Positions 1-64,000 of a DNA stretch of 64,000 bases are shown one piece after another; positions within the stretch are counted from its first letter, which is position 1; every line of letters starts with the position of its first letter. Source of the stretch: Synechococcus sp. CBW1107 (GTDB lineage Bacteria > Cyanobacteriota > Cyanobacteriia > PCC-6307 > Cyanobiaceae); the NCBI RefSeq assembly GCF_015841355.1, contig NZ_CP064908.1:868001-932000 (forward strand). The letters run 5' to 3'. Under the pieces are notes generated by a model, which was given only the letters and a program-made list of their open reading frames with translations, was not told the DNA's origin and ran no database searches. The position numbers and the translations under genes were made by a program.

Positions 1-470
1 ACGAGCTGCTGCCCGCCCTGCAGCGCCGTCACCAGGGCAGAGGGGATCTGCCGCGACACAACATCGAGGCGATCCGCAAGGAGACCGCAACAGAGGTGCT
101 GCGCGGGGCAGACGAGATCATCCACCTCACCGGCGTGTCGCAGGCCGAGGCCCTGCTCAGCGTCCTGGAGGAGATCCAGGCCAGCAGAAGTACCGCCGGC
201 GCTGAGGTGCAGCAACGCGTCTCGCACCGCGCAGGGGCGGCCTGGCTGACGGCCGATCAACTGGCGGACCGACTGGATGGCACGCTTCGCCACACCAACC
301 AGCGGCTCGCTGCCGCCGAATTGCAGCAGCGCAACGAGGACGACGACTGGCAGCTCACAGAAGCCGGTCGCGACTGGGGCGTCGCCCTGCCGCTCTGCAG
401 TCGGGGAGAGCGCCGCCAGCAGATCCTCTGGGATCCGGCAGTGGTGGCGTTGCTGCACCAGACCAACTGA
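1..470 (+). CDS. Phage antirepressor-like protein, C-terminal part (partial at window start)
   Basis: The frame is open from the window edge (codons in phase with position 3) to a TGA at 468-470, so the gene begins outside. A GTG at 96 is in frame, but coding similarity of style continues upstream of it, so I treat the gene as truncated by the window. The last ~75 residues read like the winged-helix C-terminal module of phage antirepressors: an 'AWLTADQLADRL' helix, an 'NQRLAAAELQQR' helix, then 'WQLTEAGR' and a closing 'ILWDPAVVALL'. It precedes an AlpA-type regulator and an integrase, which fits the edge of an integrated element. The family assignment is by pattern only. Confidence 0.55.
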   Translation, partial: ELLPALQRRHQGRGDLPRHNIEAIRKETATEVLRGADEIIHLTGVSQAEALLSVLEEIQASRSTAGAEVQQRVSHRAGAAWLTADQLADRLDGTLRHTNQRLAAAELQQRNEDDDWQLTEAGRDWGVALPLCSRGERRQQILWDPAVVALLHQTN

Positions 471-520
471 AAGGCACCCAACCAATCCAAGACACGCACC
501 TGAGACCCAGACCATCAGCC

Positions 521-727
521 ATGACATCCGCAACCGATCGACTGCTGCGGCTCCCGGAGGTGATCCACCGGGTCGGCCTTTCACGCACCACCATCTACAG
601 CCTGATCGCCACAGGCGAGTTCCCTAGGCAAATCGTGATTGGCCCGCGGGCGGTGGCCTGGTCCCAGCAGGAGCTGGAGGACTGGATCACTTCGAAGCGT
701 CAGGCGGCCTGCAGCGCTGATGGTTGA
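521..727 (+). CDS. AlpA-family regulator / excisionase-like protein
   Basis: A 68-residue protein with the AlpA pattern: 'LLRLPEVIHRVGLSRTTIY' is the helix-turn-helix, followed by 'GEFPRQIVIGPRAVAW' (the wing) and 'ELEDWI'. AlpA proteins activate integrase/excision genes of P4-like elements. Its 3' end overlaps the 3' end of the convergent integrase gene by 28 bp, so the two genes form the tail-to-tail control pair of the element. Start is the ATG at 521. Confidence 0.8.
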   Translation: MTSATDRLLRLPEVIHRVGLSRTTIYSLIATGEFPRQIVIGPRAVAWSQQELEDWITSKRQAACSADG

Positions 728-1980
728 CCAGCCATCTCTGCGCTCAGCTCTGAGACCGGCGCCAGAGCGGCAGCGACGGCCACCTGATCGAGCAGATCGG
801 CCCAGCGCTGCAGCATGTCGGACCGCTCCTCGAGGTATTCGGCCCAGTCGTAGGCGCGGCTGACGCTGTTGCCATCGGCATGGGCCAGCTGCTTTTCGGT
901 GACCACCCTGGGGATCTTGAGCTGCTCGATGCAGTTCGTCTGCCCAAACCCCCTGAAACCATGGGGTGTCTGCCGCCCCTGGAAGCCCATGCGCCGCAGC
1001 AGCATCGAGAGGCAGCCATTGCTCATCACCCGCAGTTCTCCATTGCCTCGGTGGTTGGGGGTGTGAAAGACCAGATCGGTGTGGCCACTGATCGGCCGCT
1101 GCAGGTCAAACAACAGCCGCGCCTGCGATGAGAGCGGCACGATGTGACGAACGCGCGTCTTCATGCGTTCAGCGGGAATGATCCACTGACGACCCTCGAT
1201 ATCAACTTCGCTCCAACGGGCTTCCCTGAGTTCACTGGGTCGCACCAGGGTGAGCATCATCAGGCGCAGCGCGATGATGCTGCTGCGCTCAGCCAGCCGC
1301 TGCCGCTCAAAGCGATCGATCACTGCCAGCAGCTCGGGAAGCTCCACCCAGCTGATGCGGGGGTAGTGGGTGACGCGGGTGGCGGCGATGACCTTGCGGG
1401 CTTTGACGGCGGGATTGTCCTGCCGAAGTTCGAGGTCAACGGCGTGCTCAATCACGCGACGGGTGACGTCGTTGCAGCGACGGGCCTGTTCATGGGCACC
1501 CCTGGCGAGGATGGGTGCGAGCAGCCGGGTTTCAATATCGCTGCGCGTGATCGCCTCGATATCCAGTTGACCCAGTACCGGGATCACGAAGTGATCAAGT
1601 TTCTCCCGCATATCTCTGCAGTAGCGGGGGCTCCAGCTGGCGCTGTGGTGCTCAAACCAGACCTGTGCGATCTGGGTGAACGGTCGGCGACTGTTCTGCA
1701 CCTGCTTGCGCTGCTGGCCTGGGGCCTGGGTGCGTGGGTCGATGCCGGTTTTGATCCAGGTGTTCAGCTCCAGGGCCAGCTTGCGGGCATCGGCTAGCCG
1801 CACGGCCGGATAGGAGCCGATGGTGAAGGTGCGGCGTACTCCCTGCCAGCGGTAGTCCTTACGCCAGGTCTTGGAGCCGGAGCGCGCCACCCAGAGGTAG
1901 AGGCCGTCACGGTCGTGGTGCTTGGTGCCCGGGCGGTCCGGATCGGGCCGCAGGGCCTGGATCGCCTTGTCACTGAGCAT
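700..1980 (-). CDS. P4-type tyrosine integrase (DUF4102 arm-binding domain)
   Basis: A 426-residue tyrosine recombinase. The N-terminal ~90 residues are the arm-binding domain ('MLSDKAIQAL', 'DGLYLWVARSGSKTW', 'TIGSYPAVRLADAR'). The catalytic domain has Arg in 'TLVRPSELREARW', His-x-x-Arg in 'PHGFRGFG', 'QLAHAD' and the nucleophile Tyr in 'SRAYDWAEYLEER'. Such integrases catalyse integration into the 3' end of tRNA genes. The gene starts 224 bp from the 3' end of tRNA-Ser and points away from it, so its element lies to the left. The residue after the HxxR is unusual ('GFGQTN' where most relatives have 'ATAATL'), but all catalytic residues are present. Confidence 0.92.
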   Translation of the reverse strand: MLSDKAIQALRPDPDRPGTKHHDRDGLYLWVARSGSKTWRKDYRWQGVRRTFTIGSYPAVRLADARKLALELNTWIKTGIDPRTQAPGQQRKQVQNSRRPFTQIAQVWFEHHSASWSPRYCRDMREKLDHFVIPVLGQLDIEAITRSDIETRLLAPILARGAHEQARRCNDVTRRVIEHAVDLELRQDNPAVKARKVIAATRVTHYPRISWVELPELLAVIDRFERQRLAERSSIIALRLMMLTLVRPSELREARWSEVDIEGRQWIIPAERMKTRVRHIVPLSSQARLLFDLQRPISGHTDLVFHTPNHRGNGELRVMSNGCLSMLLRRMGFQGRQTPHGFRGFGQTNCIEQLKIPRVVTEKQLAHADGNSVSRAYDWAEYLEERSDMLQRWADLLDQVAVAAALAPVSELSAEMAGQPSALQAA

Positions 1981-2038
1981 GACGGACAGCGCCGGAACGC
2001 TGGCGCGGGAGGGGATGTCGGCGGTTCGGCAAGCCAGG

Positions 2039-2088
2039 TGACGGTATAGACCCGGACCCGGCTGGCTATACCGTCAAAAATACCGTCA
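2039..2088. promoter_or_regulatory. Inverted repeat upstream of the integrase, with a third half-site
   Basis: TGACGGTATAG at 2039-2049 is an exact inverted copy of CTATACCGTCA at 2066-2076. A third partial copy, TACCGTCA, follows at 2081-2088. The group lies 58-108 bp upstream of the integrase start, between it and the tRNA. This is where arm-type integrase sites or an autoregulatory operator would be expected. Function is inferred from position and symmetry only. Confidence 0.5.
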
Positions 2089-2203
2089 TCCGCAGCGGCT
2101 GTAGCGGGCTCTCAGCGGATCTGCCCGTACGACCTAAAAGCGCAGATCGACTGCCCCACAACGGTTTCAGAATTTCCGCGGATCCCTTCGGATCCTGTGA
2201 AAG

Positions 2204-2288
2204 CGGAGAGGGTGGGATTCGAACCCACGGAAGGTTTCCCTTCAAACGATTTCGAGTCGTTCGCTTTCGACCACTCAGCCACCTCTCC
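2204..2288 (-). tRNA. tRNA-Ser (anticodon CGA)
   Basis: Read on the minus strand it begins GGAGAGGTGGCTGAGTGGTC and closes with CCTCTCC plus discriminator G. The anticodon loop contains CTCGAAA, giving anticodon CGA (serine, UCG codons). There is a long variable arm and a T-loop GGGTTCGAATCCC. It is 85 nt long, and no CCA is encoded (CTT follows). Its 3' end faces the integrase gene, so it is the likely attachment site of the element to the left. Confidence 0.95.
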
Positions 2289-2676
2289 AGAGCCAACCGC
2301 CCGTGCCCGCGGACACCGGTGAATCGCCCAGGCGCCACTCTACGGAGCCGCCGTCCGGGGCCGAGGCCCGGAGGCCTGAAGGGCTCGGCATCGAGGCGAT
2401 CACCGTCGATCCGTGCGGGACGACCTGACGGTTGCCGCTGGGTGTCTTGGAGAGGGCACCCACATCCCAGCTGTCGGCCGAGCGGGAACAAAGACTCCTC
2501 GGACACCACAGGAGAACGGGAAATAACTACATGAATCGTTATTACAATGAAACCGCCTGCGACGACAGGTCAATCTGCAGGGTGGAGCCGTGAACAGCCC
2601 CTACGGACAGGCACCCAGGCTCCCTGCCTGAACGCGTGGCTAGCCTTGAACTCAGAGAGGTGCCGCTGCAGATTCC
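2289..2676. other. Intergenic stretch upstream of tRNA-Ser and the CsbD gene
   Basis: About 390 bp without a convincing gene. Open frames here have no recognisable domain and one of them runs through the tRNA. The right part (2520-2550) is AT-rich compared with its surroundings and could hold the promoter of the CsbD gene, but no clear -35/-10 pair can be named. Confidence 0.4.
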
Positions 2677-3027
2677 ATGACCATTCTCCCAACCAAGTTG
2701 ATGGCCTCGCTGATGGCACTGGCCATCACGCTCGTCACCATGCTGATTCCATTGACTGGCTCAGCCATGGCCATGACGCCTCTCACTCACCCCATCGCAT
2801 TCGCAACCATGTCAAACAAAATGGACGCCGCTGCCAAAGAGGCCGAAGGCAAACTGGAATCGGCCTACGGCGAACTCACAGGCGATACAGGCCACCAGAT
2901 CAAAGGCAAGGCCAAGCAGGTCCAGGCTTCTGCCATGAACACAGCAGAGAACCTGAAGAAAGGCGCACAATCAGTCGCCAGAAATGTTCGTGATGCCGCC
3001 GGACAGGTGGCCGACGATCTCAGCTGA
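2677..3027 (+). CDS. CsbD-family stress protein with N-terminal hydrophobic/signal segment
   Basis: 116 residues. Residues ~8-32 are hydrophobic and end in 'LTGSAMA', like a signal peptide or membrane anchor. From about residue 45 the CsbD pattern appears: 'KMDAAAKEAEGKLESAYGELTG', 'HQIKGKAKQVQAS' and an Ala/Lys/Asp-rich helix. CsbD proteins are small hydrophilic general-stress proteins of unknown mechanism and are usually cytosolic, so the leader is unusual. An ATG at 2809 would give a leaderless CsbD protein. Followed by a DUF302 gene and a proton ATPase on the same strand. Confidence 0.75.
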   Translation: MTILPTKLMASLMALAITLVTMLIPLTGSAMAMTPLTHPIAFATMSNKMDAAAKEAEGKLESAYGELTGDTGHQIKGKAKQVQASAMNTAENLKKGAQSVARNVRDAAGQVADDLS

Positions 3028-3126
3028 ATCACGCGCCACAAGGGCCTGCTGATCAGCGCGCTGCTTGCCATCCAGGCACGCCTGATCAGCGGGCATCGGC
3101 TCTGAGCATTCGAAGAATCTGATTCT

Positions 3127-3528
3127 ATGAATCCCTATTTCATCGTTGACACGGACAAATCGTTCGAGCAGGCCAGCAGCGATCTTCAGGCTGCTGTTGC
3201 CGCCCAGGGGTTCGGTGTTCTGACTGTGCTTGATCTTGGCGACAGCCTGCGCAGCAAGGGCATCACCTTCGCTGAGAACTGCCGGGTCTTCGAGGTCTGC
3301 AACCCCAGGCAGGCGGCCAAGGTGTTGATGAACGACATGAGGCTGACCATGGCTCTGCCCTGCCGGATCTCCATCTACACCGAGGCTGGCCAGACCCGGA
3401 TCGGCATGATCCGGCCCGAGGGCATGTTGCTCAATCTGTCCTCGGAACCGGAGCTGGCGGAGGTGGCGCGAGAGGTCGAATCCTCCACCACAGCCATCAT
3501 CCAGGCAGCAGCGTCCCACAGCACCTGA
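3127..3528 (+). CDS. DUF302 family protein
   Basis: 133 residues with the DUF302 layout: 'SFEQASSDLQAAVAAQGFGVLTVLDL', 'FEVCNPRQAAKVL', 'LPCRISIYTEAGQTRIGMIRP' and a C-terminal helix. DUF302 proteins form a single alpha/beta domain of uncertain function, often near metal or membrane-stress genes. No signal peptide is visible. It sits 55 bp upstream of the P-type ATPase and is probably co-transcribed with it. Confidence 0.8.
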   Translation: MNPYFIVDTDKSFEQASSDLQAAVAAQGFGVLTVLDLGDSLRSKGITFAENCRVFEVCNPRQAAKVLMNDMRLTMALPCRISIYTEAGQTRIGMIRPEGMLLNLSSEPELAEVAREVESSTTAIIQAAASHST

Positions 3529-3582
3529 GGATGATGCCTGATCCATGCGTGGCCGAGCTGGCTTAGCTCCAGGGAAAGGACG

Positions 3583-6090
3583 ATGAATCCAGCACATCAA
3601 CGCCATGGCCACAATGAGTTGCTGGACGATCTGGACACCCAGCAACTGCAGGACAAGCTGAAGTCTTCTCCGGACGGGCTCAGCCAGGGTGAAGCTCTGC
3701 GCCGCTTGAAGCAGTACGGCAGCAACGAGCTTGCCGAAAAGAAGACGAATCAGATTCTGAAGTTTCTGACCTATTTCTGGGGACCAATTCCCTGGATGAT
3801 TGAAGCAGCCGTGGTTCTTTCCGCGCTGGCCCAGCATTGGCCCGACTTCGCCATCATCCTGCTGCTGCTTCTTGCCAACGCTGGGATTGGCTTCTGGGAA
3901 GAGCACCAGGCCGGCAATGCCATCGCGGCACTGAAAGCCAAGCTGGCCATCAAGGCCCAGGTGAAACGCGATGGCCAGTGGACCTCCGTGGAGTCACGTG
4001 AACTGGTGCCGGGCGACGTCATCCATGTACGCCTCGGCGACATCGTGCCGGCGGATGCCCGCCTGCTGGATGGGGAGCCGCTGCAAGTCGATCAATCTGC
4101 CCTGACGGGAGAATCGTTGCCAGCCACGCGCCGATGCGGTGAAGCCGTGTTCTCGGGATCGATCATTCGCCGGGGTGAAATCGATGCGATGGTCTATGCC
4201 ACAGGTGCGAACACCTACTTCGGCAAAACAGCGGAGTTGGTGCAGGCTGCTCACAGCGTCAGCCATTTCCAACAAGCCGTTCTGAAGATCGGAAATGTCC
4301 TGATCCTGCTGGCACTGGCTTTGGTCACGGTGATCATTGCCGTGGCGGTGTTGCGCGGCGACCCCCTACTCACCACCCTTCAGTTCGCCCTGGTGTTGAC
4401 CGTTGCCGCGATCCCCGTGGCCATGCCCACGGTGCTCTCAGTGACCATGGCTGTGGGGGCGCGCCAGTTGACGATGAGAGGGGCGATCGTGACGCGGCTG
4501 GCGGCGATCGAGGAATTGGCTGGGGTGGATGTGCTCTGCTCGGACAAAACCGGCACGCTGACCAAGAACGCTCTGACCCTTGGCGATCCCTTCAGCGTGG
4601 ATTCATCGGCCGTTGCCAGTGGGCCGGACCTGGTGATCTTCACCGCGGCCCTGGCGTCGCGAGCTGACAACAAGGATCCGATCGACCGGGCTGTGCTTGA
4701 TGGACTCAGTGAGGGCCAGAGTCTGGAGGACTACCAGGTGGTTCATTTCCAGTCTTTCGACCCGGTGCATAAGCGAACTGAAGCCACCGTCAGGGGGCTG
4801 GATGGAGTGGCCTTCAAGGTCTCCAAGGGCGCCCCGCAGGTGATTCTGGCGTTGTCAGCCAATGCTGCCCAGGTGAAGACCGCCGTCGAGCGCGCAATCA
4901 ACGGGTTTGCTGCACGGGGCTTCCGCTCACTGGGAGTGGCCCGCACGGATGCGGAAGACCAATGGCAGTTTCTCGGTGTCCTTCCCCTGTTTGATCCTCC
5001 TCGAGAGGAAGCCAAGGCGACCATCGCGACCGCGCTCCAGATGGGCGTGAAGACCAAGATGGTGACGGGTGATCAGTTACCGATCGCCCAAGAAACAGCC
5101 GAGAACCTGGGGATGGGCTCCCTGATCCTCGATGCCAGTGTTTTCGGAACCACGACGACCCAGCCATCGGAGCAGCTGGCGCAGTCGATCGAGAAGGCGG
5201 ATGGCTTCGCCCAGGTGTTTCCTGAGCACAAGTTTCAGATTGTGGATGTCCTCCAGCGGCACGGCCACATCGTCGGCATGACCGGTGATGGGGTCAACGA
5301 TGCACCCGCGCTGAAAAAGGCCGACTGCGGCATCGCCGTTGCGGATGCAACGGATGCGGCGCGCGGCGCGGCCTCCATCGTGCTGATGACACCGGGACTG
5401 TCCGTGATTGTCGAGGCCATCAAGACGAGCCGCAAAATCTTCCAGAGGATGAACAGCTATGCGATCTATCGCATCGCCGAAACACTGCGTGTGCTGTTCT
5501 TCATGACGCTTTCGATCCTGGCCTTTAATTTCTATCCTGTGACGGCCGTGATGATCGTGATGCTGGCCCTGCTCAACGACGGCGCCATCTTGTCAATTGC
5601 CTATGACAACGTTCATTACAGCAACGATCCAGAACGATGGAACATGCGCGTGGTGATGGGGGTCGCGACAATCCTGGGCCTTGTCGGAGTCGTCTCAGCC
5701 TTTGGCTTGTTTTATCTCGGAGAGCGCGTCTTTCAGCTGGATCGCTCTCATCTCCAGACTCTGATGTATCTGAAGCTCTCTGTGGCCGGTCATCTGACGA
5801 TCTTCCTCACACGCACCCGCGGACCCTTCTGGTCGATCCGTCCCGCACGGGTTCTGCTGTGGGCAGTCTGCGGCACACAGCTGGTGGCGACGTTGATCGC
5901 GGTGTATGGATGGTTCATGACCCCCCTCGGCTGGGGCTGGGCCCTGCTGGTGTGGGGCTATGCCCTTGCCTGGTTCCTCGTCAACGACCGCTTGAAATTA
6001 CTCACCTATCGGATCCTGATCCCACAGCCCCATCACCAGCGGCCAGGAGGCCTCAACCCAGCCGATTCAAGCCGGCAGATGCATGCCTAA
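3583..6090 (+). CDS. P-type proton-translocating ATPase (plasma-membrane H+-ATPase type, P3A)
   Basis: 835 residues. N-terminal cation-ATPase domain ('GLSQGEALRRLKQYGSNEL'), a first helix pair ('PIPWMIEAAVVLSAL'), the actuator motif 'ALTGESLPAT', then 'AAIPVAMPTVLSVTMAVGAR' with the transmembrane Pro motif. The phosphorylation site is 'CSDKTGTLTKN' (Asp at residue ~321), with nucleotide-domain 'KGAPQV' and the hinge 'TGDGVNDAPALKKADCGIAV', then six C-terminal helices. The pattern matches fungal/plant/archaeal-type H+-ATPases rather than K+, Cu or Ca pumps. Likely role: proton extrusion under acid or salt stress. RBS AAGGA lies just before the ATG. Confidence 0.9.
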   Translation: MNPAHQRHGHNELLDDLDTQQLQDKLKSSPDGLSQGEALRRLKQYGSNELAEKKTNQILKFLTYFWGPIPWMIEAAVVLSALAQHWPDFAIILLLLLANAGIGFWEEHQAGNAIAALKAKLAIKAQVKRDGQWTSVESRELVPGDVIHVRLGDIVPADARLLDGEPLQVDQSALTGESLPATRRCGEAVFSGSIIRRGEIDAMVYATGANTYFGKTAELVQAAHSVSHFQQAVLKIGNVLILLALALVTVIIAVAVLRGDPLLTTLQFALVLTVAAIPVAMPTVLSVTMAVGARQLTMRGAIVTRLAAIEELAGVDVLCSDKTGTLTKNALTLGDPFSVDSSAVASGPDLVIFTAALASRADNKDPIDRAVLDGLSEGQSLEDYQVVHFQSFDPVHKRTEATVRGLDGVAFKVSKGAPQVILALSANAAQVKTAVERAINGFAARGFRSLGVARTDAEDQWQFLGVLPLFDPPREEAKATIATALQMGVKTKMVTGDQLPIAQETAENLGMGSLILDASVFGTTTTQPSEQLAQSIEKADGFAQVFPEHKFQIVDVLQRHGHIVGMTGDGVNDAPALKKADCGIAVADATDAARGAASIVLMTPGLSVIVEAIKTSRKIFQRMNSYAIYRIAETLRVLFFMTLSILAFNFYPVTAVMIVMLALLNDGAILSIAYDNVHYSNDPERWNMRVVMGVATILGLVGVVSAFGLFYLGERVFQLDRSHLQTLMYLKLSVAGHLTIFLTRTRGPFWSIRPARVLLWAVCGTQLVATLIAVYGWFMTPLGWGWALLVWGYALAWFLVNDRLKLLTYRILIPQPHHQRPGGLNPADSSRQMHA

Positions 6091-6308
6091 AGCAGACTCG
6101 CCAGGGCTGCCTATGGGGCCATGTTCAACCACACGAGCACAGCCCACGCACCCAGGTCGATCATCCCCGCAGATCACCAATGGTTCAGACGGCTTGCCGT
6201 AGCCACCACAATTCATCCAAAGCTCAAGGAGATGATTGAGCAACAGAATTAGGACTGCTCTGGGCAACACGCCGTTGAGAACGGCACATGGTGATCAGCT
6301 CGGAGCCA

Positions 6309-8378
6309 TCAGCCTGGAGCGCCCTGCAGGGATCCGCTCGCCCCGCTGGCACTCCAGCCCTGGGGCAACCCGGGGGCTTCGCCGCTGAGCCACACCTGCC
6401 GGGGACCAGCCGCGCTCAACTGCCGCTGCTGGCGGCGGCTGGGACGGAAGCCCAGCCACACCCCCGCCACCGGTTCGCCGCCGGCCGGGCCCTGATGGCT
6501 CCAGGCCTCGAGCGACTGGGGATCCGGCAGCAGCCACCAGCGGTGGCGGCCGATGCCGAGGGCCAGGGCCTGGCTGTCGCCGCTGAGGGGAGCCAGGCTG
6601 AGGCCGGGGCTCTCCAGGCGCTGACCCGGCTGCAGGCTGTTCTGGCCGGCGCTGCTGGAGACCAGCAGGGAGGTCTGGCCGCTCCAGCAGGCCGGATCGT
6701 CCGGGGCGACCGGATCCAGCAGGGTGATCCAGTCGTAGCGCTCCATGCCCAGGCCGCTCGCGAGCTTGCGGGCATCGGAGCAGCTGAGGCCATCGGCCTT
6801 GCCACTGACCAGGGCGCCGCGGCCCCGGTGGCGGGCCACCAGCAGATCGCCACTCCAGCGGTGCACCAGCAGCAGCGCATCGCCGCCGAGCAGGGCGAGA
6901 TGCACCGCCAGCACCAGGGCCAGCCCCGCCGCCCCCAGCCGCCGCGGCCAGGCCCCCGCGCCCGGCAACAACCAGGGCAGCAGCGAGAGGCCGAAGAGCA
7001 GCACCAGCGCCGGGAGCGGACGACCCAGCTGCCACTGGGCCATCGGCAGGGCCGCGATGGCGCGGGTGATGGCCAGCAGCAGGCCGCTCAGTGGCAGAAG
7101 CGGCCAGGCCAGCAACGGCACCAGGGGCGGCAGCAGCACCGCCGAGAGGGCCAGGGCCATCGCGCCGAGGGTGAGCGGGCTGAGCAGGGGGGCCACCAGC
7201 AGGTTGGCCGGCACGGCGTACAACGGCACGATGCCGAAGTGGTGCAACTGCAGCGGCAGGGTCCAGAGCGAGGCGGCCACGGGCACCGCCAGCCCCGCCG
7301 CCGCCCAGGCCGGCAGACGCCCGGCCAGGGCCGTCTCCAGGGGGCGGGCGGTGAGGATCAGTCCGGCGGTGGCCGCCACCGAGAGCTGGAACCCCACGTC
7401 CTGCAGCCACCAGGGCTGCACCAGCAGCATCAGCAGCACGCTCAGCAGCAGCACCCCCAGGGGCCGGCTGCGGCCGCCGCTCTCCAGCACCGCAAAGGCC
7501 ACCCCACCCATCAGCACCGCCCGCACCACCGAGGGCTGGGGGCCCGCCAGCAGCAGGAACAGCAGCATGGCCCCAAGGGCCAGGGCGCAGCGGGGGGGCC
7601 TCGGCAGCCGCCGTCCGAGAGCCATCACGGCGCCGAGCAGCACCGAGAGGTGGAAGCCGGAGGCCGCCAGGGCATGGGAGAGCCCGGCGGCGCGGAAGCT
7701 GGCGGCCACATCCGCCGGCAGAGGCACCACGGCGCTGCCCAGCCCGAGGGCCGCCAGAATCCCTCCCCGGCGTTCGCCGCCCTGCCGGATCAGGGTGGCG
7801 GCCATGCGGCGGCGCAGGTCGGCGATGGGGGTGGCCGGGCGCGCCAGCACCTTCAGATCCGTGCTGGCCCCCAGGCGCAGCTGGCTCCAGATGCCGCGGC
7901 GGGCCAGGCGCTCCGCCGGACCGCTCAGCAGCGGATGGGGCCCTGAGGCCGGCCGCCGCAGAATTCCATGGGCCTCCACCAGCCAGCCCTGACGCAGGGG
8001 CGGGCAGGGCTGGAGCTGCAGCTCGGTGCTGCCGCCCGCCAGCCGCAGCGGCACCGAGCAGCCCGCCGAATCGCCGCGCAGGCGGGGATCACTGCTGAGC
8101 TGGCCACGCAGCACCAGCTCACGGCCGTCCAGGCCCTGCAACAGCTGAACGGGATCGGCGGGACCAGGATGGGGCTGACGCCAGAGCGCCCAGAGCAGCA
8201 GCGACGGGGCGATCACCAGCAGGGCCAGCGCCGGCAGCGGCCGTGCCCCCAGCCGCCGCGCCCGCCACCAGCCGGCGGCGCCCAGCAGGAGCAGGAGGGC
8301 CAGCCGGGGTGCGGCGGCCAGGGGCACGGTGCCCAGGGCCAGCCCCGCGAGGGCGAGCGACACCACCAGAAAGGGCAT
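6309..8378 (-). CDS. comEC: ComEC/Rec2-family DNA uptake channel protein
   Basis: 689 residues. N-terminal hydrophobic helices and an OB-like domain ('LVLRGQLSSDPRL'), then the competence domain with 'AAGLSHALAASGFHLSVLLG', 'PSVVRAVLMGG' and 'QDVGFQLSVAATAGLI', followed by more helices. The C-terminal ~180 residues are a shortened soluble domain without a clear metallo-beta-lactamase HxHxDH motif, so it may lack the nuclease-like domain found in longer relatives. ComEC forms the inner-membrane channel for single-stranded DNA in natural transformation. It is the last gene of a minus-strand run after glyQ. Confidence 0.88.
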   Translation of the reverse strand: MPFLVVSLALAGLALGTVPLAAAPRLALLLLLGAAGWWRARRLGARPLPALALLVIAPSLLLWALWRQPHPGPADPVQLLQGLDGRELVLRGQLSSDPRLRGDSAGCSVPLRLAGGSTELQLQPCPPLRQGWLVEAHGILRRPASGPHPLLSGPAERLARRGIWSQLRLGASTDLKVLARPATPIADLRRRMAATLIRQGGERRGGILAALGLGSAVVPLPADVAASFRAAGLSHALAASGFHLSVLLGAVMALGRRLPRPPRCALALGAMLLFLLLAGPQPSVVRAVLMGGVAFAVLESGGRSRPLGVLLLSVLLMLLVQPWWLQDVGFQLSVAATAGLILTARPLETALAGRLPAWAAAGLAVPVAASLWTLPLQLHHFGIVPLYAVPANLLVAPLLSPLTLGAMALALSAVLLPPLVPLLAWPLLPLSGLLLAITRAIAALPMAQWQLGRPLPALVLLFGLSLLPWLLPGAGAWPRRLGAAGLALVLAVHLALLGGDALLLVHRWSGDLLVARHRGRGALVSGKADGLSCSDARKLASGLGMERYDWITLLDPVAPDDPACWSGQTSLLVSSSAGQNSLQPGQRLESPGLSLAPLSGDSQALALGIGRHRWWLLPDPQSLEAWSHQGPAGGEPVAGVWLGFRPSRRQQRQLSAAGPRQVWLSGEAPGLPQGWSASGASGSLQGAPG

Positions 8379-8428
8379 GGGACCAACACCAGCCCCGCAA
8401 GGGTTCCCAGCCCAGGGGCCTCCGGTCG

Positions 8429-8608
8429 TCAGCCGGGCAGGCTGAGCATCAGTTCACAGAGCTGGCGGCTGGGCAGCTCCTGACCCAGCAGCGGAGCCAC
8501 CAGGACCGCCAGGGGCCGCAGCCGGCAGGGCCAGATCGCCCGCTCCGTGAGCCGGCCCGCCTGGAAGCTCCCGGCGATCAGCACCACCGCCAGCAGGCTG
8601 CGTTTCAT
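8429..8608 (-). CDS. Small conserved-position protein between glyQ and comEC
   Basis: A 59-residue reading frame, ATG at 8608, stop at 8429. It begins 'MKRSLLAVVLIAGSF' (a short hydrophobic N-terminus, possibly a signal/anchor) and ends 'ELPSRQLCELMLSLPG'. It lies 10 bp after the glyQ stop and ~50 bp before comEC on the same strand, so it is probably co-transcribed. No family recognised. The basis is a complete frame with tight spacing. Confidence 0.55.
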   Translation of the reverse strand: MKRSLLAVVLIAGSFQAGRLTERAIWPCRLRPLAVLVAPLLGQELPSRQLCELMLSLPG

Positions 8609-8618
8609 CGGAGTGCCC

Positions 8619-9527
8619 TCAGGCCAGAGCCGGTTCCGCTGCCAGGGCGCGGCGCTGGTCGTCGTTCAGCAGGGGGAAGCCCAGGGCGCGGCGCTCCTGC
8701 AGCCAGGCCTCGGCCACCTGGCGCGCCAGGTGACGGATGCGGCCGATGGTGGCGGTGCGCTCCGTGACCGAGATCACGCCGCGGGCCTCCAGCAGGTTGA
8801 AGGTGTGGCTGCACTTGAGCACGTAATCAAGGGCCGGGGCGGGCAGGCCCGCCGCCACCAGGTCGCCGGCTTCCGCCTCGTAGAGGGCGAACAGCTGCTG
8901 CAGGCGCTCGGGGTTGGAGGCCTCGAAGTTGTAGGTGCACTGGCCCTTCTCGGAGGCCAGCCAGAGATCGCCGTAGCTGCGCTGGCCGTTCCAGCTCAGA
9001 TCCCAGATGCTCTCCACGTCCTGGAGGTACATGGCGAGACGCTCGAGTCCATAGGTGATCTCGATCGACACCGGCCGGCAGTCGAGGCCACCGCACTGCT
9101 GGAAATAGGTGAACTGGGTGACCTCCATGCCATCGAGCCACACCTCCCAGCCCACGCCCCAGGCGCCGAGGGTGGGCGACTCCCAGTTGTCCTCCACGAA
9201 GCGGATGTCGTGCTCGCGCTGGCGGATGCCGAGGGCCTCGAGCGAGGCCAGATAGGTCTCCTGGATGCCGTCCGGAGACGGTTTGATCAGCACCTGGTAC
9301 TGGAAATAGTGCTGGGCGCGGTTGGGGTTGTCGCCGTAGCGGCCGTCGGTGGGACGGCGGCAGGGTTCCGGATAGGCCACGGCCCAGGGCTCGGGACCGA
9401 TCGCCCGCAGCACCGTGTGGGGGCTCATCGTGCCGGCGCCTTTCTCGGTGTCGTAGGGCTGCAGCAGCAGGCAACCCTGATCGGCCCAGAAGCGGTTCAG
9501 GGTGCTGATGATGTCCTGGAAGTGCAC
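8619..9527 (-). CDS. glyQ: Glycyl-tRNA synthetase alpha subunit
   Basis: 302 residues, the usual length of GlyQ. It begins '[21 protein letters not shown]' and contains the class II motifs '[16 protein letters not shown]', '[19 protein letters not shown]' and '[23 protein letters not shown]'. The alpha subunit carries the catalytic core of the alpha2beta2 enzyme that charges tRNA-Gly. The beta-subunit gene is not in the window, which is normal for cyanobacteria where glyQ and glyS are separate. Confidence 0.97.
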
Positions 9528-9758
9528 GGAGCTGACCGGATCTGGGAGGGAGTCGTGGGCGGGGCAGACACCCGCTGGCAGGGATTCTGAAGGGAGACGG
9601 CGCCCAGGGGCCGGGGCTCACCACTGTGCTGCAGGGCGAGAAGCAACCCCACTGGTGGGTCCTGGGCCAGCCCAGGGCAGCACAAACCGCAGCTTTGACG
9701 ACAACGGCTGACGGGCCCGAAGGCCTCACTACCCTGAGAATCCGCACGGACATCGCCC

Positions 9759-10046
9759 ATGACGACACTCCAGGCCCTGGGGCTCAGCTGTTACGTGCTG
9801 GCGTCGCTGTCCATGCCCGTGATCGCGCCGGCCTCGGCGGCGGAGTGGCGCAACAGCGACTGCCGCTTCGACAGGGACGACGGCGGCAATGCCGTGAAGG
9901 TGTGCCGGGACCAGGAGTCGATCGGCATCTTCTGGGATGACGGCTCCTACGTGAATGGATGGTGTGACAGCCGCGACTACGACATCGAATTCGAGGGACT
10001 CAGCAAATCCGATGCTCTGTCCTGGGTGAAGGACTACTGCGGCTGA
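9759..10046 (+). CDS. Small secreted Cys-containing protein, unknown
   Basis: 95 residues with a signal peptide (hydrophobic residues ~5-28 ending 'PASAA'). The mature part has four or more cysteines ('SDCRFDR', 'VKVCRDQ', 'NGWCDSRDYD', 'KDYCG'), consistent with two disulfides in the periplasm. The central piece 'GIFWDDGSYVNGWC' looks like a small beta-rich fold. No family recognised. It has its own upstream region divergent from glyQ. Confidence 0.65.
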   Translation: MTTLQALGLSCYVLASLSMPVIAPASAAEWRNSDCRFDRDDGGNAVKVCRDQESIGIFWDDGSYVNGWCDSRDYDIEFEGLSKSDALSWVKDYCG

Positions 10047-10066
10047 GGTCGCGACCCGGCGAGGCG

Positions 10067-10132
10067 TCAGGCCACCAGCTCCAGCAGGCCCATCAGCCCG
10101 GCGGCCAGGGCTCGGTGGCCGACCCCGGCGCG
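10067..10132 (-). pseudogene. Relic of a second menG/ubiE 3' end
   Basis: On the minus strand these bases encode 'RALAAGLMGLLELVA' and a TGA, nearly the same as the C-terminus of intact MenG downstream ('RSLAGGQMGLLQLLA', TGA at 12315). Over the last ~50 nt the two DNA copies agree at most positions. Similarity fades beyond ~10132 and no longer reading frame remains, so this is a fragment. The two copies, in the same orientation, bracket the flavoprotein gene at 10323-12288. Confidence 0.7.
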
Positions 10133-10322
10133 CCACCAGAGAACCGCCCGGGGATCAGCGGGATCCTCACTGGACTTGAGAAAGCTGACGTTATATTTCG
10201 GGCTCCGCAAGGATCAGCTCCCGGACGGATCATTCGACAGACCGGGGGAGGGCTCCTCGCAGGGGGCGGCTCAGGACCGGCTCCCCGACAACTCCCCCAC
10301 CCGCCCACGCTGGTGACCGACG

Positions 10323-12288
10323 ATGACCCAACCCAGCCTGGAGCTCGAGGTTCTGATCATCGGCTTCGGGTTCAGCTCGGTGCCGCTGATCCGTGAGCTG
10401 GAGCGCACCGGTACCGACTTCCGGGTGGTCTCCGCTGGAGAACTGAGCGTCTGGGATCGGCTCGAAGAGCGCGGCCGCCTGGATTTCGATCTGGTCTCGA
10501 GCTATCTGACCAGTTTCTACTCCTTCGATCTGGTTCAGGACTTCGAGACCGACTTCTACCCGACCGCCCAGCAGTTCTTCGCCATGCACAAGCGCTGGCG
10601 AGAGCAGCATCGCCGCCATCTCATCCGGGATGAGGTGCTCCGGATCGACAACTTCGAGACCCACAGCCTGGTGCACACCGCCTCAGGGCAGTTGCTGCGG
10701 GCCCGGAACGTGGTGGTGGCCACGGGCTATCAGCGCAAGGTGCTCTCGCATCTGCTCGACACCGACTACAGCGTGACCGGCCAGACGATCCTGTTCGACA
10801 TGATCGGAGATTCGGTGAACCTGATGATCTCGAAACTGATCGCAGGCGGTAACCGGATCATCATCCGCTGCGGCGGCTTCAATCCCAGGGACAAGGTGGT
10901 GCCGATCGGGGACAGGGCCTTCACCCTCGATCAGCTCGAGTATCACAACCTCAGGTATGTGTCCCACGAGCTCTACTCGAGCTTCTACGAGGCCTCCTTC
11001 ACCCCCGACAATCCGGCCCTGCTGGGCAGCCAGTTTCCAGCCATCGTTCGTGACAACCGCAAGGCCGGAGCGGCCGCCAGCCCCCACAGCGGCTCGGTGG
11101 CGATCAAGTACTGGCCGGTGGACGCCTACAGCGCCAGCTTCGGCCACCGGCTCGAGGAGGCGATCGAGGAGGGCTACCTGCTCAACGACATCGCCCTGTG
11201 GATCCACACCGGCCGCGTGGTGGTGGTGCCCCGTGAGACTCCGGTGGACCTGGAGGCCCGGGTCGTGCATCACGACGGCCTGGAGATTCCCTTCGATCAC
11301 CGCTTCAGCGGGGATGCGGAGCAGCCGAGGCTGCCGCCGATCCTGATCGACGGCACCACCCCCTACACGTACCGCTACCGCGACAACTTCATGGGGGTGC
11401 TGCCCAAGGACCTGCAGCGCATCCAAGGACCTGCAGCGCATCCACTGTCTCGGGCTCACCCGGCCCTACACCGGCGGCCTGGCCAACATCGCCGAGATGC
11501 AGAGCCTGCTGGTGCACAAGCTGATCGTCAACGAGGCGTTCCGGCAGCGCATCACCGGCAATCTGGAGGAGCGGATCGCCGCCTACAACCGCCATTACTA
11601 CGGTGAGGCCCCTCCCACGGGCCACGACCACCTCGTCTATTACGGCTTTTACACCGACGACGTGGCCCGGCTGGTGGGCATCGATCACCGGCCGGAAGAC
11701 TGCCGCACGCTGGCGGACCTGCTCTTCTATTACGCCTTCCCCAACAACGCCCTCAAGTACCGCCTGAAGGGGGAGTACGCGGTGGAGGGGGTGGCGCAGC
11801 TGATCGATCGGATCCATACCAATTTCGACCACTTCGTGCTCCCCTACGCCTTCGTGATCCGCGCCGGTCTGCGCGAGCCCGAGCAGCGCAGGGCCTGGAT
11901 CAATTCCCCCTGGCGGGTGTTCTTCAACGACATGCGCCACAAGGACAGGTATCTGCCCTTCCTCGACACCTACCTGGCGGCCTACCGGCGAGTGCACGGG
12001 CTGGAGGAGCCCGCACCGGCCGGCGCGGACCCGAAGGACCTGGCCTGGCAGACCCTGGTGGAGCGCACGAGCCGGATCCGGGACACGGTGGCGGCCCGGA
12101 TCGAGACGCCGGAGGCGTTCACCTACGGCGAGGAGCTGAACCAGGAGATCGGCGATCTGCTGGGCCGGATGCGGCGCGAGGCCACGGGAGAGGCGGGCCC
12201 GCTCGACGGACTCGATCCGGCCCGCCGCGAGCTGCTCGAAGCCATGTTCGCCCCGCCCGAGCACGACCTGGCCTTCCTCTCCCCCTGA
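10323..12288 (+). pseudogene. Flavoprotein monooxygenase-like gene, broken by a 19-bp tandem duplication
   Basis: The first frame starts at 10323 with a Rossmann-like N-terminus ('EVLIIGFGFSSVPLIREL') and 'ARNVVVATGYQRKVL', as in flavin-containing monooxygenases/lysine N-hydroxylase relatives. It is in frame to about 11424. The rest ('HCLGLTRPYTGGLANIAEMQ' onward to 12288) is in another frame. Removing one of two adjacent 19-bp copies at 11406-11443 rejoins both into one protein of about 648 residues. The nucleotide motif GFGFSS departs from GxGxxG. As written the gene makes a truncated product with a ~60-residue out-of-frame tail. A recent mutation or an assembly error are both possible. Confidence 0.75.
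11406..11443. repeat. Exact 19-bp tandem duplication
   Basis: AAGGACCTGCAGCGCATCC occurs at 11406-11424 and again directly at 11425-11443 with no mismatch. Nineteen bases shift the reading frame by one. Both copies are intact, so reversion by slippage is simple. Confidence 0.95.
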
Positions 12289-12314
12289 GGCGGGGCCCAG
12301 GCCCGGGGGACCGC

Positions 12315-13028
12315 TCAGGCCAGCAGCTGCAGCAGGCCCATCTGGCCGCCGGCCAGGCTGCGGTGGCGGGCGGTTCTGAAGCCGGCGGCGCGGGCCAGCT
12401 CCACCTGGGCGGCGGCGCTGGGAAAGCGCTGCAGGCTCGCCTCCAGGTAGGCGTACTGCTCGGGCAGATCGAACAGCCGGGCGGTGGGCACCACGATCCG
12501 GCGCAGGTAGAGGCGCTGGAAAGCCGCCGCCGCGGCCCCGGCCGGGCTGCCGGGATCCGGACGGTTGAAATCCAGCACCGCCGCCCGTCCGCCCGGGCGC
12601 AGCAACCGACGCAGCTCGCTGAGGGCCGCGGCCGGATCGGCCAGGTTGCGCAGGCCGTAGGCCATCACCGCCCCATCGAAGGACTCGGAGGGCAGCCCGG
12701 TGGCGAGGGCATCCCCCTGACGCCACTGCAGCGGCAGCCAGGGCTGGCGCGCCGCCCGGGCGGCCGCCACCTGCAGGGGAGCGGCGGCGGCATCGAGACC
12801 GAGCACCTGCCCGCCGGGGCGCACCTTGCCGGCCAGCACCAGGGCCAGATCGCCGGTGCCGCAGCAGAGATCGATCAGGTGCTGGCCGGGCCCCGGGCGC
12901 AGCCAGAGAACCGCCTGGCGCTTCCAGAGGCGATGCAGCCCGAGGGAGAGCCAGTCGTTGAGCTGGTCGTAGCGGGGGGCGATGGCCTCGAAGAGCTCGC
13001 GCACCGCCTGGGGATCACCGGGCTTCAA
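12315..13028 (-). CDS. menG: Demethyl-phylloquinone / menaquinone methyltransferase (UbiE/MenG)
   Basis: 237 residues, ATG at 13028. Class I SAM fold: 'LFEAIAPRYDQLNDWLSLGLHRLWKR', motif I 'LIDLCCGTGDLA', 'VLGLDAAAAPL', 'GLRNLADPAAALSELRRLLRPGGRAAVLDF', all diagnostic of UbiE/MenG. In cyanobacteria this enzyme methylates 2-phytyl-1,4-naphthoquinone, the last step of phylloquinone (photosystem I A1 cofactor) synthesis. Start and length fit the family. Confidence 0.92.
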   Translation of the reverse strand: MKPGDPQAVRELFEAIAPRYDQLNDWLSLGLHRLWKRQAVLWLRPGPGQHLIDLCCGTGDLALVLAGKVRPGGQVLGLDAAAAPLQVAAARAARQPWLPLQWRQGDALATGLPSESFDGAVMAYGLRNLADPAAALSELRRLLRPGGRAAVLDFNRPDPGSPAGAAAAAFQRLYLRRIVVPTARLFDLPEQYAYLEASLQRFPSAAAQVELARAAGFRTARHRSLAGGQMGLLQLLA

Positions 13029-13052
13029 CGGCGGGAGAAGAGCGGGGGACGC

Positions 13053-13397
13053 TCAGGACGATCGCAGGTCGGGGCAGCGACTGGGCTCCAGCAGGCAATC
13101 GAGTGGGGCATCCCAGGGCAGGTTGACCGCATCGAGGCTGATCCCGGGCTCCTCAGTGGGCTGGGGAAAGCCGATGGCGCGGATCGCCAGCCGGTTGGGG
13201 CCGGTGAGGGTGAGCACCATCACGGTGGCGAGTCCCACGGCGGCGGAGCAGACCATGCAGCCGGCGAGCATCAGCGAGAAGTCGCGGCGGTCGTTGGCCG
13301 ATTGCATCAGTTGCAGTGCCCACGCCACCAAGGCCACCACGAGCGCCACCATCAGCAGGCCGATGGCGGTGGAGATAGGCGGCTGCAGGGCCGGCAC
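13053..13397 (-). CDS. Two-helix membrane protein, unknown
   Basis: 114 residues. Two hydrophobic helices, ~9-31 ('STAIGLLMVALVVALVAWAL') and ~41-64 ('SLMLAGCMVCSAAVGLATVMV'), then a Pro-rich soluble tail with a Cys pair ('LDCLLEPSRCPDL'). It lies between hisF and menG on the same strand. This setting resembles picocyanobacterial operons, but I do not recognise a named family. Confidence 0.65.
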   Translation of the reverse strand: MPALQPPISTAIGLLMVALVVALVAWALQLMQSANDRRDFSLMLAGCMVCSAAVGLATVMVLTLTGPNRLAIRAIGFPQPTEEPGISLDAVNLPWDAPLDCLLEPSRCPDLRSS

Positions 13398-13439
13398 GGC
13401 GAGGGAATGCGGTGGAGAGCCTACGTAAAGGCGTGCAAA

Positions 13440-14273
13440 TCAATGTAACGACAGCTTGCGGCCCGCCGTGGGGCCCTGGCCCGCAGCGGCCAGGGCCAGC
13501 GACTCCGCCTCCAGCGGCCGCAGCTCCAGCCCCCGCCCCAGCAGATCCGTCTTGATCTCCTGCACCGTGAGCACACCGTCGTGGAGCAGGGAGGCCAGCA
13601 GCGCCGCCGCCGCCCTGCCCTCAAGGAGGGCGGCGGCGATGTGATCGATGCTGCCGGCGCCGCCGGAGGCGATCACCGGCACCTCCACCGCCTCGGCCAC
13701 GGCGCGGGTGAGCTCCAGGTCGTAGCCGGCCTGGGTGCCGTCGCCATCCATGGACGTGAGCAGGATCTCCCCGGAGCCGAGGGCCACCGCCCGCCGCGCC
13801 CAGGCCACGGCATCCAGGCCGGTGTTCTGGCGCCCTCCCTTGACGTAGACATCCCAGCCGGAGCCATCGGTGCGGCGGCGGGCATCGATCGCCACGACGA
13901 TGCACTGGCAGCCGAAGCGACGGGCGCCCTCGCCGATCAGCTCCGGCCGCGCCACCGCCGAGGAGTTGAGGCTCACCTTGTCGGCCCCGGCGCGCAGCAG
14001 CTCGGTGATGCCCTCCACGGCACTGATGCCGCCGCCCACGGTGAAGGGGATGGTGACGGCCTCGGCGGTGCGGCGCACCAGATCCACCAGGGTGCGGCGG
14101 CCCTGGTGGCTGGCGGCGATGTCGAGGAAGACCAGCTCATCGGCGCCGGCGGCGTCGTAGCGGCAGGCGAGCTCCACGGGATCACCGGCATCGCGCAGGC
14201 CGACGAAATTGACGCCCTTGACCACCCGGCCGTCGGCCACGTCGAGGCAGGGAATGATGCGCCGGGCCACCAT
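13440..14273 (-). CDS. hisF: Imidazole glycerol phosphate synthase cyclase subunit
   Basis: 277 residues. Diagnostic HisF motifs: '[19 protein letters not shown]', '[10 protein letters not shown]', '[30 protein letters not shown]', '[10 protein letters not shown]' and '[12 protein letters not shown]'. It cyclises PRFAR to IGP and AICAR using ammonia from HisH in histidine synthesis. About 20 residues at the C-terminus extend beyond the usual ~256. Catalytic Asp residues (in 'CLDVADG' and 'SMDGDGT') are present. Confidence 0.95.
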
Positions 14274-14318
14274 GGTCTCGCTGTTAAGGTTGCGCCACCC
14301 GATCCAGTCGCGCCGGTC

Positions 14319-14552
14319 ATGTCCCAGGCTGCCACCTCAGGCCCCTCGAGTGCCGTGAAGATCGGTTCGAAGGTGCGGATCACGCGGGTGCGTGATCAGA
14401 TCCCCGCCGAGCTGGTCGAAACCCTGCAGAGCGATGCCACCGGCACCGTCCGCGACTTCAAGATGACCGACGGCAGCGGCATCGGCGTGGTGGTGGAGCT
14501 GTCCAACGGCAGCACCGGCTGGTTCTTCGACGACGAAATCGCCGCGGTCTGA
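14319..14552 (+). CDS. petP: PetP-like (DUF2862) cytochrome b6f-associated protein
   Basis: 77 residues from the ATG at 14319. An SH3-like pattern '[17 protein letters not shown]', then '[33 protein letters not shown]', is typical of DUF2862 proteins, one of which is PetP, a peripheral cytochrome b6f subunit in cyanobacteria and red algae. It is divergent from hisF and ends 1 bp before chlG, so the two are probably co-transcribed. The gene symbol rests on family identity. Confidence 0.75.
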
Positions 14553-14553
14553 C

Positions 14554-15537
14554 TTGAGCGACGCTCCAGAACCCAGCACCAACGGCGGCGGCGCCCGCCA
14601 GCTGCTCGGCATGAAGGGTGCCAGCGGCACCAGTTCCCTCTGGAAGCTGCGGCTGCAGCTGATGAAGCCCGTCACCTGGATCCCCCTGATCTGGGGTGTG
14701 ATCTGCGGCGCGGCGGCTTCGGGCAACTTCCACTGGACACTGCCCGAGGTGAGCGCGTCACTGGCCTGCATGATGATGAGCGGCCCGCTGCTGGCCGGCT
14801 ACACCCAGACGATCAACGACTACTACGACCGCGAGATCGACGCGATCAACGAGCCCTACCGGCCGATTCCCTCGGGCGCCATCAGCCTGCCCCAGGTGAA
14901 GCTTCAGATCTGGGTGCTGCTGATCGCGGGCCTGGCCGTGGCCTGGGGCCTGGATCTCTGGGCCGGCCATCGCACGCCGGTGCTGCTGCTCCTGGCCCTG
15001 GGGGGCTCCTTCGTGAGCTTCATCTACTCGGCGCCGCCGCTGAAGCTGAAGCAGAACGGCTGGCTGGGCAACTACGCCCTCGGCGCCAGCTACATCGCCC
15101 TGCCCTGGTGGGCGGGTCAGGCCCTCTTCGGCCGGCTCACCTGGACCACGGCCCTGCTCACCCTCGCCTACAGCCTGGCCGGCCTGGGCATCGCGGTGGT
15201 GAACGATTTCAAGAGCGTGGAGGGCGACCGGGCCCTGGGGCTGCAGAGCCTGCCGGTGGTGTTCGGCATCCAGCGGGCCAGCTGGATCAGCGCCGGCATG
15301 ATCGACCTGTTCCAGCTGGCGATGGTGGCGGTGCTGATCGCCATCGGCCAGAACTTCGCGGCGGTACTGCTGGTGCTGCTGATCGTTCCCCAGATCACCT
15401 TCCAGGACATCTGGCTGCTGCGGGATCCGGTGGCCTTCGATGTGAAATATCAGGCGAGCGCCCAGCCCTTCCTGGTGCTGGGGATGCTGGTCACGGCTCT
15501 GGCGATCGGTCACAGCAACCTGACCGTGGTGATGTGA
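14554..15537 (+). CDS. chlG: Chlorophyll a synthase
   Basis: 327 residues, TTG start at 14554 (1 bp after the petP stop). UbiA prenyltransferase family with Asp-rich motif 1 'QTINDYYDREIDAINEPYRPIPSG' and motif 2 'VVNDFKSVEGDRALG', and about nine membrane helices. The match to 'EPYRPIPSGAIS' and 'FDVKYQASAQPFLVLG' is specific for ChlG. It esterifies chlorophyllide a with a phytyl or geranylgeranyl chain in thylakoid membranes. An alternative ATG is at residue 20. Confidence 0.96.
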   Translation: MSDAPEPSTNGGGARQLLGMKGASGTSSLWKLRLQLMKPVTWIPLIWGVICGAAASGNFHWTLPEVSASLACMMMSGPLLAGYTQTINDYYDREIDAINEPYRPIPSGAISLPQVKLQIWVLLIAGLAVAWGLDLWAGHRTPVLLLLALGGSFVSFIYSAPPLKLKQNGWLGNYALGASYIALPWWAGQALFGRLTWTTALLTLAYSLAGLGIAVVNDFKSVEGDRALGLQSLPVVFGIQRASWISAGMIDLFQLAMVAVLIAIGQNFAAVLLVLLIVPQITFQDIWLLRDPVAFDVKYQASAQPFLVLGMLVTALAIGHSNLTVVM

Positions 15538-15544
15538 GGGAGCT

Positions 15545-17704
15545 GTGAGCAACCGCCGGCTGCGCTTGCTTCTGGTCGCGGCCTTCGCCGTGGCCGCGGG
15601 AGGCGCCACGGCTCTGGGGGTGTACACCCTGGTGAGGGGGGTGGACAGCCTGCTGCCCGACGCGCGCCGGATCAGCACCTTCAACCGACCGGGCACGGTG
15701 ACGATCCTCTCGGCCGATGGGGAGGTGCTGCAGAAGCTGGGTCCGGCCACGCGCGACAAGGTGCCCAGCGGCCAGATGCCGGAGCTGGTGAAGGAGGCCT
15801 TCATCGCCGCCGAGGACCGCCGCTTCTACCAGCACGGCGGTGTCGACCCCACCGGCATCATGCGGGCGATGGTGCGCAACCTGAGCCGGGGCTCGGTGGA
15901 GGAGGGGGCGAGCACGATCACCCAGCAGCTGGCGCGAACGGTGTTCCTCAGCCAGGACCGCACCCTGATCCGCAAGCTGAAGGAAGCCGCCCTGGCCGGA
16001 AAGCTGGAGAGGCAGCTGAGCAAGCAGCAGATCCTCGAGCAGTACCTCAACTACGTGTATCTGGGCTCCAGCGCCTACGGCGTGGCCGATGCGGCCTGGA
16101 TCTACTTCTCCAAGACCCCCGACCAGCTGACCCTGCCGGAGGCGGCGCTGATCGCGGGGCTGCCGCCGGCGCCCTCGGTGTATTCACCGCTGGTGAACCC
16201 TGAGCTGGCTCTGCAGCGCCGCGGCGTGGTGCTGGAGCGGATGGCCCAGGCCGGCTTCATCGACTCCGGGGAGCTGGCGGAGGCCAGGGCCACGCCGCTG
16301 GAGCTGAAGCCCGCCCTGCCGAAGTACTGGAACAGCCGCGCCCCGTTCTTCACCGGCTGGGTGGCCCAGGAGCTGCCCAAGGTGCTGAGCGCCGAGCAGC
16401 TGGAAGTGGGGGGTCTGACGATCCGCAGCAGCCTCAACCTGGCCTGGCAGGAGGAGGCCCAGAAGGTCATCGATGCCAGCGCCTACGGCGGCATGGAGGG
16501 GGCCCTGGTGACCGTGGAGCCCGGCACCGGCCTGGTGCGGGCGATGGTGGGCGGCAAGGACTTCAACAAGAGCCAGTTCAACCGCGCCACCCAGGCCCTG
16601 CGCTCACCCGGCTCCACCTTCAAGCTGTTTGTCTATCTGTCCGCCCTGAAGGCCGGCATGAAGCCGGAGGACACGGTGGTGGACGCCAAGCGCTGCTTCG
16701 CGGGGTACTGCCCCAAGAACTTCGGCGACCGCTACCTGGGACGGGTGTCGCTGGCCACGGCGCTGCAGAACTCGCTCAACACCGTGGCGGTGAGCCTGCT
16801 CCAGCAGGTGGGCTTCGACAAGGTGATCGCCACGGCCCAGAGCCTGGGCATCACGCGGGAGCTGGGGCGCTTCTACCCGATGGCCCTCGGCGCCTACGAG
16901 CAGACCGTGCTGGACATGACCACGGCCTACGCGGCGGTGATCAACCGGGGTGTGTTCGTGCCGGCGACACCGTTCGAGGAGATCAGCGGTCCCAACGGTG
17001 AGCTGCTCTGGAGCCGCCGGGTGGATGGCGACAAGGGTCGGCGGGCGGTGGACAGCACTTTCGCCGACGCCATGGTGTGGATGCTGCAGCGGGTGGTGAC
17101 CGGCGGCACCGGCGGCGCCGCCTCCCTGCCCGGCCGCCCCGTGGCGGGCAAGACGGGCACCTCGGAGGGGGCCCGCGACCTCTGGTTCATCGGCGGCATC
17201 CCCCAGCTCACCACCGGCATCTGGCTGGGCTACGACAACAACCGCAAGACCGGCAGTGACAGCGGTTCGGCCGCCGCGGCCTGGGGCCGCTACATGGCGG
17301 TGGTGGTGAAGGACCTGCCGGTGCGGCAGTTCCCGCCCAAGCCGGTGCTGACCGGCACGTTCAAACCCACCAAACAGGCCAAGTCCACCTTCCAGCCGGG
17401 GCGGCCCAGCAACCTGCCCACCCCCGGCGAAGAGCGCGACCGGCAGGAGCCGTCCGCGGCGCCACCGCCGAGCGAGCCCGGCCGCGACCTGCCTCCCCTG
17501 CCCGAACTGCCGGAAGCACCGACCCCGAGCCAGCCGTCCAGGGGCTCCGGCCGCGACTCGGCTCCCGGCCCCGAGCCCACACCGGCCCGCCAGGCACCAC
17601 CCCCGGTGCCGCCGCCGGTGAACCCCTCCTTCCCGGTGGCCCCGCCACCGGTGGCCCCACCGCCCGTGGCGCCACCACCGGTGCCGCCGCCGCCCGTTCC
17701 CTGA
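15545..17704 (+). CDS. Class A penicillin-binding protein (transglycosylase/transpeptidase)
   Basis: 719 residues, GTG start. An N-terminal anchor (~8-30). The GT51 domain has 'AAEDRRFYQHGGVDPTGIMRA' and 'GASTITQQLART', with 'KQQILEQYLNYVYLGSSAYG'. The transpeptidase domain has the serine motif 'SPGSTFKLF', then 'SLN' in 'LQNSLNTVAV' and 'GKTGTSEGARDLWFIGG'. The last ~130 residues are low-complexity Pro-rich repeats ('PPVAPPPVAPPP'). It polymerises and cross-links peptidoglycan. It follows chlG by 7 bp. Confidence 0.93.
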   Translation: MSNRRLRLLLVAAFAVAAGGATALGVYTLVRGVDSLLPDARRISTFNRPGTVTILSADGEVLQKLGPATRDKVPSGQMPELVKEAFIAAEDRRFYQHGGVDPTGIMRAMVRNLSRGSVEEGASTITQQLARTVFLSQDRTLIRKLKEAALAGKLERQLSKQQILEQYLNYVYLGSSAYGVADAAWIYFSKTPDQLTLPEAALIAGLPPAPSVYSPLVNPELALQRRGVVLERMAQAGFIDSGELAEARATPLELKPALPKYWNSRAPFFTGWVAQELPKVLSAEQLEVGGLTIRSSLNLAWQEEAQKVIDASAYGGMEGALVTVEPGTGLVRAMVGGKDFNKSQFNRATQALRSPGSTFKLFVYLSALKAGMKPEDTVVDAKRCFAGYCPKNFGDRYLGRVSLATALQNSLNTVAVSLLQQVGFDKVIATAQSLGITRELGRFYPMALGAYEQTVLDMTTAYAAVINRGVFVPATPFEEISGPNGELLWSRRVDGDKGRRAVDSTFADAMVWMLQRVVTGGTGGAASLPGRPVAGKTGTSEGARDLWFIGGIPQLTTGIWLGYDNNRKTGSDSGSAAAAWGRYMAVVVKDLPVRQFPPKPVLTGTFKPTKQAKSTFQPGRPSNLPTPGEERDRQEPSAAPPPSEPGRDLPPLPELPEAPTPSQPSRGSGRDSAPGPEPTPARQAPPPVPPPVNPSFPVAPPPVAPPPVAPPPVPPPPVP

Positions 17705-17726
17705 CCCCGCGCCGCGCTCCCCCGGC

Positions 17727-19097
17727 TCAGCCCGGGGATTGCAGCACCGCCGCATAGAACCCGTCGCCAGCCTGGGGCGCCGGCCAGTGCTGCTGCTGGG
17801 AGAGCAGCCGCCAGCCGGCATGCTCCGCCAGGAAGCCAGCGATCAGGGCACTGTTCTCGCCGGGGTGCACGGTGCAGGTGGCGTACACCAGCCGGCCGGC
17901 GGGAGCCAGCAGCGGCAGCATCGCCTCCAGCAGGCTGCGCTGCAGGGCCACCAGCTCGCTGATGCCGGCCGGCGTCATGCGCCAGCGGGCATCGGGGTGG
18001 CGGGCCAGGGTGCCCAGGCCCGAGCAGGGGGCATCGAGCAGGATGCGATCGAAGGGCAGGCCGCCGATGGCTCCGGGAACGGCGGCATCGGCGGTGAGCG
18101 GCTCGATCGCGCTCAGGCCCAGACGGCGGGCGTTGTCGCGCAGGCGGCGCAGGCGGCCTTCGGAGCGGTCGACCGCCACCACGGTGCCGGCATCACCGAT
18201 CAGCTCCGCCAGGTGGGTGCTCTTGCCGCCGGGGGCGGCGCAGGCATCGAGCAGCCGCTCCCCGGGCTGGGGATCGAGCAGGGGGGCGATCGTCTGGGCC
18301 GTGCGGTCCTGGACACTCCAGTGACCGTCGGCGTAGCCGGGCAGGGAGCGCAGATCACCGCTGCGGCCCCCGAGGCTGAGACCCCAGGGCAGGCCGGGCA
18401 GGGGTTCGGCGCTGACGCCGGCGGCGGCGAGGGCCTCGATCACCTGCTCGCGGCTGACGCGCAGGTGGTTCACGCGCAGATCCAGGGCGGGGGGCTGGTT
18501 GGCCGCCAGGGCGAAGGCCTCGGCCCCTTCCGGCGGCAGCCACTCCAGCAGCCCGGCGGCCAGCCAGGGGGGCAGGGAGCCGCGCAGGGCCAGGGAGGCG
18601 GCGGGATCAGCGGGAACAGGGAGGGGCTCCCAGGGGGCGGCGCCGGCGGCCAGGGGCTGCCGCCGGCGCAGGCAGGCCCGCAGCAGGCCGTTCACCACCG
18701 GCGCCAGCCGGGCCAGGCCATCACGCTTGGCGATCTCGACGGTGGTGCTCACCGCCGCCGAGGCCGGCACCCGGGCCGTGAACAGCAGCTGGTAGAGGCC
18801 GAGGTGCAGCAACCAGCGCAGCGGCGGCGGCTGACGCTCGGCGCTCACCTTGCCGAGGGCATCGATCCAGCCATCGAGCAGGGCCCGCTGGCGGATGGCG
18901 CCGCAGGCCAGCTCCGTGGCCAGGCCGCGATCGGCGGGCGCCAGGGGGGAACGGCGCAGCTCCCGTTCCAGGGCGAGGTCGGTGTAGGCGCCGGCCGCAA
19001 CGGCCTGCAGCACGCGCCAGGCCACGCGCCGGGCCTCCAGCCCGATCGCGGCGGGGTCCGGGGACGGCGTGGCTGGGGCGGCTGAGGTGGCGCTCAA
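17727..19097 (-). CDS. rsmB: 16S rRNA m5C967 methyltransferase (RsmB/Sun)
   Basis: 456 residues. N-terminal NusB-like domain ('RRVAWRVLQAVAAGAYTDLALERELR'), then the SAM methyltransferase domain with 'LLDACAAPGGKSTHLAEL', catalytic 'LLDAPCSGLGTLARHPD' and 'VYATCTVHPGENSALI'. The two cysteines of the m5C mechanism are in 'APCSG' and 'ATCT'. A TTG start at 19097 overlaps the stop of the upstream alkyltransferase-like gene by 3 nt (TTGA), suggesting translational coupling. Confidence 0.93.
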   Translation of the reverse strand: MSATSAAPATPSPDPAAIGLEARRVAWRVLQAVAAGAYTDLALERELRRSPLAPADRGLATELACGAIRQRALLDGWIDALGKVSAERQPPPLRWLLHLGLYQLLFTARVPASAAVSTTVEIAKRDGLARLAPVVNGLLRACLRRRQPLAAGAAPWEPLPVPADPAASLALRGSLPPWLAAGLLEWLPPEGAEAFALAANQPPALDLRVNHLRVSREQVIEALAAAGVSAEPLPGLPWGLSLGGRSGDLRSLPGYADGHWSVQDRTAQTIAPLLDPQPGERLLDACAAPGGKSTHLAELIGDAGTVVAVDRSEGRLRRLRDNARRLGLSAIEPLTADAAVPGAIGGLPFDRILLDAPCSGLGTLARHPDARWRMTPAGISELVALQRSLLEAMLPLLAPAGRLVYATCTVHPGENSALIAGFLAEHAGWRLLSQQQHWPAPQAGDGFYAAVLQSPG

Positions 19098-19432
19098 ACG
19101 GCGGGGGGCGGCGGTCTCCAGAGATAGCGCCGCAGCGGCAGACGGCCCTGCTCATCCACCGGAATGCCCTCACCGATCAGCAGCTGCCGCTGCATCCAGT
19201 CGCTGCCTTCGCGGGAGGGGCTGAGGCTGATGCAGCCGCGGGCATTGACGATCCGGTGCCAGGGGACCTCCGAGGGCAGGGGCAGGCGACGCAGGGCCCA
19301 GCCCACCTGGCGGGCGCAGCCGTAGGCGCCGATCCACTCGGCGATCTGGCCGTAGGTGGCGAGCCGGCCGGCGGGAACAAGCATCACGGCCTCCCACACC
19401 CGCTGATCGAAGCCCGGAGTGCCATCAACCAT
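19094..19432 (-). CDS. Alkyltransferase-like (ATL) DNA-binding protein, MGMT family without active Cys
   Basis: 112 residues from ATG 19432 ('MVDGTPGFDQRVWEAVMLVPAG'). The MGMT helix-turn-helix and 'TYGQIAEWIGAYGCARQVGWAL' are present. The active-site motif reads 'PWHRIVNARG': the alkyl-acceptor Cys of PCHRV is Trp. Such ATL proteins bind O6-alkylguanine and pass lesions to nucleotide excision repair. An upstream in-frame ATG (19474) would add 14 residues that do not resemble the family. Confidence 0.85.
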   Translation of the reverse strand: MVDGTPGFDQRVWEAVMLVPAGRLATYGQIAEWIGAYGCARQVGWALRRLPLPSEVPWHRIVNARGCISLSPSREGSDWMQRQLLIGEGIPVDEQGRLPLRRYLWRPPPPAV

Positions 19433-19562
19433 GACAAGGGCTGACCGGAGGGAGCGGCGGGAAGATCCTGTCATCAGCCCTGGCGGACGGCCGATCGGAG
19501 CGGACCGATCACGGCCATAGAACGGAGTCACAACTCCCTTCGAGCCCCCTTCACGGGCCACC

Positions 19563-20681
19563 ATGATGCACAGCAACAGCAGAATCAGCCGCAGCGCCTG
19601 GGGGCTGAAGCTGGGGGCCGCCGGCCTCGCCCTGACGCTCTCGGGCTGCGGCCTGGTGCGCGCCACCGCCGAGGCGCCGTCGGCGAGAGTCGCGGCCGCC
19701 ACGCTGCCCGCACCGGCCGCCAGGGCGGAGGCGATCGAGCCCAGCTCCTGCGCCGCGGGCCGCCAGAGCGCCGAGGAGGTGTTCCGCTCGGCCCGGGACG
19801 GGGTGGCGGTGGTGTCAACGGGCAGCGGCCTGGGCAGCGCCTTCGTGGTGGCCCAGCAGAACGGCATGACCTATCTGGCCACCAATGCCCACGTGGTGGA
19901 CGGCAGCGAGGTGGTGCGGCTGAAGTGGGTGGACGGCAGCAGCGACCGGGCCCGGGTGGTGGCGCGCGGATCGGGCGAGGCACCCACCAGCGACCTGGCG
20001 CTGCTGGCGGTGGAAGGCCAGCGCGGCAAGGTGCTGCGCATGCGCGATCAGTCGTCGGCGGTGGGCCAGGAGGTGTTCGTGATCGGTGCCCCGAAGGGCC
20101 TGGAGTTCAGCCTCAGCCGCGGTGTGGTGAGCAGCCTGCGCGGCAACGACCAGATCCTGCAGATCGATGCGGCGGTGAACCCGGGCAACTCCGGCGGGCC
20201 GGTGCTGGATGCGGGCAACTGCGTGGCCGGGATCGCCACCTTCAAGTTCGGCGACAGCGAGGGGCTGAACTTCGCGGTGTCGTCGCAGGTGGTGCGCGAG
20301 TTCCTGGCGCAGCTGCCGGCGAAGGGCCAATCAGAGACCGCCCGCGGGCCCGAGACCGCTCGTGGCCCTGAGACCGACAGCGACGACGACACGGTCTGCC
20401 TGTTCCGCGCCGCGGGCGGTGAGGAGGAGCAGATCCCCTGCCGCATCAACCGCGTGAGCGGCCGCAACGGCGGCACCCTCTACGACCTGGCCTGGGCCGA
20501 TGGCTCCCGCAACGCCTATGCCTTCTTCCGCGACGGGCGCGTGGCGATCCGCGCCGAGGACGAGGGCGGCCGGGCTCGCAACGATGAGGGCACCTTCCGC
20601 CGCTTCGAGGGGGGTGTGGCGGTGCGCAGCAGCGGCGACAGCCTCGCCTTCATCCCCGGGCTGGATCCGGTGCTGAACTGA
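19563..20681 (+). CDS. Trypsin-like serine protease, predicted lipoprotein
   Basis: 372 residues. A lipobox 'LTLSGC' at ~25-30 predicts a lipid-anchored protein. The HtrA/Deg-like protease fold has His in 'TNAHVVDGS', Asp in 'TSDLALL' and Ser in 'NPGNSGGPVL'. No PDZ domain follows. Instead there is a linker with a perfect short repeat (ETARGP twice, 'ETD') and a ~95-residue C-terminal module with two Cys ('TVCLFRAA', 'IPCRINRVS'). It likely acts in periplasm or outer membrane. Substrate unknown. Confidence 0.85.
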   Translation: MMHSNSRISRSAWGLKLGAAGLALTLSGCGLVRATAEAPSARVAAATLPAPAARAEAIEPSSCAAGRQSAEEVFRSARDGVAVVSTGSGLGSAFVVAQQNGMTYLATNAHVVDGSEVVRLKWVDGSSDRARVVARGSGEAPTSDLALLAVEGQRGKVLRMRDQSSAVGQEVFVIGAPKGLEFSLSRGVVSSLRGNDQILQIDAAVNPGNSGGPVLDAGNCVAGIATFKFGDSEGLNFAVSSQVVREFLAQLPAKGQSETARGPETARGPETDSDDDTVCLFRAAGGEEEQIPCRINRVSGRNGGTLYDLAWADGSRNAYAFFRDGRVAIRAEDEGGRARNDEGTFRRFEGGVAVRSSGDSLAFIPGLDPVLN

Positions 20682-20701
20682 GCGCAGCCCGCACCGCGCC
20701 C

Positions 20702-21391
20702 ATGCCCCTGCTGCCCCGCCGCTTCGAGCGGATCCGCGCCGTGCTCGACCGGCGCATGGCCGATCTCACGGTGGTGCTGGAGGCGGTGGACAAGCCTCAC
20801 AACCTCTCGGCGATCCTGCGTAGCTGCGATGCGGTGGGGGTGCTGGAGGCCCATGTGGTGAGCCTCAAGGGCCGACCGCGCACCTTCAACAGCACCGCCC
20901 AGGGCAGCCAGAAGTGGGTGCCGCTGCGCCCCCACGAGCGGGTGGAGGAGGTGCTGGGCCAGCTGAAGCAGCGGGGCTTCCGGCTCTACGGCACCCAGCT
21001 GGGCACCGAGGCCGTGGACTACCGCCAGTGCGACTTCCGCGGCCCCACGGCCTTCCTGCTGGGGGCGGAGAAGTGGGGCCTGAGCGAAGCGGCGGCGGCG
21101 ATGGTGGATCAGGCCCTGTTCATCCCCACCGGCGGCATGGTGCAGTCGCTGAATGTGTCGGTGGCGGCGGCGGTGCTGCTGTTCGAGGCGCTGCGGCAGC
21201 GGCAGGCGGCGGGTCTGGTGCCCGAGGCCGGTGAAGGGCTGCCGCCCGGGGCCCGCGACGGGCTGCTGTTCGAGTGGGCCTACCCGCAGGTGGCGGAGTG
21301 GTGCCGGCGCCAGGGGCGCCCCTATCCTGCGCTCACGGCCGAGGGGGAGATCAGCGAGGAGCTGCCCCGCAGCCTGAAGCTGCGCTGCTGA
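20702..21391 (+). CDS. trmH: tRNA (guanosine-2'-O)-methyltransferase TrmH
   Basis: 229 residues, the usual length. It begins 'MPLLPRRFERIRAVLDRRMADLTVVLEAVDKPHNLSAILRSCDAVGV', then the SPOUT motifs 'FLLGAEKWGLSEAA' and 'IPTGGMVQSLNVSVAAAVLLFEAL', diagnostic of TrmH, which methylates the 2'-OH of G18 in tRNA. It starts 20 bp after the protease gene. Confidence 0.93.
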   Translation: MPLLPRRFERIRAVLDRRMADLTVVLEAVDKPHNLSAILRSCDAVGVLEAHVVSLKGRPRTFNSTAQGSQKWVPLRPHERVEEVLGQLKQRGFRLYGTQLGTEAVDYRQCDFRGPTAFLLGAEKWGLSEAAAAMVDQALFIPTGGMVQSLNVSVAAAVLLFEALRQRQAAGLVPEAGEGLPPGARDGLLFEWAYPQVAEWCRRQGRPYPALTAEGEISEELPRSLKLRC

Positions 21392-21421
21392 GGCCGGCGG
21401 CGGCGAACGTCTGGCGGCGGC

Positions 21422-21697
21422 TCAGAAGGGGATCAGCACGTCGTCGCGGCTGGCCAGCGGCACGGCCGCCTGGCCGTTGTAGGCCCGGGGCAGCCAGAGG
21501 GCGACGCCCACGCCAAGGATCTCCAGCGCCAGCGGCCGCGCCACCAGCAGCACCACCGCCAGCGCACCGAGGGCCAGCAGGCGCTCGAGCAGGCCGATGA
21601 CGTCGTCGCCGTTGGCGCTGCCCAGCAGCCAGAGCAACACGGAGAACGCCAGCAGCAGGAGGGTGAGCCAGGGGGGCATCGAGGCAACGAAGACCAC
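21422..21697 (-). CDS. Small membrane protein, unknown
   Basis: 91 residues from GTG 21697, or 85 from ATG 21679. A purine-rich AGGGGA directly abuts the GTG, so the start is uncertain. Two hydrophobic helices (~8-27 and ~38-60), then a soluble end 'YNGQAAVPLASRDDVLIPF'. It is convergent with trmH. No family recognised. Confidence 0.55.
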   Translation of the reverse strand: MVFVASMPPWLTLLLLAFSVLLWLLGSANGDDVIGLLERLLALGALAVVLLVARPLALEILGVGVALWLPRAYNGQAAVPLASRDDVLIPF

Positions 21698-21777
21698 TCC
21701 CCTGTCTTACACGGCTGGAGGGTCCGGCGCAGCCGCTGAGTCCGAATACGGACAGGCCGAGCGAACCAACCCCAGGC

Positions 21778-22659
21778 CTAGGCCCCGCGCCCCCCATCGC
21801 CGCCACTCACCCAGGCCTCCAGCCCTTCCCCCAGGAATGAGAGCCCCAGCACCAGCACGAACATGGCCAGACCGGGGTAGAGGGCGGTCCACCAGATGCC
21901 GGTGGGCACGGCGGTGAGGGCCTGCTGGAGGTCGCCGCCCCACTCGGGGATGGTTTCCGGCAGGCCGAGGCCGAGGAAGCCGAGGCCCCCGAGCACCAGC
22001 ACCGCATCGGCGGCGTTGAGGGTGAGCAGCACCGGCACCGAGGTGATCACGTTGCGGAAGAGATACCGGCGCAGGATCCAGAGCGGTCCGGCCCCGAGGG
22101 TGCGGGCGGCATCGATGTAGAGCTCGGCCTTCACCTGGGCGGTCTGGTTGCGCACCACCCGGAAGTACTGGGGGATGTACACCACGCAGAGGGCGGCGGC
22201 GGCATTGGGCAGGCCCCGGCCCAGCAGGAAGGCCAGCACCACCGAGAGCAGCAGCACCGGCAGGGTGTAGAGGGTGTCCATCAGCAGCACCAGCACCCGG
22301 TCGAACCAGCCGCCGAGGTAGCCGCTGAGCATCCCCAGGGGCACGCCGATCACCAGGGCCACCACCAGCGCCAGCAGCACCACCTGCAGCGCCACGCCGG
22401 CGCCGGAGAGGGTGCGCACGCAGACGTCGCGCCCGAGCCGGTCGGTGCCGCACCAGTGCTGCAGCGACGGGGTGGCGTAGATCGGATTCTCCAGGCCGCT
22501 GTTGGGGTCGGCCAGCAGGCCCAGGTGGATCAGCAGCGGCGTGAGCAGGGCGATCAGCCCGTAGACCAGCACGATCACGAGCCCCCAGCGGGCCATGCGA
22601 CCGGAGAGGTCGGTGGGCCGCCAACGGCGCAGAAGCCCGGAGCTCGGCTGGGTGGTCAT
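21778..22659 (-). CDS. ABC transporter permease, peptide/nickel type (DppC/OppC family)
   Basis: 293 residues. N-terminal helix, then 'HWCGTDRLGRDVCVRTLSGAGVAL', which is the GTD-x-LGRD signature of DppC-type permeases. The EAA loop reads 'ELYIDAARTLGAGPLWILRRYLFRNV'. Five to six helices. It forms an inner-membrane pore with a DppB-like partner. No ATPase, DppB or binding-protein gene is adjacent, so the partners are encoded elsewhere. Confidence 0.88.
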   Translation of the reverse strand: MTTQPSSGLLRRWRPTDLSGRMARWGLVIVLVYGLIALLTPLLIHLGLLADPNSGLENPIYATPSLQHWCGTDRLGRDVCVRTLSGAGVALQVVLLALVVALVIGVPLGMLSGYLGGWFDRVLVLLMDTLYTLPVLLLSVVLAFLLGRGLPNAAAALCVVYIPQYFRVVRNQTAQVKAELYIDAARTLGAGPLWILRRYLFRNVITSVPVLLTLNAADAVLVLGGLGFLGLGLPETIPEWGGDLQQALTAVPTGIWWTALYPGLAMFVLVLGLSFLGEGLEAWVSGGDGGRGA

Positions 22660-22745
22660 CGGCGGCGAGCCTCGGCGTGGCCAGTCTGGGGCAGCGGCTG
22701 CGGTCCTTAGGGTGAGCGCGGTGACGTCCCGCGAGAGCCGGCCCC

Positions 22746-23657
22746 TTGACGCGCTCCCCCCTCCAACCGGTGATCGCGGCGATCGGGGGTGTGCTGCTGG
22801 GCAAGGAGCGGGCGGTGAAGCTGGCGCTGGCCTGCCTGCTCGCCCGCGGCCATCTGCTGATCGAGGACCTGCCGGGGGTGGGCAAGAGCACGCTGGCGGA
22901 GGCGCTGGCCCGCAGCTTCGGTCTGGGCTTCAAGCGGGTGAGCTTCACCAGCGATCTGCTGCCGGCCGACCTCACCGGCATCAACGTGTTCGAGCCGGCC
23001 AGCGCCGGCTTCCGCTTCCACCCCGGCCCCCTGTTCAGCGAGGTGCTGCTGGCCGATGAGATCAACCGGGCCAGCCCCCGCACCCAGAGCGCCCTGCTGG
23101 AGGCGATGGCGGCAGGACGGGTGAGCGTGGACGGCACCAGCCACCCGCTGCCGGATCCGTTCCTGGTGATCGCCACCCAGAACGGTCTGGATCAGGGCGG
23201 CACGGCACCGCTGCCGGAATCGCAGCTCGACCGCTTCCTCATGCGCCTGAGCCTGGGGTTTCCGGAGCGGGCGGCGGAGCAGGCGCTGCTCACGGGAGCG
23301 GGCGGCCATCCCGACACGATCGCCACCGGCCTGGGACCGGCGGATCTGCTGGCCCTGCAGCGGCAGGCGGCCGGCCAGCACTGCAGCGAAGCCCTGATCG
23401 ACTACGTGCTCGATCTGCTGGCCCGCAGCCGCGTCAGCGGGATGGGCGGGATGCCGCTGTCGCCGCGGGCGGGGCTGGGGCTGCTGGCGGCGGCCCGGGC
23501 CTGGTCGCTGCTGGAGGGCCGCGACCACGTGCTCCCCGACGACGTGCAGGCGGTGCTGACGCCGGTGTGCGAGCACCGGCTGGACGGGGGCCAGCCCCGC
23601 AACGAGCCGGGCGAACTGAGCCGGGAGCTGCGGCGCGGGGTGGATGGACTTCGGTGA
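22746..23657 (+). CDS. MoxR-family AAA+ ATPase
   Basis: 303 residues, TTG start. Walker A 'LPGVGKSTLAEAL', the MoxR-specific 'FTSDLLPADLTGINVF', Walker B 'LLADEINRASPRTQSALLEAM', sensor 1 'FLVIATQNG' and 'LPESQLDRFLM'. MoxR proteins act with DUF58 (and VWA) proteins in assembly or cofactor insertion. It overlaps the DUF58 gene by 14 bp and starts an operon of three. Confidence 0.92.
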   Translation: MTRSPLQPVIAAIGGVLLGKERAVKLALACLLARGHLLIEDLPGVGKSTLAEALARSFGLGFKRVSFTSDLLPADLTGINVFEPASAGFRFHPGPLFSEVLLADEINRASPRTQSALLEAMAAGRVSVDGTSHPLPDPFLVIATQNGLDQGGTAPLPESQLDRFLMRLSLGFPERAAEQALLTGAGGHPDTIATGLGPADLLALQRQAAGQHCSEALIDYVLDLLARSRVSGMGGMPLSPRAGLGLLAAARAWSLLEGRDHVLPDDVQAVLTPVCEHRLDGGQPRNEPGELSRELRRGVDGLR

Positions 23658-24549
23658 GCCGCTGCGGGGGGAGCGGGTGCGGCTGGGGCTGCGCACGCTC
23701 TACATCGTGCCGACGCGCTTCGGCTGGCTGTGGCTGGCGGGGGCGGGACTGCTGCAGGTGGTGGGCATCCAGCTGCAGCGCAACGGTCCGCTGCTGCTGA
23801 GTTTCCTGATGCTGGCGCTGCTGCTGCTGGCGCTGCACCTCACCCACTTCAACCTGATGGGGCTGGAGCTGCGCTGCGGCCAGCCGGCACCGGGCTTCGC
23901 CGACGACCTGCTGGCCTACCCGCTCCAGCTGCGCTGCCGGGGCCGCTGTGAGGGGCTGGAGCTGCGCTTCGGGGAGGGGCCGATCAGCCGGCCCGGGGCC
24001 CTGACGGCGGGGGAACACGGGCTGAGCGTGCCATGGCGGGCCAGCCGGCGGGGGCGGCAGCAGCCGGGCCGGCTGGGGATCCGCACCACGGCGCCCCTGG
24101 GGCTGTTCGTCTGCTGGACCCGCTGGGATCCACCGGTGGCGCAGCTGGTGTGGCCGGCACGGGTGGCGGGCCCGGTGGCCGAGGTAGGGCGGCAGACGCC
24201 GGGGGCCGAGGCCACGGCGGTGGCCGCCGCCACGGGCAGCGCCGACTGGCACGACGTGCGGCCCCACCGGCCCGAGGACAGCCAGGGGCGGCTGGCCTGG
24301 AAGCTGCTGGCGGCCGGACGGGGCCGGCACACCAAGACCTTCCGCTCCGACGCAGAACCGGCCCCGTTGCTGACGGTGGCGGCGACGCTGCCGCTGGAGC
24401 AGGCGCTGGAACACCTGAGCGAGCGGATCTGGCGCTGCCAGCGCGAAGGCCAGGCCTGGGGGCTGGTGGCCGGCGGGCTAGTGCTGGCGGAAGGCCGGGG
24501 GATGGGGCACCGCGACCGCTGCCTGGAGGCGCTGGCCCTGTGGCGCTGA
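23644..24549 (+). CDS. DUF58 domain protein
   Basis: 301 residues. An N-terminal pair of helices (~25-65, 'FGWLWLAGAGLLQVVG' and 'LLLSFLMLALLLLALHL'), then a soluble part with a short DUF58 motif 'ADWHDVRPHRPEDSQGRLAWKLLAAGRG'. The usual 'G...R.Y..GD..R.I.W' motif is represented by 'VRPHRPEDSQGRLAW'. Partner of the upstream MoxR and downstream transglutaminase in a conserved three-gene order. Confidence 0.85.
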   Translation: MDFGEPLRGERVRLGLRTLYIVPTRFGWLWLAGAGLLQVVGIQLQRNGPLLLSFLMLALLLLALHLTHFNLMGLELRCGQPAPGFADDLLAYPLQLRCRGRCEGLELRFGEGPISRPGALTAGEHGLSVPWRASRRGRQQPGRLGIRTTAPLGLFVCWTRWDPPVAQLVWPARVAGPVAEVGRQTPGAEATAVAAATGSADWHDVRPHRPEDSQGRLAWKLLAAGRGRHTKTFRSDAEPAPLLTVAATLPLEQALEHLSERIWRCQREGQAWGLVAGGLVLAEGRGMGHRDRCLEALALWR

Positions 24550-26441
24550 GGGGCGCCCGCCACTGGCGCCAGTGGCGCAGCTGGCAGGGTCTGGCGCTGG
24601 CGCTGCTGGCGGCGGGCCTGCCGGGACTGGAGGGGGGCAGCCTGGCCTGGATGACGGCGGCGATGCTGGGCCTGGCGGCCCTGAAGCTGCTGGAGGCCAG
24701 GAGCCTGGGCGAGCGGAGGCTGGTGGCGCTGCTGCAGCTGATCGTGGCTGGGCTGCTGGCGGCGCAGCGGCCGGAGCTGGGGCCGACGCTGCTGCAGGGG
24801 GCCGCCACGATCGCGGCGCTGGCGGGGCTGCTGGCGCTGGAGCTGGATGCGGGGCTGAACGCCCGGGCCCTGCTCAGCCGCAGCCTGCAGGTGGCCCTGG
24901 CGGCGCTGCCGATGGCACTGCTGCTGCTGGTGCTGGCGCCGCGGCTGGATCCGCTCGTTCCGCTGCCGGCGCCGGATGACCGGGTGGCCCAGACGGGTCT
25001 GAGCGCCGACCTGGATCCGGGCGGGATCGCGCGGCTGGCCACGAACGACGCGCCGGCGGCACGGCTGGCCTTCGCGGCGGGGGGTCCGCCGCCGCCGGCG
25101 GAGCGCTACTGGCGGGTGCTGGTGCACGAGCGCTTCGATGGCCGCAGCTGGCAACGGGGCGAGCGGCGGCTGGAGGGTGACACGATCCCGCTGCCGCCGG
25201 CCGCGGGGCCGGCCACGCAGCTGTGGCTGATGGAGCCGAGCCGGTTCACGGCGGTGCCGTGGGACGGAACCTCGCGGGCGCCGGCTGGCGGTGACGGGGC
25301 CCTGCGGCTGCACCGGAGCGGCGAGCTGCTGTTGCGGCAGGCGGCGGCCGAGCGGCGCACCTACCGCCTGGCGGGGAAGGAGATGACCGGCAGCTGGCGA
25401 CAGCTGCCGCCCGCTCCGGTGGATCTGGCCTTCCCCGCGGGCCGGCAGCCGCGGCTGGAGACCCTGGGCCAGAGCTGGGCGGCGCTGCCGAGCGCCGAGG
25501 CGCGGCTGGCGGCGGCGGAGCGCTGGTTCCGCGGCCAGCCCTTCCGCTACACCCTCAACCCCGGAGCCCTGCCCGAAACCGCCGGCCTGGATGCGTTCCT
25601 GTTCGAGCGGCGGGAGGGCTTCTGCGGGCACTACGCCAGCGCCTACACGGCCCTGATGCGAGCGGCGGGGGTGCCGGCGCGGGCGGTGAGCGGCTACCTG
25701 GGCGGCACCTGGGTGGAGCCGCTGAGCGGCAGCCCGTTCCTCGATGTGCGCCAGAGCAACGCCCATGCCTGGAGCGAGGTGTGGCTGCCAGGGGAAGGCT
25801 GGCGGCGGGTGGATCCCACCACCTGGGCGGGGGGCGGCGGCGGTGCCGTGACGGCGGCCGCGGCGGCCCGCACCAGCTGGTGGACCTGGGGGCAGCGGCA
25901 GTGGTGGGGGCTGGATGTGGCCTGGAGCCGCTGGTGGCTGGGCTTCGATCGCGCCGAGCAGGAGACCTTGCTGCAGCGGCTGCTGGGCGAGCGGCGCGAG
26001 TGGCTGGGGCTGCTGCTGCTGCTGGCGGTGGGGCTGGCCCTGGCCGGCGGTCTGGCCCTGCTGGCGGCGCTGCAGCGGCATGGCGGCGACCCGGTGCGGC
26101 GACGACTGGAGTGGGCGCTGATGCCCCTGCGACGCGGCGGCCTGGAGCCGGAGGCGGGCGAAAGCCTGGAGCACTTCTGCCGGCGGGCCGGGGCAGAGCG
26201 CCCGGAGCTGGCGGCGGGACTGGCGGAGCTGGCGGCGAGCTACCAGAGCCTGCGCTTCGCACCGCCGGAGGCTGGGGGAAGCAACAGCCGGGCGCGGCTC
26301 GCACGGGCGGCGCGACGCCTTCGGCGCAGAACCACTCTCACCGTTCAGCCATGGAAGCAGATGGGCGCTGGCAGCAGCGGTTCTCGAACTATTGCAGGGC
26401 CCTGGAGCAGCTGGAAGGGTTTTTCGAACCGCCAGCCCTGA
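24540..26441 (+). CDS. Membrane transglutaminase-like protein (TgpA/DUF3488 family)
   Basis: 633 residues from GTG 24540, which overlaps the DUF58 stop by 10 bp. About six N-terminal helices, then a periplasmic transglutaminase-like domain with Cys in 'REGFCGHYASAYTALMRAAGVPARAV', His in 'SNAHAWSEVWL' and Asp in 'GWRRVDPTTW'. A further helix (~'LGLLLLLAVGLALAGGLALLAAL') and a DUF4129-like end 'SLEHFCRRAGAERPELAAGLAELAASYQSLRF' follow. The last ~35 residues, after 'ARRLRRRT', do not look native: they overlap the next gene out of frame, as if the original stop was lost when foreign DNA joined here. Confidence 0.88.
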   Translation: MALRGARHWRQWRSWQGLALALLAAGLPGLEGGSLAWMTAAMLGLAALKLLEARSLGERRLVALLQLIVAGLLAAQRPELGPTLLQGAATIAALAGLLALELDAGLNARALLSRSLQVALAALPMALLLLVLAPRLDPLVPLPAPDDRVAQTGLSADLDPGGIARLATNDAPAARLAFAAGGPPPPAERYWRVLVHERFDGRSWQRGERRLEGDTIPLPPAAGPATQLWLMEPSRFTAVPWDGTSRAPAGGDGALRLHRSGELLLRQAAAERRTYRLAGKEMTGSWRQLPPAPVDLAFPAGRQPRLETLGQSWAALPSAEARLAAAERWFRGQPFRYTLNPGALPETAGLDAFLFERREGFCGHYASAYTALMRAAGVPARAVSGYLGGTWVEPLSGSPFLDVRQSNAHAWSEVWLPGEGWRRVDPTTWAGGGGGAVTAAAAARTSWWTWGQRQWWGLDVAWSRWWLGFDRAEQETLLQRLLGERREWLGLLLLLAVGLALAGGLALLAALQRHGGDPVRRRLEWALMPLRRGGLEPEAGESLEHFCRRAGAERPELAAGLAELAASYQSLRFAPPEAGGSNSRARLARAARRLRRRTTLTVQPWKQMGAGSSGSRTIAGPWSSWKGFSNRQP

Positions 26442-26578
26442 ACGAACGTGAGGAGCAGGGCCTGATCAAGGCGTTCGAGACCACCCTCGAGCTGGGGTGG
26501 AACACCCTCCGTGATCTGCTGCGAAGTGAAGGCCTGGCCGATCAGCTGCGCACCACGCTCGAGAAGCGCCTGCCGTAA
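26351..26578 (+). CDS. Nucleotidyltransferase substrate-binding-like (HI0074/HEPN-type) protein, C-terminally shortened
   Basis: 75 residues from ATG 26351. 'RWQQRFSNYCRALEQLEGFF', 'NEREEQGLIKAFETTLELGWNTLRDLLRSEGL' matches the N-terminal half of HI0074-family proteins, the partner of minimal nucleotidyltransferases in toxin-antitoxin pairs. The family's second half with the 'RNxxxHxY' motif is absent, so the protein ends early and is probably a remnant. It overlaps the end of the transglutaminase gene by 91 bp in another frame and is followed by a partner fragment. Confidence 0.6.
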   Translation: MEADGRWQQRFSNYCRALEQLEGFFEPPALNEREEQGLIKAFETTLELGWNTLRDLLRSEGLADQLRTTLEKRLP

Positions 26579-26601
26579 CACAACCGGTGCCTGGGTTGCC
26601 C

Positions 26602-26760
26602 ATGGAGGCGATCGATGATCTGCTGCTGCCCTGGCAGGTGGATCTTTCGCTGGAAGCCCACCTGAACGAGGATCTGCGCGCCCATGTGGAGCGGGTGGGA
26701 CGGTGCCTGCTGAGCCGTGCGTCGAGACCAACCCCCTCGCCCCTGCCGCCAACGACATAG
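26602..26760 (+). pseudogene. C-terminal fragment of a minimal nucleotidyltransferase (MNT)
   Basis: 52 codons: 'MEAIDDLLLPWQVDLSLEAH' followed by 'LRAHVERVGRCLL'. This is the usual C-terminal end of MNT proteins ('DDLLLPWxVDLS... I.RVG'). The catalytic GSRxRG...SDxDL part is missing, so it is a relic. It is the natural partner of the HI0074-like fragment just upstream. Confidence 0.65.
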
Positions 26761-26807
26761 ACGCCGAGGATCACGGATCCAGGGCGGCGGGTCCTGCCCG
26801 CTGATGG

Positions 26808-27191
26808 TCAGCCAGGCAGGAGCTGGATGGGGCACTCGGGGCCTGGGGCAGCAGCCAGACGACGATCGGCCGTGAGCAGTGGGCAGCCGAGGGCCTCGGC
26901 CAGCGACACATAGGTGGCGTCGCAGGCGCTGAGGTTGTGGCGCAACAGCCAGACCCTCGCCAGCAAGGGACGATGGCCACTGCGCCGGATGCCCATGGCC
27001 TGGAAGGCCGCAAGACAGTTCTCGACATCGCCCGCAGCCAGGGTGCCGGCCAGATTGAGGCGCCTGAGCACCGACACCACCTCCACATCCAGCAGATGGG
27101 GCGCGTGAATGACAGCCGTGGCCAGCACCCGCCGGGCCGGGCCCTCATGCACCAGCGCCGCCACCACGGCCGACGCATCAGCTACGATCAC
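26808..27191 (-). CDS. VapC-type PIN-domain ribonuclease toxin
   Basis: 127 residues. PIN-domain acidic residues in '[13 protein letters not shown]', '[13 protein letters not shown]', '[25 protein letters not shown]' are all present (D4/D5, E~37, D~90, D~108), so it may be active. VapC toxins cleave tRNA or rRNA. It overlaps its antitoxin gene by 4 bp. Confidence 0.85.
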
Positions 27192-27409
27192 CGTTCCTGC
27201 CGCCCAGCCGCCAGGGCTTCGGTGATGGCCGAGGTGGGCACGGGCAGGTCGGGCAGAGCGTCGAGGAGGGAGGCGTTGTCGGCACGACGCGACGCCTCGA
27301 TCAGCTCCCGCACGGCAAAGACACTTACCGGCAGGCCCGCCAGGGCGGCAAGGCGCTCCAGGCGCTGCACGGCGTCGTCGGGAACATTGCGAAGGTAAAG
27401 GGTTCGCAT
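27188..27409 (-). CDS. VapB/FitA-like antitoxin
   Basis: 73 residues: '[36 protein letters not shown]' is a ribbon-helix-helix N-terminus of the FitA type, then a C-terminal toxin-binding tail. It lies before the PIN toxin with a 4-bp ATGA-type overlap. A palindromic region just upstream (27420-27468) is a likely operator. Confidence 0.8.
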
Positions 27410-27419
27410 GGCGCCAATC

Positions 27420-27468
27420 GCTTGCTAGCCATAAGCAAGCCTAGAGCAAGCCGCTATCACGCTAGCAA
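27420..27468. promoter_or_regulatory. Nested inverted repeats upstream of the vapB-like gene
   Basis: GCTTGCT at 27420-27426 pairs with AGCAAGC at 27434-27440. TTGCTAGC at 27422-27429 also pairs with GCTAGCAA at 27461-27468. They lie 11-59 bp upstream of the antitoxin start, where ribbon-helix-helix antitoxins usually bind their own promoter. Role inferred from position. Confidence 0.5.
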
Positions 27469-27517
27469 TCATCTGACCTGGCCACAAATAGCGTTGGGAC
27501 ATGGCTCCACCGGCCCC

Positions 27518-27655
27518 CGGCCTGGAGCGGCTCTGCCGTCGGCCGGGAATCAATAGGAAGAAGGGCCCCTTCCACCTCCGGTGCCGCGCGACCAACTGCT
27601 GTGTCAGATCGACGCGCTGAGGCAGGAGTGCCAGGCCGCGATCAAGGACTTTCGA
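27518..27655 (+). pseudogene. Collapsed relic of a nucleotidyltransferase-HEPN pair (copy A)
   Basis: Bases 27518-27551 match 29708-29741 inside the nucleotidyltransferase gene with few differences. They join directly to bases (~27565-27650) that match ~30200-30286, the HEPN 3' end ('LRQIDALRQECQAAIK' can be read). So the whole middle of the pair is deleted. It is followed by vapC as in copy B, showing a duplicated module. Confidence 0.7.
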
Positions 27656-28082
27656 TCATCGCAAGATGTTCGGTACTGGCCTTGGGCACAAGATCCAAGC
27701 CGATGCGCTGATCAAAGCTCACGAATCGGCCGCCGTGCGTCACGGCAAGTGCCAGCAGATAACTGTCGGTGATCTGGCGGGGGCCCAGCAGTCGCTCCCA
27801 GCGGATCAGGCCGGGTTCCAACAGGCTGATCGTCTCGGGCCAGAATGCGTGGCTGGAATGGTTACACGCTTCCGCCAGGCGATCGGCCACCTGAGCGACA
27901 GGGCGATGATTGGGATAGGCAGGCTGCGACATGATCCGCACCACGCCGTTTTCAGTGATTGGGCAGGTGGCCCAGCCATGGCCGAGCTCTTGCTCCATCC
28001 AGCGTCGAGCGGCCCCGTGCATCACATGGCCACGGTCCAGAAGGGCGATGATCACGTTGATGTCAAGCAGGGCACGCATCAA
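27642..28082 (-). CDS. VapC-type PIN-domain toxin
   Basis: 146 residues. 'MMRALLDINVIIALLDRGHVMH', 'TENGVVRIM', 'RQITDSYLLALAVTHGGRFVSFDQRI' carry the PIN acidic residues. This is the PIN subtype with an 'SFD' final motif. It follows its antitoxin gene by 12 bp. A truncated second copy of its 3' part exists at ~30300-30380. Confidence 0.85.
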   Translation of the reverse strand: MMRALLDINVIIALLDRGHVMHGAARRWMEQELGHGWATCPITENGVVRIMSQPAYPNHRPVAQVADRLAEACNHSSHAFWPETISLLEPGLIRWERLLGPRQITDSYLLALAVTHGGRFVSFDQRIGLDLVPKASTEHLAMIESP

Positions 28083-28094
28083 GGAGTGCCAACA

Positions 28095-28340
28095 TCAGAG
28101 GCCATCCTGATCACGCAGCTGGTCGATCTGATCGTTGGTGACCAGTTTCGGACTGGCCTCCTGGAATGGGCGGAACCCCGCCACCACAGTGGATCCAGCC
28201 TCCGCCTTCTCCATCCCGCCTGACAAGGCGGATCGCAAGAGCTGGGAGACGACCTTGCCGGCTGAGAGCCCTTGCCTCCGGGCCAACTCTTTGGCCGCGG
28301 CCAGCACGTCGTCCTCGATATCCAGCGTGGTGCGCATCAA
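28095..28340 (-). CDS. VapB-type antitoxin
   Basis: 81 residues. 'MMRTTLDIEDDVLAAAKELARRQGLSAGKVVSQLLRSAL' is the VapB/DUF2191 DNA-binding N-terminus. The C-terminus 'FRPFQEASPKLVTNDQIDQLRDQ' should wrap the toxin. It lies directly upstream of the PIN toxin gene. A second, damaged copy of its middle part is at ~30382-30490. Confidence 0.85.
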   Translation of the reverse strand: MMRTTLDIEDDVLAAAKELARRQGLSAGKVVSQLLRSALSGGMEKAEAGSTVVAGFRPFQEASPKLVTNDQIDQLRDQDGL

Positions 28341-28380
28341 CGCACCATAGCATCAGCGCATCGATTGGCTCGTGTCCAGG

Positions 28381-28725
28381 TCAGGGGAGCACCTGAGCCG
28401 CAAGCCGCTGCAGGCGTTGATCCCCCGTGAGCAAGTCGGCGGCTTCCCGCCGTGCCAGGGCCAGGGCTTCCACCTGCAGATGGCGATCAGGCTCGATCTG
28501 GTCCACCAGATCGCGGGCATCGGTGAGCAGCAACTGCGGATCCAGCCCAGCCAGGCTGCCGGCGCGCTGAAGCCTCCTGAGGGCGTTGGCCACCTCGGTG
28601 AGCATCAGCTCCGGCGCCAGCACCAGGGGCGCTTCCTGCAGGCGCCGAGCCCAGGCGGCGCCCATCGGGTCATGGGTGATCACCCGCAGCACCGCTGAGG
28701 CATCCAGCACACAGGTGGCCGCCAT
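28381..28725 (-). CDS. VapC-like PIN protein with internal deletion
   Basis: 114 residues. 'CVLDASAVLRVI', 'APELMLTEVANALRRLQRAG' are normal. But 'HLQVEALALARREAADLLTGDQRL' jumps from the 'EALALA' helix straight to the last strand. The ~20 residues that in relatives hold the 'YDALYLALA' helix with a catalytic Asp are missing. The frame is kept. The protein is probably inactive. It overlaps its antitoxin gene by 1 bp (TGATG). Confidence 0.7.
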   Translation of the reverse strand: MAATCVLDASAVLRVITHDPMGAAWARRLQEAPLVLAPELMLTEVANALRRLQRAGSLAGLDPQLLLTDARDLVDQIEPDRHLQVEALALARREAADLLTGDQRLQRLAAQVLP

Positions 28726-28970
28726 CAGCGGACGCGATCGGCACGGATCAGATCTTCCGGCGCCTCGGGCCAGTGCAGGGCCGGGCGCTGCTGCCAGCGT
28801 TGTTCGATTCGCTCCAGGGCCTGCTGGCGGCGCTGCCGCGGGTCGCCACCGGCCAGCACCTCCAGATCCGCCAGGGCTTGCTGGCTGAGACTGCGCTTAT
28901 GCAGGCGGGCTCGGCGCTGCAACAGGAGGTGCAAGGGCTCCGGCAGGTCGCGAATCTGCAGGGAGGGCAT
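28725..28970 (-). CDS. FitA-like antitoxin
   Basis: 81 residues: 'MPSLQIRDLPEPLHLLLQRRARLHKRSLSQQALADLE' is a FitA-type ribbon-helix-helix, followed by a charged tail ending 'APEDLIRADR', a motif common in antitoxins of this group. The partner is the PIN gene immediately downstream (TGATG junction). Confidence 0.8.
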   Translation of the reverse strand: MPSLQIRDLPEPLHLLLQRRARLHKRSLSQQALADLEVLAGGDPRQRRQQALERIEQRWQQRPALHWPEAPEDLIRADRVR

Positions 28971-28991
28971 GGAGCCTGGCGCAGCGAATGA

Positions 28992-29270
28992 TCAAAAACT
29001 ACCTCTTGGTACATGCAGATTGCATGCACCATGAAGGCCTGTGCTGCCGCCACTCAGGCGCAATGGGGGGCCGATCAGGCTTCCATCAGCCGGCCCACCT
29101 CGGTCTCGGAAGCTGGGCTGAAGGCCGAGTCGAGGCCAGCGGGTTCGAGCTCTGAATGGGCGGCGGCCAGGGTTGGTTTCACACCAGGGGAGCACATCCC
29201 CCAGCAGCCGGCCGTTCTCGAACAGCAGCGCCGACACCTGCACGTTGGTGTCAAGAACAACGCGGATCAC
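28992..29270 (-). pseudogene. PIN-domain toxin N-terminal fragment, chimeric or frameshifted
   Basis: Starts normally: 'MIRVVLDTNVQVSALLFENGRLLGDVLPW', the first ~30 residues of a PIN family that pairs with AbrB antitoxins. After that the frame reads nonsense-like Arg/Gly-rich sequence. Another frame over the same bases gives 'ELEPAGLDSAFSPASETEVG' with a stop, more protein-like. The rest of the PIN domain is missing. Probably a broken toxin joined to other DNA. It overlaps the AbrB gene by 4 bp. Confidence 0.6.
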
Positions 29271-29521
29271 TCCTGGCGAGCCCAGGCCACGGCGTCTGCC
29301 ACAGCTGATTCCGTGATCCCCAACTCCGCCAGGCGCCTCCGCACCATAGCGGCAGCCTCAGGGTGCACGGGTGTGAGCACGATGCGACCGTTCTCGCAGG
29401 CGACGTCGTAGTCGTCGGCAACACCGACAGCCTCCACCACAGCCTTGGGCAAGGTCAGCTGGTTCTTGCTGGTGCGCTTAGCCAGGACCAAGGCAGCAAC
29501 CGGGCCATCCCCCGGAAACAA
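29267..29521 (-). CDS. AbrB/SpoVT-like (MazE-type) antitoxin
   Basis: 84 residues. The swapped-hairpin motif 'RTSKNQLTLPKAVVEAVGVADDYDVACENGRIVLTPV' is intact. The C-terminal 'ELGITESAVADAVAWARQE' is the toxin-contact tail. Its toxin partner downstream is broken, so this is an orphan antitoxin now. Confidence 0.8.
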   Translation of the reverse strand: MFPGDGPVAALVLAKRTSKNQLTLPKAVVEAVGVADDYDVACENGRIVLTPVHPEAAAMVRRRLAELGITESAVADAVAWARQE

Positions 29522-29603
29522 GGATTCCTTACTTAAGGCAGGGCTGGATCAGTCCGCCAGGCCCGAGCTGTGGATGTGGCTCCGCCACAGCTGACGTTGA
29601 ATC

Positions 29604-30011
29604 ATGGCTGGAGTGAGCGCGACGGCACCGTTGCCCTGGCAGGCAGCCAAGCCCCTGGATCTCTCGGTGGAGCTGGGTCCCGGGCTGGAGCCGGCCCGGT
29701 TGCAGGCCGGCCTGGAGAGGCTCTGCCGTGAGCCGGGAATCCGGGCGCTGGTGGCCTTCGGTTCGCGCGGGCGTGGTGAGGCGCGAGCGGATTCGGATCT
29801 GGATCTGGCCGTGATCTGTGCGGAAGCCAGCCTTACCCCGGAGCAGAAGCGTGTCTGCTGGCGGCGATGCCGGGACGCCCTCGGACTGCTGGGCCAGAAT
29901 GTGGATCTGGTGGTGGTGGGCGCGGCGGATGCCGCTCATCTGGCGGGATCGCGCTGGCATGTGATGGGCGATGTGGCCCGCGAGGGGAAGGTGCTGTATG
30001 CCGCCGGCTGA
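29604..30011 (+). CDS. Minimal nucleotidyltransferase (MNT-type, toxin-antitoxin)
   Basis: 135 residues. The catalytic motif 'ALVAFGSRGRGEARADSDLDLAVI' has GSxxxG and the SDxDL metal-binding Asp pair. The third Asp is in 'GQNVDLVVV'. The C-terminus 'ARWxxxGDVAREGKVLY'-like end ('SRWHVMGDVAREGKVLYAAG') is complete. MNT proteins adenylylate HEPN partners. It overlaps the start of the following damaged HEPN gene by 14 bp. Confidence 0.8.
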   Translation: MAGVSATAPLPWQAAKPLDLSVELGPGLEPARLQAGLERLCREPGIRALVAFGSRGRGEARADSDLDLAVICAEASLTPEQKRVCWRRCRDALGLLGQNVDLVVVGAADAAHLAGSRWHVMGDVAREGKVLYAAG

Positions 30012-30298
30012 AGACGCCGCACTGCTGCTGGCGATCGTGCAGCGCCATCTCAGGGCGCTGGAACTCAGCCTGGATCGTGCTGGCTGATGCCCGTCCGCCG
30101 CAGCGGCTTGATCTGACGGAACTCCCCGCCATGGCTGGCCTTTCACTGGATCCGGCGCTGCTGGACCTGCAGACCTTCGCGGTGGAAGCCCGTTACGCAG
30201 AAGGGCCCTTTCCACTGCCGGCGCCGCGGGAGTACCTTCTGCGTCAGATCGACGCCCTGAGACAGGAGTGCCAGGCCGCGATCAAGGCCGCCGAGTGA
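29998..30298 (+). pseudogene. HEPN-domain partner of the nucleotidyltransferase, disrupted
   Basis: ATG at 29998 gives 'MPPAEDAALLLAIVQRHLRAL' and stops at 30085-30087 after 29 residues. A second frame from ~30090 to 30298 reads 'LSLDPALLDLQTFAVEARYAEG' and on to 'LLRQIDALRQECQAAIKAAE', the C-terminal part of HEPN proteins. The central helices with the R-x4-6-H ribonuclease motif are absent. So the gene has an internal deletion plus frame break. A relic of the same 3' part exists at 27565-27650. Confidence 0.7.
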
Positions 30299-30299
30299 G

Positions 30300-30495
30300 C
30301 TCTGTGCTGGCCCTGGGCGGTCAAGATCCAGGCTGATGCACTGATCAAAGCTCACGAATCGGCGGCCGTGCGCAAGGGCCAGCGCCACCACAGTGGAGCC
30401 AGCCTCCGTCGTCTCCATCCAACCTGACAACGGCTGATCGCAAGAGCCGGGGGACAACCTTCCCGGCCGAGAGCCCTGGCCTTCGGGCAGAAGAC
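30300..30495 (-). pseudogene. Fused relic of vapB and vapC (copy B)
   Basis: Bases ~30382-30490 match the middle of the vapB gene at 28178-28290. Bases ~30305-30380 match the 3' part of vapC at ~27670-27755. The two are joined by a deletion of roughly 420 bp, making a frame that reads 'TEAGSTVVA' (VapB) directly followed by 'LALAHGRRFVSFDQ' (VapC). It follows the HEPN relic in the same order as in copy A. Confidence 0.7.
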
Positions 30496-30508
30496 ACTCT
30501 TCGCGTCC

Positions 30509-30575
30509 TTATCCATAGCCCAACTGGGCTTCCATATCCATTAATCGCTCAAGGATGCCCAGCGGCGTCCCAGCA
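30509..30575 (-). pseudogene. C-terminal fragment of an unknown protein cut by the IS element
   Basis: Right up to the IS left end the minus strand reads 'AGTPLGILERLMDMEAQLGYG' and a TAA at 30509-30511. The composition is protein-like. The rest of the gene would have lain where the IS now starts, and it does not continue on the other side. Origin unknown. Confidence 0.35.
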
Positions 30576-30594
30576 AGTGGTGTAACTCAGGAGG
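30576..30594 (+). repeat. IS left terminal inverted repeat
   Basis: AGTGGTGTAACTCAGGAGG, an exact inverted match to the right end at 32127-32145. Confidence 0.85.
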
Positions 30595-30710
30595 ATCAGC
30601 CCCGGCGTAGCCGGGGCTGACGGCTCACCTCCCTCAGATTTCAGCTGTGGCAATGGGTGGGCCGGTCTGTGACCCTGTTCGGAGAACTACCACCAAACCG
30701 AACACAGACC

Positions 30711-31967
30711 ATGACCCTCACCCATAGTGGCGCCTCCGAGCTGAGCCAGCTCATGGAGGGCACCACCGCTGGCGCCCTGATCCCAGAGATCGTGCGCCGG
30801 GGTTTCCAGGACCTGCTGGAAGCCGAGGTTTCTGCCCTCACGGGCGCTCAACTCCATGAGCGCTGCCCCGATCAGCGCTCCACCCATCGCAACGGCTACC
30901 GGGAGCGGCTGCTCACCACCCAGGTGGGCGACCTCAGCCTGGCCATTCCCAGGTTGCGGCAGGGCAGCTTCTTTCCCAGCTGGCTGGAGCCACGCCGCCG
31001 GGTGGACAAGGCGCTCTACGCCGTGGTGATGGAGGCCTACACCGGCGGGATCTCCACCCGCAAGGTCGACGCCCTGGTGGAGGCGCTGGGCGGGGCCAGC
31101 GGCATCTCCAAATCGGAGGTGAGCCGCATCTGCCAGGGGCTCGATGAGCAGGTGAAAGCCTTTCTGGGCCGGCCGCTTGACCATGCCCGCTTTCCCTACG
31201 TCTACCTCGACGCCACCTACCTCCACGGCCGCCTGGGCCGAAATATGCAGGTGGTGTCGCGGGCGGTGGTGGTGGCGATCGGCATCAATGCCCTCGGCTA
31301 CCGCGAAGTTCTCGGCATTGCCGTGGGCGACAGCGAGGCGGAGGGCTTCTGGCGTCAGTTCCTGGGCTCACTCAAGGAGCGTGGCCTCGACGGCACCCGC
31401 CTGGTGATCTCGGATGCCCACCTGGGCCTGACGGCAGCGATCAAGCGGATGTTCCAGGGCAGTAGCTGGCAGAGGTGCCGGGTGCACTTCCTGCGCAACC
31501 TGCTGAGCCATGTGCCCAAGGCCGGCCAGGACATGGTGGCCGCTGCCATGAAAGCGGTGTTCGTGATCCAGGCTCCAGATCAGGTGCGCGCCCACTGGCA
31601 GCGGGTCACCGAGATGCTGCGCAAGCAGTTCCCCGGCGCCGTGCCCGTGATGGAAGCCGCCCGGGACGACGTGCTGGCCTTCCTGCACTTCCCCCAGGAG
31701 CACTGGCGCAAGGTCTGGAGCACCAACCCGCTCGAGCGCCTCAACAAGGAGATCAAACGCCGCACCAACGTGGTCGGCATCTTCCCCAATGATCCAGCGA
31801 TCGTGCGCCTGGTGGGCAGCCAGCTGCTGGAGCAGCAGGAGGAATGGCAGCTGGAGCGTCGCCGCTTCTTCTCTGAGGCCACCATGGCCAAGATCCCAGA
31901 GCCAGAAGAGCCCTTGGAGCTCACCGATGCAGATCCGAACGCCCAGCCGGCTGCAACCATCAGCTGA
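30711..31967 (+). CDS. IS256-family transposase (Mutator type)
   Basis: 418 residues from ATG 30711. 'TAGALIPEIVRRGFQDLLEAEVSALTGA', 'RSTHRNGYRERLLTTQVGDLSLAIPRLRQGSFFP' and 'VYLDATYLHGR' (first DDE Asp), 'LVISDAHLGLTAAIKRMF' (second Asp), 'WQRCRVHFLRNLL' and 'STNPLERLNKEIKRRTNVVGIFPN' (Glu region) are all classic IS256 motifs. Full length, so probably active. Confidence 0.95.
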   Translation: MTLTHSGASELSQLMEGTTAGALIPEIVRRGFQDLLEAEVSALTGAQLHERCPDQRSTHRNGYRERLLTTQVGDLSLAIPRLRQGSFFPSWLEPRRRVDKALYAVVMEAYTGGISTRKVDALVEALGGASGISKSEVSRICQGLDEQVKAFLGRPLDHARFPYVYLDATYLHGRLGRNMQVVSRAVVVAIGINALGYREVLGIAVGDSEAEGFWRQFLGSLKERGLDGTRLVISDAHLGLTAAIKRMFQGSSWQRCRVHFLRNLLSHVPKAGQDMVAAAMKAVFVIQAPDQVRAHWQRVTEMLRKQFPGAVPVMEAARDDVLAFLHFPQEHWRKVWSTNPLERLNKEIKRRTNVVGIFPNDPAIVRLVGSQLLEQQEEWQLERRRFFSEATMAKIPEPEEPLELTDADPNAQPAATIS

Positions 31968-32006
31968 AGCGCACCAGCTTCTACCTCGATCTACACAGAA
32001 CACATC

Positions 32007-32033
32007 GATCGCTGAGTTGCCAATTCAGCGATC
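32007..32033. terminator. Hairpin downstream of the transposase
   Basis: GATCGCTGA (32007-32015) and TCAGCGATC (32025-32033) form a 9-bp stem with a 9-nt loop, 40 bp after the transposase stop. There is no long T run, so it is a hairpin of possible termination or transposition role rather than a clear intrinsic terminator. Confidence 0.4.
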
Positions 32034-32126
32034 AGGGTTCATAATGGATCAATGGAGCTGCGCAATCAGCTTCCAAGCAGTCATCCCCTGACTGCTCCTG
32101 TTCACCCTCCGGAGAGGGTCACAGGA

Positions 32127-32145
32127 CCTCCTGAGTTACACCACT
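32127..32145 (-). repeat. IS right terminal inverted repeat
   Basis: CCTCCTGAGTTACACCACT, exact reverse complement of the left terminal repeat. On the minus strand it contributes the GTGGTGTAA that ends the truncated reverse-transcriptase reading frame. Confidence 0.85.
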
Positions 32146-33690
32146 CGGAGGGGCGCTACCGTAGCAGGTGGTGCTGCAGCGGCCAAATCATAAAAACTGA
32201 CACCAGCACTCTTGAGAAAGCTGAAGCGAGGATCGCTATTAACGTGGTCGGCGCCATGAACCGATGGAAGCCACCCTTTGATATTCGCTTCATAAGCTAG
32301 TAGCCAGTTCTCGTCGTAGAGCGCTTCAGCAGTCATATAGCTGCTCCAAAGGGTAGAAACTATGCCTCCTGGTATGAGGCCTATGTCGTTTGCATGCAGT
32401 GTGAGAAGTGCAACAAACGAGTTGTCGCACTCAACAAGTGCCGTTGCTGAGGCGGAATCGATTTGGATTCTCAATGCGAGACAGGCCCAGAGCGACCATG
32501 CCACTTCGCTGGTGTGATCAAGGCGTGCGTGTTCCGTGATGATCGTGCAGAGTGCCTGCTCTAGGGCTGCATGGGGGCAGGGTTCACCATCATTCACGCG
32601 GCGAATGAGTGTCTGAAGTACATACGGAAGGCAGGCTGGCTCCGGAACTGCGCAGTTGAGGAGCAGAGTGCAAAAGATGTTCCAGTTGCTGGGATCGATT
32701 TTGATACCACTCACACGGGCAACTGCATACTGCAAGACTGGTTGGCTTGAATGAATATCCGCCAAGTAAAAAGCAAGAGTAAAATAGTCAATGAGTTCGG
32801 TTAGCTGGGATCTTGCCTTTGCAGAGTCGAGCGGATGTCGTCTCAATTGAGCCACCCAGGTCGAATCAAGAGGCGCCGGTAAATCAATTACCTTTGTCTT
32901 CCTTGGATTTAGGGCTAATTCATACTTTGCCAAGATGCTCTCTAGTCGATGAAACGCCTCATCGGCTTCCGTCCTACTTCTAAAGCCAAGTTCATAATCG
33001 TCAATATAGCGATGACCTCGCAGGCCTGGAATGGCATTTATCAATTCCTTGTCACAGGCCTGCATCAGTATTTCAGCAAGAACTAGAGATGTGTCAGGCC
33101 CAATTGGTATTCCGACTGTCTGTCCGTCTTGCGCGGATCGCACAAGCAGATCTAACCGGTTTCCCAATAGCGTGTTGTCTCTCACTCGCTTAGCAACCGC
33201 CTTAGTGTGCAGTGCCCAAGGAAGAGAATGGGTGTAGATTGAATGATAGAAACGACTAATATCTGTCTTTAGAATAAATCTGTTGTTGCGCCTTGACTCG
33301 ACTGCGTCTAGCGCACGATGGCTTTGGGGCTTAGACGCTTGTATAGCCCCTTCCCGAGGATGCGTATACTGGATTTGTTGACGACATAATAGTACCACCA
33401 ACAGCCGGAATTAAGTCGGTCCAGTTAGATACTATCTCAAGTGCCAGTGCATGTTGACTGACTGGATTTGGAACATCTAGGGCGCGGCGAAGAAGACCAC
33501 CACGGGCCAAAGAGTAACGTGCCGGCTTTGTCGTCTCTAGTCGACCATTACGCTGGCTAGAGTCAAGCTGAAAACCTGAAGGCAGAGTGGCACCTGGTGC
33601 GGTACAGGTGCTAGCAAGCGTTTCAGTTGTGAACGGGTTCGGGAGTTCTCTGGGAAAGTAACCCCTCGCGAGAATGTCTTTCAGAATCAC
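32136..33690 (-). pseudogene. Defence-type (UG/Abi-like) reverse transcriptase, one frameshift, 3' end cut by IS
   Basis: N-terminal part (GTG 33690 onward) reads 'ILARGYFPRELPNPFTTETLA' and 'YSLARGGLLRRALDVPNPVSQ'. The second part in another frame has palm motifs: A 'FILKTDISRFYHSIYTH', B 'GQTVGIPIGPDTSLVLAEIL', catalytic 'HRYIDDYELGF', D 'YELALNPRKTKVIDLP'. The two join if one C is removed from CCCC at 33347-33350 (plus strand), giving 'ASSGRAIQASKPQSHRA' and a protein of about 517 residues. The C-terminus ends '...PLRVV', the last codons coming from the IS terminal repeat. It resembles reverse transcriptases of anti-phage (DRT/UG) systems. Subclass not determined. Fifth cassette of the integron. 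Confidence 0.8.
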
Positions 33691-33714
33691 AATGCCACCA
33701 AGGTAAAAGAGTCA

Positions 33715-33804
33715 GTCCAACGCTTGCCATCACCTGGCCGCAAAGAGTGATGCGTACAGCTGATCACTTTGCGGTGGCGGCTCAGGTGAATGGCGGTGTT
33801 AGAC
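33715..33804 (-). repeat. attC site of cassette 4 (HigBA)
   Basis: Plus-strand ends GTCCAAC (33715-33721) and GTTAGAC (33798-33804). Between them the arms GCCATCACCTGGCCGC and (complement) GCCATTCACCTGAGCCGC fold with extrahelical bases, and 'CAAAGAGTGATG'/'GATCACTTTG' extend the stem. 90 nt long. The HigA stop TAA lies in the R'' core. Confidence 0.8.
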
Positions 33805-34107
33805 AGTTGCCTTCGCCTCATCTGCAGGACTTGCATGCAACTGAAGACCTAGCGCAGAGATAACCTTTAAGATCGTACCGAACTCTGGATTTCCACCAGC
33901 TGACAAAGCCTTGTAGAGGCTCTCACGACCAAGGCCAGCGTCACGGGCGATCTGTGTCATTCCTTTGGCACGAGCAATATCACCCAACGCGGCAGCGATG
34001 ACCTTGGGGTCGCCATCTTCGAGTGCTGCTTCAAGATAGGCAGCCTGGTCTTCGCTGCTTACAAGATGGTCTGCAGGATCCCAGCGAGTAGTAAACGTCT
34101 TAGTCAT
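33799..34107 (-). CDS. HigA-like antitoxin (addiction module antidote)
   Basis: 102 residues. 'YLEAALEDGDPKVIAAALGDIARAKGMTQIARDAGLGRESLYKALSAGGNPEFGTILKVISALGLQL' is the standard HTH antidote protein of RelE/HigB-type modules. The stop codon is supplied by the attC core. It follows the toxin gene by 9 bp, the toxin-first order of hig-like loci. Cassette 4. Confidence 0.88.
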   Translation of the reverse strand: MTKTFTTRWDPADHLVSSEDQAAYLEAALEDGDPKVIAAALGDIARAKGMTQIARDAGLGRESLYKALSAGGNPEFGTILKVISALGLQLHASPADEAKATV

Positions 34108-34116
34108 GAGTCTCTC

Positions 34117-34407
34117 CTAAAGGTTTCGCGCAAGACTTTTAGCTTGCTTAACATCCTGTGCTTGAGAGGATTTGTCTCCACCTGCTAGAAGCAGGATGAA
34201 CTCCTCACCGTTCTGGATGAAATATATTCGGTAGCCTGGGCCGAATTGAATCCGAAGTTCGGAGACGCCTTCCCCGACTGGGCGTACATCCCCAGGATTA
34301 CCAAGAGATAGACGCCTTACTCGAATGTCTATTCGCGCCTTGGCTGCGCGATCACGCAGGCCCCTAAACCAATTGGCATAAGCGGTAGTCTCCCGAACCT
34401 CCAGCAT
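34117..34407 (-). CDS. RelE/HigB-like toxin (addiction module killer protein)
   Basis: 96 residues from ATG 34407 ('[64 protein letters not shown]'). The '[16 protein letters not shown]' strand and '[18 protein letters not shown]' end are diagnostic of the RelE-type killer family, ribosome-dependent mRNA endonucleases. An upstream ATG would add six residues. Toxin-antitoxin cassettes are common in integrons and may stabilise arrays. Confidence 0.88.
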
Positions 34408-34458
34408 GGAAGCACTGTATCCCAAGAGATACGCAAGCGCAACCCACTCCTTTCGTCT

Positions 34459-34543
34459 GTCTAACGCTCCAGATCAGAAGCGGGGCAAATCTTTGGCATG
34501 GAAACATTCTTCGCCCCCCGTCTTCTGTATCTGGATGTTAGGA
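34459..34543 (-). repeat. attC site of cassette 3
   Basis: 85 nt. Plus-strand ends GTCTAAC (34459-34465) and GTTAGGA (34537-34543). Arms CGCTCCAGATCAGAAGCG and CGTCTTCTGTATCTGGATG pair with single extrahelical bases. The R'-side arm is identical over 22 nt to that of the attC at 36500-36584. GCGTTAG on the minus strand sets the cassette direction. Confidence 0.85.
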
Positions 34544-35002
34544 GGGATGCGAAAGATCGGCTGGCTTCTCATATCTTTTTAGAATACGGTCCATGTCCGA
34601 AAGAACGCTAGCTTTATCCCTCCTCTGAGCAACGACTTGTCTGCTACCAAAAAAGAATGATAAGCCTCCAGACAAGCTTGTCGCAGCGAATAGGCCCCAG
34701 CACAAATAGGCAGGTGTATAGTTAGCAACTTCCTGGACGCTACACGCTCCTGTGGCAGTCCTTCCGGCAATGCAGTCTTTTGGCGGCATCCAATGGAAAG
34801 CCAACGCCCCGAAGAATGCGGATCCGGCAATTCCAACCAGAATACCTCCTATTGTATGCCAGAGATTCGCATCATCTTCAATCTGATCAACTTTTTCCCT
34901 GAGATCATTCCACTCCTCAACCGGGAGGAAGAATGCCGCCTGCTCAACTGGCTGTAGAATCGTATACTTCCTAGATGTCGTAAATACTGATGGTTCAGTC
35001 AT
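34538..35002 (-). CDS. Two-helix membrane protein, unknown (cassette 3, second gene)
   Basis: 154 residues from ATG 35002, which overlaps the stop of the zinc-ribbon gene by 8 bp. A cytosolic N-terminal part ('FFLPVEEWNDLREKVDQIED'), helix 1 'GGILVGIAGSAFFGALAF', a short loop with two Cys ('DCIAGRTATGACSV'), helix 2 'YLCWGLFAATSLSGGLSFFFG', then a charged tail with 'LSDMDRILKRYE'. The stop TAA lies in the attC core. Function unknown. Confidence 0.7.
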   Translation of the reverse strand: MTEPSVFTTSRKYTILQPVEQAAFFLPVEEWNDLREKVDQIEDDANLWHTIGGILVGIAGSAFFGALAFHWMPPKDCIAGRTATGACSVQEVANYTPAYLCWGLFAATSLSGGLSFFFGSRQVVAQRRDKASVLSDMDRILKRYEKPADLSHPS

Positions 35003-35258
35003 TGCTGCCACCTTCTTGAGCAACAACGCCAGCTACTATTGCATTTATCAAGACTGTATTTCCACAGTTTGAGCATGTGACCGGAAGTACTGGAACTATA
35101 GGTACAGGGCCAACCACTAAACCACCACCATGAAACTCCCTCAACTCGTAGATCTCCTCCGGTACATTCCAAGCAGACTCTCCACACATGGTGCAGTTCT
35201 TATTCGTCCATTTCTGCTCCAAATGCTGGACTAGCCGAGTTCGCTGAGTTTCTTCCAT
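34995..35258 (-). CDS. Small zinc-ribbon-like protein, unknown (cassette 3, first gene)
   Basis: 87 residues. Two CxxC pairs ('NKNCTMCGES' and 'VTCSNCGNT') about 40 residues apart can bind one zinc. Between them is a hydrophobic Gly/Val/Pro-rich segment. It ends inside the start of the membrane-protein gene (ATGACTGA overlap), so the two are translated as a pair. No known family recognised. Confidence 0.7.
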   Translation of the reverse strand: MEETQRTRLVQHLEQKWTNKNCTMCGESAWNVPEEIYELREFHGGGLVVGPVPIVPVLPVTCSNCGNTVLINAIVAGVVAQEGGSND

Positions 35259-35314
35259 TGCTCAACTGTGATTTGAAGGTTTGCAATCATAGCTGCAAGG
35301 CTGGATTCGGCTCC

Positions 35315-35374
35315 TCCTAACGCTCCGGTTCAGCGGCGGCGCGCGGCGCCGTCCGCTGCAACCGGTTGTTAGGT
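35315..35374 (-). repeat. attC site of cassette 2 (60 nt, compact)
   Basis: Plus-strand ends TCCTAAC (35315-35321) and GTTAGGT (35368-35374). A near-perfect stem 'CCGGTTCAGCGG'/'CCGCTGCAACCGG' with a GC-rich loop. The short form resembles classic 59-60 bp elements and differs from the other three attC sites in this array. Confidence 0.85.
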
Positions 35375-35455
35375 GGATGCACCGTACGGAAGCCAAACAG
35401 GAGTGATTCCGTGATCCACAATCGATCTAGTAAACCGTTCACCGCGGTCGCTCGA

Positions 35456-36454
35456 TCACCCTAGTGCGCGGACGTGCGTCAGCATCGGAATGACTTCCAC
35501 GCTGACATTAGCTCGGCAGAAGGTCTTCTCTAGGATGTCATCTGAAATCGTGGCCGCCAACGTCTCCGGGATCTTGCCGCCGAAACGCCGCCGTAAAATG
35601 ACGTCAACGAGCGCGTCCTTCTCCCCCAACAGCGTCACGTTGACCGTGCTCCCAATCGGAATGAAACCGGGAACATAATGGAGGGTCAGTGCAACGGTCT
35701 CGCGGATACTCTTCTTGAGCTCGAGGTGACGACGACGCACCCCGCGGATCACGAGGATTGTGATGCTGCCAACGAGGTCCAACGCAGTTACGTTGAGCAC
35801 CAGCAGGCCAAATGCATTCCAGCTGTGCTCGGGGCTTCCGAGCGCCCATCCGATGCCGATTACCGCGGCTGGGGGAATGAGCGAGATAGCCACCTGGACC
35901 CCGATGACTGCGTCAATGACCTGTCCCCACAGCCGTTCTATGGTGCTGGGTTCTGTGATCAGCGCAAGCGAAGCGGCCGCGCCCGCTGAAACCGCAATAA
36001 GCACGCTCAAGGCCACGTCTCGTGATGTCGGCATCGCTCTAAGTGCGATCTCGGGCGTAATGTCGATGCCCGGAAAATACTGTCGCAGTGCAGACGTAAT
36101 TAGAGCAGCTACACAGGCACCAATTACCAGCAGGCCGACGAACTGCTTGACGATTCCTCCAAAGAAGACAGCCCTGTTACGAAACAGCGCACCGATACAG
36201 ACTGCACGTGAGGGCGCCATAAAAGGGGCGACACACATCGAACCGATGACGGCTGCCGCGCTGTTGAGCAACAGTCCAGCCGTGGCCATCACGGTCGCAG
36301 CCACCACCATCGAGAGGTACCCGCCAGTTATGGCCCCTCCAGCGACGGCACGCCGCTCTAATGTGGTGTGGTAGTTGGGGATGCCCCAAATGCCCACACC
36401 TTGAACAACTGAGTCGTCGCTGCGGAGTATTCCTGTGGGAGGCGGAGTTGTCAT
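35456..36454 (-). CDS. DUF389 family membrane protein (cassette 2)
   Basis: 332 residues. 'YLSMVVAATVMATAGLLLNSAAAVIGSMCVAPFMAPSRAVCIGAL' and further helices ('VIGVQVAISLIPPAAVIGIGWAL', 'LLVLNVTALDLVGSITILVIRG') are the DUF389 signature: the 'N..A.viGsMlvaP.m.P' motif is nearly intact. About seven helices and a C-terminal soluble domain. Function of DUF389 is unknown. A large membrane protein is an uncommon cassette load. Confidence 0.85.
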   Translation of the reverse strand: MTTPPPTGILRSDDSVVQGVGIWGIPNYHTTLERRAVAGGAITGGYLSMVVAATVMATAGLLLNSAAAVIGSMCVAPFMAPSRAVCIGALFRNRAVFFGGIVKQFVGLLVIGACVAALITSALRQYFPGIDITPEIALRAMPTSRDVALSVLIAVSAGAAASLALITEPSTIERLWGQVIDAVIGVQVAISLIPPAAVIGIGWALGSPEHSWNAFGLLVLNVTALDLVGSITILVIRGVRRRHLELKKSIRETVALTLHYVPGFIPIGSTVNVTLLGEKDALVDVILRRRFGGKIPETLAATISDDILEKTFCRANVSVEVIPMLTHVRALG

Positions 36455-36499
36455 CGATACACTAGGTTTCCGGCAACAGAAGCGCGAGCAGGCTTATCC

Positions 36500-36584
36500 A
36501 CCTAACGCTCCAGATCAGAAGCGAGCAGGAATCTCGGCATAGCAGGTCGCTATTGCTACCGCCTTCTGCATCTGGTTGTTCGAA
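36500..36584 (-). repeat. attC site of cassette 1
   Basis: 85 nt. Plus-strand ends ACCTAAC (36500-36506) and GTTCGAA (36578-36584). Arms CGCTCCAGATCAGAAGCG and CGCCTTCTGCATCTGGTTG pair with extrahelical G bases. The R'' core is off-consensus (TTCGAAC on the minus strand) but exactly matches the start of cassette 1 at 37214-37220. Confidence 0.85.
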
Positions 36585-36779
36585 GTGTCGTTTCCCCACA
36601 GGAAACGTCCGCAGTCCTCAGCTTCAGATGCAGTACGGATGAAGGGCGGGTGAACTCATCTGCTTGCTGATGTCCGCCAGGATAGCTTTGCGGCAACGCC
36701 GCCCATGTGATCGCTTGGGGCCTTGGGGTCAAAGTTACAGGCGACAACTTTCCTGACGGCGGGGGAAATTGAGCAATTC

Positions 36780-37058
36780 TTAGATATAAATGCGTGATCG
36801 TCCGGTTCCGCTAAGACGGTACGTGCCACCCCTTGGGCCTGTAAACCACTCGGATGGTCGGTTCATTTTCGCAATCTCATTCTTTTCCGCAAGGGTAAGA
36901 TCAAGCTCTTCAACGGAGACCATCTCAGGCTCCCAACCCAAGCACTGGATTAAATAGTCCACTGCATCATCTGCCTCCTCTGGCGTACGACAGAGACCTC
37001 CATCAGCGCCGAATCCAGAACCCCAAACGACAACACGCCAGTACCTGCGTCTATCCAT
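36780..37058 (-). CDS. Orphan protein of cassette 1
   Basis: 92 residues: 'MDRRRYWRVVVWGSGFGADGG', 'TPEEADDAVDYLIQCLGWEPEMVSVEELDL' and an Arg/Gly-rich end 'GTYRLSGTGRSRIYI'. A small alpha/beta protein, no membrane segment. About 195 bp of non-coding sequence separates its stop from the attC. The 'GG..C.T.EEA...V' layout recalls small DUF proteins found in cassettes, but I cannot name a family. Confidence 0.6.
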   Translation of the reverse strand: MDRRRYWRVVVWGSGFGADGGLCRTPEEADDAVDYLIQCLGWEPEMVSVEELDLTLAEKNEIAKMNRPSEWFTGPRGGTYRLSGTGRSRIYI

Positions 37059-37219
37059 TCAAAGCTGCCTCTCTAATGCTGGAGATTGTAAAAGGGAAGA
37101 AGATTTCGTTTTGGCATTTGAGAGCTATCCCGGCCATTCGGTTTGACACTTACACTTTTGGAAGAACGCAGGCCTACTCGTGATCATAAGCCAACCAGGT
37201 GGATTCACGATCCTTCGAA

Positions 37220-37388
37220 CGCTGAATGGGCGGATCCAGTGAATACCGCCATCTTGCCTCTCTTAGCAGCATACGAGCGGCTCGGCCTGAGAGCAACAGC
37301 GTGAAAACCTTGTCCTCGCGCTGAAGTAGCCGAGATCCCTCACACGTCACGGATTCTTAGGCGGATCCGCCTAAGGCCGTTTGTGCCG
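37220..37388. other. Predicted attI region between intI and cassette 1
   Basis: Starts at the G of GTTCGAA (plus 37214-37220), where cassette 1 begins on the minus strand, and reaches the intI stop. No reading frame of note. It contains a perfect 20-bp palindrome, CTTAGGCGGATCCGCCTAAG, at 37356-37375, about 13 bp from the intI stop. The palindrome has no T run and may be an integrase-binding or structural element. Confidence 0.65.
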
Positions 37389-38360
37389 TTACAAAAGGTC
37401 GGCGGGGCTGCTCACGCCCAGAGGGCCTCGATTCAGCACATGCGTGTAGATCATCGTAGTCTTGACATCGCTGTGTCCCATCAATTCCTGGATCGTGCGG
37501 ATATCCTGCCCTCGCTCCAGCAGGTGGGTGGCAAATGAATGGCGGAAGGTGTGAGGTGTCGCCGGCTTGTTGACACCTGCCGCCAGCACGGCTCGCCGCA
37601 CACCCTTCTGGATCAGACTGGGATCCAGATGATGCCGACCCTGTTGGCCGGTGGCTGGATCAGTCCAGCGATGCGTCTGCGGAAACACCCACTGCCAGGA
37701 CCACTCCACCGCGGAATTGGGGTATTTCCGTCCCAGCGCATGCGGCAGCTGCACCCGGCCATAGCCCTCGGCCAGGTCCGTCTGATGCAACCGACGGACC
37801 TTCTCCAGGTGCAGCCTCAGCTTCTCCCCGACACGGCTCGGCAACATGGTGCGGCGATCCTTGGACCCCTTGCCATCGCGCACGGTGAGCTGCTTCCGGC
37901 TGAAATCCAGGTCCTGCACCCGCAGCCGCAGGGCCTCCAGGAGCCGCAGCCCACTGCCGTAAAGCAGCCCCGCCACAAGTGCCTCCACGCCATCCATCCG
38001 CTCCAGCACCGCCCGCACCTCCTCCGGCGTCAGCACCACCGGCAGCCGCTTGCTCGTCCGCGCCCGCACCACACCGTCGAGCGCCACATCCCGCTCCAAC
38101 AGCTCCCGGAACAGAAACAGCAGCGCACTCAGGGCCTGGTTCTGGGTTGAGGCACTCACCTGCAGGTCCACCGCCAGGTGGTTGAGGAAGGCATTCACCT
38201 CAGAACTGCCCATCTCGCGGGGATGCCGTCTCCCGTGAAAGCGCAGAAAGCGGCGCAGCCACTGCTCGTAGGTCGTCACGGTCCGTCGGGCGTAGTGCCG
38301 CACCTGCAGTTCCTCCCGGTAGCGCTGAATCAATCCGGGGGAGCGGGCTACAGGGACCAT
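37389..38360 (-). CDS. intI: Integron integrase IntI
   Basis: 323 residues from ATG 38360 ('[43 protein letters not shown]'), the normal length. Tyrosine recombinase residues: Arg in '[14 protein letters not shown]', '[12 protein letters not shown]', '[18 protein letters not shown]' (nucleophile Tyr). The extra domain found only in IntI ('[21 protein letters not shown]') is present. An in-frame start at 38489 would add residues unlike the family. Transcribed toward the cassettes, the reverse of class 1 integrons. It shares a ~100-bp divergent region with the methyltransferase gene. Confidence 0.95.
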
Positions 38361-38460
38361 GAGCAGAGGTTGAGCAACCTGCGTGAAGTGTTCCCACGCC
38401 AGGGCGCCTACGCTCAGCGCACGATCGGCGGCAGACCGCAACGGCCGCCCGGCCTCAGGC

Positions 38461-39192
38461 ATGGACTTCTTCGACCGCCAATGGAGCACCTACCGCCGGG
38501 TGGTCGACCACGACCTGATGGAGCATCAGGCGCTCTCAGCGGCCACCACCGCGGCGATCGAGGGCTGGCTGGCCCAGCGGCCCCCTGGATCGCCGCAGCC
38601 CCACATGGTGGACCTGGGCTGCGGGGACCTCGCCTTGCTGGCGCCGCTGCTGCGCCGCTTGCCCCTGGGCTCCTACCACGGGCTTGATCTCTCCGCCCCC
38701 GTGCTGCCCCGCGCCGCCGCGCAGCTGCAGGGGGTGCCCTACCCCTGCGCCTGGCGGGAGCAGGATCTGCTCTCCTGGGCCCTTGAAGGATCCGTCCCCG
38801 CTGATGCCGGTTCCGCCAGCACCGCTCCGGTGGACCTGATCCACAGTTCCTTCGCCGTGCATCACCTCAGCGACGAACAGAAGGGCCAGTTCCTCGCTGG
38901 AGCCCGCTCCCGCGTGGCCCCCGACGGGATGCTGCTCTGGGCCGACGTGTTCCGGGATCCCGGTGAAAGCCGCGACAGCTACCTGCAGCGCTACGTGCAG
39001 CGGATCCGCAAGGGCTGGACGTCAATCCCCGCCGAAGAAGGCCAGAGGGTGATCGATCACCTCAGCCAGTTCGATTTTCCAGCCGACGCCGCGGCCATTG
39101 AATCAATGGCCGAAGCCTGCGGCTGGGGCTGGCAGTGGCTCTGGCGCGGACAGCACCGAGCCGAAGCCCTGGCCAGGCTCACACCCCTCTGA
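38461..39192 (+). CDS. Class I SAM-dependent methyltransferase
   Basis: 243 residues. Motif I '[17 protein letters not shown]', '[11 protein letters not shown]', '[39 protein letters not shown]' are type 11/12 methyltransferase motifs. The start '[22 protein letters not shown]' resembles small-molecule methyltransferases. Substrate unknown. Confidence 0.85.
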
Positions 39193-39198
39193 ATCCAC

Positions 39199-39525
39199 TC
39201 AGGCCTGATCGGATTCCAGGATGATGATCGCCAGCACCCCCACCCCCATTCCCACATATTGCTGCTTGCTGATGCTCTCGCCGTAGATCAGCCTTGTTGC
39301 CAGAATCAGTGTGATCACATTGAAGACCACGCAGATGATCGATGCTGTAGCGATGTTTCTGTAGCGAAAGGCATGGGCAAGGATGGCCATGCCCACCATA
39401 TAGATCATCATGCCCAGCCAGAAGGCTGGTCGATTCTCCTTGATGATCCAGATCTTGATGGCGAGATCACCGATGGTGAGAATCACTCCTCCAATCAGGA
39501 GCATCACCGTTGGATGAAAACCCAT
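39199..39525 (-). CDS. Small four-helix SMR/EamA-like transporter
   Basis: 108 residues, four membrane helices ('VMLLIGGVILTIGDLAIKIW', 'FWLGMMIYMVGMAILAHAF', 'TASIICVVFNVITLILATRLIYGE', 'YVGMGVGVLAIIILESD'). The layout and 'FGE'-like 'IYGESISKQQYVGM' turn are those of the SMR fold. The membrane acid is Asp in 'TIGDLAIK' instead of the usual Glu. Substrate unknown. ~180 bp upstream without a supported gene. Confidence 0.65.
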   Translation of the reverse strand: MGFHPTVMLLIGGVILTIGDLAIKIWIIKENRPAFWLGMMIYMVGMAILAHAFRYRNIATASIICVVFNVITLILATRLIYGESISKQQYVGMGVGVLAIIILESDQA

Positions 39526-39705
39526 GCGTCTTAATTCAGTGATCGAAGACTGCCGTGACCGTGATAAAGCTGTGCACGAAATCCAGGCCGCACCCTATTA
39601 AACCAGCCTCCATCGAGTGATTGATGGCCTCAAGCGTGATGCCAACATTCCGCAAACTCAGAGTTCCCGCTCCAGCTGTGCTCCCGCGGGGGGGCTGAGC
39701 TCTGC

Positions 39706-40101
39706 TCAGGGCCGGATCTCCACCGGCGTGCCCACGGCGGTGCGCGGAAACAGCCAGCGGGCCGTGGCGCTCGTGGTGCGGATGCAACCGTGGCTGCGGG
39801 CCACGCCGAAGCACTCCCCGGCACGCTCCTGCCAGGGTGCCGGGTGGATGCACAGGCGATCAGGAGCCAGGCCGCCACCGCTGAGACACATCACGTTCGG
39901 CACGGCGGGGATGCGGTAATCGGGCCCCACCAGCGTCGTTTCGCTGTACTTGCTGCCGATCTGAAACTGCCCTGTGGGGGTCGGCGTCGCGGGGCGGCCC
40001 GTCGAGACCAGGGCGGCATAGAGCAGGCGCTGCCGATCGTCGTAGGCGTAGAGCTTCTGGTCGGAGAGATCGATCAGCAGCGCCGCCACCAGCTCCAGCA
40101 T
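39706..40101 (-). CDS. L,D-transpeptidase (YkuD family)
   Basis: 131 residues from ATG 40101. 'LIDLSDQKLYAYDDRQRLLYAALVSTGRPATPTPTGQFQIGSK', 'LCIHPAPWQERAGECFG', and the catalytic 'SHGCIRTTSATARWLF' (Cys nucleophile) are diagnostic. These enzymes make 3-3 peptidoglycan cross-links or attach lipoproteins. The start leaves no signal peptide. It begins 14 bp after the sufS stop. Confidence 0.85.
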   Translation of the reverse strand: MLELVAALLIDLSDQKLYAYDDRQRLLYAALVSTGRPATPTPTGQFQIGSKYSETTLVGPDYRIPAVPNVMCLSGGGLAPDRLCIHPAPWQERAGECFGVARSHGCIRTTSATARWLFPRTAVGTPVEIRP

Positions 40102-40115
40102 CAAGCAGCCCCTGC

Positions 40116-41417
40116 TCAGCCGTGTTCCCGCAGGAAGGACACACTGCTCGCCAGTTCCTCGGCAAAGCGATCGATCTCCTCGATTGTTGTGGTGAAACTG
40201 AGGCTGGCGCGCGCCGAACCGCTGATGCCGTAGTGGCGGTGCAGGGGCTGGGTGCAATGGTGGCCGCTGCGGATGCAGATGCCGCTGGCATCCAGCAGGG
40301 CGGCGATGTCGTTGGCGTGCAGCCCCTCCACCACAAAGGACGCCAGGGCGCCACGGTCGGGCTGCTGCTGGGGGGTGGGACCCAGCACCCGCAGCCCGTC
40401 GATCGCCTGCAGCCGCTGGAACAGGTGGGCGGTGAGCCTCTGCTCCCAGGCGTGGATGCGCTCGAGCCCGAGGGCCGTGAGGTAATCGATGGCGGCACCC
40501 ATGCCCACGGCCTCACCGATCGCCGGCGTTCCCGCCTCGAACTTGTGGGGCAGCTCCGCCCAGGTGCTGTGATCCAGATACACGTCCTGGATCATCTCGC
40601 CGCCACCCAGGAACGGCGGCATCGCCTCCAGCAACGCTTCCCGCGCCCAGAGGAAACCCATGCCCGTGGGGCCGCAGAGCTTGTGGGACGACCCCACCAG
40701 GAAATCGGCTCCAAGGGTCTGCACGTTCACCGGCAGGTGCGGCAGGCTCTGGCACGCATCCACCAGCAGCAGCGCCCCGGCGGCATGGGCCAGCTGGGCG
40801 ATCGCGCTGATCGGGTTGTGGGAGCCGAGGGTGTTGCTGATCTGCACCACGCTCACCAGCCGGGTGCGCTCGCTGATCTGCGCGCGCAGATCCTCCAGAT
40901 CCAGCTCGCCGCTGGCGGTGAGACCGGCGTGGCGCAGGCGGGCACCGGTGCGCGCGGCCAGCTGCTGCCAGGGCACCAGGTTGCTGTGGTGCTCCATCAC
41001 CGTGAGCACGATCTCATCGCCGGGCCGCAGGAAGGCATCCCCCCAGCTGCGGGCCACCAGGTTGATCGCCTCGCTGGCGTTGCGGGTGAACACGATCTCC
41101 CGCGGCGTGGCGGCGCCCACGAAGCGGGCCGTCTTGTCGCGGGCGCCTTCGAAGGCGTCGGTGGCGCGGGCGCTCAGCTGGTGGGCGCCCCGGTGCACGT
41201 TGGCGTTGTCGTGGCGGTAGTAGCGCTGCAGGGCATCGAGCACCGCCAGGGGCTTCTGGCTGGTGGCGGCGTGATCGAGGTAGATCAGGGGCTGCCCCAG
41301 GCAGGCCTGATCCGCCAGCAGCGGGAAATCGGCGCGGGTGACAGCCGCCAGATCCTCGGCGGCGGACTGCGTCGGGGCAGGAGGCTGGAGAGCGGGGGCG
41401 GAGGCGGTGAACGGCAT
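40116..41417 (-). CDS. sufS: Cysteine desulfurase SufS
   Basis: 433 residues. PLP fold: 'IYLDHAATSQKPLAVLDAL', 'REIVFTRNASEAINLVARSWG', 'VDACQSLPHLPV', the PLP lysine in 'LVGSSHKLCGPTGMGFLW', and the active Cys in 'GICIRSGHHCTQPLH'. SufS releases sulfur from cysteine for Fe-S cluster building by SufBCD. It is 5 bp after the sufD stop. Confidence 0.96.
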   Translation of the reverse strand: MPFTASAPALQPPAPTQSAAEDLAAVTRADFPLLADQACLGQPLIYLDHAATSQKPLAVLDALQRYYRHDNANVHRGAHQLSARATDAFEGARDKTARFVGAATPREIVFTRNASEAINLVARSWGDAFLRPGDEIVLTVMEHHSNLVPWQQLAARTGARLRHAGLTASGELDLEDLRAQISERTRLVSVVQISNTLGSHNPISAIAQLAHAAGALLLVDACQSLPHLPVNVQTLGADFLVGSSHKLCGPTGMGFLWAREALLEAMPPFLGGGEMIQDVYLDHSTWAELPHKFEAGTPAIGEAVGMGAAIDYLTALGLERIHAWEQRLTAHLFQRLQAIDGLRVLGPTPQQQPDRGALASFVVEGLHANDIAALLDASGICIRSGHHCTQPLHRHYGISGSARASLSFTTTIEEIDRFAEELASSVSFLREHG

Positions 41418-41422
41418 CGTGA

Positions 41423-42678
41423 TCAGTCCTCCCCAAGCAGTCGCTGCAGCGGCCTCCAGGCAGCCGCGGCGGCGGGGAGCGCCCGCAGCACCTCGTCGCA
41501 GAAGCCACGCTTGAGCAGGCCGGCGGCCACCGCCGCCGACAGGCCCCGACTCTGCAGGTAGAACAGTTCGTCGGTCTGAAGCCGGCTCACGGTGGCGCCA
41601 TGGGCGCAGCGCACATCGTCGGCCACGATCTCCAGCTCGGGCTTGGTGTCGATCCGGGCCTGGTTGGAGAGCAACAGGTTGCGGCTGAGCTGTGAGGCAT
41701 TGGTGCGCTGGGCCGCCCGGGGCACCTTCACCGCCCCGTTGAACACACTGCGGCCACGGTCGTCGGCGATGGCCTTGTGCAGTTGATCCAGCCGGCCTTC
41801 GGGTCCGCGGAATTCCACACGGCTGTGGGTGTCCGCCAGCTGCTGGCCATCGGCCAGTTGCAGGGCCTTGAGGCTGGTGGTGGCGTCGCCATCCACCTGG
41901 ACCACCCGCGGCTCAAAGCGCGAGAGCGCCCAGCCGTGGCTGGCCGATGTGGACTCGAGCCGGCTGCGGGGCTCCTGCTCCACCGCCAGATGGCCGAAGA
42001 AGCAGGCCTGGCCCTCACCCAGGGCCAGCAGGCCGTGGCGCAGCGTGGACTCGCGGCCGAGTTGGGCTTCAATCACCAGGCTTGAGAGGCTGCCACCGGA
42101 ACCGAGCTGCACCTGGAGCACCTCCAGGCTGGCCTTCTCCTCCAGGAGCAGCAACACCCGCACGGGGCGCAGCACCCCGTCGCCGGCGGCCTGGCTCACC
42201 AGCTCCAGGGTTGGCGCCACTGCACCACTCACGCGCAGGGCCAGCACCCGGGTGGCGCTGGCCTGGTTCAACTCCACGGGCCAGTGCTGCTCACAGCTGC
42301 AGGCGGCCAGGGTGTGCCCCAGGGCCAGCTGCACCTCCTCAGGGCTGAGCGGTGAAAGTCCGGCAGGCAGGTCCTGTCCAGCCAGAAGATCGCCAGGGGC
42401 ATCGAGCCAGAGGCGCACCGCCGCAGCGCTGGGCTGCTCGGGCCACTCACCCGGCTCGCTGGCCGCCGCAGGGGCAGGGGCCAGGGCCGTGAGCGGGCCG
42501 AGGTCGGTGAAGCGCCAGTCCTCCTGGCGGCGGGAGGGCAGCGCCTGGCGGGAGAGCGCCTCCCGGCCGCGCCACTGCACCGCTTCGAGCGGACCGGCCG
42601 GGGCCGGCAAACGCTCCAGGAACGTGGTCACCCAGTTGGAGGCGTCCACAGCAGCGGAGTTGGACATCGCAGCCACCA

Positions 42679-42679
<1 letters not shown>
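41423..42679 (-). CDS. sufD: Fe-S cluster scaffold protein SufD
   Basis: 418 residues, ATG 42679 overlapping the sufC stop (TGATG). A second ATG is at residue 5. C-terminal SufBD beta-helix pattern: '[64 protein letters not shown]'. It lacks the extra Cys residues of SufB. Partner of SufB and SufC in the SufBC2D complex. Confidence 0.93.
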
Positions 42680-43506
<827 letters not shown>

Positions 43507-43532
43507 GCTCCGGGACAACAGCGCCTGAGGGA

Positions 43533-44975
43533 TCAGCCCACAGACCCCTCCAGCTTGAGAGCCAGGAGCTTGTCGGCTTCAGCCGCGAATTCCATCGGCA
43601 GCTGGTTGAACACATCACGGCAGAAGCCGCTCACCATCATCGACACCGCTTCCTCGAAACCGATTCCCCGGCTCTGCAGATAGAAGAGCTGATCGGCGGA
43701 GATGCGGCAGGTGCTGGCCTCATGCTCCACGCTGGCCTCGGGTTGCTGCGAACGGATGTACGGATAGGTGTTGGCAGCCGCCTGATCACCGATCAGCATC
43801 GAATCGCACTGGCTGTAGTTGCGGGCACCCCAGGCCTTGGGCCCGATCTGGACCAGCCCCCTGTAACTGTTGGAGGAACGGCCGGCGCTGATGCCCTTGC
43901 TCACGATCGTGGAGCGGGTGTGGGGGCCCACATGCACCATCTTCGTGCCGGTATCGGCCTGCTGGAGATTGTTGGTGAGGGCCACGGAGTAGAACTCTCC
44001 GACCGAATGGGCTCCCTGCAGCACACAGCTGGGGTACTTCCAGGTGATCGCCGAGCCCGTTTCCACCTGGGTCCAGCTGATGTGGCTGCGGTCGCCGCGG
44101 CAGTGGCCTCGCTTGGTCACGAAGTTATAGATGCCACCCACGCCGTTCTCATCACCGGCATACCAGTTCTGAACGGTGGAGTACTTGATCGAGGCATCGT
44201 CGAGAGCCACCAGCTCCACCACCGCCGCATGCAGCTGGTTGGTGTCAAACATCGGGGCGGTGCAGCCCTCAAGATAACTCACCGAGGCACCTTCTTCGGC
44301 CACGATCAGAGTGCGCTCGAACTGTCCGGTGTCACCGGAGTTGATGCGGAAATAGGTGGAAAGCTCCATCGGACACTCCACGCCCTTCGGGATGAACACG
44401 AAGGAGCCGTCACTGAACACGGCGGAATTGAGGGCCGCGAAGAAGTTGTCGTTGCTGGGAACAACCGTTCCGAGATAGCGCTCGATCAGCTCGGGGTGAT
44501 CCTTGACGGCCTCACTGATCGAGCAGAAGATCACCCCATGCTCCGCCAGCTTCTCGCGGTAGGTGGTGGCAATCGAGACGCTGTCGAACACAGCATCAAC
44601 AGCCACATTGCTGAGACGCTTCTGTTCGCTCAGCGGAATACCGAGCTTGTCAAAAGTTTCCAGCAGCTTGGGGTCCACTTCATCCAGGCTCGCCTTCTTC
44701 TCCTGCTGGCGAGGCGCGGCGTAGTAGATCATCTCCTGATAATCGATCGCCGGATGCCCCAGGGCCGCCCAGTCGGGCTCCTCCATCCTCAGCCACTGCC
44801 GGTAGGCACGGAGACGGAAATCAAGCAGAAACTGGGGTTCCTCCTTCTTGGAGGAGATGAGCCGGACGACATCTTCACTGAGACCTTTGTCGATCTTGTC
44901 GGTTTCGATGTCTGTGACAAACCCGTATTTATAGGGTTGACTGACAAGATCGCCGACGCTGGTGGAGCTGCTCAT
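43533..44975 (-). CDS. sufB: Fe-S cluster assembly scaffold SufB
   Basis: 480 residues from ATG 44975 ('[37 protein letters not shown]'). Longer upstream starts lie inside ftrC and are rejected. '[25 protein letters not shown]', '[26 protein letters not shown]' and 'QCDSMLIGD' are SufB-specific. It holds the nascent Fe-S cluster. Order here: ftrC-sufB-sufC-sufD-sufS, all close together on the minus strand. Confidence 0.96.
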
Positions 44976-44980
44976 GGCGT

Positions 44981-45352
44981 TCAGGCGGCAGGGGGCTGGA
45001 TATGGGTCTTGATCTCCTCGAGACCGATGGTCTGCTGGTCTCCGCGGAAGGGATTGTCTTCCGTGAGGAAGAGCATGCAGTGGCACTCCTTGCGCTCCCT
45101 CATCGGCACACAGGGGCAGTTCCAGAAGGCCTGCTCGGCCTCGGCCTGCTTGTCCTCGTAGTGGCGGCAGGGGCAGAGAGCGGCGCCCAGCTGCTCCTTG
45201 TGCCGCGCCAGCCCTTCGAGAACCACCGCCGTCACCCCGGGATCGCTGCAGAAGTAGGTGTCGGTCCGCTTGGCGTAGGCCTCGGCGAAGCGCCGGATCA
45301 GCTCCAGGCTGTCGCTGCTGGGGGCGGCCGTGGCGGAGGGGGCGTCGGACAT
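44981..45352 (-). CDS. ftrC: Ferredoxin:thioredoxin reductase catalytic subunit
   Basis: 123 residues. The Fe-S/disulfide pattern is exact: CPC, 16 residues, CPC, 8 residues, CHC ('LCPCRHYED', 'WNCPCVPM', 'KECHCMLF'). It passes electrons from photosystem-reduced ferredoxin to thioredoxin. First gene of the suf operon here, 5 bp ahead of sufB, which links light-driven redox signalling with Fe-S supply. Confidence 0.93.
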
Positions 45353-45500
45353 GAATTCAGAAGAACGAGAGAGTCACCGAGGCCGCAGCGGAGGACCCGG
45401 GCGGGGGATGGTGGAGGCGGAACCCGGCGGCTGCAGGGCGGGGAGGCTGCTGGAATTCCCGGGAAGAACCAACGGACCGGGGTGACGGCACCATTGAATT

Positions 45501-45520
45501 ACGAAACCCGGTTGTTTCGT
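45501..45520. promoter_or_regulatory. Candidate SufR operator
   Basis: ACGAAAC-N6-GTTTCGT: 7-bp arms, 6-nt spacer, in the region between divergent ftrC-suf and sufR. SufR of other cyanobacteria recognises CAAC-N6-GTTG dyads. The spacing and the inner AAC/GTT match. A second, tighter dyad CAAC-T-GTTG is at 45588-45596, nearer sufR. Both are candidates only. Confidence 0.45.
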
Positions 45521-45655
45521 TACTGGCAACCTTAGGGCAGCCAAGCTGGCGATGGGGCCTGGCGCCATTGTGAACTGCCCGTTGCCACAACTGTTGAACA
45601 AGCGTGGCAATGTGTGCAGAAGGTTCGCGACCGGACGAACCGGGCTAAGTGTTCG

Positions 45656-46324
45656 ATGAGCGCCTCCACCCAGGCCCCAACCCGAGAAGCAGCTCTGGCC
45701 CTCCTCCTGCGTCAGGGTGAGGCCACGGCTGCCCAGCTCGCTGAGCTCCTGGGAGTGTCGGTGCAGATCATGCGCCGCCATCTGCGCAGCCTCGAGGACG
45801 ACGGTCTCGTGGCCAGCAGCTCCAGTGGAGAAGGCCCCGGCCGCCCCAGCAACCACTGGCACCTCACCGCCGAGGGCCACGACCAGTTCCCCAACGGCAG
45901 CGAGAATTTCGCCATCGGCCTGCTCACCTCCCTGGCCGACAGCCTGCCCGCCGACACCGTGCAGACCCTCCTGCGCCAGCAGGCCATCGCCAAGGCCCTC
46001 GACTACCGCCGCCGGATCGGCACGGGCACGCTGCTCGAGCGGCTGGAACGGCTGGTGGAACTGCGCTGCAGCGAGGGTTACGTCAGCGACTGCCACCCCG
46101 AGCCCGACGGACTCTCCTGGTGCATGAGCGAATTCCACTGCTCCGTCTCCCGCCTCGCTGAACAGTTCCCCGTGCTGTGTGACCAGGAACTGCAGCAGAT
46201 GCGCCACACCTTTCCCGACTGCAGCGTGGAGCGTGTGCACTGGCGTCTCGAATCCGGCCACTCCTGCGGATTCCGCATCACCCCTCGAGGCGCTGAAGCC
46301 GCCCAGTTCTCTCAGGATGGCTGA
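45656..46324 (+). CDS. sufR: Transcriptional repressor SufR
   Basis: 222 residues from ATG 45656. N-terminal DeoR-type HTH ('REAALALLLRQGEATAAQLAELLGVSVQIMRRHLRSLEDDGLV'). The C-terminal half has clustered Cys ('LRCSEGYVSDCHPE', 'LSWCMSEFHCSV', 'FPDCSVER') that ligate a [4Fe-4S] cluster in the family. SufR represses the suf operon when Fe-S clusters are plentiful. It is divergent from the operon. Confidence 0.93.
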   Translation: MSASTQAPTREAALALLLRQGEATAAQLAELLGVSVQIMRRHLRSLEDDGLVASSSSGEGPGRPSNHWHLTAEGHDQFPNGSENFAIGLLTSLADSLPADTVQTLLRQQAIAKALDYRRRIGTGTLLERLERLVELRCSEGYVSDCHPEPDGLSWCMSEFHCSVSRLAEQFPVLCDQELQQMRHTFPDCSVERVHWRLESGHSCGFRITPRGAEAAQFSQDG

Positions 46325-46706
46325 GGCCCCTGCCGGTCCCCTCGCCAGCGGCGACCTGGCCCTCCTTGAGGCCACCCTGCTCCCCAGCCTCGAGCGCCAT
46401 CACCTGCGTGTGCTGGCCCACTGCCTGCGCACCCTGCAGGAGGCAGCCGGCAGCCGCTGCGGTCCCCTGCCGACCCGCCCTGTCCTGCTCGCCTGGATGG
46501 CGCGTCACGGCACCCTGGCCGCCGATCCCGAGTTTCAGCAGGTGTTCCTCGCCCAGCTCGAACGCGGCGCTCTGCAGTTGCAGGAGCTGGCTGACAGCCG
46601 GGGACTGGACCCCCTCGCCCTCGACATCGGCGACCTGATCTCCTGGGCGGAGGCCGAGGCCAGAACCCGCCTCAGCCGCTCCAGCCAAGCCCCGCCACCA
46701 GGCTGA
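46317..46706 (+). CDS. Conserved protein translationally coupled to sufR
   Basis: 129 residues, ATG overlapping the sufR 3' end by 8 bp. All-helical: 'LALLEATLLPSLERHHLRVLAHCLRTLQEAAGS', 'TRPVLLAWMARHGTLAADPEFQQVFLAQLERGALQLQELA'. Soluble, no metal motif. Position suggests a role tied to Fe-S or SufR, but no named family is recognised. Confidence 0.7.
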   Translation: MAEAPAGPLASGDLALLEATLLPSLERHHLRVLAHCLRTLQEAAGSRCGPLPTRPVLLAWMARHGTLAADPEFQQVFLAQLERGALQLQELADSRGLDPLALDIGDLISWAEAEARTRLSRSSQAPPPG

Positions 46707-47571
46707 CGCCGGCCAGGGCCAGCACCGCTGCCAGCAGCCCCGTGGGGCCTGGCCGGTCTCCTTCCAGCCCCGCCAGGGGCAGAGCCAGCACCGGAGCGGT
46801 GGCCAGCAGGGCCACGGCAAGCCCGACTGGCAGATGCTGGAGAGCCGTCTGCTGCAGCACGATGCCGGCGCTGGTGCCCAGCAGAGTGGCCAGGAGCACC
46901 AGGGGCCAGCGCCGCCTCAGGGGCCGCGGGCGCACGCCCGGGGGCGGCAGCCGCCACAGCAGCGGCAGCATCACGAGGGCCGCCGCCGCCAGGCGCAGGG
47001 TGGCCGACTGCAGCGGAGGCAGAGCCGAATCCCGCAGCGCCGCCCTCGAGAGCAGGGCGCCGCCACTGCCGCAGACCAGCGCGGCCAGGGCCAGCAGCAG
47101 GCCGAGGTGCTGCCCTCCCGAGGGCCGGGACGCCAGGTCGGGACCGCCGGCCGGGGGCTGCTGGCGGGCCACCAGGGCCACCGACAGGCAGATCAGCACC
47201 ACCCCCACCCCCTGGGGCCAGCGGGGCCACTCGGCCAGGAACAGAGCCCCGCCCAGCAGCGACAGCGCCGGCCCACCCGCTTCGAGGGTGAGCGTCCGAC
47301 GGGTCCCCAGCCGGCGCAGGGCCGCGAAGTAGAGGCTGTCACCCAGGGCGATGCCGAGCACACCGCTGGCCAGCAGCAGCAGCAGCGCAGGAAGCGGCAC
47401 CAGCCAGCCCCCCAGCAGCAGCACCGGCACCTGAATCCCGACGGCCAGCAGGTTCTTGACCAGGTTGAGCTGGGCTGCGCTCAGGGAGGTGGGCAGACGG
47501 CGCCAGAGACTGCTGGAGACCGCCCAGCAGAGGGCTGCGGCCAGGGCCGCCACGACTCCCGTTGTGGCCAC
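46672..47571 (-). CDS. EamA-family (DMT) transporter
   Basis: 299 residues, ten helices in two EamA repeats ('VVAALAAALCWAVSSSLWRRL' and 'GLLLALAALVCGSGGALLSRAAL'). 'LGDSLYFAALRRLGTRRTLTLEAGGPALSLLGG' and 'LLGTSAGIVLQQTALQHLPVGLAVALLATAPVLALPLA' are typical. Probable metabolite exporter. Substrate unknown. Its 3' end overlaps the convergent gene by 35 bp. Confidence 0.88.
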   Translation of the reverse strand: MATTGVVAALAAALCWAVSSSLWRRLPTSLSAAQLNLVKNLLAVGIQVPVLLLGGWLVPLPALLLLLASGVLGIALGDSLYFAALRRLGTRRTLTLEAGGPALSLLGGALFLAEWPRWPQGVGVVLICLSVALVARQQPPAGGPDLASRPSGGQHLGLLLALAALVCGSGGALLSRAALRDSALPPLQSATLRLAAAALVMLPLLWRLPPPGVRPRPLRRRWPLVLLATLLGTSAGIVLQQTALQHLPVGLAVALLATAPVLALPLAGLEGDRPGPTGLLAAVLALAGVSLVAGLGWSG

Positions 47572-47626
47572 CGGGCTACGGCTGGGGTGAGGGAGTTGCG
47601 ATCATCGCTGCAGCCGTGCTGTCCCC

Positions 47627-48253
47627 GTGAGCGTTCCGATCGCCGATGCCCTCAGTTTTTTCAGGCTCAGCTGCGGGCGCTGGCGCTCCCAGCGCACCAG
47701 CCACCACCTGCTGCACCGGCGCGCCGAGGCCGGCGGGTCAATGATCGAGGTCATGGAGGTGGAGGCCAGTGACCCGCGCCTCAGGGCGATCGCCGAGCTG
47801 CACGACCAGGACCCGGCGGGCCTGGTGGGGGGCTGCCAGGTGCGCTGGAGCGGCTCGATGGCCTGGGACAAAGCCGGCGAAGCCCATCAGGGGGAGTCGG
47901 TGTTCGGTCTGATCCCCACCGACTCCTCGGGACGCGAGGGACTGCTGTTGCGGGACCGCGGCTACGCGGAGACCGCACCTGTGGCGGGCCACTTCCGCAT
48001 GGATGACCGGGATGGCCTGCTGCTGACGACGGCCTACGAAACGATGAGCAGCCTGGAGCGCTTCTGGTTTCCCAACACCAACCTGCGCCTGCGCACCAGC
48101 ACCGTGGAAGGACTCTCCAACACCGCGTCGTTCTGCATGGAAAGCCGCTGCCCGCAGAACGGTGCTGACGGGGAGACCAGCGATTCAGGCGAAGGCGCCG
48201 CGGGCCTCGCCACCACCCCCCGCAGAACGCTGATCTCGGCCTTCGGCTGGTAG
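47627..48253 (+). CDS. CpcS/CpeS-type chromophore lyase
   Basis: 208 residues, GTG start. 'ALSFFRLSCGRWRSQRTSHHLLHRRAEAGGSMIEV' is the conserved N-terminus of the CpcS/CpeS (lipocalin-like) lyases, with 'RERFWFxxxNLRLRTS'-like 'LERFWFPNTNLRLRTSTVEG' and the end 'FCMESRC'. These attach phycocyanobilin or phycoerythrobilin to Cys-82/84-type sites of phycobiliproteins. The next gene is cpcG, a phycobilisome gene. Confidence 0.88.
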   Translation: MSVPIADALSFFRLSCGRWRSQRTSHHLLHRRAEAGGSMIEVMEVEASDPRLRAIAELHDQDPAGLVGGCQVRWSGSMAWDKAGEAHQGESVFGLIPTDSSGREGLLLRDRGYAETAPVAGHFRMDDRDGLLLTTAYETMSSLERFWFPNTNLRLRTSTVEGLSNTASFCMESRCPQNGADGETSDSGEGAAGLATTPRRTLISAFGW

Positions 48254-48369
48254 GGCGGTCTGACCCCGGCGGACGTGTCAAACGTTACGGACTGTGAGCC
48301 CTGCCGCCACGGGCGGGGTTCGATCGGGCCTGACTTCTACGATCCACAGCGACGGATGACGATGTTCGC

Positions 48370-49131
48370 GTGGCGATCCCGCTTCTGAAGTACGCACCCA
48401 CCAGCCAGAACTCTCGAGTGAAGGCGTTTCGCGTGGGCTCCGACGAGGATCCGAAAGGCGTCTCGCTGGACAAGGCCTTTGATCGCAACGCCCAGAACGT
48501 GGTGATCGAAGCGGCCTACCGTCAGATCTTCTTCCACGCCTTCAAGGTCGACCGCGACACGATCCTGGAGTCGCAGCTGCGCGATGGCCAGATCACCGTG
48601 CGTGATTTCATCCGGGCCCTCTGCCTCTCGGATACCTTCACCCGCAGCTTCTACAACCTGAACAGCAACTACCGGGTGGCGCGTCACCTGGTGGAGAAAC
48701 TGCTGGGCCGCCAGGTCTATGGCAAAGCCGAGGAGATCGCCTGGTCCGCGGTGATCATGACCAAGGGCGTGGCCGGCGCCGTCGATCAGATCCTCGACAG
48801 CGACGAGTATCTCGAGAATTTCGGCTACGACACCGTGCCTTACCACCGCAACCGGGTGGTGGGCTCCCGTGAAGTGGGAGAAACCCCCTTCAACATCACC
48901 TCGCCCCGCTACGAGGCCTACTACCGGGGCATCCTGGGCTTCCCCCAGATCGTCTACACCGGGACCGCCAAGTCGCTGCCCAAATGGGCGCGGCAACGCC
49001 GCGGTGGCTTCCCCGAGGACTACCTGCCCTGGGTGCGCTCCCTGCCTGCCCTGCGGACAGGTGCCGCGTCCTCGGGCAACACCGGCATGGACTACCTCTC
49101 CAAGGTTCCCTACCGCAGCGTCGGCCGCTGA
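48370..49131 (+). CDS. cpcG: Phycobilisome rod-core linker CpcG
   Basis: 253 residues, GTG start 'MAIPLLKYAPTSQNSRVKAF'. The N-terminal PBS-linker domain ('NVVIEAAYRQIFFHAFKVDRDTILESQLRDGQITVRDFIRALCLSDTF', 'RHLVEKLLGRQVYG', 'DSDEYLENFGYDTVPYHR') and a short C-terminal core-binding tail. It joins phycocyanin rods to the allophycocyanin core. An intrinsic terminator follows. Confidence 0.95.
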   Translation: MAIPLLKYAPTSQNSRVKAFRVGSDEDPKGVSLDKAFDRNAQNVVIEAAYRQIFFHAFKVDRDTILESQLRDGQITVRDFIRALCLSDTFTRSFYNLNSNYRVARHLVEKLLGRQVYGKAEEIAWSAVIMTKGVAGAVDQILDSDEYLENFGYDTVPYHRNRVVGSREVGETPFNITSPRYEAYYRGILGFPQIVYTGTAKSLPKWARQRRGGFPEDYLPWVRSLPALRTGAASSGNTGMDYLSKVPYRSVGR

Positions 49132-49163
49132 CACCAGCGGCTCTGCCCCAAGGTTTCCCTGAG

Positions 49164-49190
49164 AACGGCGGTTCACCCCGCCGTTTTTTT
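49164..49190 (+). terminator. Rho-independent terminator of cpcG
   Basis: AACGGCGG (49164-49171) and CCGCCGTT (49178-49185) form an 8-bp stem with a 6-nt loop, followed by a run of T to 49190. Confidence 0.9.
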
Positions 49191-49300
49191 CATGGCCATC
49201 CAGCTGAGGCCCAGTCAGCTGTTGCTGACGGAGGGCGCCCGGAGGACTGAGATCGGCGGGTTTCATCGCAAACTGATCCCAAACGAAATCCGGAGAAACG

Positions 49301-50440
49301 GTGACTCAGGCTCTCTCGTCCTTGGCTCGCATGACCCTGCGTCAGCTCCGCCAGATCGCTAGTGACCTCGGCGTGAGCCTCTACAGCCGCAAATCCAAGG
49401 AGGAGTTGCTGAACGAAATCCACAGTGTCAAGGGCGAAGGAGAGTTCACCAGCTCCGAGCCATCCGCAGCACCCGGTTCCTCCTCTCCAAGCCTCGAGCG
49501 GCTGGAGGCCGGCTTCAGTCCGGCTCCGCGCCCGGAGGCCGAGACCAAGGTGGTGTTCCTGCCCCGGGACCCCCAGTGGGCCTACGTGTTCTGGGAGATC
49601 GCCGAAGCCGAGCGCACCAGGGCCATCGAGGCCGGAGCCGGCCAGCTCTGCCTTCGTGTCGCCGACGTGACCGGACTGCCCTCGGGCGCCGCTCACCCCC
49701 ACACCCTCCAGGAGGTGCCCGTCGACAGCCATGCCACCGAGTGGTACCTGCCCGTACCCCTCAGTGACCGCGATTACCGCGTTGAACTGGGGTACCGCAA
49801 GCACGGTGGAGGCTGGCTCTCCATGGGCTTCTCGGCCGTGGCCCGGGTGCCTGCCCTGCATCCCAGCGAGCAGATCCTCGACCAGTTCGTGCCCTTCTCC
49901 CTGGAAGCGGCCCCCTCGGACATGACCGTGGCCACCGCCTATCCCCACAGCAACCCCAACCCGACCGGAGCGGACAGCGGCCTGCACGAGCGTCTCTACC
50001 AGACCGCCACGGTGCGCTGGAAGCATTTCGGCCGCGGTTCCGAAGCCTTCCACGAGCTCGAGGACTCCGACTCCGCTGCAGGCCGGCGCAGTCTTCATGA
50101 TTCGGGCATCGGCCTCTGGGCCAGTGGTCGCAACGACTCGGGCATCGGTGGAGTGGCACCCCGCCAGCGTTCCTTCTGGCTCGTGGCCGACGCCGAGCTG
50201 ATCGTCTACGGCGCCACCGATCCGGCCGCCAAACTCACCATCGGCGATGAAGAGGTGCCCCTCTCCCCCGATGGCACCTTCCGCGTGCAGGTGCCATTCC
50301 GCGACGGCCAGCAGCTCTATCCCATCCAGGCGGTGGCCGCCGATGGCGAGCAGAAACGCAGCATCACCCTGAAGTTCGAGCGCACCACCCCCGAAGACAA
50401 CAGTAATCCATCCAGCCAGGCCGTGGCTGAGTGGTTCTGA
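49301..50440 (+). CDS. DUF4912 protein with N-terminal Rho-N/SAP-like domain
   Basis: 379 residues, GTG start with GGAG upstream. Residues ~9-40 ('RMTLRQLRQIASDLGVSLYSRKSKEELLNEI') form a Rho-N/SAP-like helix pair. The DUF4912 domain: 'TKVVFLPRDPQWAYVFWEI', 'EWYLPVPLSDRDYRVELGYRK', 'RQRSFWLVADAELIVYGATDPAAKLTIGDEEVPLSPDGTFRVQVPF'. The function of DUF4912 is unknown. Middle part has a doubled 'DSGIGL/DSGIGG' motif. It overlaps the next small gene (TGATG). Confidence 0.85.
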   Translation: MTQALSSLARMTLRQLRQIASDLGVSLYSRKSKEELLNEIHSVKGEGEFTSSEPSAAPGSSSPSLERLEAGFSPAPRPEAETKVVFLPRDPQWAYVFWEIAEAERTRAIEAGAGQLCLRVADVTGLPSGAAHPHTLQEVPVDSHATEWYLPVPLSDRDYRVELGYRKHGGGWLSMGFSAVARVPALHPSEQILDQFVPFSLEAAPSDMTVATAYPHSNPNPTGADSGLHERLYQTATVRWKHFGRGSEAFHELEDSDSAAGRRSLHDSGIGLWASGRNDSGIGGVAPRQRSFWLVADAELIVYGATDPAAKLTIGDEEVPLSPDGTFRVQVPFRDGQQLYPIQAVAADGEQKRSITLKFERTTPEDNSNPSSQAVAEWF

Positions 50441-50613
50441 TGCGCACCTTCGTGGCCCTCACCCCGCTGGCCGGCACCCTCGCCCTGCCGTTCCTCGTGC
50501 CCATCCTGATGGTCAAAGTGGGCATCGGCACAGCCGTGGGCATGGCTGTGCTGGTGAGCACCCTCTGGTTCGTCCTGATGCTGCGCACCGCCGAGATGCC
50601 AGGTCACCACTGA
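50440..50613 (+). CDS. Small two-helix membrane protein
   Basis: 57 residues, ATG 50440 coupled to the DUF4912 stop (TGATG). Hydrophobic 'FVALTPLAGTLALPFLVPILMV' and 'IGTAVGMAVLVSTLWFVLML', short polar end. Unknown role. The tight coupling suggests a partner of the DUF4912 protein. Confidence 0.7.
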   Translation: MRTFVALTPLAGTLALPFLVPILMVKVGIGTAVGMAVLVSTLWFVLMLRTAEMPGHH

Positions 50614-50670
50614 GGTCAGTCCAACTCCCCCTCAGCGGGGAATGCTCAGGACAGCCGCCATGAGCTGTCC

Positions 50671-52134
50671 GTGAGTCCCCAGTCCACCGTCGATCCCTCC
50701 AGGCCAGCCACCCGGGCGTTCGCTCTCGTGGCTGGCCTGCTCGCTGTTGCCCTTGGCGGCTGCTCCGCCACCGCCCGCATCCTGGGCTCACCCCCGGCGG
50801 ATCTGCCTCTGCCGGCGGGAGTGGAGGTGGCCTTCAACCAGCGCGCCGACCACCACTACAGGAGCCCGATCAGCGGCGAGCGTCGCAGGGGCGATGACCT
50901 TGAGCGGCTGGTGCTCGACACGATCGAACGGGCCCAGAGCGAGATTGTCGTGGCCGTGCAGGAGCTGTCCCTGCCCCGGGTGGCCGAAGCCCTGGTGACG
51001 CGGAAGCGCCAGGGAGTGCGCGTGCGGGTGATCCTCGAGAACACCTACAGCACCCCCTTCAGTGAACAGCTGCCCGCAGGGCTGAGCTCCCACCAGCTCG
51101 GACGCTACCGCCAGCTGCTGGCCCTGGCCGACACCGACCACGACGGACGCCTGAGCGGCGGCGAACGCGACCGAGGCGATGCCGTCCGCATCCTGCAGCG
51201 CGGTGGCATCCCCCTGATCGACGACACAGCCGATGGCAGCGCGGGCAGTGGCCTGATGCACCACAAGTTCATGGTGGTGGACCAGCGCTGGGTGGTGACC
51301 GGCTCCGCCAACTTCACGCCCTCCTGCATCCACGGCGATCCCGACGACCGCCGCACCCTCGGCAACGTCAACCACCTGCTGCGCTTCGAGAGCCGGGAGC
51401 TCGCCGCGCTGTTCGGCGGCGAATTCAGCCGGATGTGGGGGGATGGTCCCGGCGGCCTGGCCGACAGCCGATTCGGCATCGCCAAGGAAGAGGGGCCCGT
51501 GCAGGCCGTGATGGTGGGACCCACCCGGGTCGAAGTGCTCTTCGCTCCCCATCGCCGCAAGGATCCCAGCCAGGGCCTGCGGCTGCTCGATCAACGCCTG
51601 GCCCTGACCCGGCGGCGGCTGGATCTGAGTCTGTTCGTCTTCTCCGCCCAGGGGCTGGCCGACCGGCTCGCCAAGCTGCGCCAGCGAGGCGTGGCGATCC
51701 GGCTCCTGGCGGATCCTGGCTTCGCCAGCCGCAGCTTCTCGGAGGTGCTCGATCTGCTGGGAGTCTCGATGCCGGATCGCTTCTGCAAACTGGAGCAGGG
51801 GAACAGCCCCTGGGCTCAGCCGATCGAGGGGGTGGGAACACCCCTCCTGGCTCGCGGCGACAAGCTGCACCACAAGTTCGCCGTGGTGGATGGCAGGACC
51901 GTGATCACGGGTTCGTTCAACTGGAGTCCGTCCGCCGCCCATGGCAATGACGAAACACTGATGATCGTGGAGTCGCCCCAGCTGGCGGCCCACTTCACCC
52001 GTGAGCAGGACCGCATGTGGCAGGGGGCGGAACTGGGGATCACGCCCCGGCTGCGGCGCAAGCTGGAGCGGATCCGCCAGACCTGTGGCCAGGGCACTCC
52101 GCGGGCCCTGGCCACCGCCACACAGCAACCATGA
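50671..52134 (+). CDS. Phospholipase D-like lipoprotein with EF-hand-like loop
   Basis: 487 residues, GTG start. Lipobox 'AVALGGC' (~residues 25-31). Two PLD active-site motifs: 'MHHKFMVVDQRWVVTGSANFT' (~residue 196) and 'LHHKFAVVDGRTVITGSFNWS' (~residue 406). Both have HxKxxxxD and the GSxN. Between the start of the first PLD half and its HKD lies 'ADTDHDGRLSGGE', a canonical-looking EF-hand loop (DxDxDGxLxxxE). It probably acts on phosphodiesters in the periplasm or at the outer membrane. Its stop overlaps the next start (ATGA). Confidence 0.88.
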   Translation: MSPQSTVDPSRPATRAFALVAGLLAVALGGCSATARILGSPPADLPLPAGVEVAFNQRADHHYRSPISGERRRGDDLERLVLDTIERAQSEIVVAVQELSLPRVAEALVTRKRQGVRVRVILENTYSTPFSEQLPAGLSSHQLGRYRQLLALADTDHDGRLSGGERDRGDAVRILQRGGIPLIDDTADGSAGSGLMHHKFMVVDQRWVVTGSANFTPSCIHGDPDDRRTLGNVNHLLRFESRELAALFGGEFSRMWGDGPGGLADSRFGIAKEEGPVQAVMVGPTRVEVLFAPHRRKDPSQGLRLLDQRLALTRRRLDLSLFVFSAQGLADRLAKLRQRGVAIRLLADPGFASRSFSEVLDLLGVSMPDRFCKLEQGNSPWAQPIEGVGTPLLARGDKLHHKFAVVDGRTVITGSFNWSPSAAHGNDETLMIVESPQLAAHFTREQDRMWQGAELGITPRLRRKLERIRQTCGQGTPRALATATQQP

Positions 52135-53348
52135 GTTCAGCCCCATCCCCCCAGGCCGTCGTGATCGTGGGGGCCGGACCGGCCGGCGCGTCCCTGGCGA
52201 TGCTGCTGGCCGAGCGGGGGGTGCCGGTGACCCTGGTGGAAGCGGCGCGGGATTTTCAGCGCCAGTTCCGCGGCGAGGGGCTGATGCCCTCGGGCCTGGC
52301 GGCCCTGGAGGACATGGGCTGCGGCCCCCTGCTCGCCCGCCTGCCTCAGCGGCCTCTCAGCGCCTGGTCCTTCCAGCTGCATGGCCGGGACCTGTTCCGC
52401 GTCGAGGAACCCCTGGAGGGAGATCAGCCCTGCACGCTGATCTCCCAGCCGGCGCTGCTCGACGCCCTGCTGGAGCGGGCCAGCCGGGCCAGCGGCTTCC
52501 AGTGGAGACCGGGGCAGGCGGTGGTCGATCTGATGGAAGCCGGGGGCCGCATCGCCGGGGTGGTGCTCAGCGACGGCAGCCGGCTTGAGGCCTCCCTGGT
52601 GGTGGCCACCGACGGCCGTTCCTCGCTGGTGCGGCAGCGCTCAGGCCTGGAGCTGGAGCGCCGCAGCAGCCCCATCGATCTGCTCTGGTTCCACCTACCC
52701 AGCCACCCCCGCTTCGAGAGCGACAACGTCTTCACCATGCTGCTGGGGGAGGACGGCAGCGCCTGCAGCCTTTTCCATGGTGCCCTGCCAGGGGACCTGC
52801 AGCTGGGCTGGGTGCTCAGCCCCGGCGAGCGGATCGAGCGCAGCCCCGAGGCCTGGGGCGAAGCCTTTGGTGCGATGGCCCACGGCTGGCTGGCCGATCA
52901 CCTGCGCCAGGTGGCCCCGGCGATCAGCGCGCCGCTGAAGCTCTCGGTGCAGGTGGGCTGCTGCCGCCGCTGGCACCGCCCCGGTCTGCTGCTGCTGGGC
53001 GATGCCGCCCACCCGATGAGCCCGATCCGGGCGCAGGGGATCAACATGGCCCTGCGCGACGCGATCGTGGCCACCAACCACCTGCTGGCGCCCCTGACGG
53101 CGGGAGATGCCGCGGCCATCGACAGGAGCCTGGAGCAGATCCAGGCCCAGCGCTGGCCGGAGATCCGGAGGGCCCAGGCTCTGCAGCAGCAGGAGGCTCG
53201 CCAGGCCCAGCTGCTGCGTCGATCACCCCTGCTGCGCCGCGGCCTGGTGCTGCTGGCTCCATGGCTGGGGGAGCGGATCGGACACTCCTGGCAGCGGCGC
53301 CAGAGGCCCCTGCGGCAGGGCCTGGCCCCGATTCGGCTCTCGGTCTGA
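52131..53348 (+). CDS. FAD-dependent oxidoreductase (PHBH-type monooxygenase family)
   Basis: 405 residues, ATG 52131 in an ATGA overlap with the PLD gene. GxGxxG FAD motif 'VVIVGAGPAGASLAMLLAERGVPVTLVE', 'LVVATDGRSSLVRQRSGL' (DG motif) and 'LLLLGDAAHPMSPIRAQGINMALRDAIVATNHL' (GD motif). Related to ubiquinone-type hydroxylases and geranylgeranyl-reductase-like proteins. Substrate unknown. Confidence 0.87.
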   Translation: MSSAPSPQAVVIVGAGPAGASLAMLLAERGVPVTLVEAARDFQRQFRGEGLMPSGLAALEDMGCGPLLARLPQRPLSAWSFQLHGRDLFRVEEPLEGDQPCTLISQPALLDALLERASRASGFQWRPGQAVVDLMEAGGRIAGVVLSDGSRLEASLVVATDGRSSLVRQRSGLELERRSSPIDLLWFHLPSHPRFESDNVFTMLLGEDGSACSLFHGALPGDLQLGWVLSPGERIERSPEAWGEAFGAMAHGWLADHLRQVAPAISAPLKLSVQVGCCRRWHRPGLLLLGDAAHPMSPIRAQGINMALRDAIVATNHLLAPLTAGDAAAIDRSLEQIQAQRWPEIRRAQALQQQEARQAQLLRRSPLLRRGLVLLAPWLGERIGHSWQRRQRPLRQGLAPIRLSV

Positions 53349-53386
53349 GCCGCCGCCATGATGGATGAAGTTGCTGCAGCGCATCG

Positions 53387-53869
53387 ATGGTCCGATCAAG
53401 CCTTGCCGTCACGCTGCTGAGCGCCGCGATGCTCGCTGCACCCGGCCTGGCCATGGGGCCGGCCCGGGCCAACGACAGCTACGCCATCTACCCCAGTGCC
53501 GAGACGCTGCGCAAGGTTCAACTGGCCGCCCTCGACTGCGGCAGGGAGAACACCGCCGCCACCTGCGACCGGGCCCGCAAGCTGGCGGATCCCCTGATGG
53601 ATCACCCTCTGCTCTCGGGCTTCTGCAAGGACGCTCTCTGGGCCGTGGTCCAGATTGCCGTGACCGACACGAGCAACAGCCTGAGCCGGCGTGACGGCAT
53701 CGATGCCGCCGCTGGGAAGGTGGTCAGCAGCTGCCGGCCGGTGAGCAAACCTGTGGCCAACAAGGACGGATCAGGCGGTCCAGGCGGACCTGGTGCAACA
53801 GGCGGTGGTGCTCCAGGCGCAGGCGGGAGTCGCCCCTCCGGCTTCGGTTTCGGATCGGTCGGCCGCTGA
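53387..53869 (+). CDS. Secreted protein with Gly-rich tail, unknown
   Basis: 160 residues. Signal peptide (~residues 5-28, ends 'GPARA'). Mature helical domain with Cys ('LDCGREN', 'ATCDRAR', 'GFCKDAL', 'SSCRPV') likely forming two disulfides, then a low-complexity Gly/Pro/Ala tail 'GGPGGPGATGGGAPGAGG'. No named family. A similar Cys pattern is seen in the next, divergent gene, suggesting relatives. Confidence 0.65.
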   Translation: MVRSSLAVTLLSAAMLAAPGLAMGPARANDSYAIYPSAETLRKVQLAALDCGRENTAATCDRARKLADPLMDHPLLSGFCKDALWAVVQIAVTDTSNSLSRRDGIDAAAGKVVSSCRPVSKPVANKDGSGGPGGPGATGGGAPGAGGSRPSGFGFGSVGR

Positions 53870-53904
53870 GGGGCTGTCCCGGCCCGGTGGTGGCCGCCCT
53901 CAGC

Positions 53905-56076
<2,172 letters not shown>

Positions 56077-56084
56077 GACGATGG

Positions 56085-56375
56085 TCAGTCTTCCCGTTCA
56101 TCCAGCGGGCCTCCGGGCTCGCCACGGCGGGTGAGGCCGATCTGTCGCAGGCTCTCGCCCCAGATGCCGCAGAACCCGGCCACCCCGCTCACCAGCACCC
56201 AGAAGCGGGGATGGATCGGTGGCAACAGCTGACCCGGTGTTCGCGAGACCCGATGGGCCAGGCTCAACAACAGCAGGGCCGCACAGACATTGATCACTCC
56301 GGCCAGCACGATGCGACGCCGATCAACCCGCAACTGGCGCCTCGGTTGATACCCGGCGGGCCTGGGGAGGGGCAT
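56085..56375 (-). CDS. Small two-helix membrane protein after RND pump 2
   Basis: 96 residues. 'RRIVLAGVINVCAALLLLSLAHRV' and 'RFWVLVSGVAGFCGIWGESLRQIG' are two membrane helices. The second has an 'FW-x6-G-x4-G-x3-E-x2-RQ'-like pattern that matches the small protein at 60850-61134. It starts 1 bp after the RND stop. A paralogous accessory protein seems likely. Confidence 0.65.
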   Translation of the reverse strand: MPLPRPAGYQPRRQLRVDRRRIVLAGVINVCAALLLLSLAHRVSRTPGQLLPPIHPRFWVLVSGVAGFCGIWGESLRQIGLTRRGEPGGPLDERED

Positions 56376-56376
56376 C

Positions 56377-59300
56377 TCAGCTGGACGGACCCGCCGGCAG
56401 CACAGGTTCGGTCTCCTGACTGGCGGGGAACCAGGCCGCCTCAGCCTGCTTCATCAGCACATAGAACGAGGGCACCACGAACAGACTCAGCCCGGTGGCC
56501 ACCAGCAACCCGCCGAAGATGACCGCCCCCAGCGACTGCTGACTGAGGGCACCGGCACCACTGGCCACCAGCAGGGGGAAGAAACCGGCCAGGGCGGCCA
56601 TTGCCGTCATCAGGATCGGGCGCAGCCGTGAGCAGGCTGCCGCCATCGCCGCTTCCGCCGCCGTCATGCCCTGCTCCATGCGCTGGTTGGCCAGATCCAC
56701 GATCAGGATGCCGTTCTTGGCCGCCAGGCCGATCAGGGTCACCAGGCCCACCTGGGCATACACGTTGTTCACCTGGCCGCGCAGCACCAGGAACATCAGC
56801 GCCCCGAGCATGGCCAGAGGCACGGTCATCAGAATGATCAGGGGATCGATGTAACTTCCGTACTGGGCAGAGAGCACCAGGTACACCACCACGATCCCCA
56901 GGGCGAACACCAGAATCGCCAGGGCTCCGGCCTGCACCTCCGAGCGGGTCAGTGCCGACCAGGCCGAGCCGATGTTGGCAAAGTTGAAGCGACGGAACAC
57001 CTCGGAAATGGTGTCAATCGCCTGGCCACTGCTCCTTCCGGCGGCCTCCACCCCCTGGATCAGCACCGTGCGGTAAAGGTCGAAGTGGCTGATGATCGGC
57101 GGAGCGCTGTCCAGCCGGGCCTTCACCACATTCGAGAGCGGCACCAGCTGGCCAGCACGGTTGCTGAAGTTGAGGTTGTTCAGATCCTGGATCATGCCGC
57201 GATGGCTGGCATCCGCCTGGACAACCACCTGCCGGTACTGCTGTTGCTCGTAGGTCTGATTGACGAAGCTGCCGCCGGTGAGGGTGCCCAGAGCCTCCAT
57301 CGCGGCGCTGTAATCGATGTCGAGCGAGGCCATCCGGTCGCGGTCCACGTCCAGCCGCCAGACCGGGGCATCACTCACGAACTGGGTGTAGAGATTTCCG
57401 AAGATGCCGGTGGTCCGGGCCTTGCCGATTAGTTCTCGCGCCAGGCCGGACAGCTCGGTGGGGCTGTAGCCGCCATTGCTGAGGTCGTTGAACTGGAAGG
57501 AAAGCCCCCCTTGGGCCCCGAAGCCCGGCACGGCGGCCGGCGCCTGGGCCAGCACGATCGCGCCGGGGATCTCAGCGAAGGCCTTGTTCATGCGCTTGAT
57601 GATCGCGTCGGCGGACTGCTCAGGCCTGGTGCGCTCCTCGATGGGCTTGAGGCCGAAAAAGAAGATGCCCTGATTGAGCGAGCCACCGTTGAAGCCGGCT
57701 CCACCCACCATCTCCCCAGACACCACATCGGTTTCCTTGGCAATCACCTTCCGGGCCTGATCCGCCACCTCCATGGTGGCCTCGATCGAAGCCTGGGCCG
57801 GCAACTGAATGATGCCCAGCCCGTAGCCCTGGTCTTCGGTGGGCACGAAGCCGGTGGGGATCACCACAAAGGAGATGCCGGTGACCACAACACCGGCCAG
57901 CAGTCCCCCCAGCACCAGCCGCCGCAGGCTGATCACCTGCTGGAGCAGAGCCGCGTAGGAGCGGGCCAGCTGTTCGAAGCCCCTGTTGAAGGCCTCGAAG
58001 ATCGGCATCAGGAAGGAGCCCACCACCGCTCCGGCCACTCCGAGGATCAACGCGAGGAGCCAGCCGCCGGCCAGGGTGCCGTAGAGGGCTCCGAGGGCTC
58101 CGCCGATGGCGGTCCAGCGCCAGCCGCGGGGCTCGGTTTTGCCACCACCGAGCAGCAGGGCCGACTGCAGAGGCTTGCCGGTGATCGCGTTGAAGGTGGA
58201 CACCAGGATCGAGAACACGATCGTGAGCGCGAACTGGCGATAGATCACCCCTGTGGCGCCGGGGAAGAAGGCCACGGGCACGAACACCGCCAGCAGCACC
58301 AATGCGGTGGCGAGGATGGCGCCAGTGAGTTCCTTCATGGCATTGGAGGCAGCCACGAACGGAGGATCTCCTGCCTCGATCCGGGCCGAGACAGCCTCCA
58401 CCACCACGATCGCGTCGTCCACCACCAGGCCCGTGGCCAGGATGATTCCGAGCAGGGTGAGCTCATTGATCGAGAAGCCGAAGGCCTTCACGAACACCAT
58501 CGCTCCAAGCAGCGCGATCGGCAGGGCCAGGGCAGGCACGGCTGTGGCCTTCCAGTCCTGCAGGAACAGAAAAATGATCAGCAGCACCAGCACCACCGCA
58601 TCGCGCAGGGCATCGAGGGCTCCTTCGATCGATGCATTGATGAAGTCGGTCTGATCGAACACCTTCTCCAGAACCACACCCGGCGGCAGGGTGTTGCGGA
58701 ACTGGCTGAGCACCTGATCGACCGCTTTGGCCGTGGAGATGGCGTTGCTGCCCGGCAGCTGGATCACGCCGAAGCCGACGGACGGGTGGCCGCTGATGGC
58801 GTTCACGGCCGCCTGATTGAAATTCTGAAACGCGTACTCAGCCCGGCCGACATCTCCGAGCCGAATCAGTCCACCATCGGAACCTTTGGCCAGGATGAGT
58901 TGCTCAAACTCTGCAACTGTTTCAAGATTACCATTAACCAGAATTGGGAATGTACTACGATTCCTGGGCAGAGATGGCGGACCGCCGATGCTGCCAGCGA
59001 TCACCACCACATTCTGCGACTTCAGTGCATTCACCACATCGGTGATGGAGAGATTGAAGCGAGAAAGCCTCAGTGGGTCCACCCAGAGCCTGAAGGCTGG
59101 ATCACTGGCCCCGAAGATGTTCACCTGGCCGACTCCATCCGCACGGGTGAGCGGATAGACCAAATTGAGCTGCACCAGACCGTTCAGATAGTTGCGATCG
59201 AACTGGCCTTCACTGGAGGTGATATTATAAACAAGCAGATAACTGCCTGAAGTCTGCTGAACCGTCACACCCTGGGCATTCACCTGGGGGGGCAGCTGGG

Positions 59301-59652
59301 GAGTGGCCGTCTGCACCCGGTTGAGCACATTCACTTGATCGATATCAGGATTGGTGCCAGCCTTAAAATAGACATTGATCTGACTGCTGCCCTCTCCGGT
59401 GCTGGTGGACGTGATGTAGTCCATCCCCGGTGCGCCATTGATCTGCTCCTCGAGCGGGCCGGTCACGGCACTCTCCACCGTGAGTGCATCGGCGCCCGGC
59501 AGGCTGGCGTTCACCTGAATCGTGGGCGGGGCGATGTTGGGGAGGTTTTCAATCGGCAGCAGAGGCAGGCTGATCACCCCCGCCAGCAAGATCAGCACGC
59601 TGCACACCGTGCTGAGCACGGGGCGGCGAATGAAGGTATCCGACAGGCTCAT
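56377..59652 (-). CDS. RND efflux transporter (HAE1/AcrB-type), pump 2
   Basis: 1091 residues, full length. Starts 'MSLSDTFIRRPVLSTVCSVLILLAGVISLPLLPIENLPNIAPP', typical of AcrB. 'GLVVDDAIVVVEAVSARIEAG' has the Asp pair of the proton relay. 'KNGILIVDLANQRMEQGM' and 'RLRPILMTAMAALAGFFPLL' follow. Twelve helices and two porter/docking loops. There is an unusual ~70-residue insert of extra helices between the halves ('LGALYGTLAGGWLLALILGVAGAVVGSFLM'). Preceded by its adaptor gene with a 4-bp overlap. Confidence 0.93.
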   Translation of the reverse strand: MSLSDTFIRRPVLSTVCSVLILLAGVISLPLLPIENLPNIAPPTIQVNASLPGADALTVESAVTGPLEEQINGAPGMDYITSTSTGEGSSQINVYFKAGTNPDIDQVNVLNRVQTATPQLPPQVNAQGVTVQQTSGSYLLVYNITSSEGQFDRNYLNGLVQLNLVYPLTRADGVGQVNIFGASDPAFRLWVDPLRLSRFNLSITDVVNALKSQNVVVIAGSIGGPPSLPRNRSTFPILVNGNLETVAEFEQLILAKGSDGGLIRLGDVGRAEYAFQNFNQAAVNAISGHPSVGFGVIQLPGSNAISTAKAVDQVLSQFRNTLPPGVVLEKVFDQTDFINASIEGALDALRDAVVLVLLIIFLFLQDWKATAVPALALPIALLGAMVFVKAFGFSINELTLLGIILATGLVVDDAIVVVEAVSARIEAGDPPFVAASNAMKELTGAILATALVLLAVFVPVAFFPGATGVIYRQFALTIVFSILVSTFNAITGKPLQSALLLGGGKTEPRGWRWTAIGGALGALYGTLAGGWLLALILGVAGAVVGSFLMPIFEAFNRGFEQLARSYAALLQQVISLRRLVLGGLLAGVVVTGISFVVIPTGFVPTEDQGYGLGIIQLPAQASIEATMEVADQARKVIAKETDVVSGEMVGGAGFNGGSLNQGIFFFGLKPIEERTRPEQSADAIIKRMNKAFAEIPGAIVLAQAPAAVPGFGAQGGLSFQFNDLSNGGYSPTELSGLARELIGKARTTGIFGNLYTQFVSDAPVWRLDVDRDRMASLDIDYSAAMEALGTLTGGSFVNQTYEQQQYRQVVVQADASHRGMIQDLNNLNFSNRAGQLVPLSNVVKARLDSAPPIISHFDLYRTVLIQGVEAAGRSSGQAIDTISEVFRRFNFANIGSAWSALTRSEVQAGALAILVFALGIVVVYLVLSAQYGSYIDPLIILMTVPLAMLGALMFLVLRGQVNNVYAQVGLVTLIGLAAKNGILIVDLANQRMEQGMTAAEAAMAAACSRLRPILMTAMAALAGFFPLLVASGAGALSQQSLGAVIFGGLLVATGLSLFVVPSFYVLMKQAEAAWFPASQETEPVLPAGPSS

Positions 59653-60773
59653 GGACGAGTCTGGGGAAGCGGGGCGCCGGTGGCCCTGCGTACCGCCAGG
59701 CCACTGCGCAACTGGGCCAGATTGCCGAGGATCACTGCATCGCTCGTCTGCAGTCCGGCTTCAACCGGGTAGACACCCGCCTGAAGCGTTCCCAGGGTCA
59801 CAGGAACCTGCACAGCCACCAGGGAACCGGCCGGCGGCGGCGGCTCGATCTCCCGGCCCAGGCGCTGGCGGGCCTCCTGGGGGGTCAGGGCCAGGAACAC
59901 AAACGTCTTGCCGGCCTGCAGCAGCACCGCCTGGGCTGGGATGGCCAGGGACGTGGCCTGATCGAACACGAGGGTGGCATTCACCCGCTGGTTGTTGCGC
60001 AGGGAGCCCTGTGCATTGGCGAAGGTGGCCTTGACCAGCAGGGTCTGGCGTTCCTTGTCAAGCGAGGGCGCGACGAAACTCACGGCGCCCCTGGCCACCA
60101 GCTCGGAGCGCCCCGGAACCCGCAGCAGCACCGGCAGACCCTGGCGCACCCGGTAGGCGTCTTCGCCGGCCACATCGAGGCGCACCCACAGGATCGAGTT
60201 GTCGATCACACTGGTGACCACGCCGCCGGCGCGCACCACGTCGCCGAGCTTGGCGTTGATGCTGCCGACCTGACCGGGTATCGGCGCCAGCACGTTCTTG
60301 TAGCCCAGAGTGGCCTGGGTGGAACGCAGCTGGTCGCGACTCTGGAGGGCCTGGGTGATGTAGAAGTCACGCTCCTTGGTGGAGACCGCTCCCTGATCAT
60401 TCAGGAAGATGTAACGCTCGGCGTTGAGCACATCCTTGCGGGCTTCCGAGGCTGCGGCACTGGTGGAGGCCTGCTGCTGCACCTGATCCAGCCGGAACAG
60501 CAATTGCCCGGGCTTGACACGCTGACCTTCCTGCATCGGCATCGCCACGATGCGCCCGTCGATTTCGGCGGCGAGCTTCACCTCGCGGATGGCCTCGAGG
60601 GTGCTCTGATACTCAGCGGAATCCTCGAACAGCTGGGAACGCGGTGAAACCAGCTTCACCGCAGGCGGTGGAGGGGCCGCTGGTTCAGTCCGACCGCAGC
60701 CTGCCTGGGACCCCAGAACAGCAAGCGTGGTGATCGCCAGGAGGCTCAGGCGGGGCCGCAAGAGGCTGGTCAC
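59649..60773 (-). CDS. RND periplasmic adaptor (AcrA/MexA-type), lipoprotein
   Basis: 374 residues from GTG 60773. Lipobox-like 'AVLGSQAGC' (~residue 26). Lipoyl/hairpin domains: 'EVKLAAEIDGRIVAMPMQEGQRVKPGQLLFRLD', 'YKNVLAPIPGQVGSINAKLGDVVRAGG', 'RVPGRSELVARGAVSFVAPSLDKERQTLLVKATFAN' and 'IPAQAVLLQAGKTFVFLA'. It links the inner-membrane pump to an outer-membrane channel. It overlaps the pump gene (ATGA). Confidence 0.93.
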   Translation of the reverse strand: MTSLLRPRLSLLAITTLAVLGSQAGCGRTEPAAPPPPAVKLVSPRSQLFEDSAEYQSTLEAIREVKLAAEIDGRIVAMPMQEGQRVKPGQLLFRLDQVQQQASTSAAASEARKDVLNAERYIFLNDQGAVSTKERDFYITQALQSRDQLRSTQATLGYKNVLAPIPGQVGSINAKLGDVVRAGGVVTSVIDNSILWVRLDVAGEDAYRVRQGLPVLLRVPGRSELVARGAVSFVAPSLDKERQTLLVKATFANAQGSLRNNQRVNATLVFDQATSLAIPAQAVLLQAGKTFVFLALTPQEARQRLGREIEPPPPAGSLVAVQVPVTLGTLQAGVYPVEAGLQTSDAVILGNLAQLRSGLAVRRATGAPLPQTRP

Positions 60774-60849
60774 AAGATGCGCCAAGGCTGACGCAGCTCG
60801 GACTCTCTGTCCATGGCCGCGGCTGAATCCGTTGAGAGGAGAACACCCG

Positions 60850-61134
60850 TCACGGCCGTTCCCGAGGGTGGCCTCCGCGCAAGACGGGTTTGCGGTAAGC
60901 AGGATCCGGATTGGTGACCTGCAGCTGACGCACCGTTTCGATCGCCATGCCCGCCAGGGTGCCGAAGGCACCCAGGAGCAGCCGGAACCAGAACACGGCA
61001 TAGGAGCTCACTGTCACGGTCGTGTTGGTCACGATCGCCTGCAGGAACAGGCTGACGGCCAGGCCGAACAGAGCTCCGACCACACCGGTGATCACGATGC
61101 GGCGTCCGTTCAGGGGCTCCGGTGCACTGGCCAT
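60850..61134 (-). CDS. Small two-helix membrane protein after RND pump 1
   Basis: 94 residues, ATG 61134 coupled to the RND stop (TGATG). Helices 'RRIVITGVVGALFGLAVSLFLQAIV' and 'SSYAVFWFRLLLGAFGTLAGMAIETVRQLQ'. Similar to the small protein at 56085-56375 in length, topology and the RRIV...FW...G...E..RQ positions. Likely an accessory partner of the pump. Confidence 0.7.
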   Translation of the reverse strand: MASAPEPLNGRRIVITGVVGALFGLAVSLFLQAIVTNTTVTVSSYAVFWFRLLLGAFGTLAGMAIETVRQLQVTNPDPAYRKPVLRGGHPRERP

Positions 61135-64000
61135 CAGGAGGAGGGGGAGGTGACGGCGGGGGGCGGTGTCTGGTCCGTGCCGGACGCACCTAACTGTTTC
61201 ATCACCACATAGAACACCGGAACCACAAACAGCGAGAGCACCGTGGCCACCATCAGGCCTCCGAACACGACCGTGCCGAGGGACGCCTGGCTGCGGGCGC
61301 CGGCCCCACTGGCGAGAACAAGGGGAAGAAAGCCGAACAGGGAGGAGATCGCCGTCATCAGGATCGGCCGGAGGCGGGATTCAGCCGCCTCCTTCGCCGC
61401 CTGATAGGGAGTGGCTCCCTCGGCCATGCGCTGATTGGCCAGATCGACGATCAGAATCCCGTTCTTGGCGGCCAGGCCGATCAGCATCACCAGCCCCACC
61501 TGGGCATAGATGTTGAGCACTTCGCCCCTCGCTGCCAGAAAGGCCAGAGCACCGAGCATGGCGGTGGGCACCGTCATCAGAATGATCAACGGATCGCTGT
61601 AGCTCTCGTACTGAGCGGCAAGCACCAGATACACCACGAGAATGCCGAAAGCGAAGATCACAATGGCCAGGGCGCCGGCCTTCACCTCCTCCCTCGAGAG
61701 GCCGGTCCAGTCGAAACTCAGACCATTGGTGCCCAGCTGGGCAAAGGCATCGGTCATGCCCTTGATCGCCTGACCTGAGCTGCGGCCTGGCGCTGGGGAT
61801 CCTTCCACCTTGATGGAGCGGAACAGGTTGAAATGGGGGATCACGGATGGACCGGAGGCAGGTTCCACCGTGAACACCTCGGCCAGGGGGATCGGCTCAC
61901 CGAGGCGATTGTTCACGAACAGCGACTTGAGTTGCTGCGGCGTTGCCCTGAAGGCAGCATCCGACTGCACATAGACCCGTCGGATCTTGCCCTCCTGAAA
62001 GGTGTCGTTGATGAAAGCTCCACCGAAGTAGAAACTGAACGTCTGCATCGCCTGCCCGTAATCCACATTCAGGGCCGCGAGCTGATCGCGGTTCACATTC
62101 ACTTTCAGCTGAGGAGATTCTGGCGAAAACTGCGTGAACACCCTGCTAAAAATACCTGTGGGCAGGGCTTTGCCAATCAGCTGATTTGCATTGGCAAAGA
62201 ATTCGGGAAGACTGAGTGCTCCGCCACTCTGATCCAGCATCTGGAACTCGAATCCACCAGACGTTCCATAGCCGGGGATGGCCGGTGGTTCCACCACAAA
62301 GATCCTGGCTCCATCAATAACGGAGAGCTTGCGGTTCAGACGTTCCACAATCTGGTCCATGAATTGATCAGGGTTGGGGCGATCATCCCAGTTCTTGGTG
62401 CCGAAGAAGAACAGGCCCTTATTGGGTGCGTTGCCATCCAGACCGAATCCACTGATGATCACAGCGGTACCGATGTCGGGCTCACTGCGCAGAATCTCGG
62501 CAACCTTGGTATTGATCTTGCGCGTGTTCTGCTCGGAGACGCCATCCGGGGCCTGCACAAAACCGATCGCATAACCCTGATCCTCGATCGGCACGAAGCC
62601 TGAGGGGATCGAGGTGAAAGCCACGCCCGTGAGCACCACTCCGCCCACCAGCACCCCCATGATCAGTCCTCGATGGCTGAGTACCCAGGCCAGGGCTTTC
62701 TTGTACCCCCCCTCACCGGCCGCATAGAGGCGATTGAAACGGCTGAAGATGGGGCCCAGAAAGGCTCCGACCAGTAGCCCGATCAGCGCGAAAAGACCCA
62801 CAGCCAGGGGACGGGAGACATCACCCAGCACCAGGCCCAGGACAGCTGCCGCCACCGTCACAGGCAGGCGCATGGGCAGCCGGGTGATCAGTCCGAGCAG
62901 GTAGCCCAGCAGCAGGCCGCCGACCACCCAGGCCAGCACAGCCAGCACGCCGCCACCGCTGACCAGCAGCCCGTAGACAAAGCCGATCGAGGTGCCTGCG
63001 ATGGCGTAGGTGCGACGGTTCGGCGGATCACCCTCACGGGCGAGCAGAAGAGCCGAGAGCATCGGCGAGAAGGTGAGGGCATTGAAAGTGGAAATCGCCA
63101 CCGAGAAGATGATCGTGGCGGCAAACTGCTGATAGATCGTTCCTGTGGCGCCGGGGAAGAACAGCACCGGCATGAACACAGCGAAGAGCACCAGCGACGT
63201 GGCGATCACTGCACCGAACAGCTCGTTCATGGTGCTCATGGCTGCTTCCAGGGCGGTCATTCCCTGAGACTTCTTTGTGGAGGTGTCCTCGATCACAGTG
63301 ATTGCATCATCGACCACCAGACCCGTTGCCAGCACAAGGCCGAACAGGGTGAGCTGGTTGAGCGAGAAGCCCGCCACCTTCACGAACAGGAAGGTGCCCA
63401 CCAAAGCCACGGGAATGGCGATGCCAGGCACGAGCGTGGCTTTCCAGTTCTGCAGAAACAGAAACAGGATCAGCACAACAAGAACCACGGCATCACGAAG
63501 GGAGTTGGTCACTCCCTGAATCGACGCATTGATGAAATCAGTATTGTCATAAATCTGCTCGATCTTGATGCCAGGGGGCATCGTGAGACTGAACTCGTCG
63601 AGCACCTTCTTGACACCCCGAGACACCTCAAGAGCATTGCTTCCGCTCAACTGGTACACCAGCAGACCCACTGACGGAACAGCCCTGATATCGGTGGCGT
63701 TCGCGTCGTAGGTTTCAGCGCCAAGCTCGACTCGACCCACATCTCTGAGCCGCACCAGCCCGCCATCGTCAGTGCTGCGCAGAATCAGGTTGGAGAACTC
63801 CTCGACGCTGCGCAAGCGCCCTTGTAATTGCACTGTGAAGGTGAACTGCTGACCTTCAGGGGAGGGCTCGCCGCCCACTCGACCGGCCGGCACGAGGCGG
63901 CTCTGACTACGCAGAGCGTTCACCACATCGGAGGAGCTGAGCTTGTTGGTAGCCAGACGATCAGGGTCGAGCCAGAGGCGGAACGCAAGCTGACGGTTGC
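61134..64000 (-). CDS. RND efflux transporter (HAE1/AcrB-type), pump 1 (5' end outside window)
   Basis: The frame is open to the window edge: upstream of a possible GTG the protein continues 'LAFRLWLDPDRLATNKLSSSDVVNALRSQ', so the start lies beyond 64000. 955 codons are visible. 'GLVVDDAITVIEDTSTKKSQGMTALEAA' (proton-relay Asp pair), 'KNGILIVDLANQRMAEGATPYQAA', 'RLRPILMTAISSLFGFLPLVLASG'. It carries the same kind of extra-helix insert as pump 2, so the two pumps are close paralogues. Confidence 0.92.
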   Translation of the reverse strand, partial: NRQLAFRLWLDPDRLATNKLSSSDVVNALRSQSRLVPAGRVGGEPSPEGQQFTFTVQLQGRLRSVEEFSNLILRSTDDGGLVRLRDVGRVELGAETYDANATDIRAVPSVGLLVYQLSGSNALEVSRGVKKVLDEFSLTMPPGIKIEQIYDNTDFINASIQGVTNSLRDAVVLVVLILFLFLQNWKATLVPGIAIPVALVGTFLFVKVAGFSLNQLTLFGLVLATGLVVDDAITVIEDTSTKKSQGMTALEAAMSTMNELFGAVIATSLVLFAVFMPVLFFPGATGTIYQQFAATIIFSVAISTFNALTFSPMLSALLLAREGDPPNRRTYAIAGTSIGFVYGLLVSGGGVLAVLAWVVGGLLLGYLLGLITRLPMRLPVTVAAAVLGLVLGDVSRPLAVGLFALIGLLVGAFLGPIFSRFNRLYAAGEGGYKKALAWVLSHRGLIMGVLVGGVVLTGVAFTSIPSGFVPIEDQGYAIGFVQAPDGVSEQNTRKINTKVAEILRSEPDIGTAVIISGFGLDGNAPNKGLFFFGTKNWDDRPNPDQFMDQIVERLNRKLSVIDGARIFVVEPPAIPGYGTSGGFEFQMLDQSGGALSLPEFFANANQLIGKALPTGIFSRVFTQFSPESPQLKVNVNRDQLAALNVDYGQAMQTFSFYFGGAFINDTFQEGKIRRVYVQSDAAFRATPQQLKSLFVNNRLGEPIPLAEVFTVEPASGPSVIPHFNLFRSIKVEGSPAPGRSSGQAIKGMTDAFAQLGTNGLSFDWTGLSREEVKAGALAIVIFAFGILVVYLVLAAQYESYSDPLIILMTVPTAMLGALAFLAARGEVLNIYAQVGLVMLIGLAAKNGILIVDLANQRMAEGATPYQAAKEAAESRLRPILMTAISSLFGFLPLVLASGAGARSQASLGTVVFGGLMVATVLSLFVVPVFYVVMKQLGASGTDQTPPPAVTSPSS

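Follow-up and report, generated by a model that had tools for sequence, protein, structure and literature searches.

Cassette boundaries and attI junction of a chromosomal integron of the inverted type in Synechococcus sp. CBW1107

Introduction

Inverted, or reverse, integrons are known from Treponema denticola and its relatives, which have the same layout and G|TT junction as the locus reported here and in which attI has likewise been placed by core matching (PMC3607928, PMC7691350). Specifically, attI was positioned through a GTTAGGT match in one study (PMC3607928), and another has named DR1/DR2-like repeats in the attI of a Treponema (PMC7691350). The class 1 integron also has a G|TT crossover and an L/R pair with accessory integrase sites upstream (PMC3518468, PMC8946536); these accessory sites, DR1 and DR2 of attI1, bind IntI1 (PMC3518468). 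Integrons are already known in Cyanobacteria, for which a taxon-specific attC covariance model was trained, and inverted IntI proteins were placed as a sub-clade of a soil/freshwater clade (PMC8352920).

How cassettes are delimited is equally well established. ACID lets a cassette begin at the first T of one R' and end at the G of the following one, and assigns to it the attC of its circular form (PMC2674596). The rule that the core at a cassette's 5' boundary complements the R'' core of its own attC follows from circular cassette excision; it is the standard cassette definition and annotation practice, and in itself teaches nothing new. Here we apply it to a cyanobacterial integron; the passages of PMC8352920 that we consulted give no account of its array or of the architecture of its attI. 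Compared with the Treponema integrons, the host is cyanobacterial and the cassettes are different. In contrast to the class 1 integrase, which is divergent from its cassettes, the integrase at this locus is co-directional with them, and instead of the close direct repeats of attI1 the locus has a dyad 147 bp away.

Results and discussion

An integron of the inverted type

The window, by which we mean the whole stretch of 64,000 nucleotides that was analysed, extends from position 868001 to 932000 of a single-contig genome of 3.2 Mb, whose relatives are by name Cyanobium, Synechococcus and Vulcanococcus. An intact intI gene on the minus strand (37389..38489) encodes an integron integrase of 366 aa, which matches TIGR02249 at 461 bits (cut-off 265) and the V. 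cholerae IntI4 structure 2a3v at 295 bits, the latter alignment spanning the IntI-specific insert. The catalytic residues are present, and R182, H313, R316, H339 and Y348 are invariant among 11 relatives. The gene reads toward attI, which lies at its 3' end, and the cassettes continue in the same direction; it is this co-directionality that makes the integron 'inverted' or 'reverse'. The attI junction at 37219/37220 is followed by four complete cassettes and a fifth that is truncated by an IS256-family element. We are almost certain that the locus is a chromosomal integron of the inverted type in a Cyanobium/Synechococcus-type cyanobacterium. Going by established integron knowledge, IntI would be active in CBW1107, the folded bottom strand of attC would be the strand used in recombination, and the cassettes would be expressed.

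The cassette-sense strand of the array is the minus strand. Cassette 1 (36506..37219, 714 bp) has an ORF of 92 aa without a family (36780-37058) and ends in attC1 (36500-36584, 63.7 bits). Cassette 2 (35321..36505, 1185 bp) encodes a DUF389 membrane protein (35456-36454; PF04087, 1.9e-20) and carries attC2 (35315-35374, 60.9 bits), and cassette 3 (34465..35320, 856 bp) holds two ORFs without a family (34995-35258 and 34538-35026) and attC3 (34459-34543, 70.2 bits). A toxin-antitoxin pair occupies cassette 4 (33721..34464, 744 bp), with a RelE/ParE-type toxin at 34117-34425 (TIGR02683) and an HI1420-type antitoxin at 33799-34107 (TIGR02684), the end of the antitoxin gene overlapping the R'' of attC4 (33715-33804, minus strand, 73.6 bits). 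Cassette 5 (32157..33720, minus strand) begins with the 5' core GTTGGAC and lacks an attC. The IS256-family element (30565..32156, plus strand; transposase 30657-31967, NF033543; 30-bp terminal inverted repeats at 30565-30594 and 32127-32156) cut this cassette off, removing its end and its attC; a search beyond the element found neither the tail nor the attC.

As cargo, cassette 5 carries a defence-associated, Drt4-like reverse transcriptase (32136-33690, minus strand), the frame of which is broken in the window into 33331-33690 and 32136-33401; the PADLOC Drt4 matches to the two frames are 1e-156 and 1e-28.

A covariance model built from 59 attC sites of the family, the window's four included, matched exactly four sites in the 64-kb window, at 61-74 bits. 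In a stem-and-core scan the same four scored 35-39 over a window background of ≤24, while an Rfam search of the region gave no match. Across the 59 sites the outer hairpin consists of 16 pairs with one unpaired base in L'' at a constant position, and compensatory changes occur at 13 of the 16 stem pairs. Taken as bottom strand, each of the four sites in the window folds better than shuffled sequences (z -2.3 to -6.6), attC1 giving the least clear fold (z -2.3).

Core matches in the window

The first-pass annotation had proposed that the R'' cores of cassettes 1-4 are exact complements of the 7-bp cores at the cassettes' own 5' boundaries, and all eight 7-mers that it listed occur exactly as described: GTTCGAA for cassette 1 (36578 with 37214), GTTAGGT for cassette 2 (35368 with 36500), GTTAGGA for cassette 3 (34537 with 35315) and GTTAGAC for cassette 4 (33798 with 34459). 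Read on the minus strand, the pairs of R'' and 5' core are TTCGAAC/GTTCGAA, ACCTAAC/GTTAGGT, TCCTAAC/GTTAGGA and GTCTAAC/GTTAGAC respectively. The informative part of each core is four bases, because GTT/AAC is common to all, and the match of cassette 1 is identical on either strand because TTCGAA is palindromic. Two random cores from the integron family match with a probability of 0.064, so that four matches out of four would arise by chance with a probability of ∼1.7e-5. The annotation had also called TTCGAAC off-consensus, which does not hold: with 15 uses, only one other R'' core is commoner in the integron family.

The matches are those expected if, as in known integrons, IntI recombines the folded bottom-strand attC of a circular cassette with double-stranded attI. 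The core would be cut between its G and its TT (37220/37219), and insertion would split the cassette's R' core, the G being kept at the 3' end and TTNNNN going to the 5' end. As a result of this split, the 5' boundary of a linear cassette should complement its own R'', and the R' at its 3' end should be that of the next cassette. The core matches would then be a footprint of the circular state. The circular state had been put forward in the annotation together with two ways of probing it, attC folding and the position of boundaries in related strains, and both agree with it: the hairpins are conserved in the family and fold in the window as given above, and the boundaries fall at the same positions in the attI flank of a close relative and in recurring copies of cassettes 4 and 5.

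The core rule in relatives

Among relatives, the R' of one attC was the complement of the R'' of the next in 51 of 72 neighbouring pairs, counting only pairs <3 kb apart, whereas 10,000 permutations gave 4.6 pairs on average and never more than 13. In their laid-out form, single attC sites rarely have two cores that complement each other (14/124). The rule is broken by the other 21 of the 72 pairs (∼29%), many of which either deviate at a single position or bridge an overlooked site. For attI, the rule bears out the junction at 37219/37220 by giving the same junction, 139-184 bp after intI and with a conserved flank, in 26 of 41 relatives. In L033 (91% IntI identity), which of the relatives with attC sites is the nearest, the attI flank resembles that of the window (148/172 bp) and the resemblance is lost directly past the core (11/37 bp alike), where different cassettes are found.

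Recurrence of cassettes in other genomes

Cassette 4 was found in two other genera at 93-94% identity. Homology spans positions 399-1146 and 397-1146 of the query, in which the predicted cassette occupies 401-1144; the cassette is fourth in the window and lies directly after an attI-like sequence in one of these genomes (L163), and its neighbours differ. A copy of cassette 5 in another genus (L190) is 97% identical and starts at the same base. There the reverse transcriptase frame is open over 536 codons, and the attC that is lost in the window has the R'' GTCCAAC, the complement predicted from the core GTTGGAC. For cassettes 1-3, only partial or coding-only nucleotide matches were obtained in family genomes. 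No relative covering the whole of cassette 1 turned up in 300 genomes of the family, and the evidence for its edges therefore consists of the matching cores, the folding of its attC and the shared flank of attI. As discrete units with exact edges in several genomes, integron cassettes appear, from these sequence comparisons, to move between genera.

An array of this kind could be a fossil, its integron once functional, its IntI now inactive and its cassettes fixed. The IS256 element that ends the array, with the loss of the attC of cassette 5, would fit such a state, as would the broken frame of the reverse transcriptase gene and a second genomic copy of intI that is a pseudogene with two stops. 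However, intI itself is complete and encodes every catalytic residue, the same attI flank is directly followed by other cassettes in L033, and cassette 4 is common to other genera at 93-94%. The last two points indicate fairly recent exchange in the lineage, and we consider a fossil array unlikely. Spread of the cassettes between genomes by homologous recombination or transposition, without IntI, might be suspected from the IS256 element at the array end and from lone attC sites elsewhere in the genome, but at each side tested the homology of cassettes 4 and 5 breaks off no more than 4 bp from G|TT and the neighbours beyond are different, which makes this route very improbable. The notion that the matches reflect chance or consensus, complementary pairs being expected anyway among constrained cores that are all near GTTRRRY, is refuted by the permutation test and by the out-of-sample prediction of the L190 R'' core, and has practically no prospect of being right given the four-of-four match in the window and the scarcity of complementary cores within single attC sites.

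Insertion of circular cassettes by IntI is almost certainly the right reading. What is directly observed is the anatomy of the integron, the core rule, hairpins that are conserved and cassette edges that are exact in several genomes; for a cyanobacterial integron, these observations settle to the base where attI is joined and where each cassette starts and stops.

A distal dyad in attI

On its minus strand, attI ends in a crossover element (37220..37242; ...CACTGGATCCGCCCATTCAGCG) that closes with the G at 37220, the G|TT cut lying between 37220 and 37219. It is preceded, ∼46 bp before the crossover, by a middle half-element, TATGCTGCTAA, with approximate limits 37256..37276 (minus strand). 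Just past the intI stop lies a distal dyad, CTTAGGCGGATCCGCCTAAG (37356..37375), which is a perfect 20-bp palindrome and has GGATCCGCC in common with the crossover element.

This layout of crossover dyad, half-element ∼46 bp upstream and distal dyad recurs in inverted integrons. Self-similarity averaged over 48 loci peaks at 46 bp, corresponding to the middle half-element, and in 32 of the 48 inverted integrons the crossover follows the centre of the distal dyad by 147.2 bp (sd 2.7). The position of the dyad varies less with respect to the crossover (sd 2.7 bp) than with respect to the intI stop (sd 5.0 bp). When one locus was taken per IntI cluster at 75% identity, giving 11 clusters, the best self-match fell at 143-152 bp in 7 of this small sample (binomial, 5e-6). 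Similarity between the distal and crossover elements is also higher when both come from the same locus (0.536) than when they come from different loci (0.451), the maximum of 2000 permutations being 0.532. No dyad at -147 was seen in canonical integrons, of which five junctions were usable.

A role of the dyad as intI terminator was considered and rejected: although an RNA hairpin can form, a T run is absent, and the dyad keeps its distance to the crossover more closely than that to the stop codon. No intrinsic terminator was found near attI and no sigma-70-like promoter in the attI region. By analogy with DR1/DR2 of attI1, the distal dyad is possibly an accessory integrase site. We give slightly less than an even chance to the fuller proposal that the attI of inverted integrons is bipartite, with a second dyad, similar to an integrase site and at a constant ∼147 bp upstream, that would bind IntI and loop or order the attI complex, as a long-range counterpart of DR1/DR2. 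If bound by IntI, the spaced dyad would give inverted integrons an attI architecture of their own that can be tested. Our search of the open-licence literature found no description of the distal dyad; part of the attI layout may nevertheless be known, because a Treponema attI has named DR1/DR2-like repeats (PMC7691350).

As a separate matter, attC calls at +7 in two relatives (L021 and L066) proved to be the distal attI dyad miscalled, and are not real attC sites.

Orientation and distribution

Judged from the side of the attC sites, the integrase is co-directional with the cassettes in cyanobacterial, chlorobial, planctomycete and treponemal relatives. A tree of 89 integrases needs one change of orientation, although this is an unrooted quick tree with moderate deep support; in the same tree the window IntI belongs to a supported cyanobacterial group, all members of which are inverted. 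The IntI in a record labelled T. denticola is ∼60% identical to the window IntI. Inverted integrons are common in the host family, a close IntI being present in 71 of 400 genomes, and their cassettes are exchanged between genera. The filamentous cyanobacterium CCP2 has an integron of canonical orientation in the other group of the tree, and both layouts therefore occur in the phylum Cyanobacteria.

Other integron remnants in the genome

A genome-wide search with the attC covariance model returned lone attC-like sites away from any integrase, at 272881, 284801, 391789, 849016, 849995 and 3046241 of contig C1 and at other positions; the sites at 849016 and 849995 make up a pair between which the core rule is not obeyed. 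The genome also has a second integron integrase (C1:1269852-1270631), 66% identical to the first, which is a pseudogene with two TGA stops. A degenerate attC-like hairpin lies ∼4.5 kb from it, and the locus is a decayed second integron.
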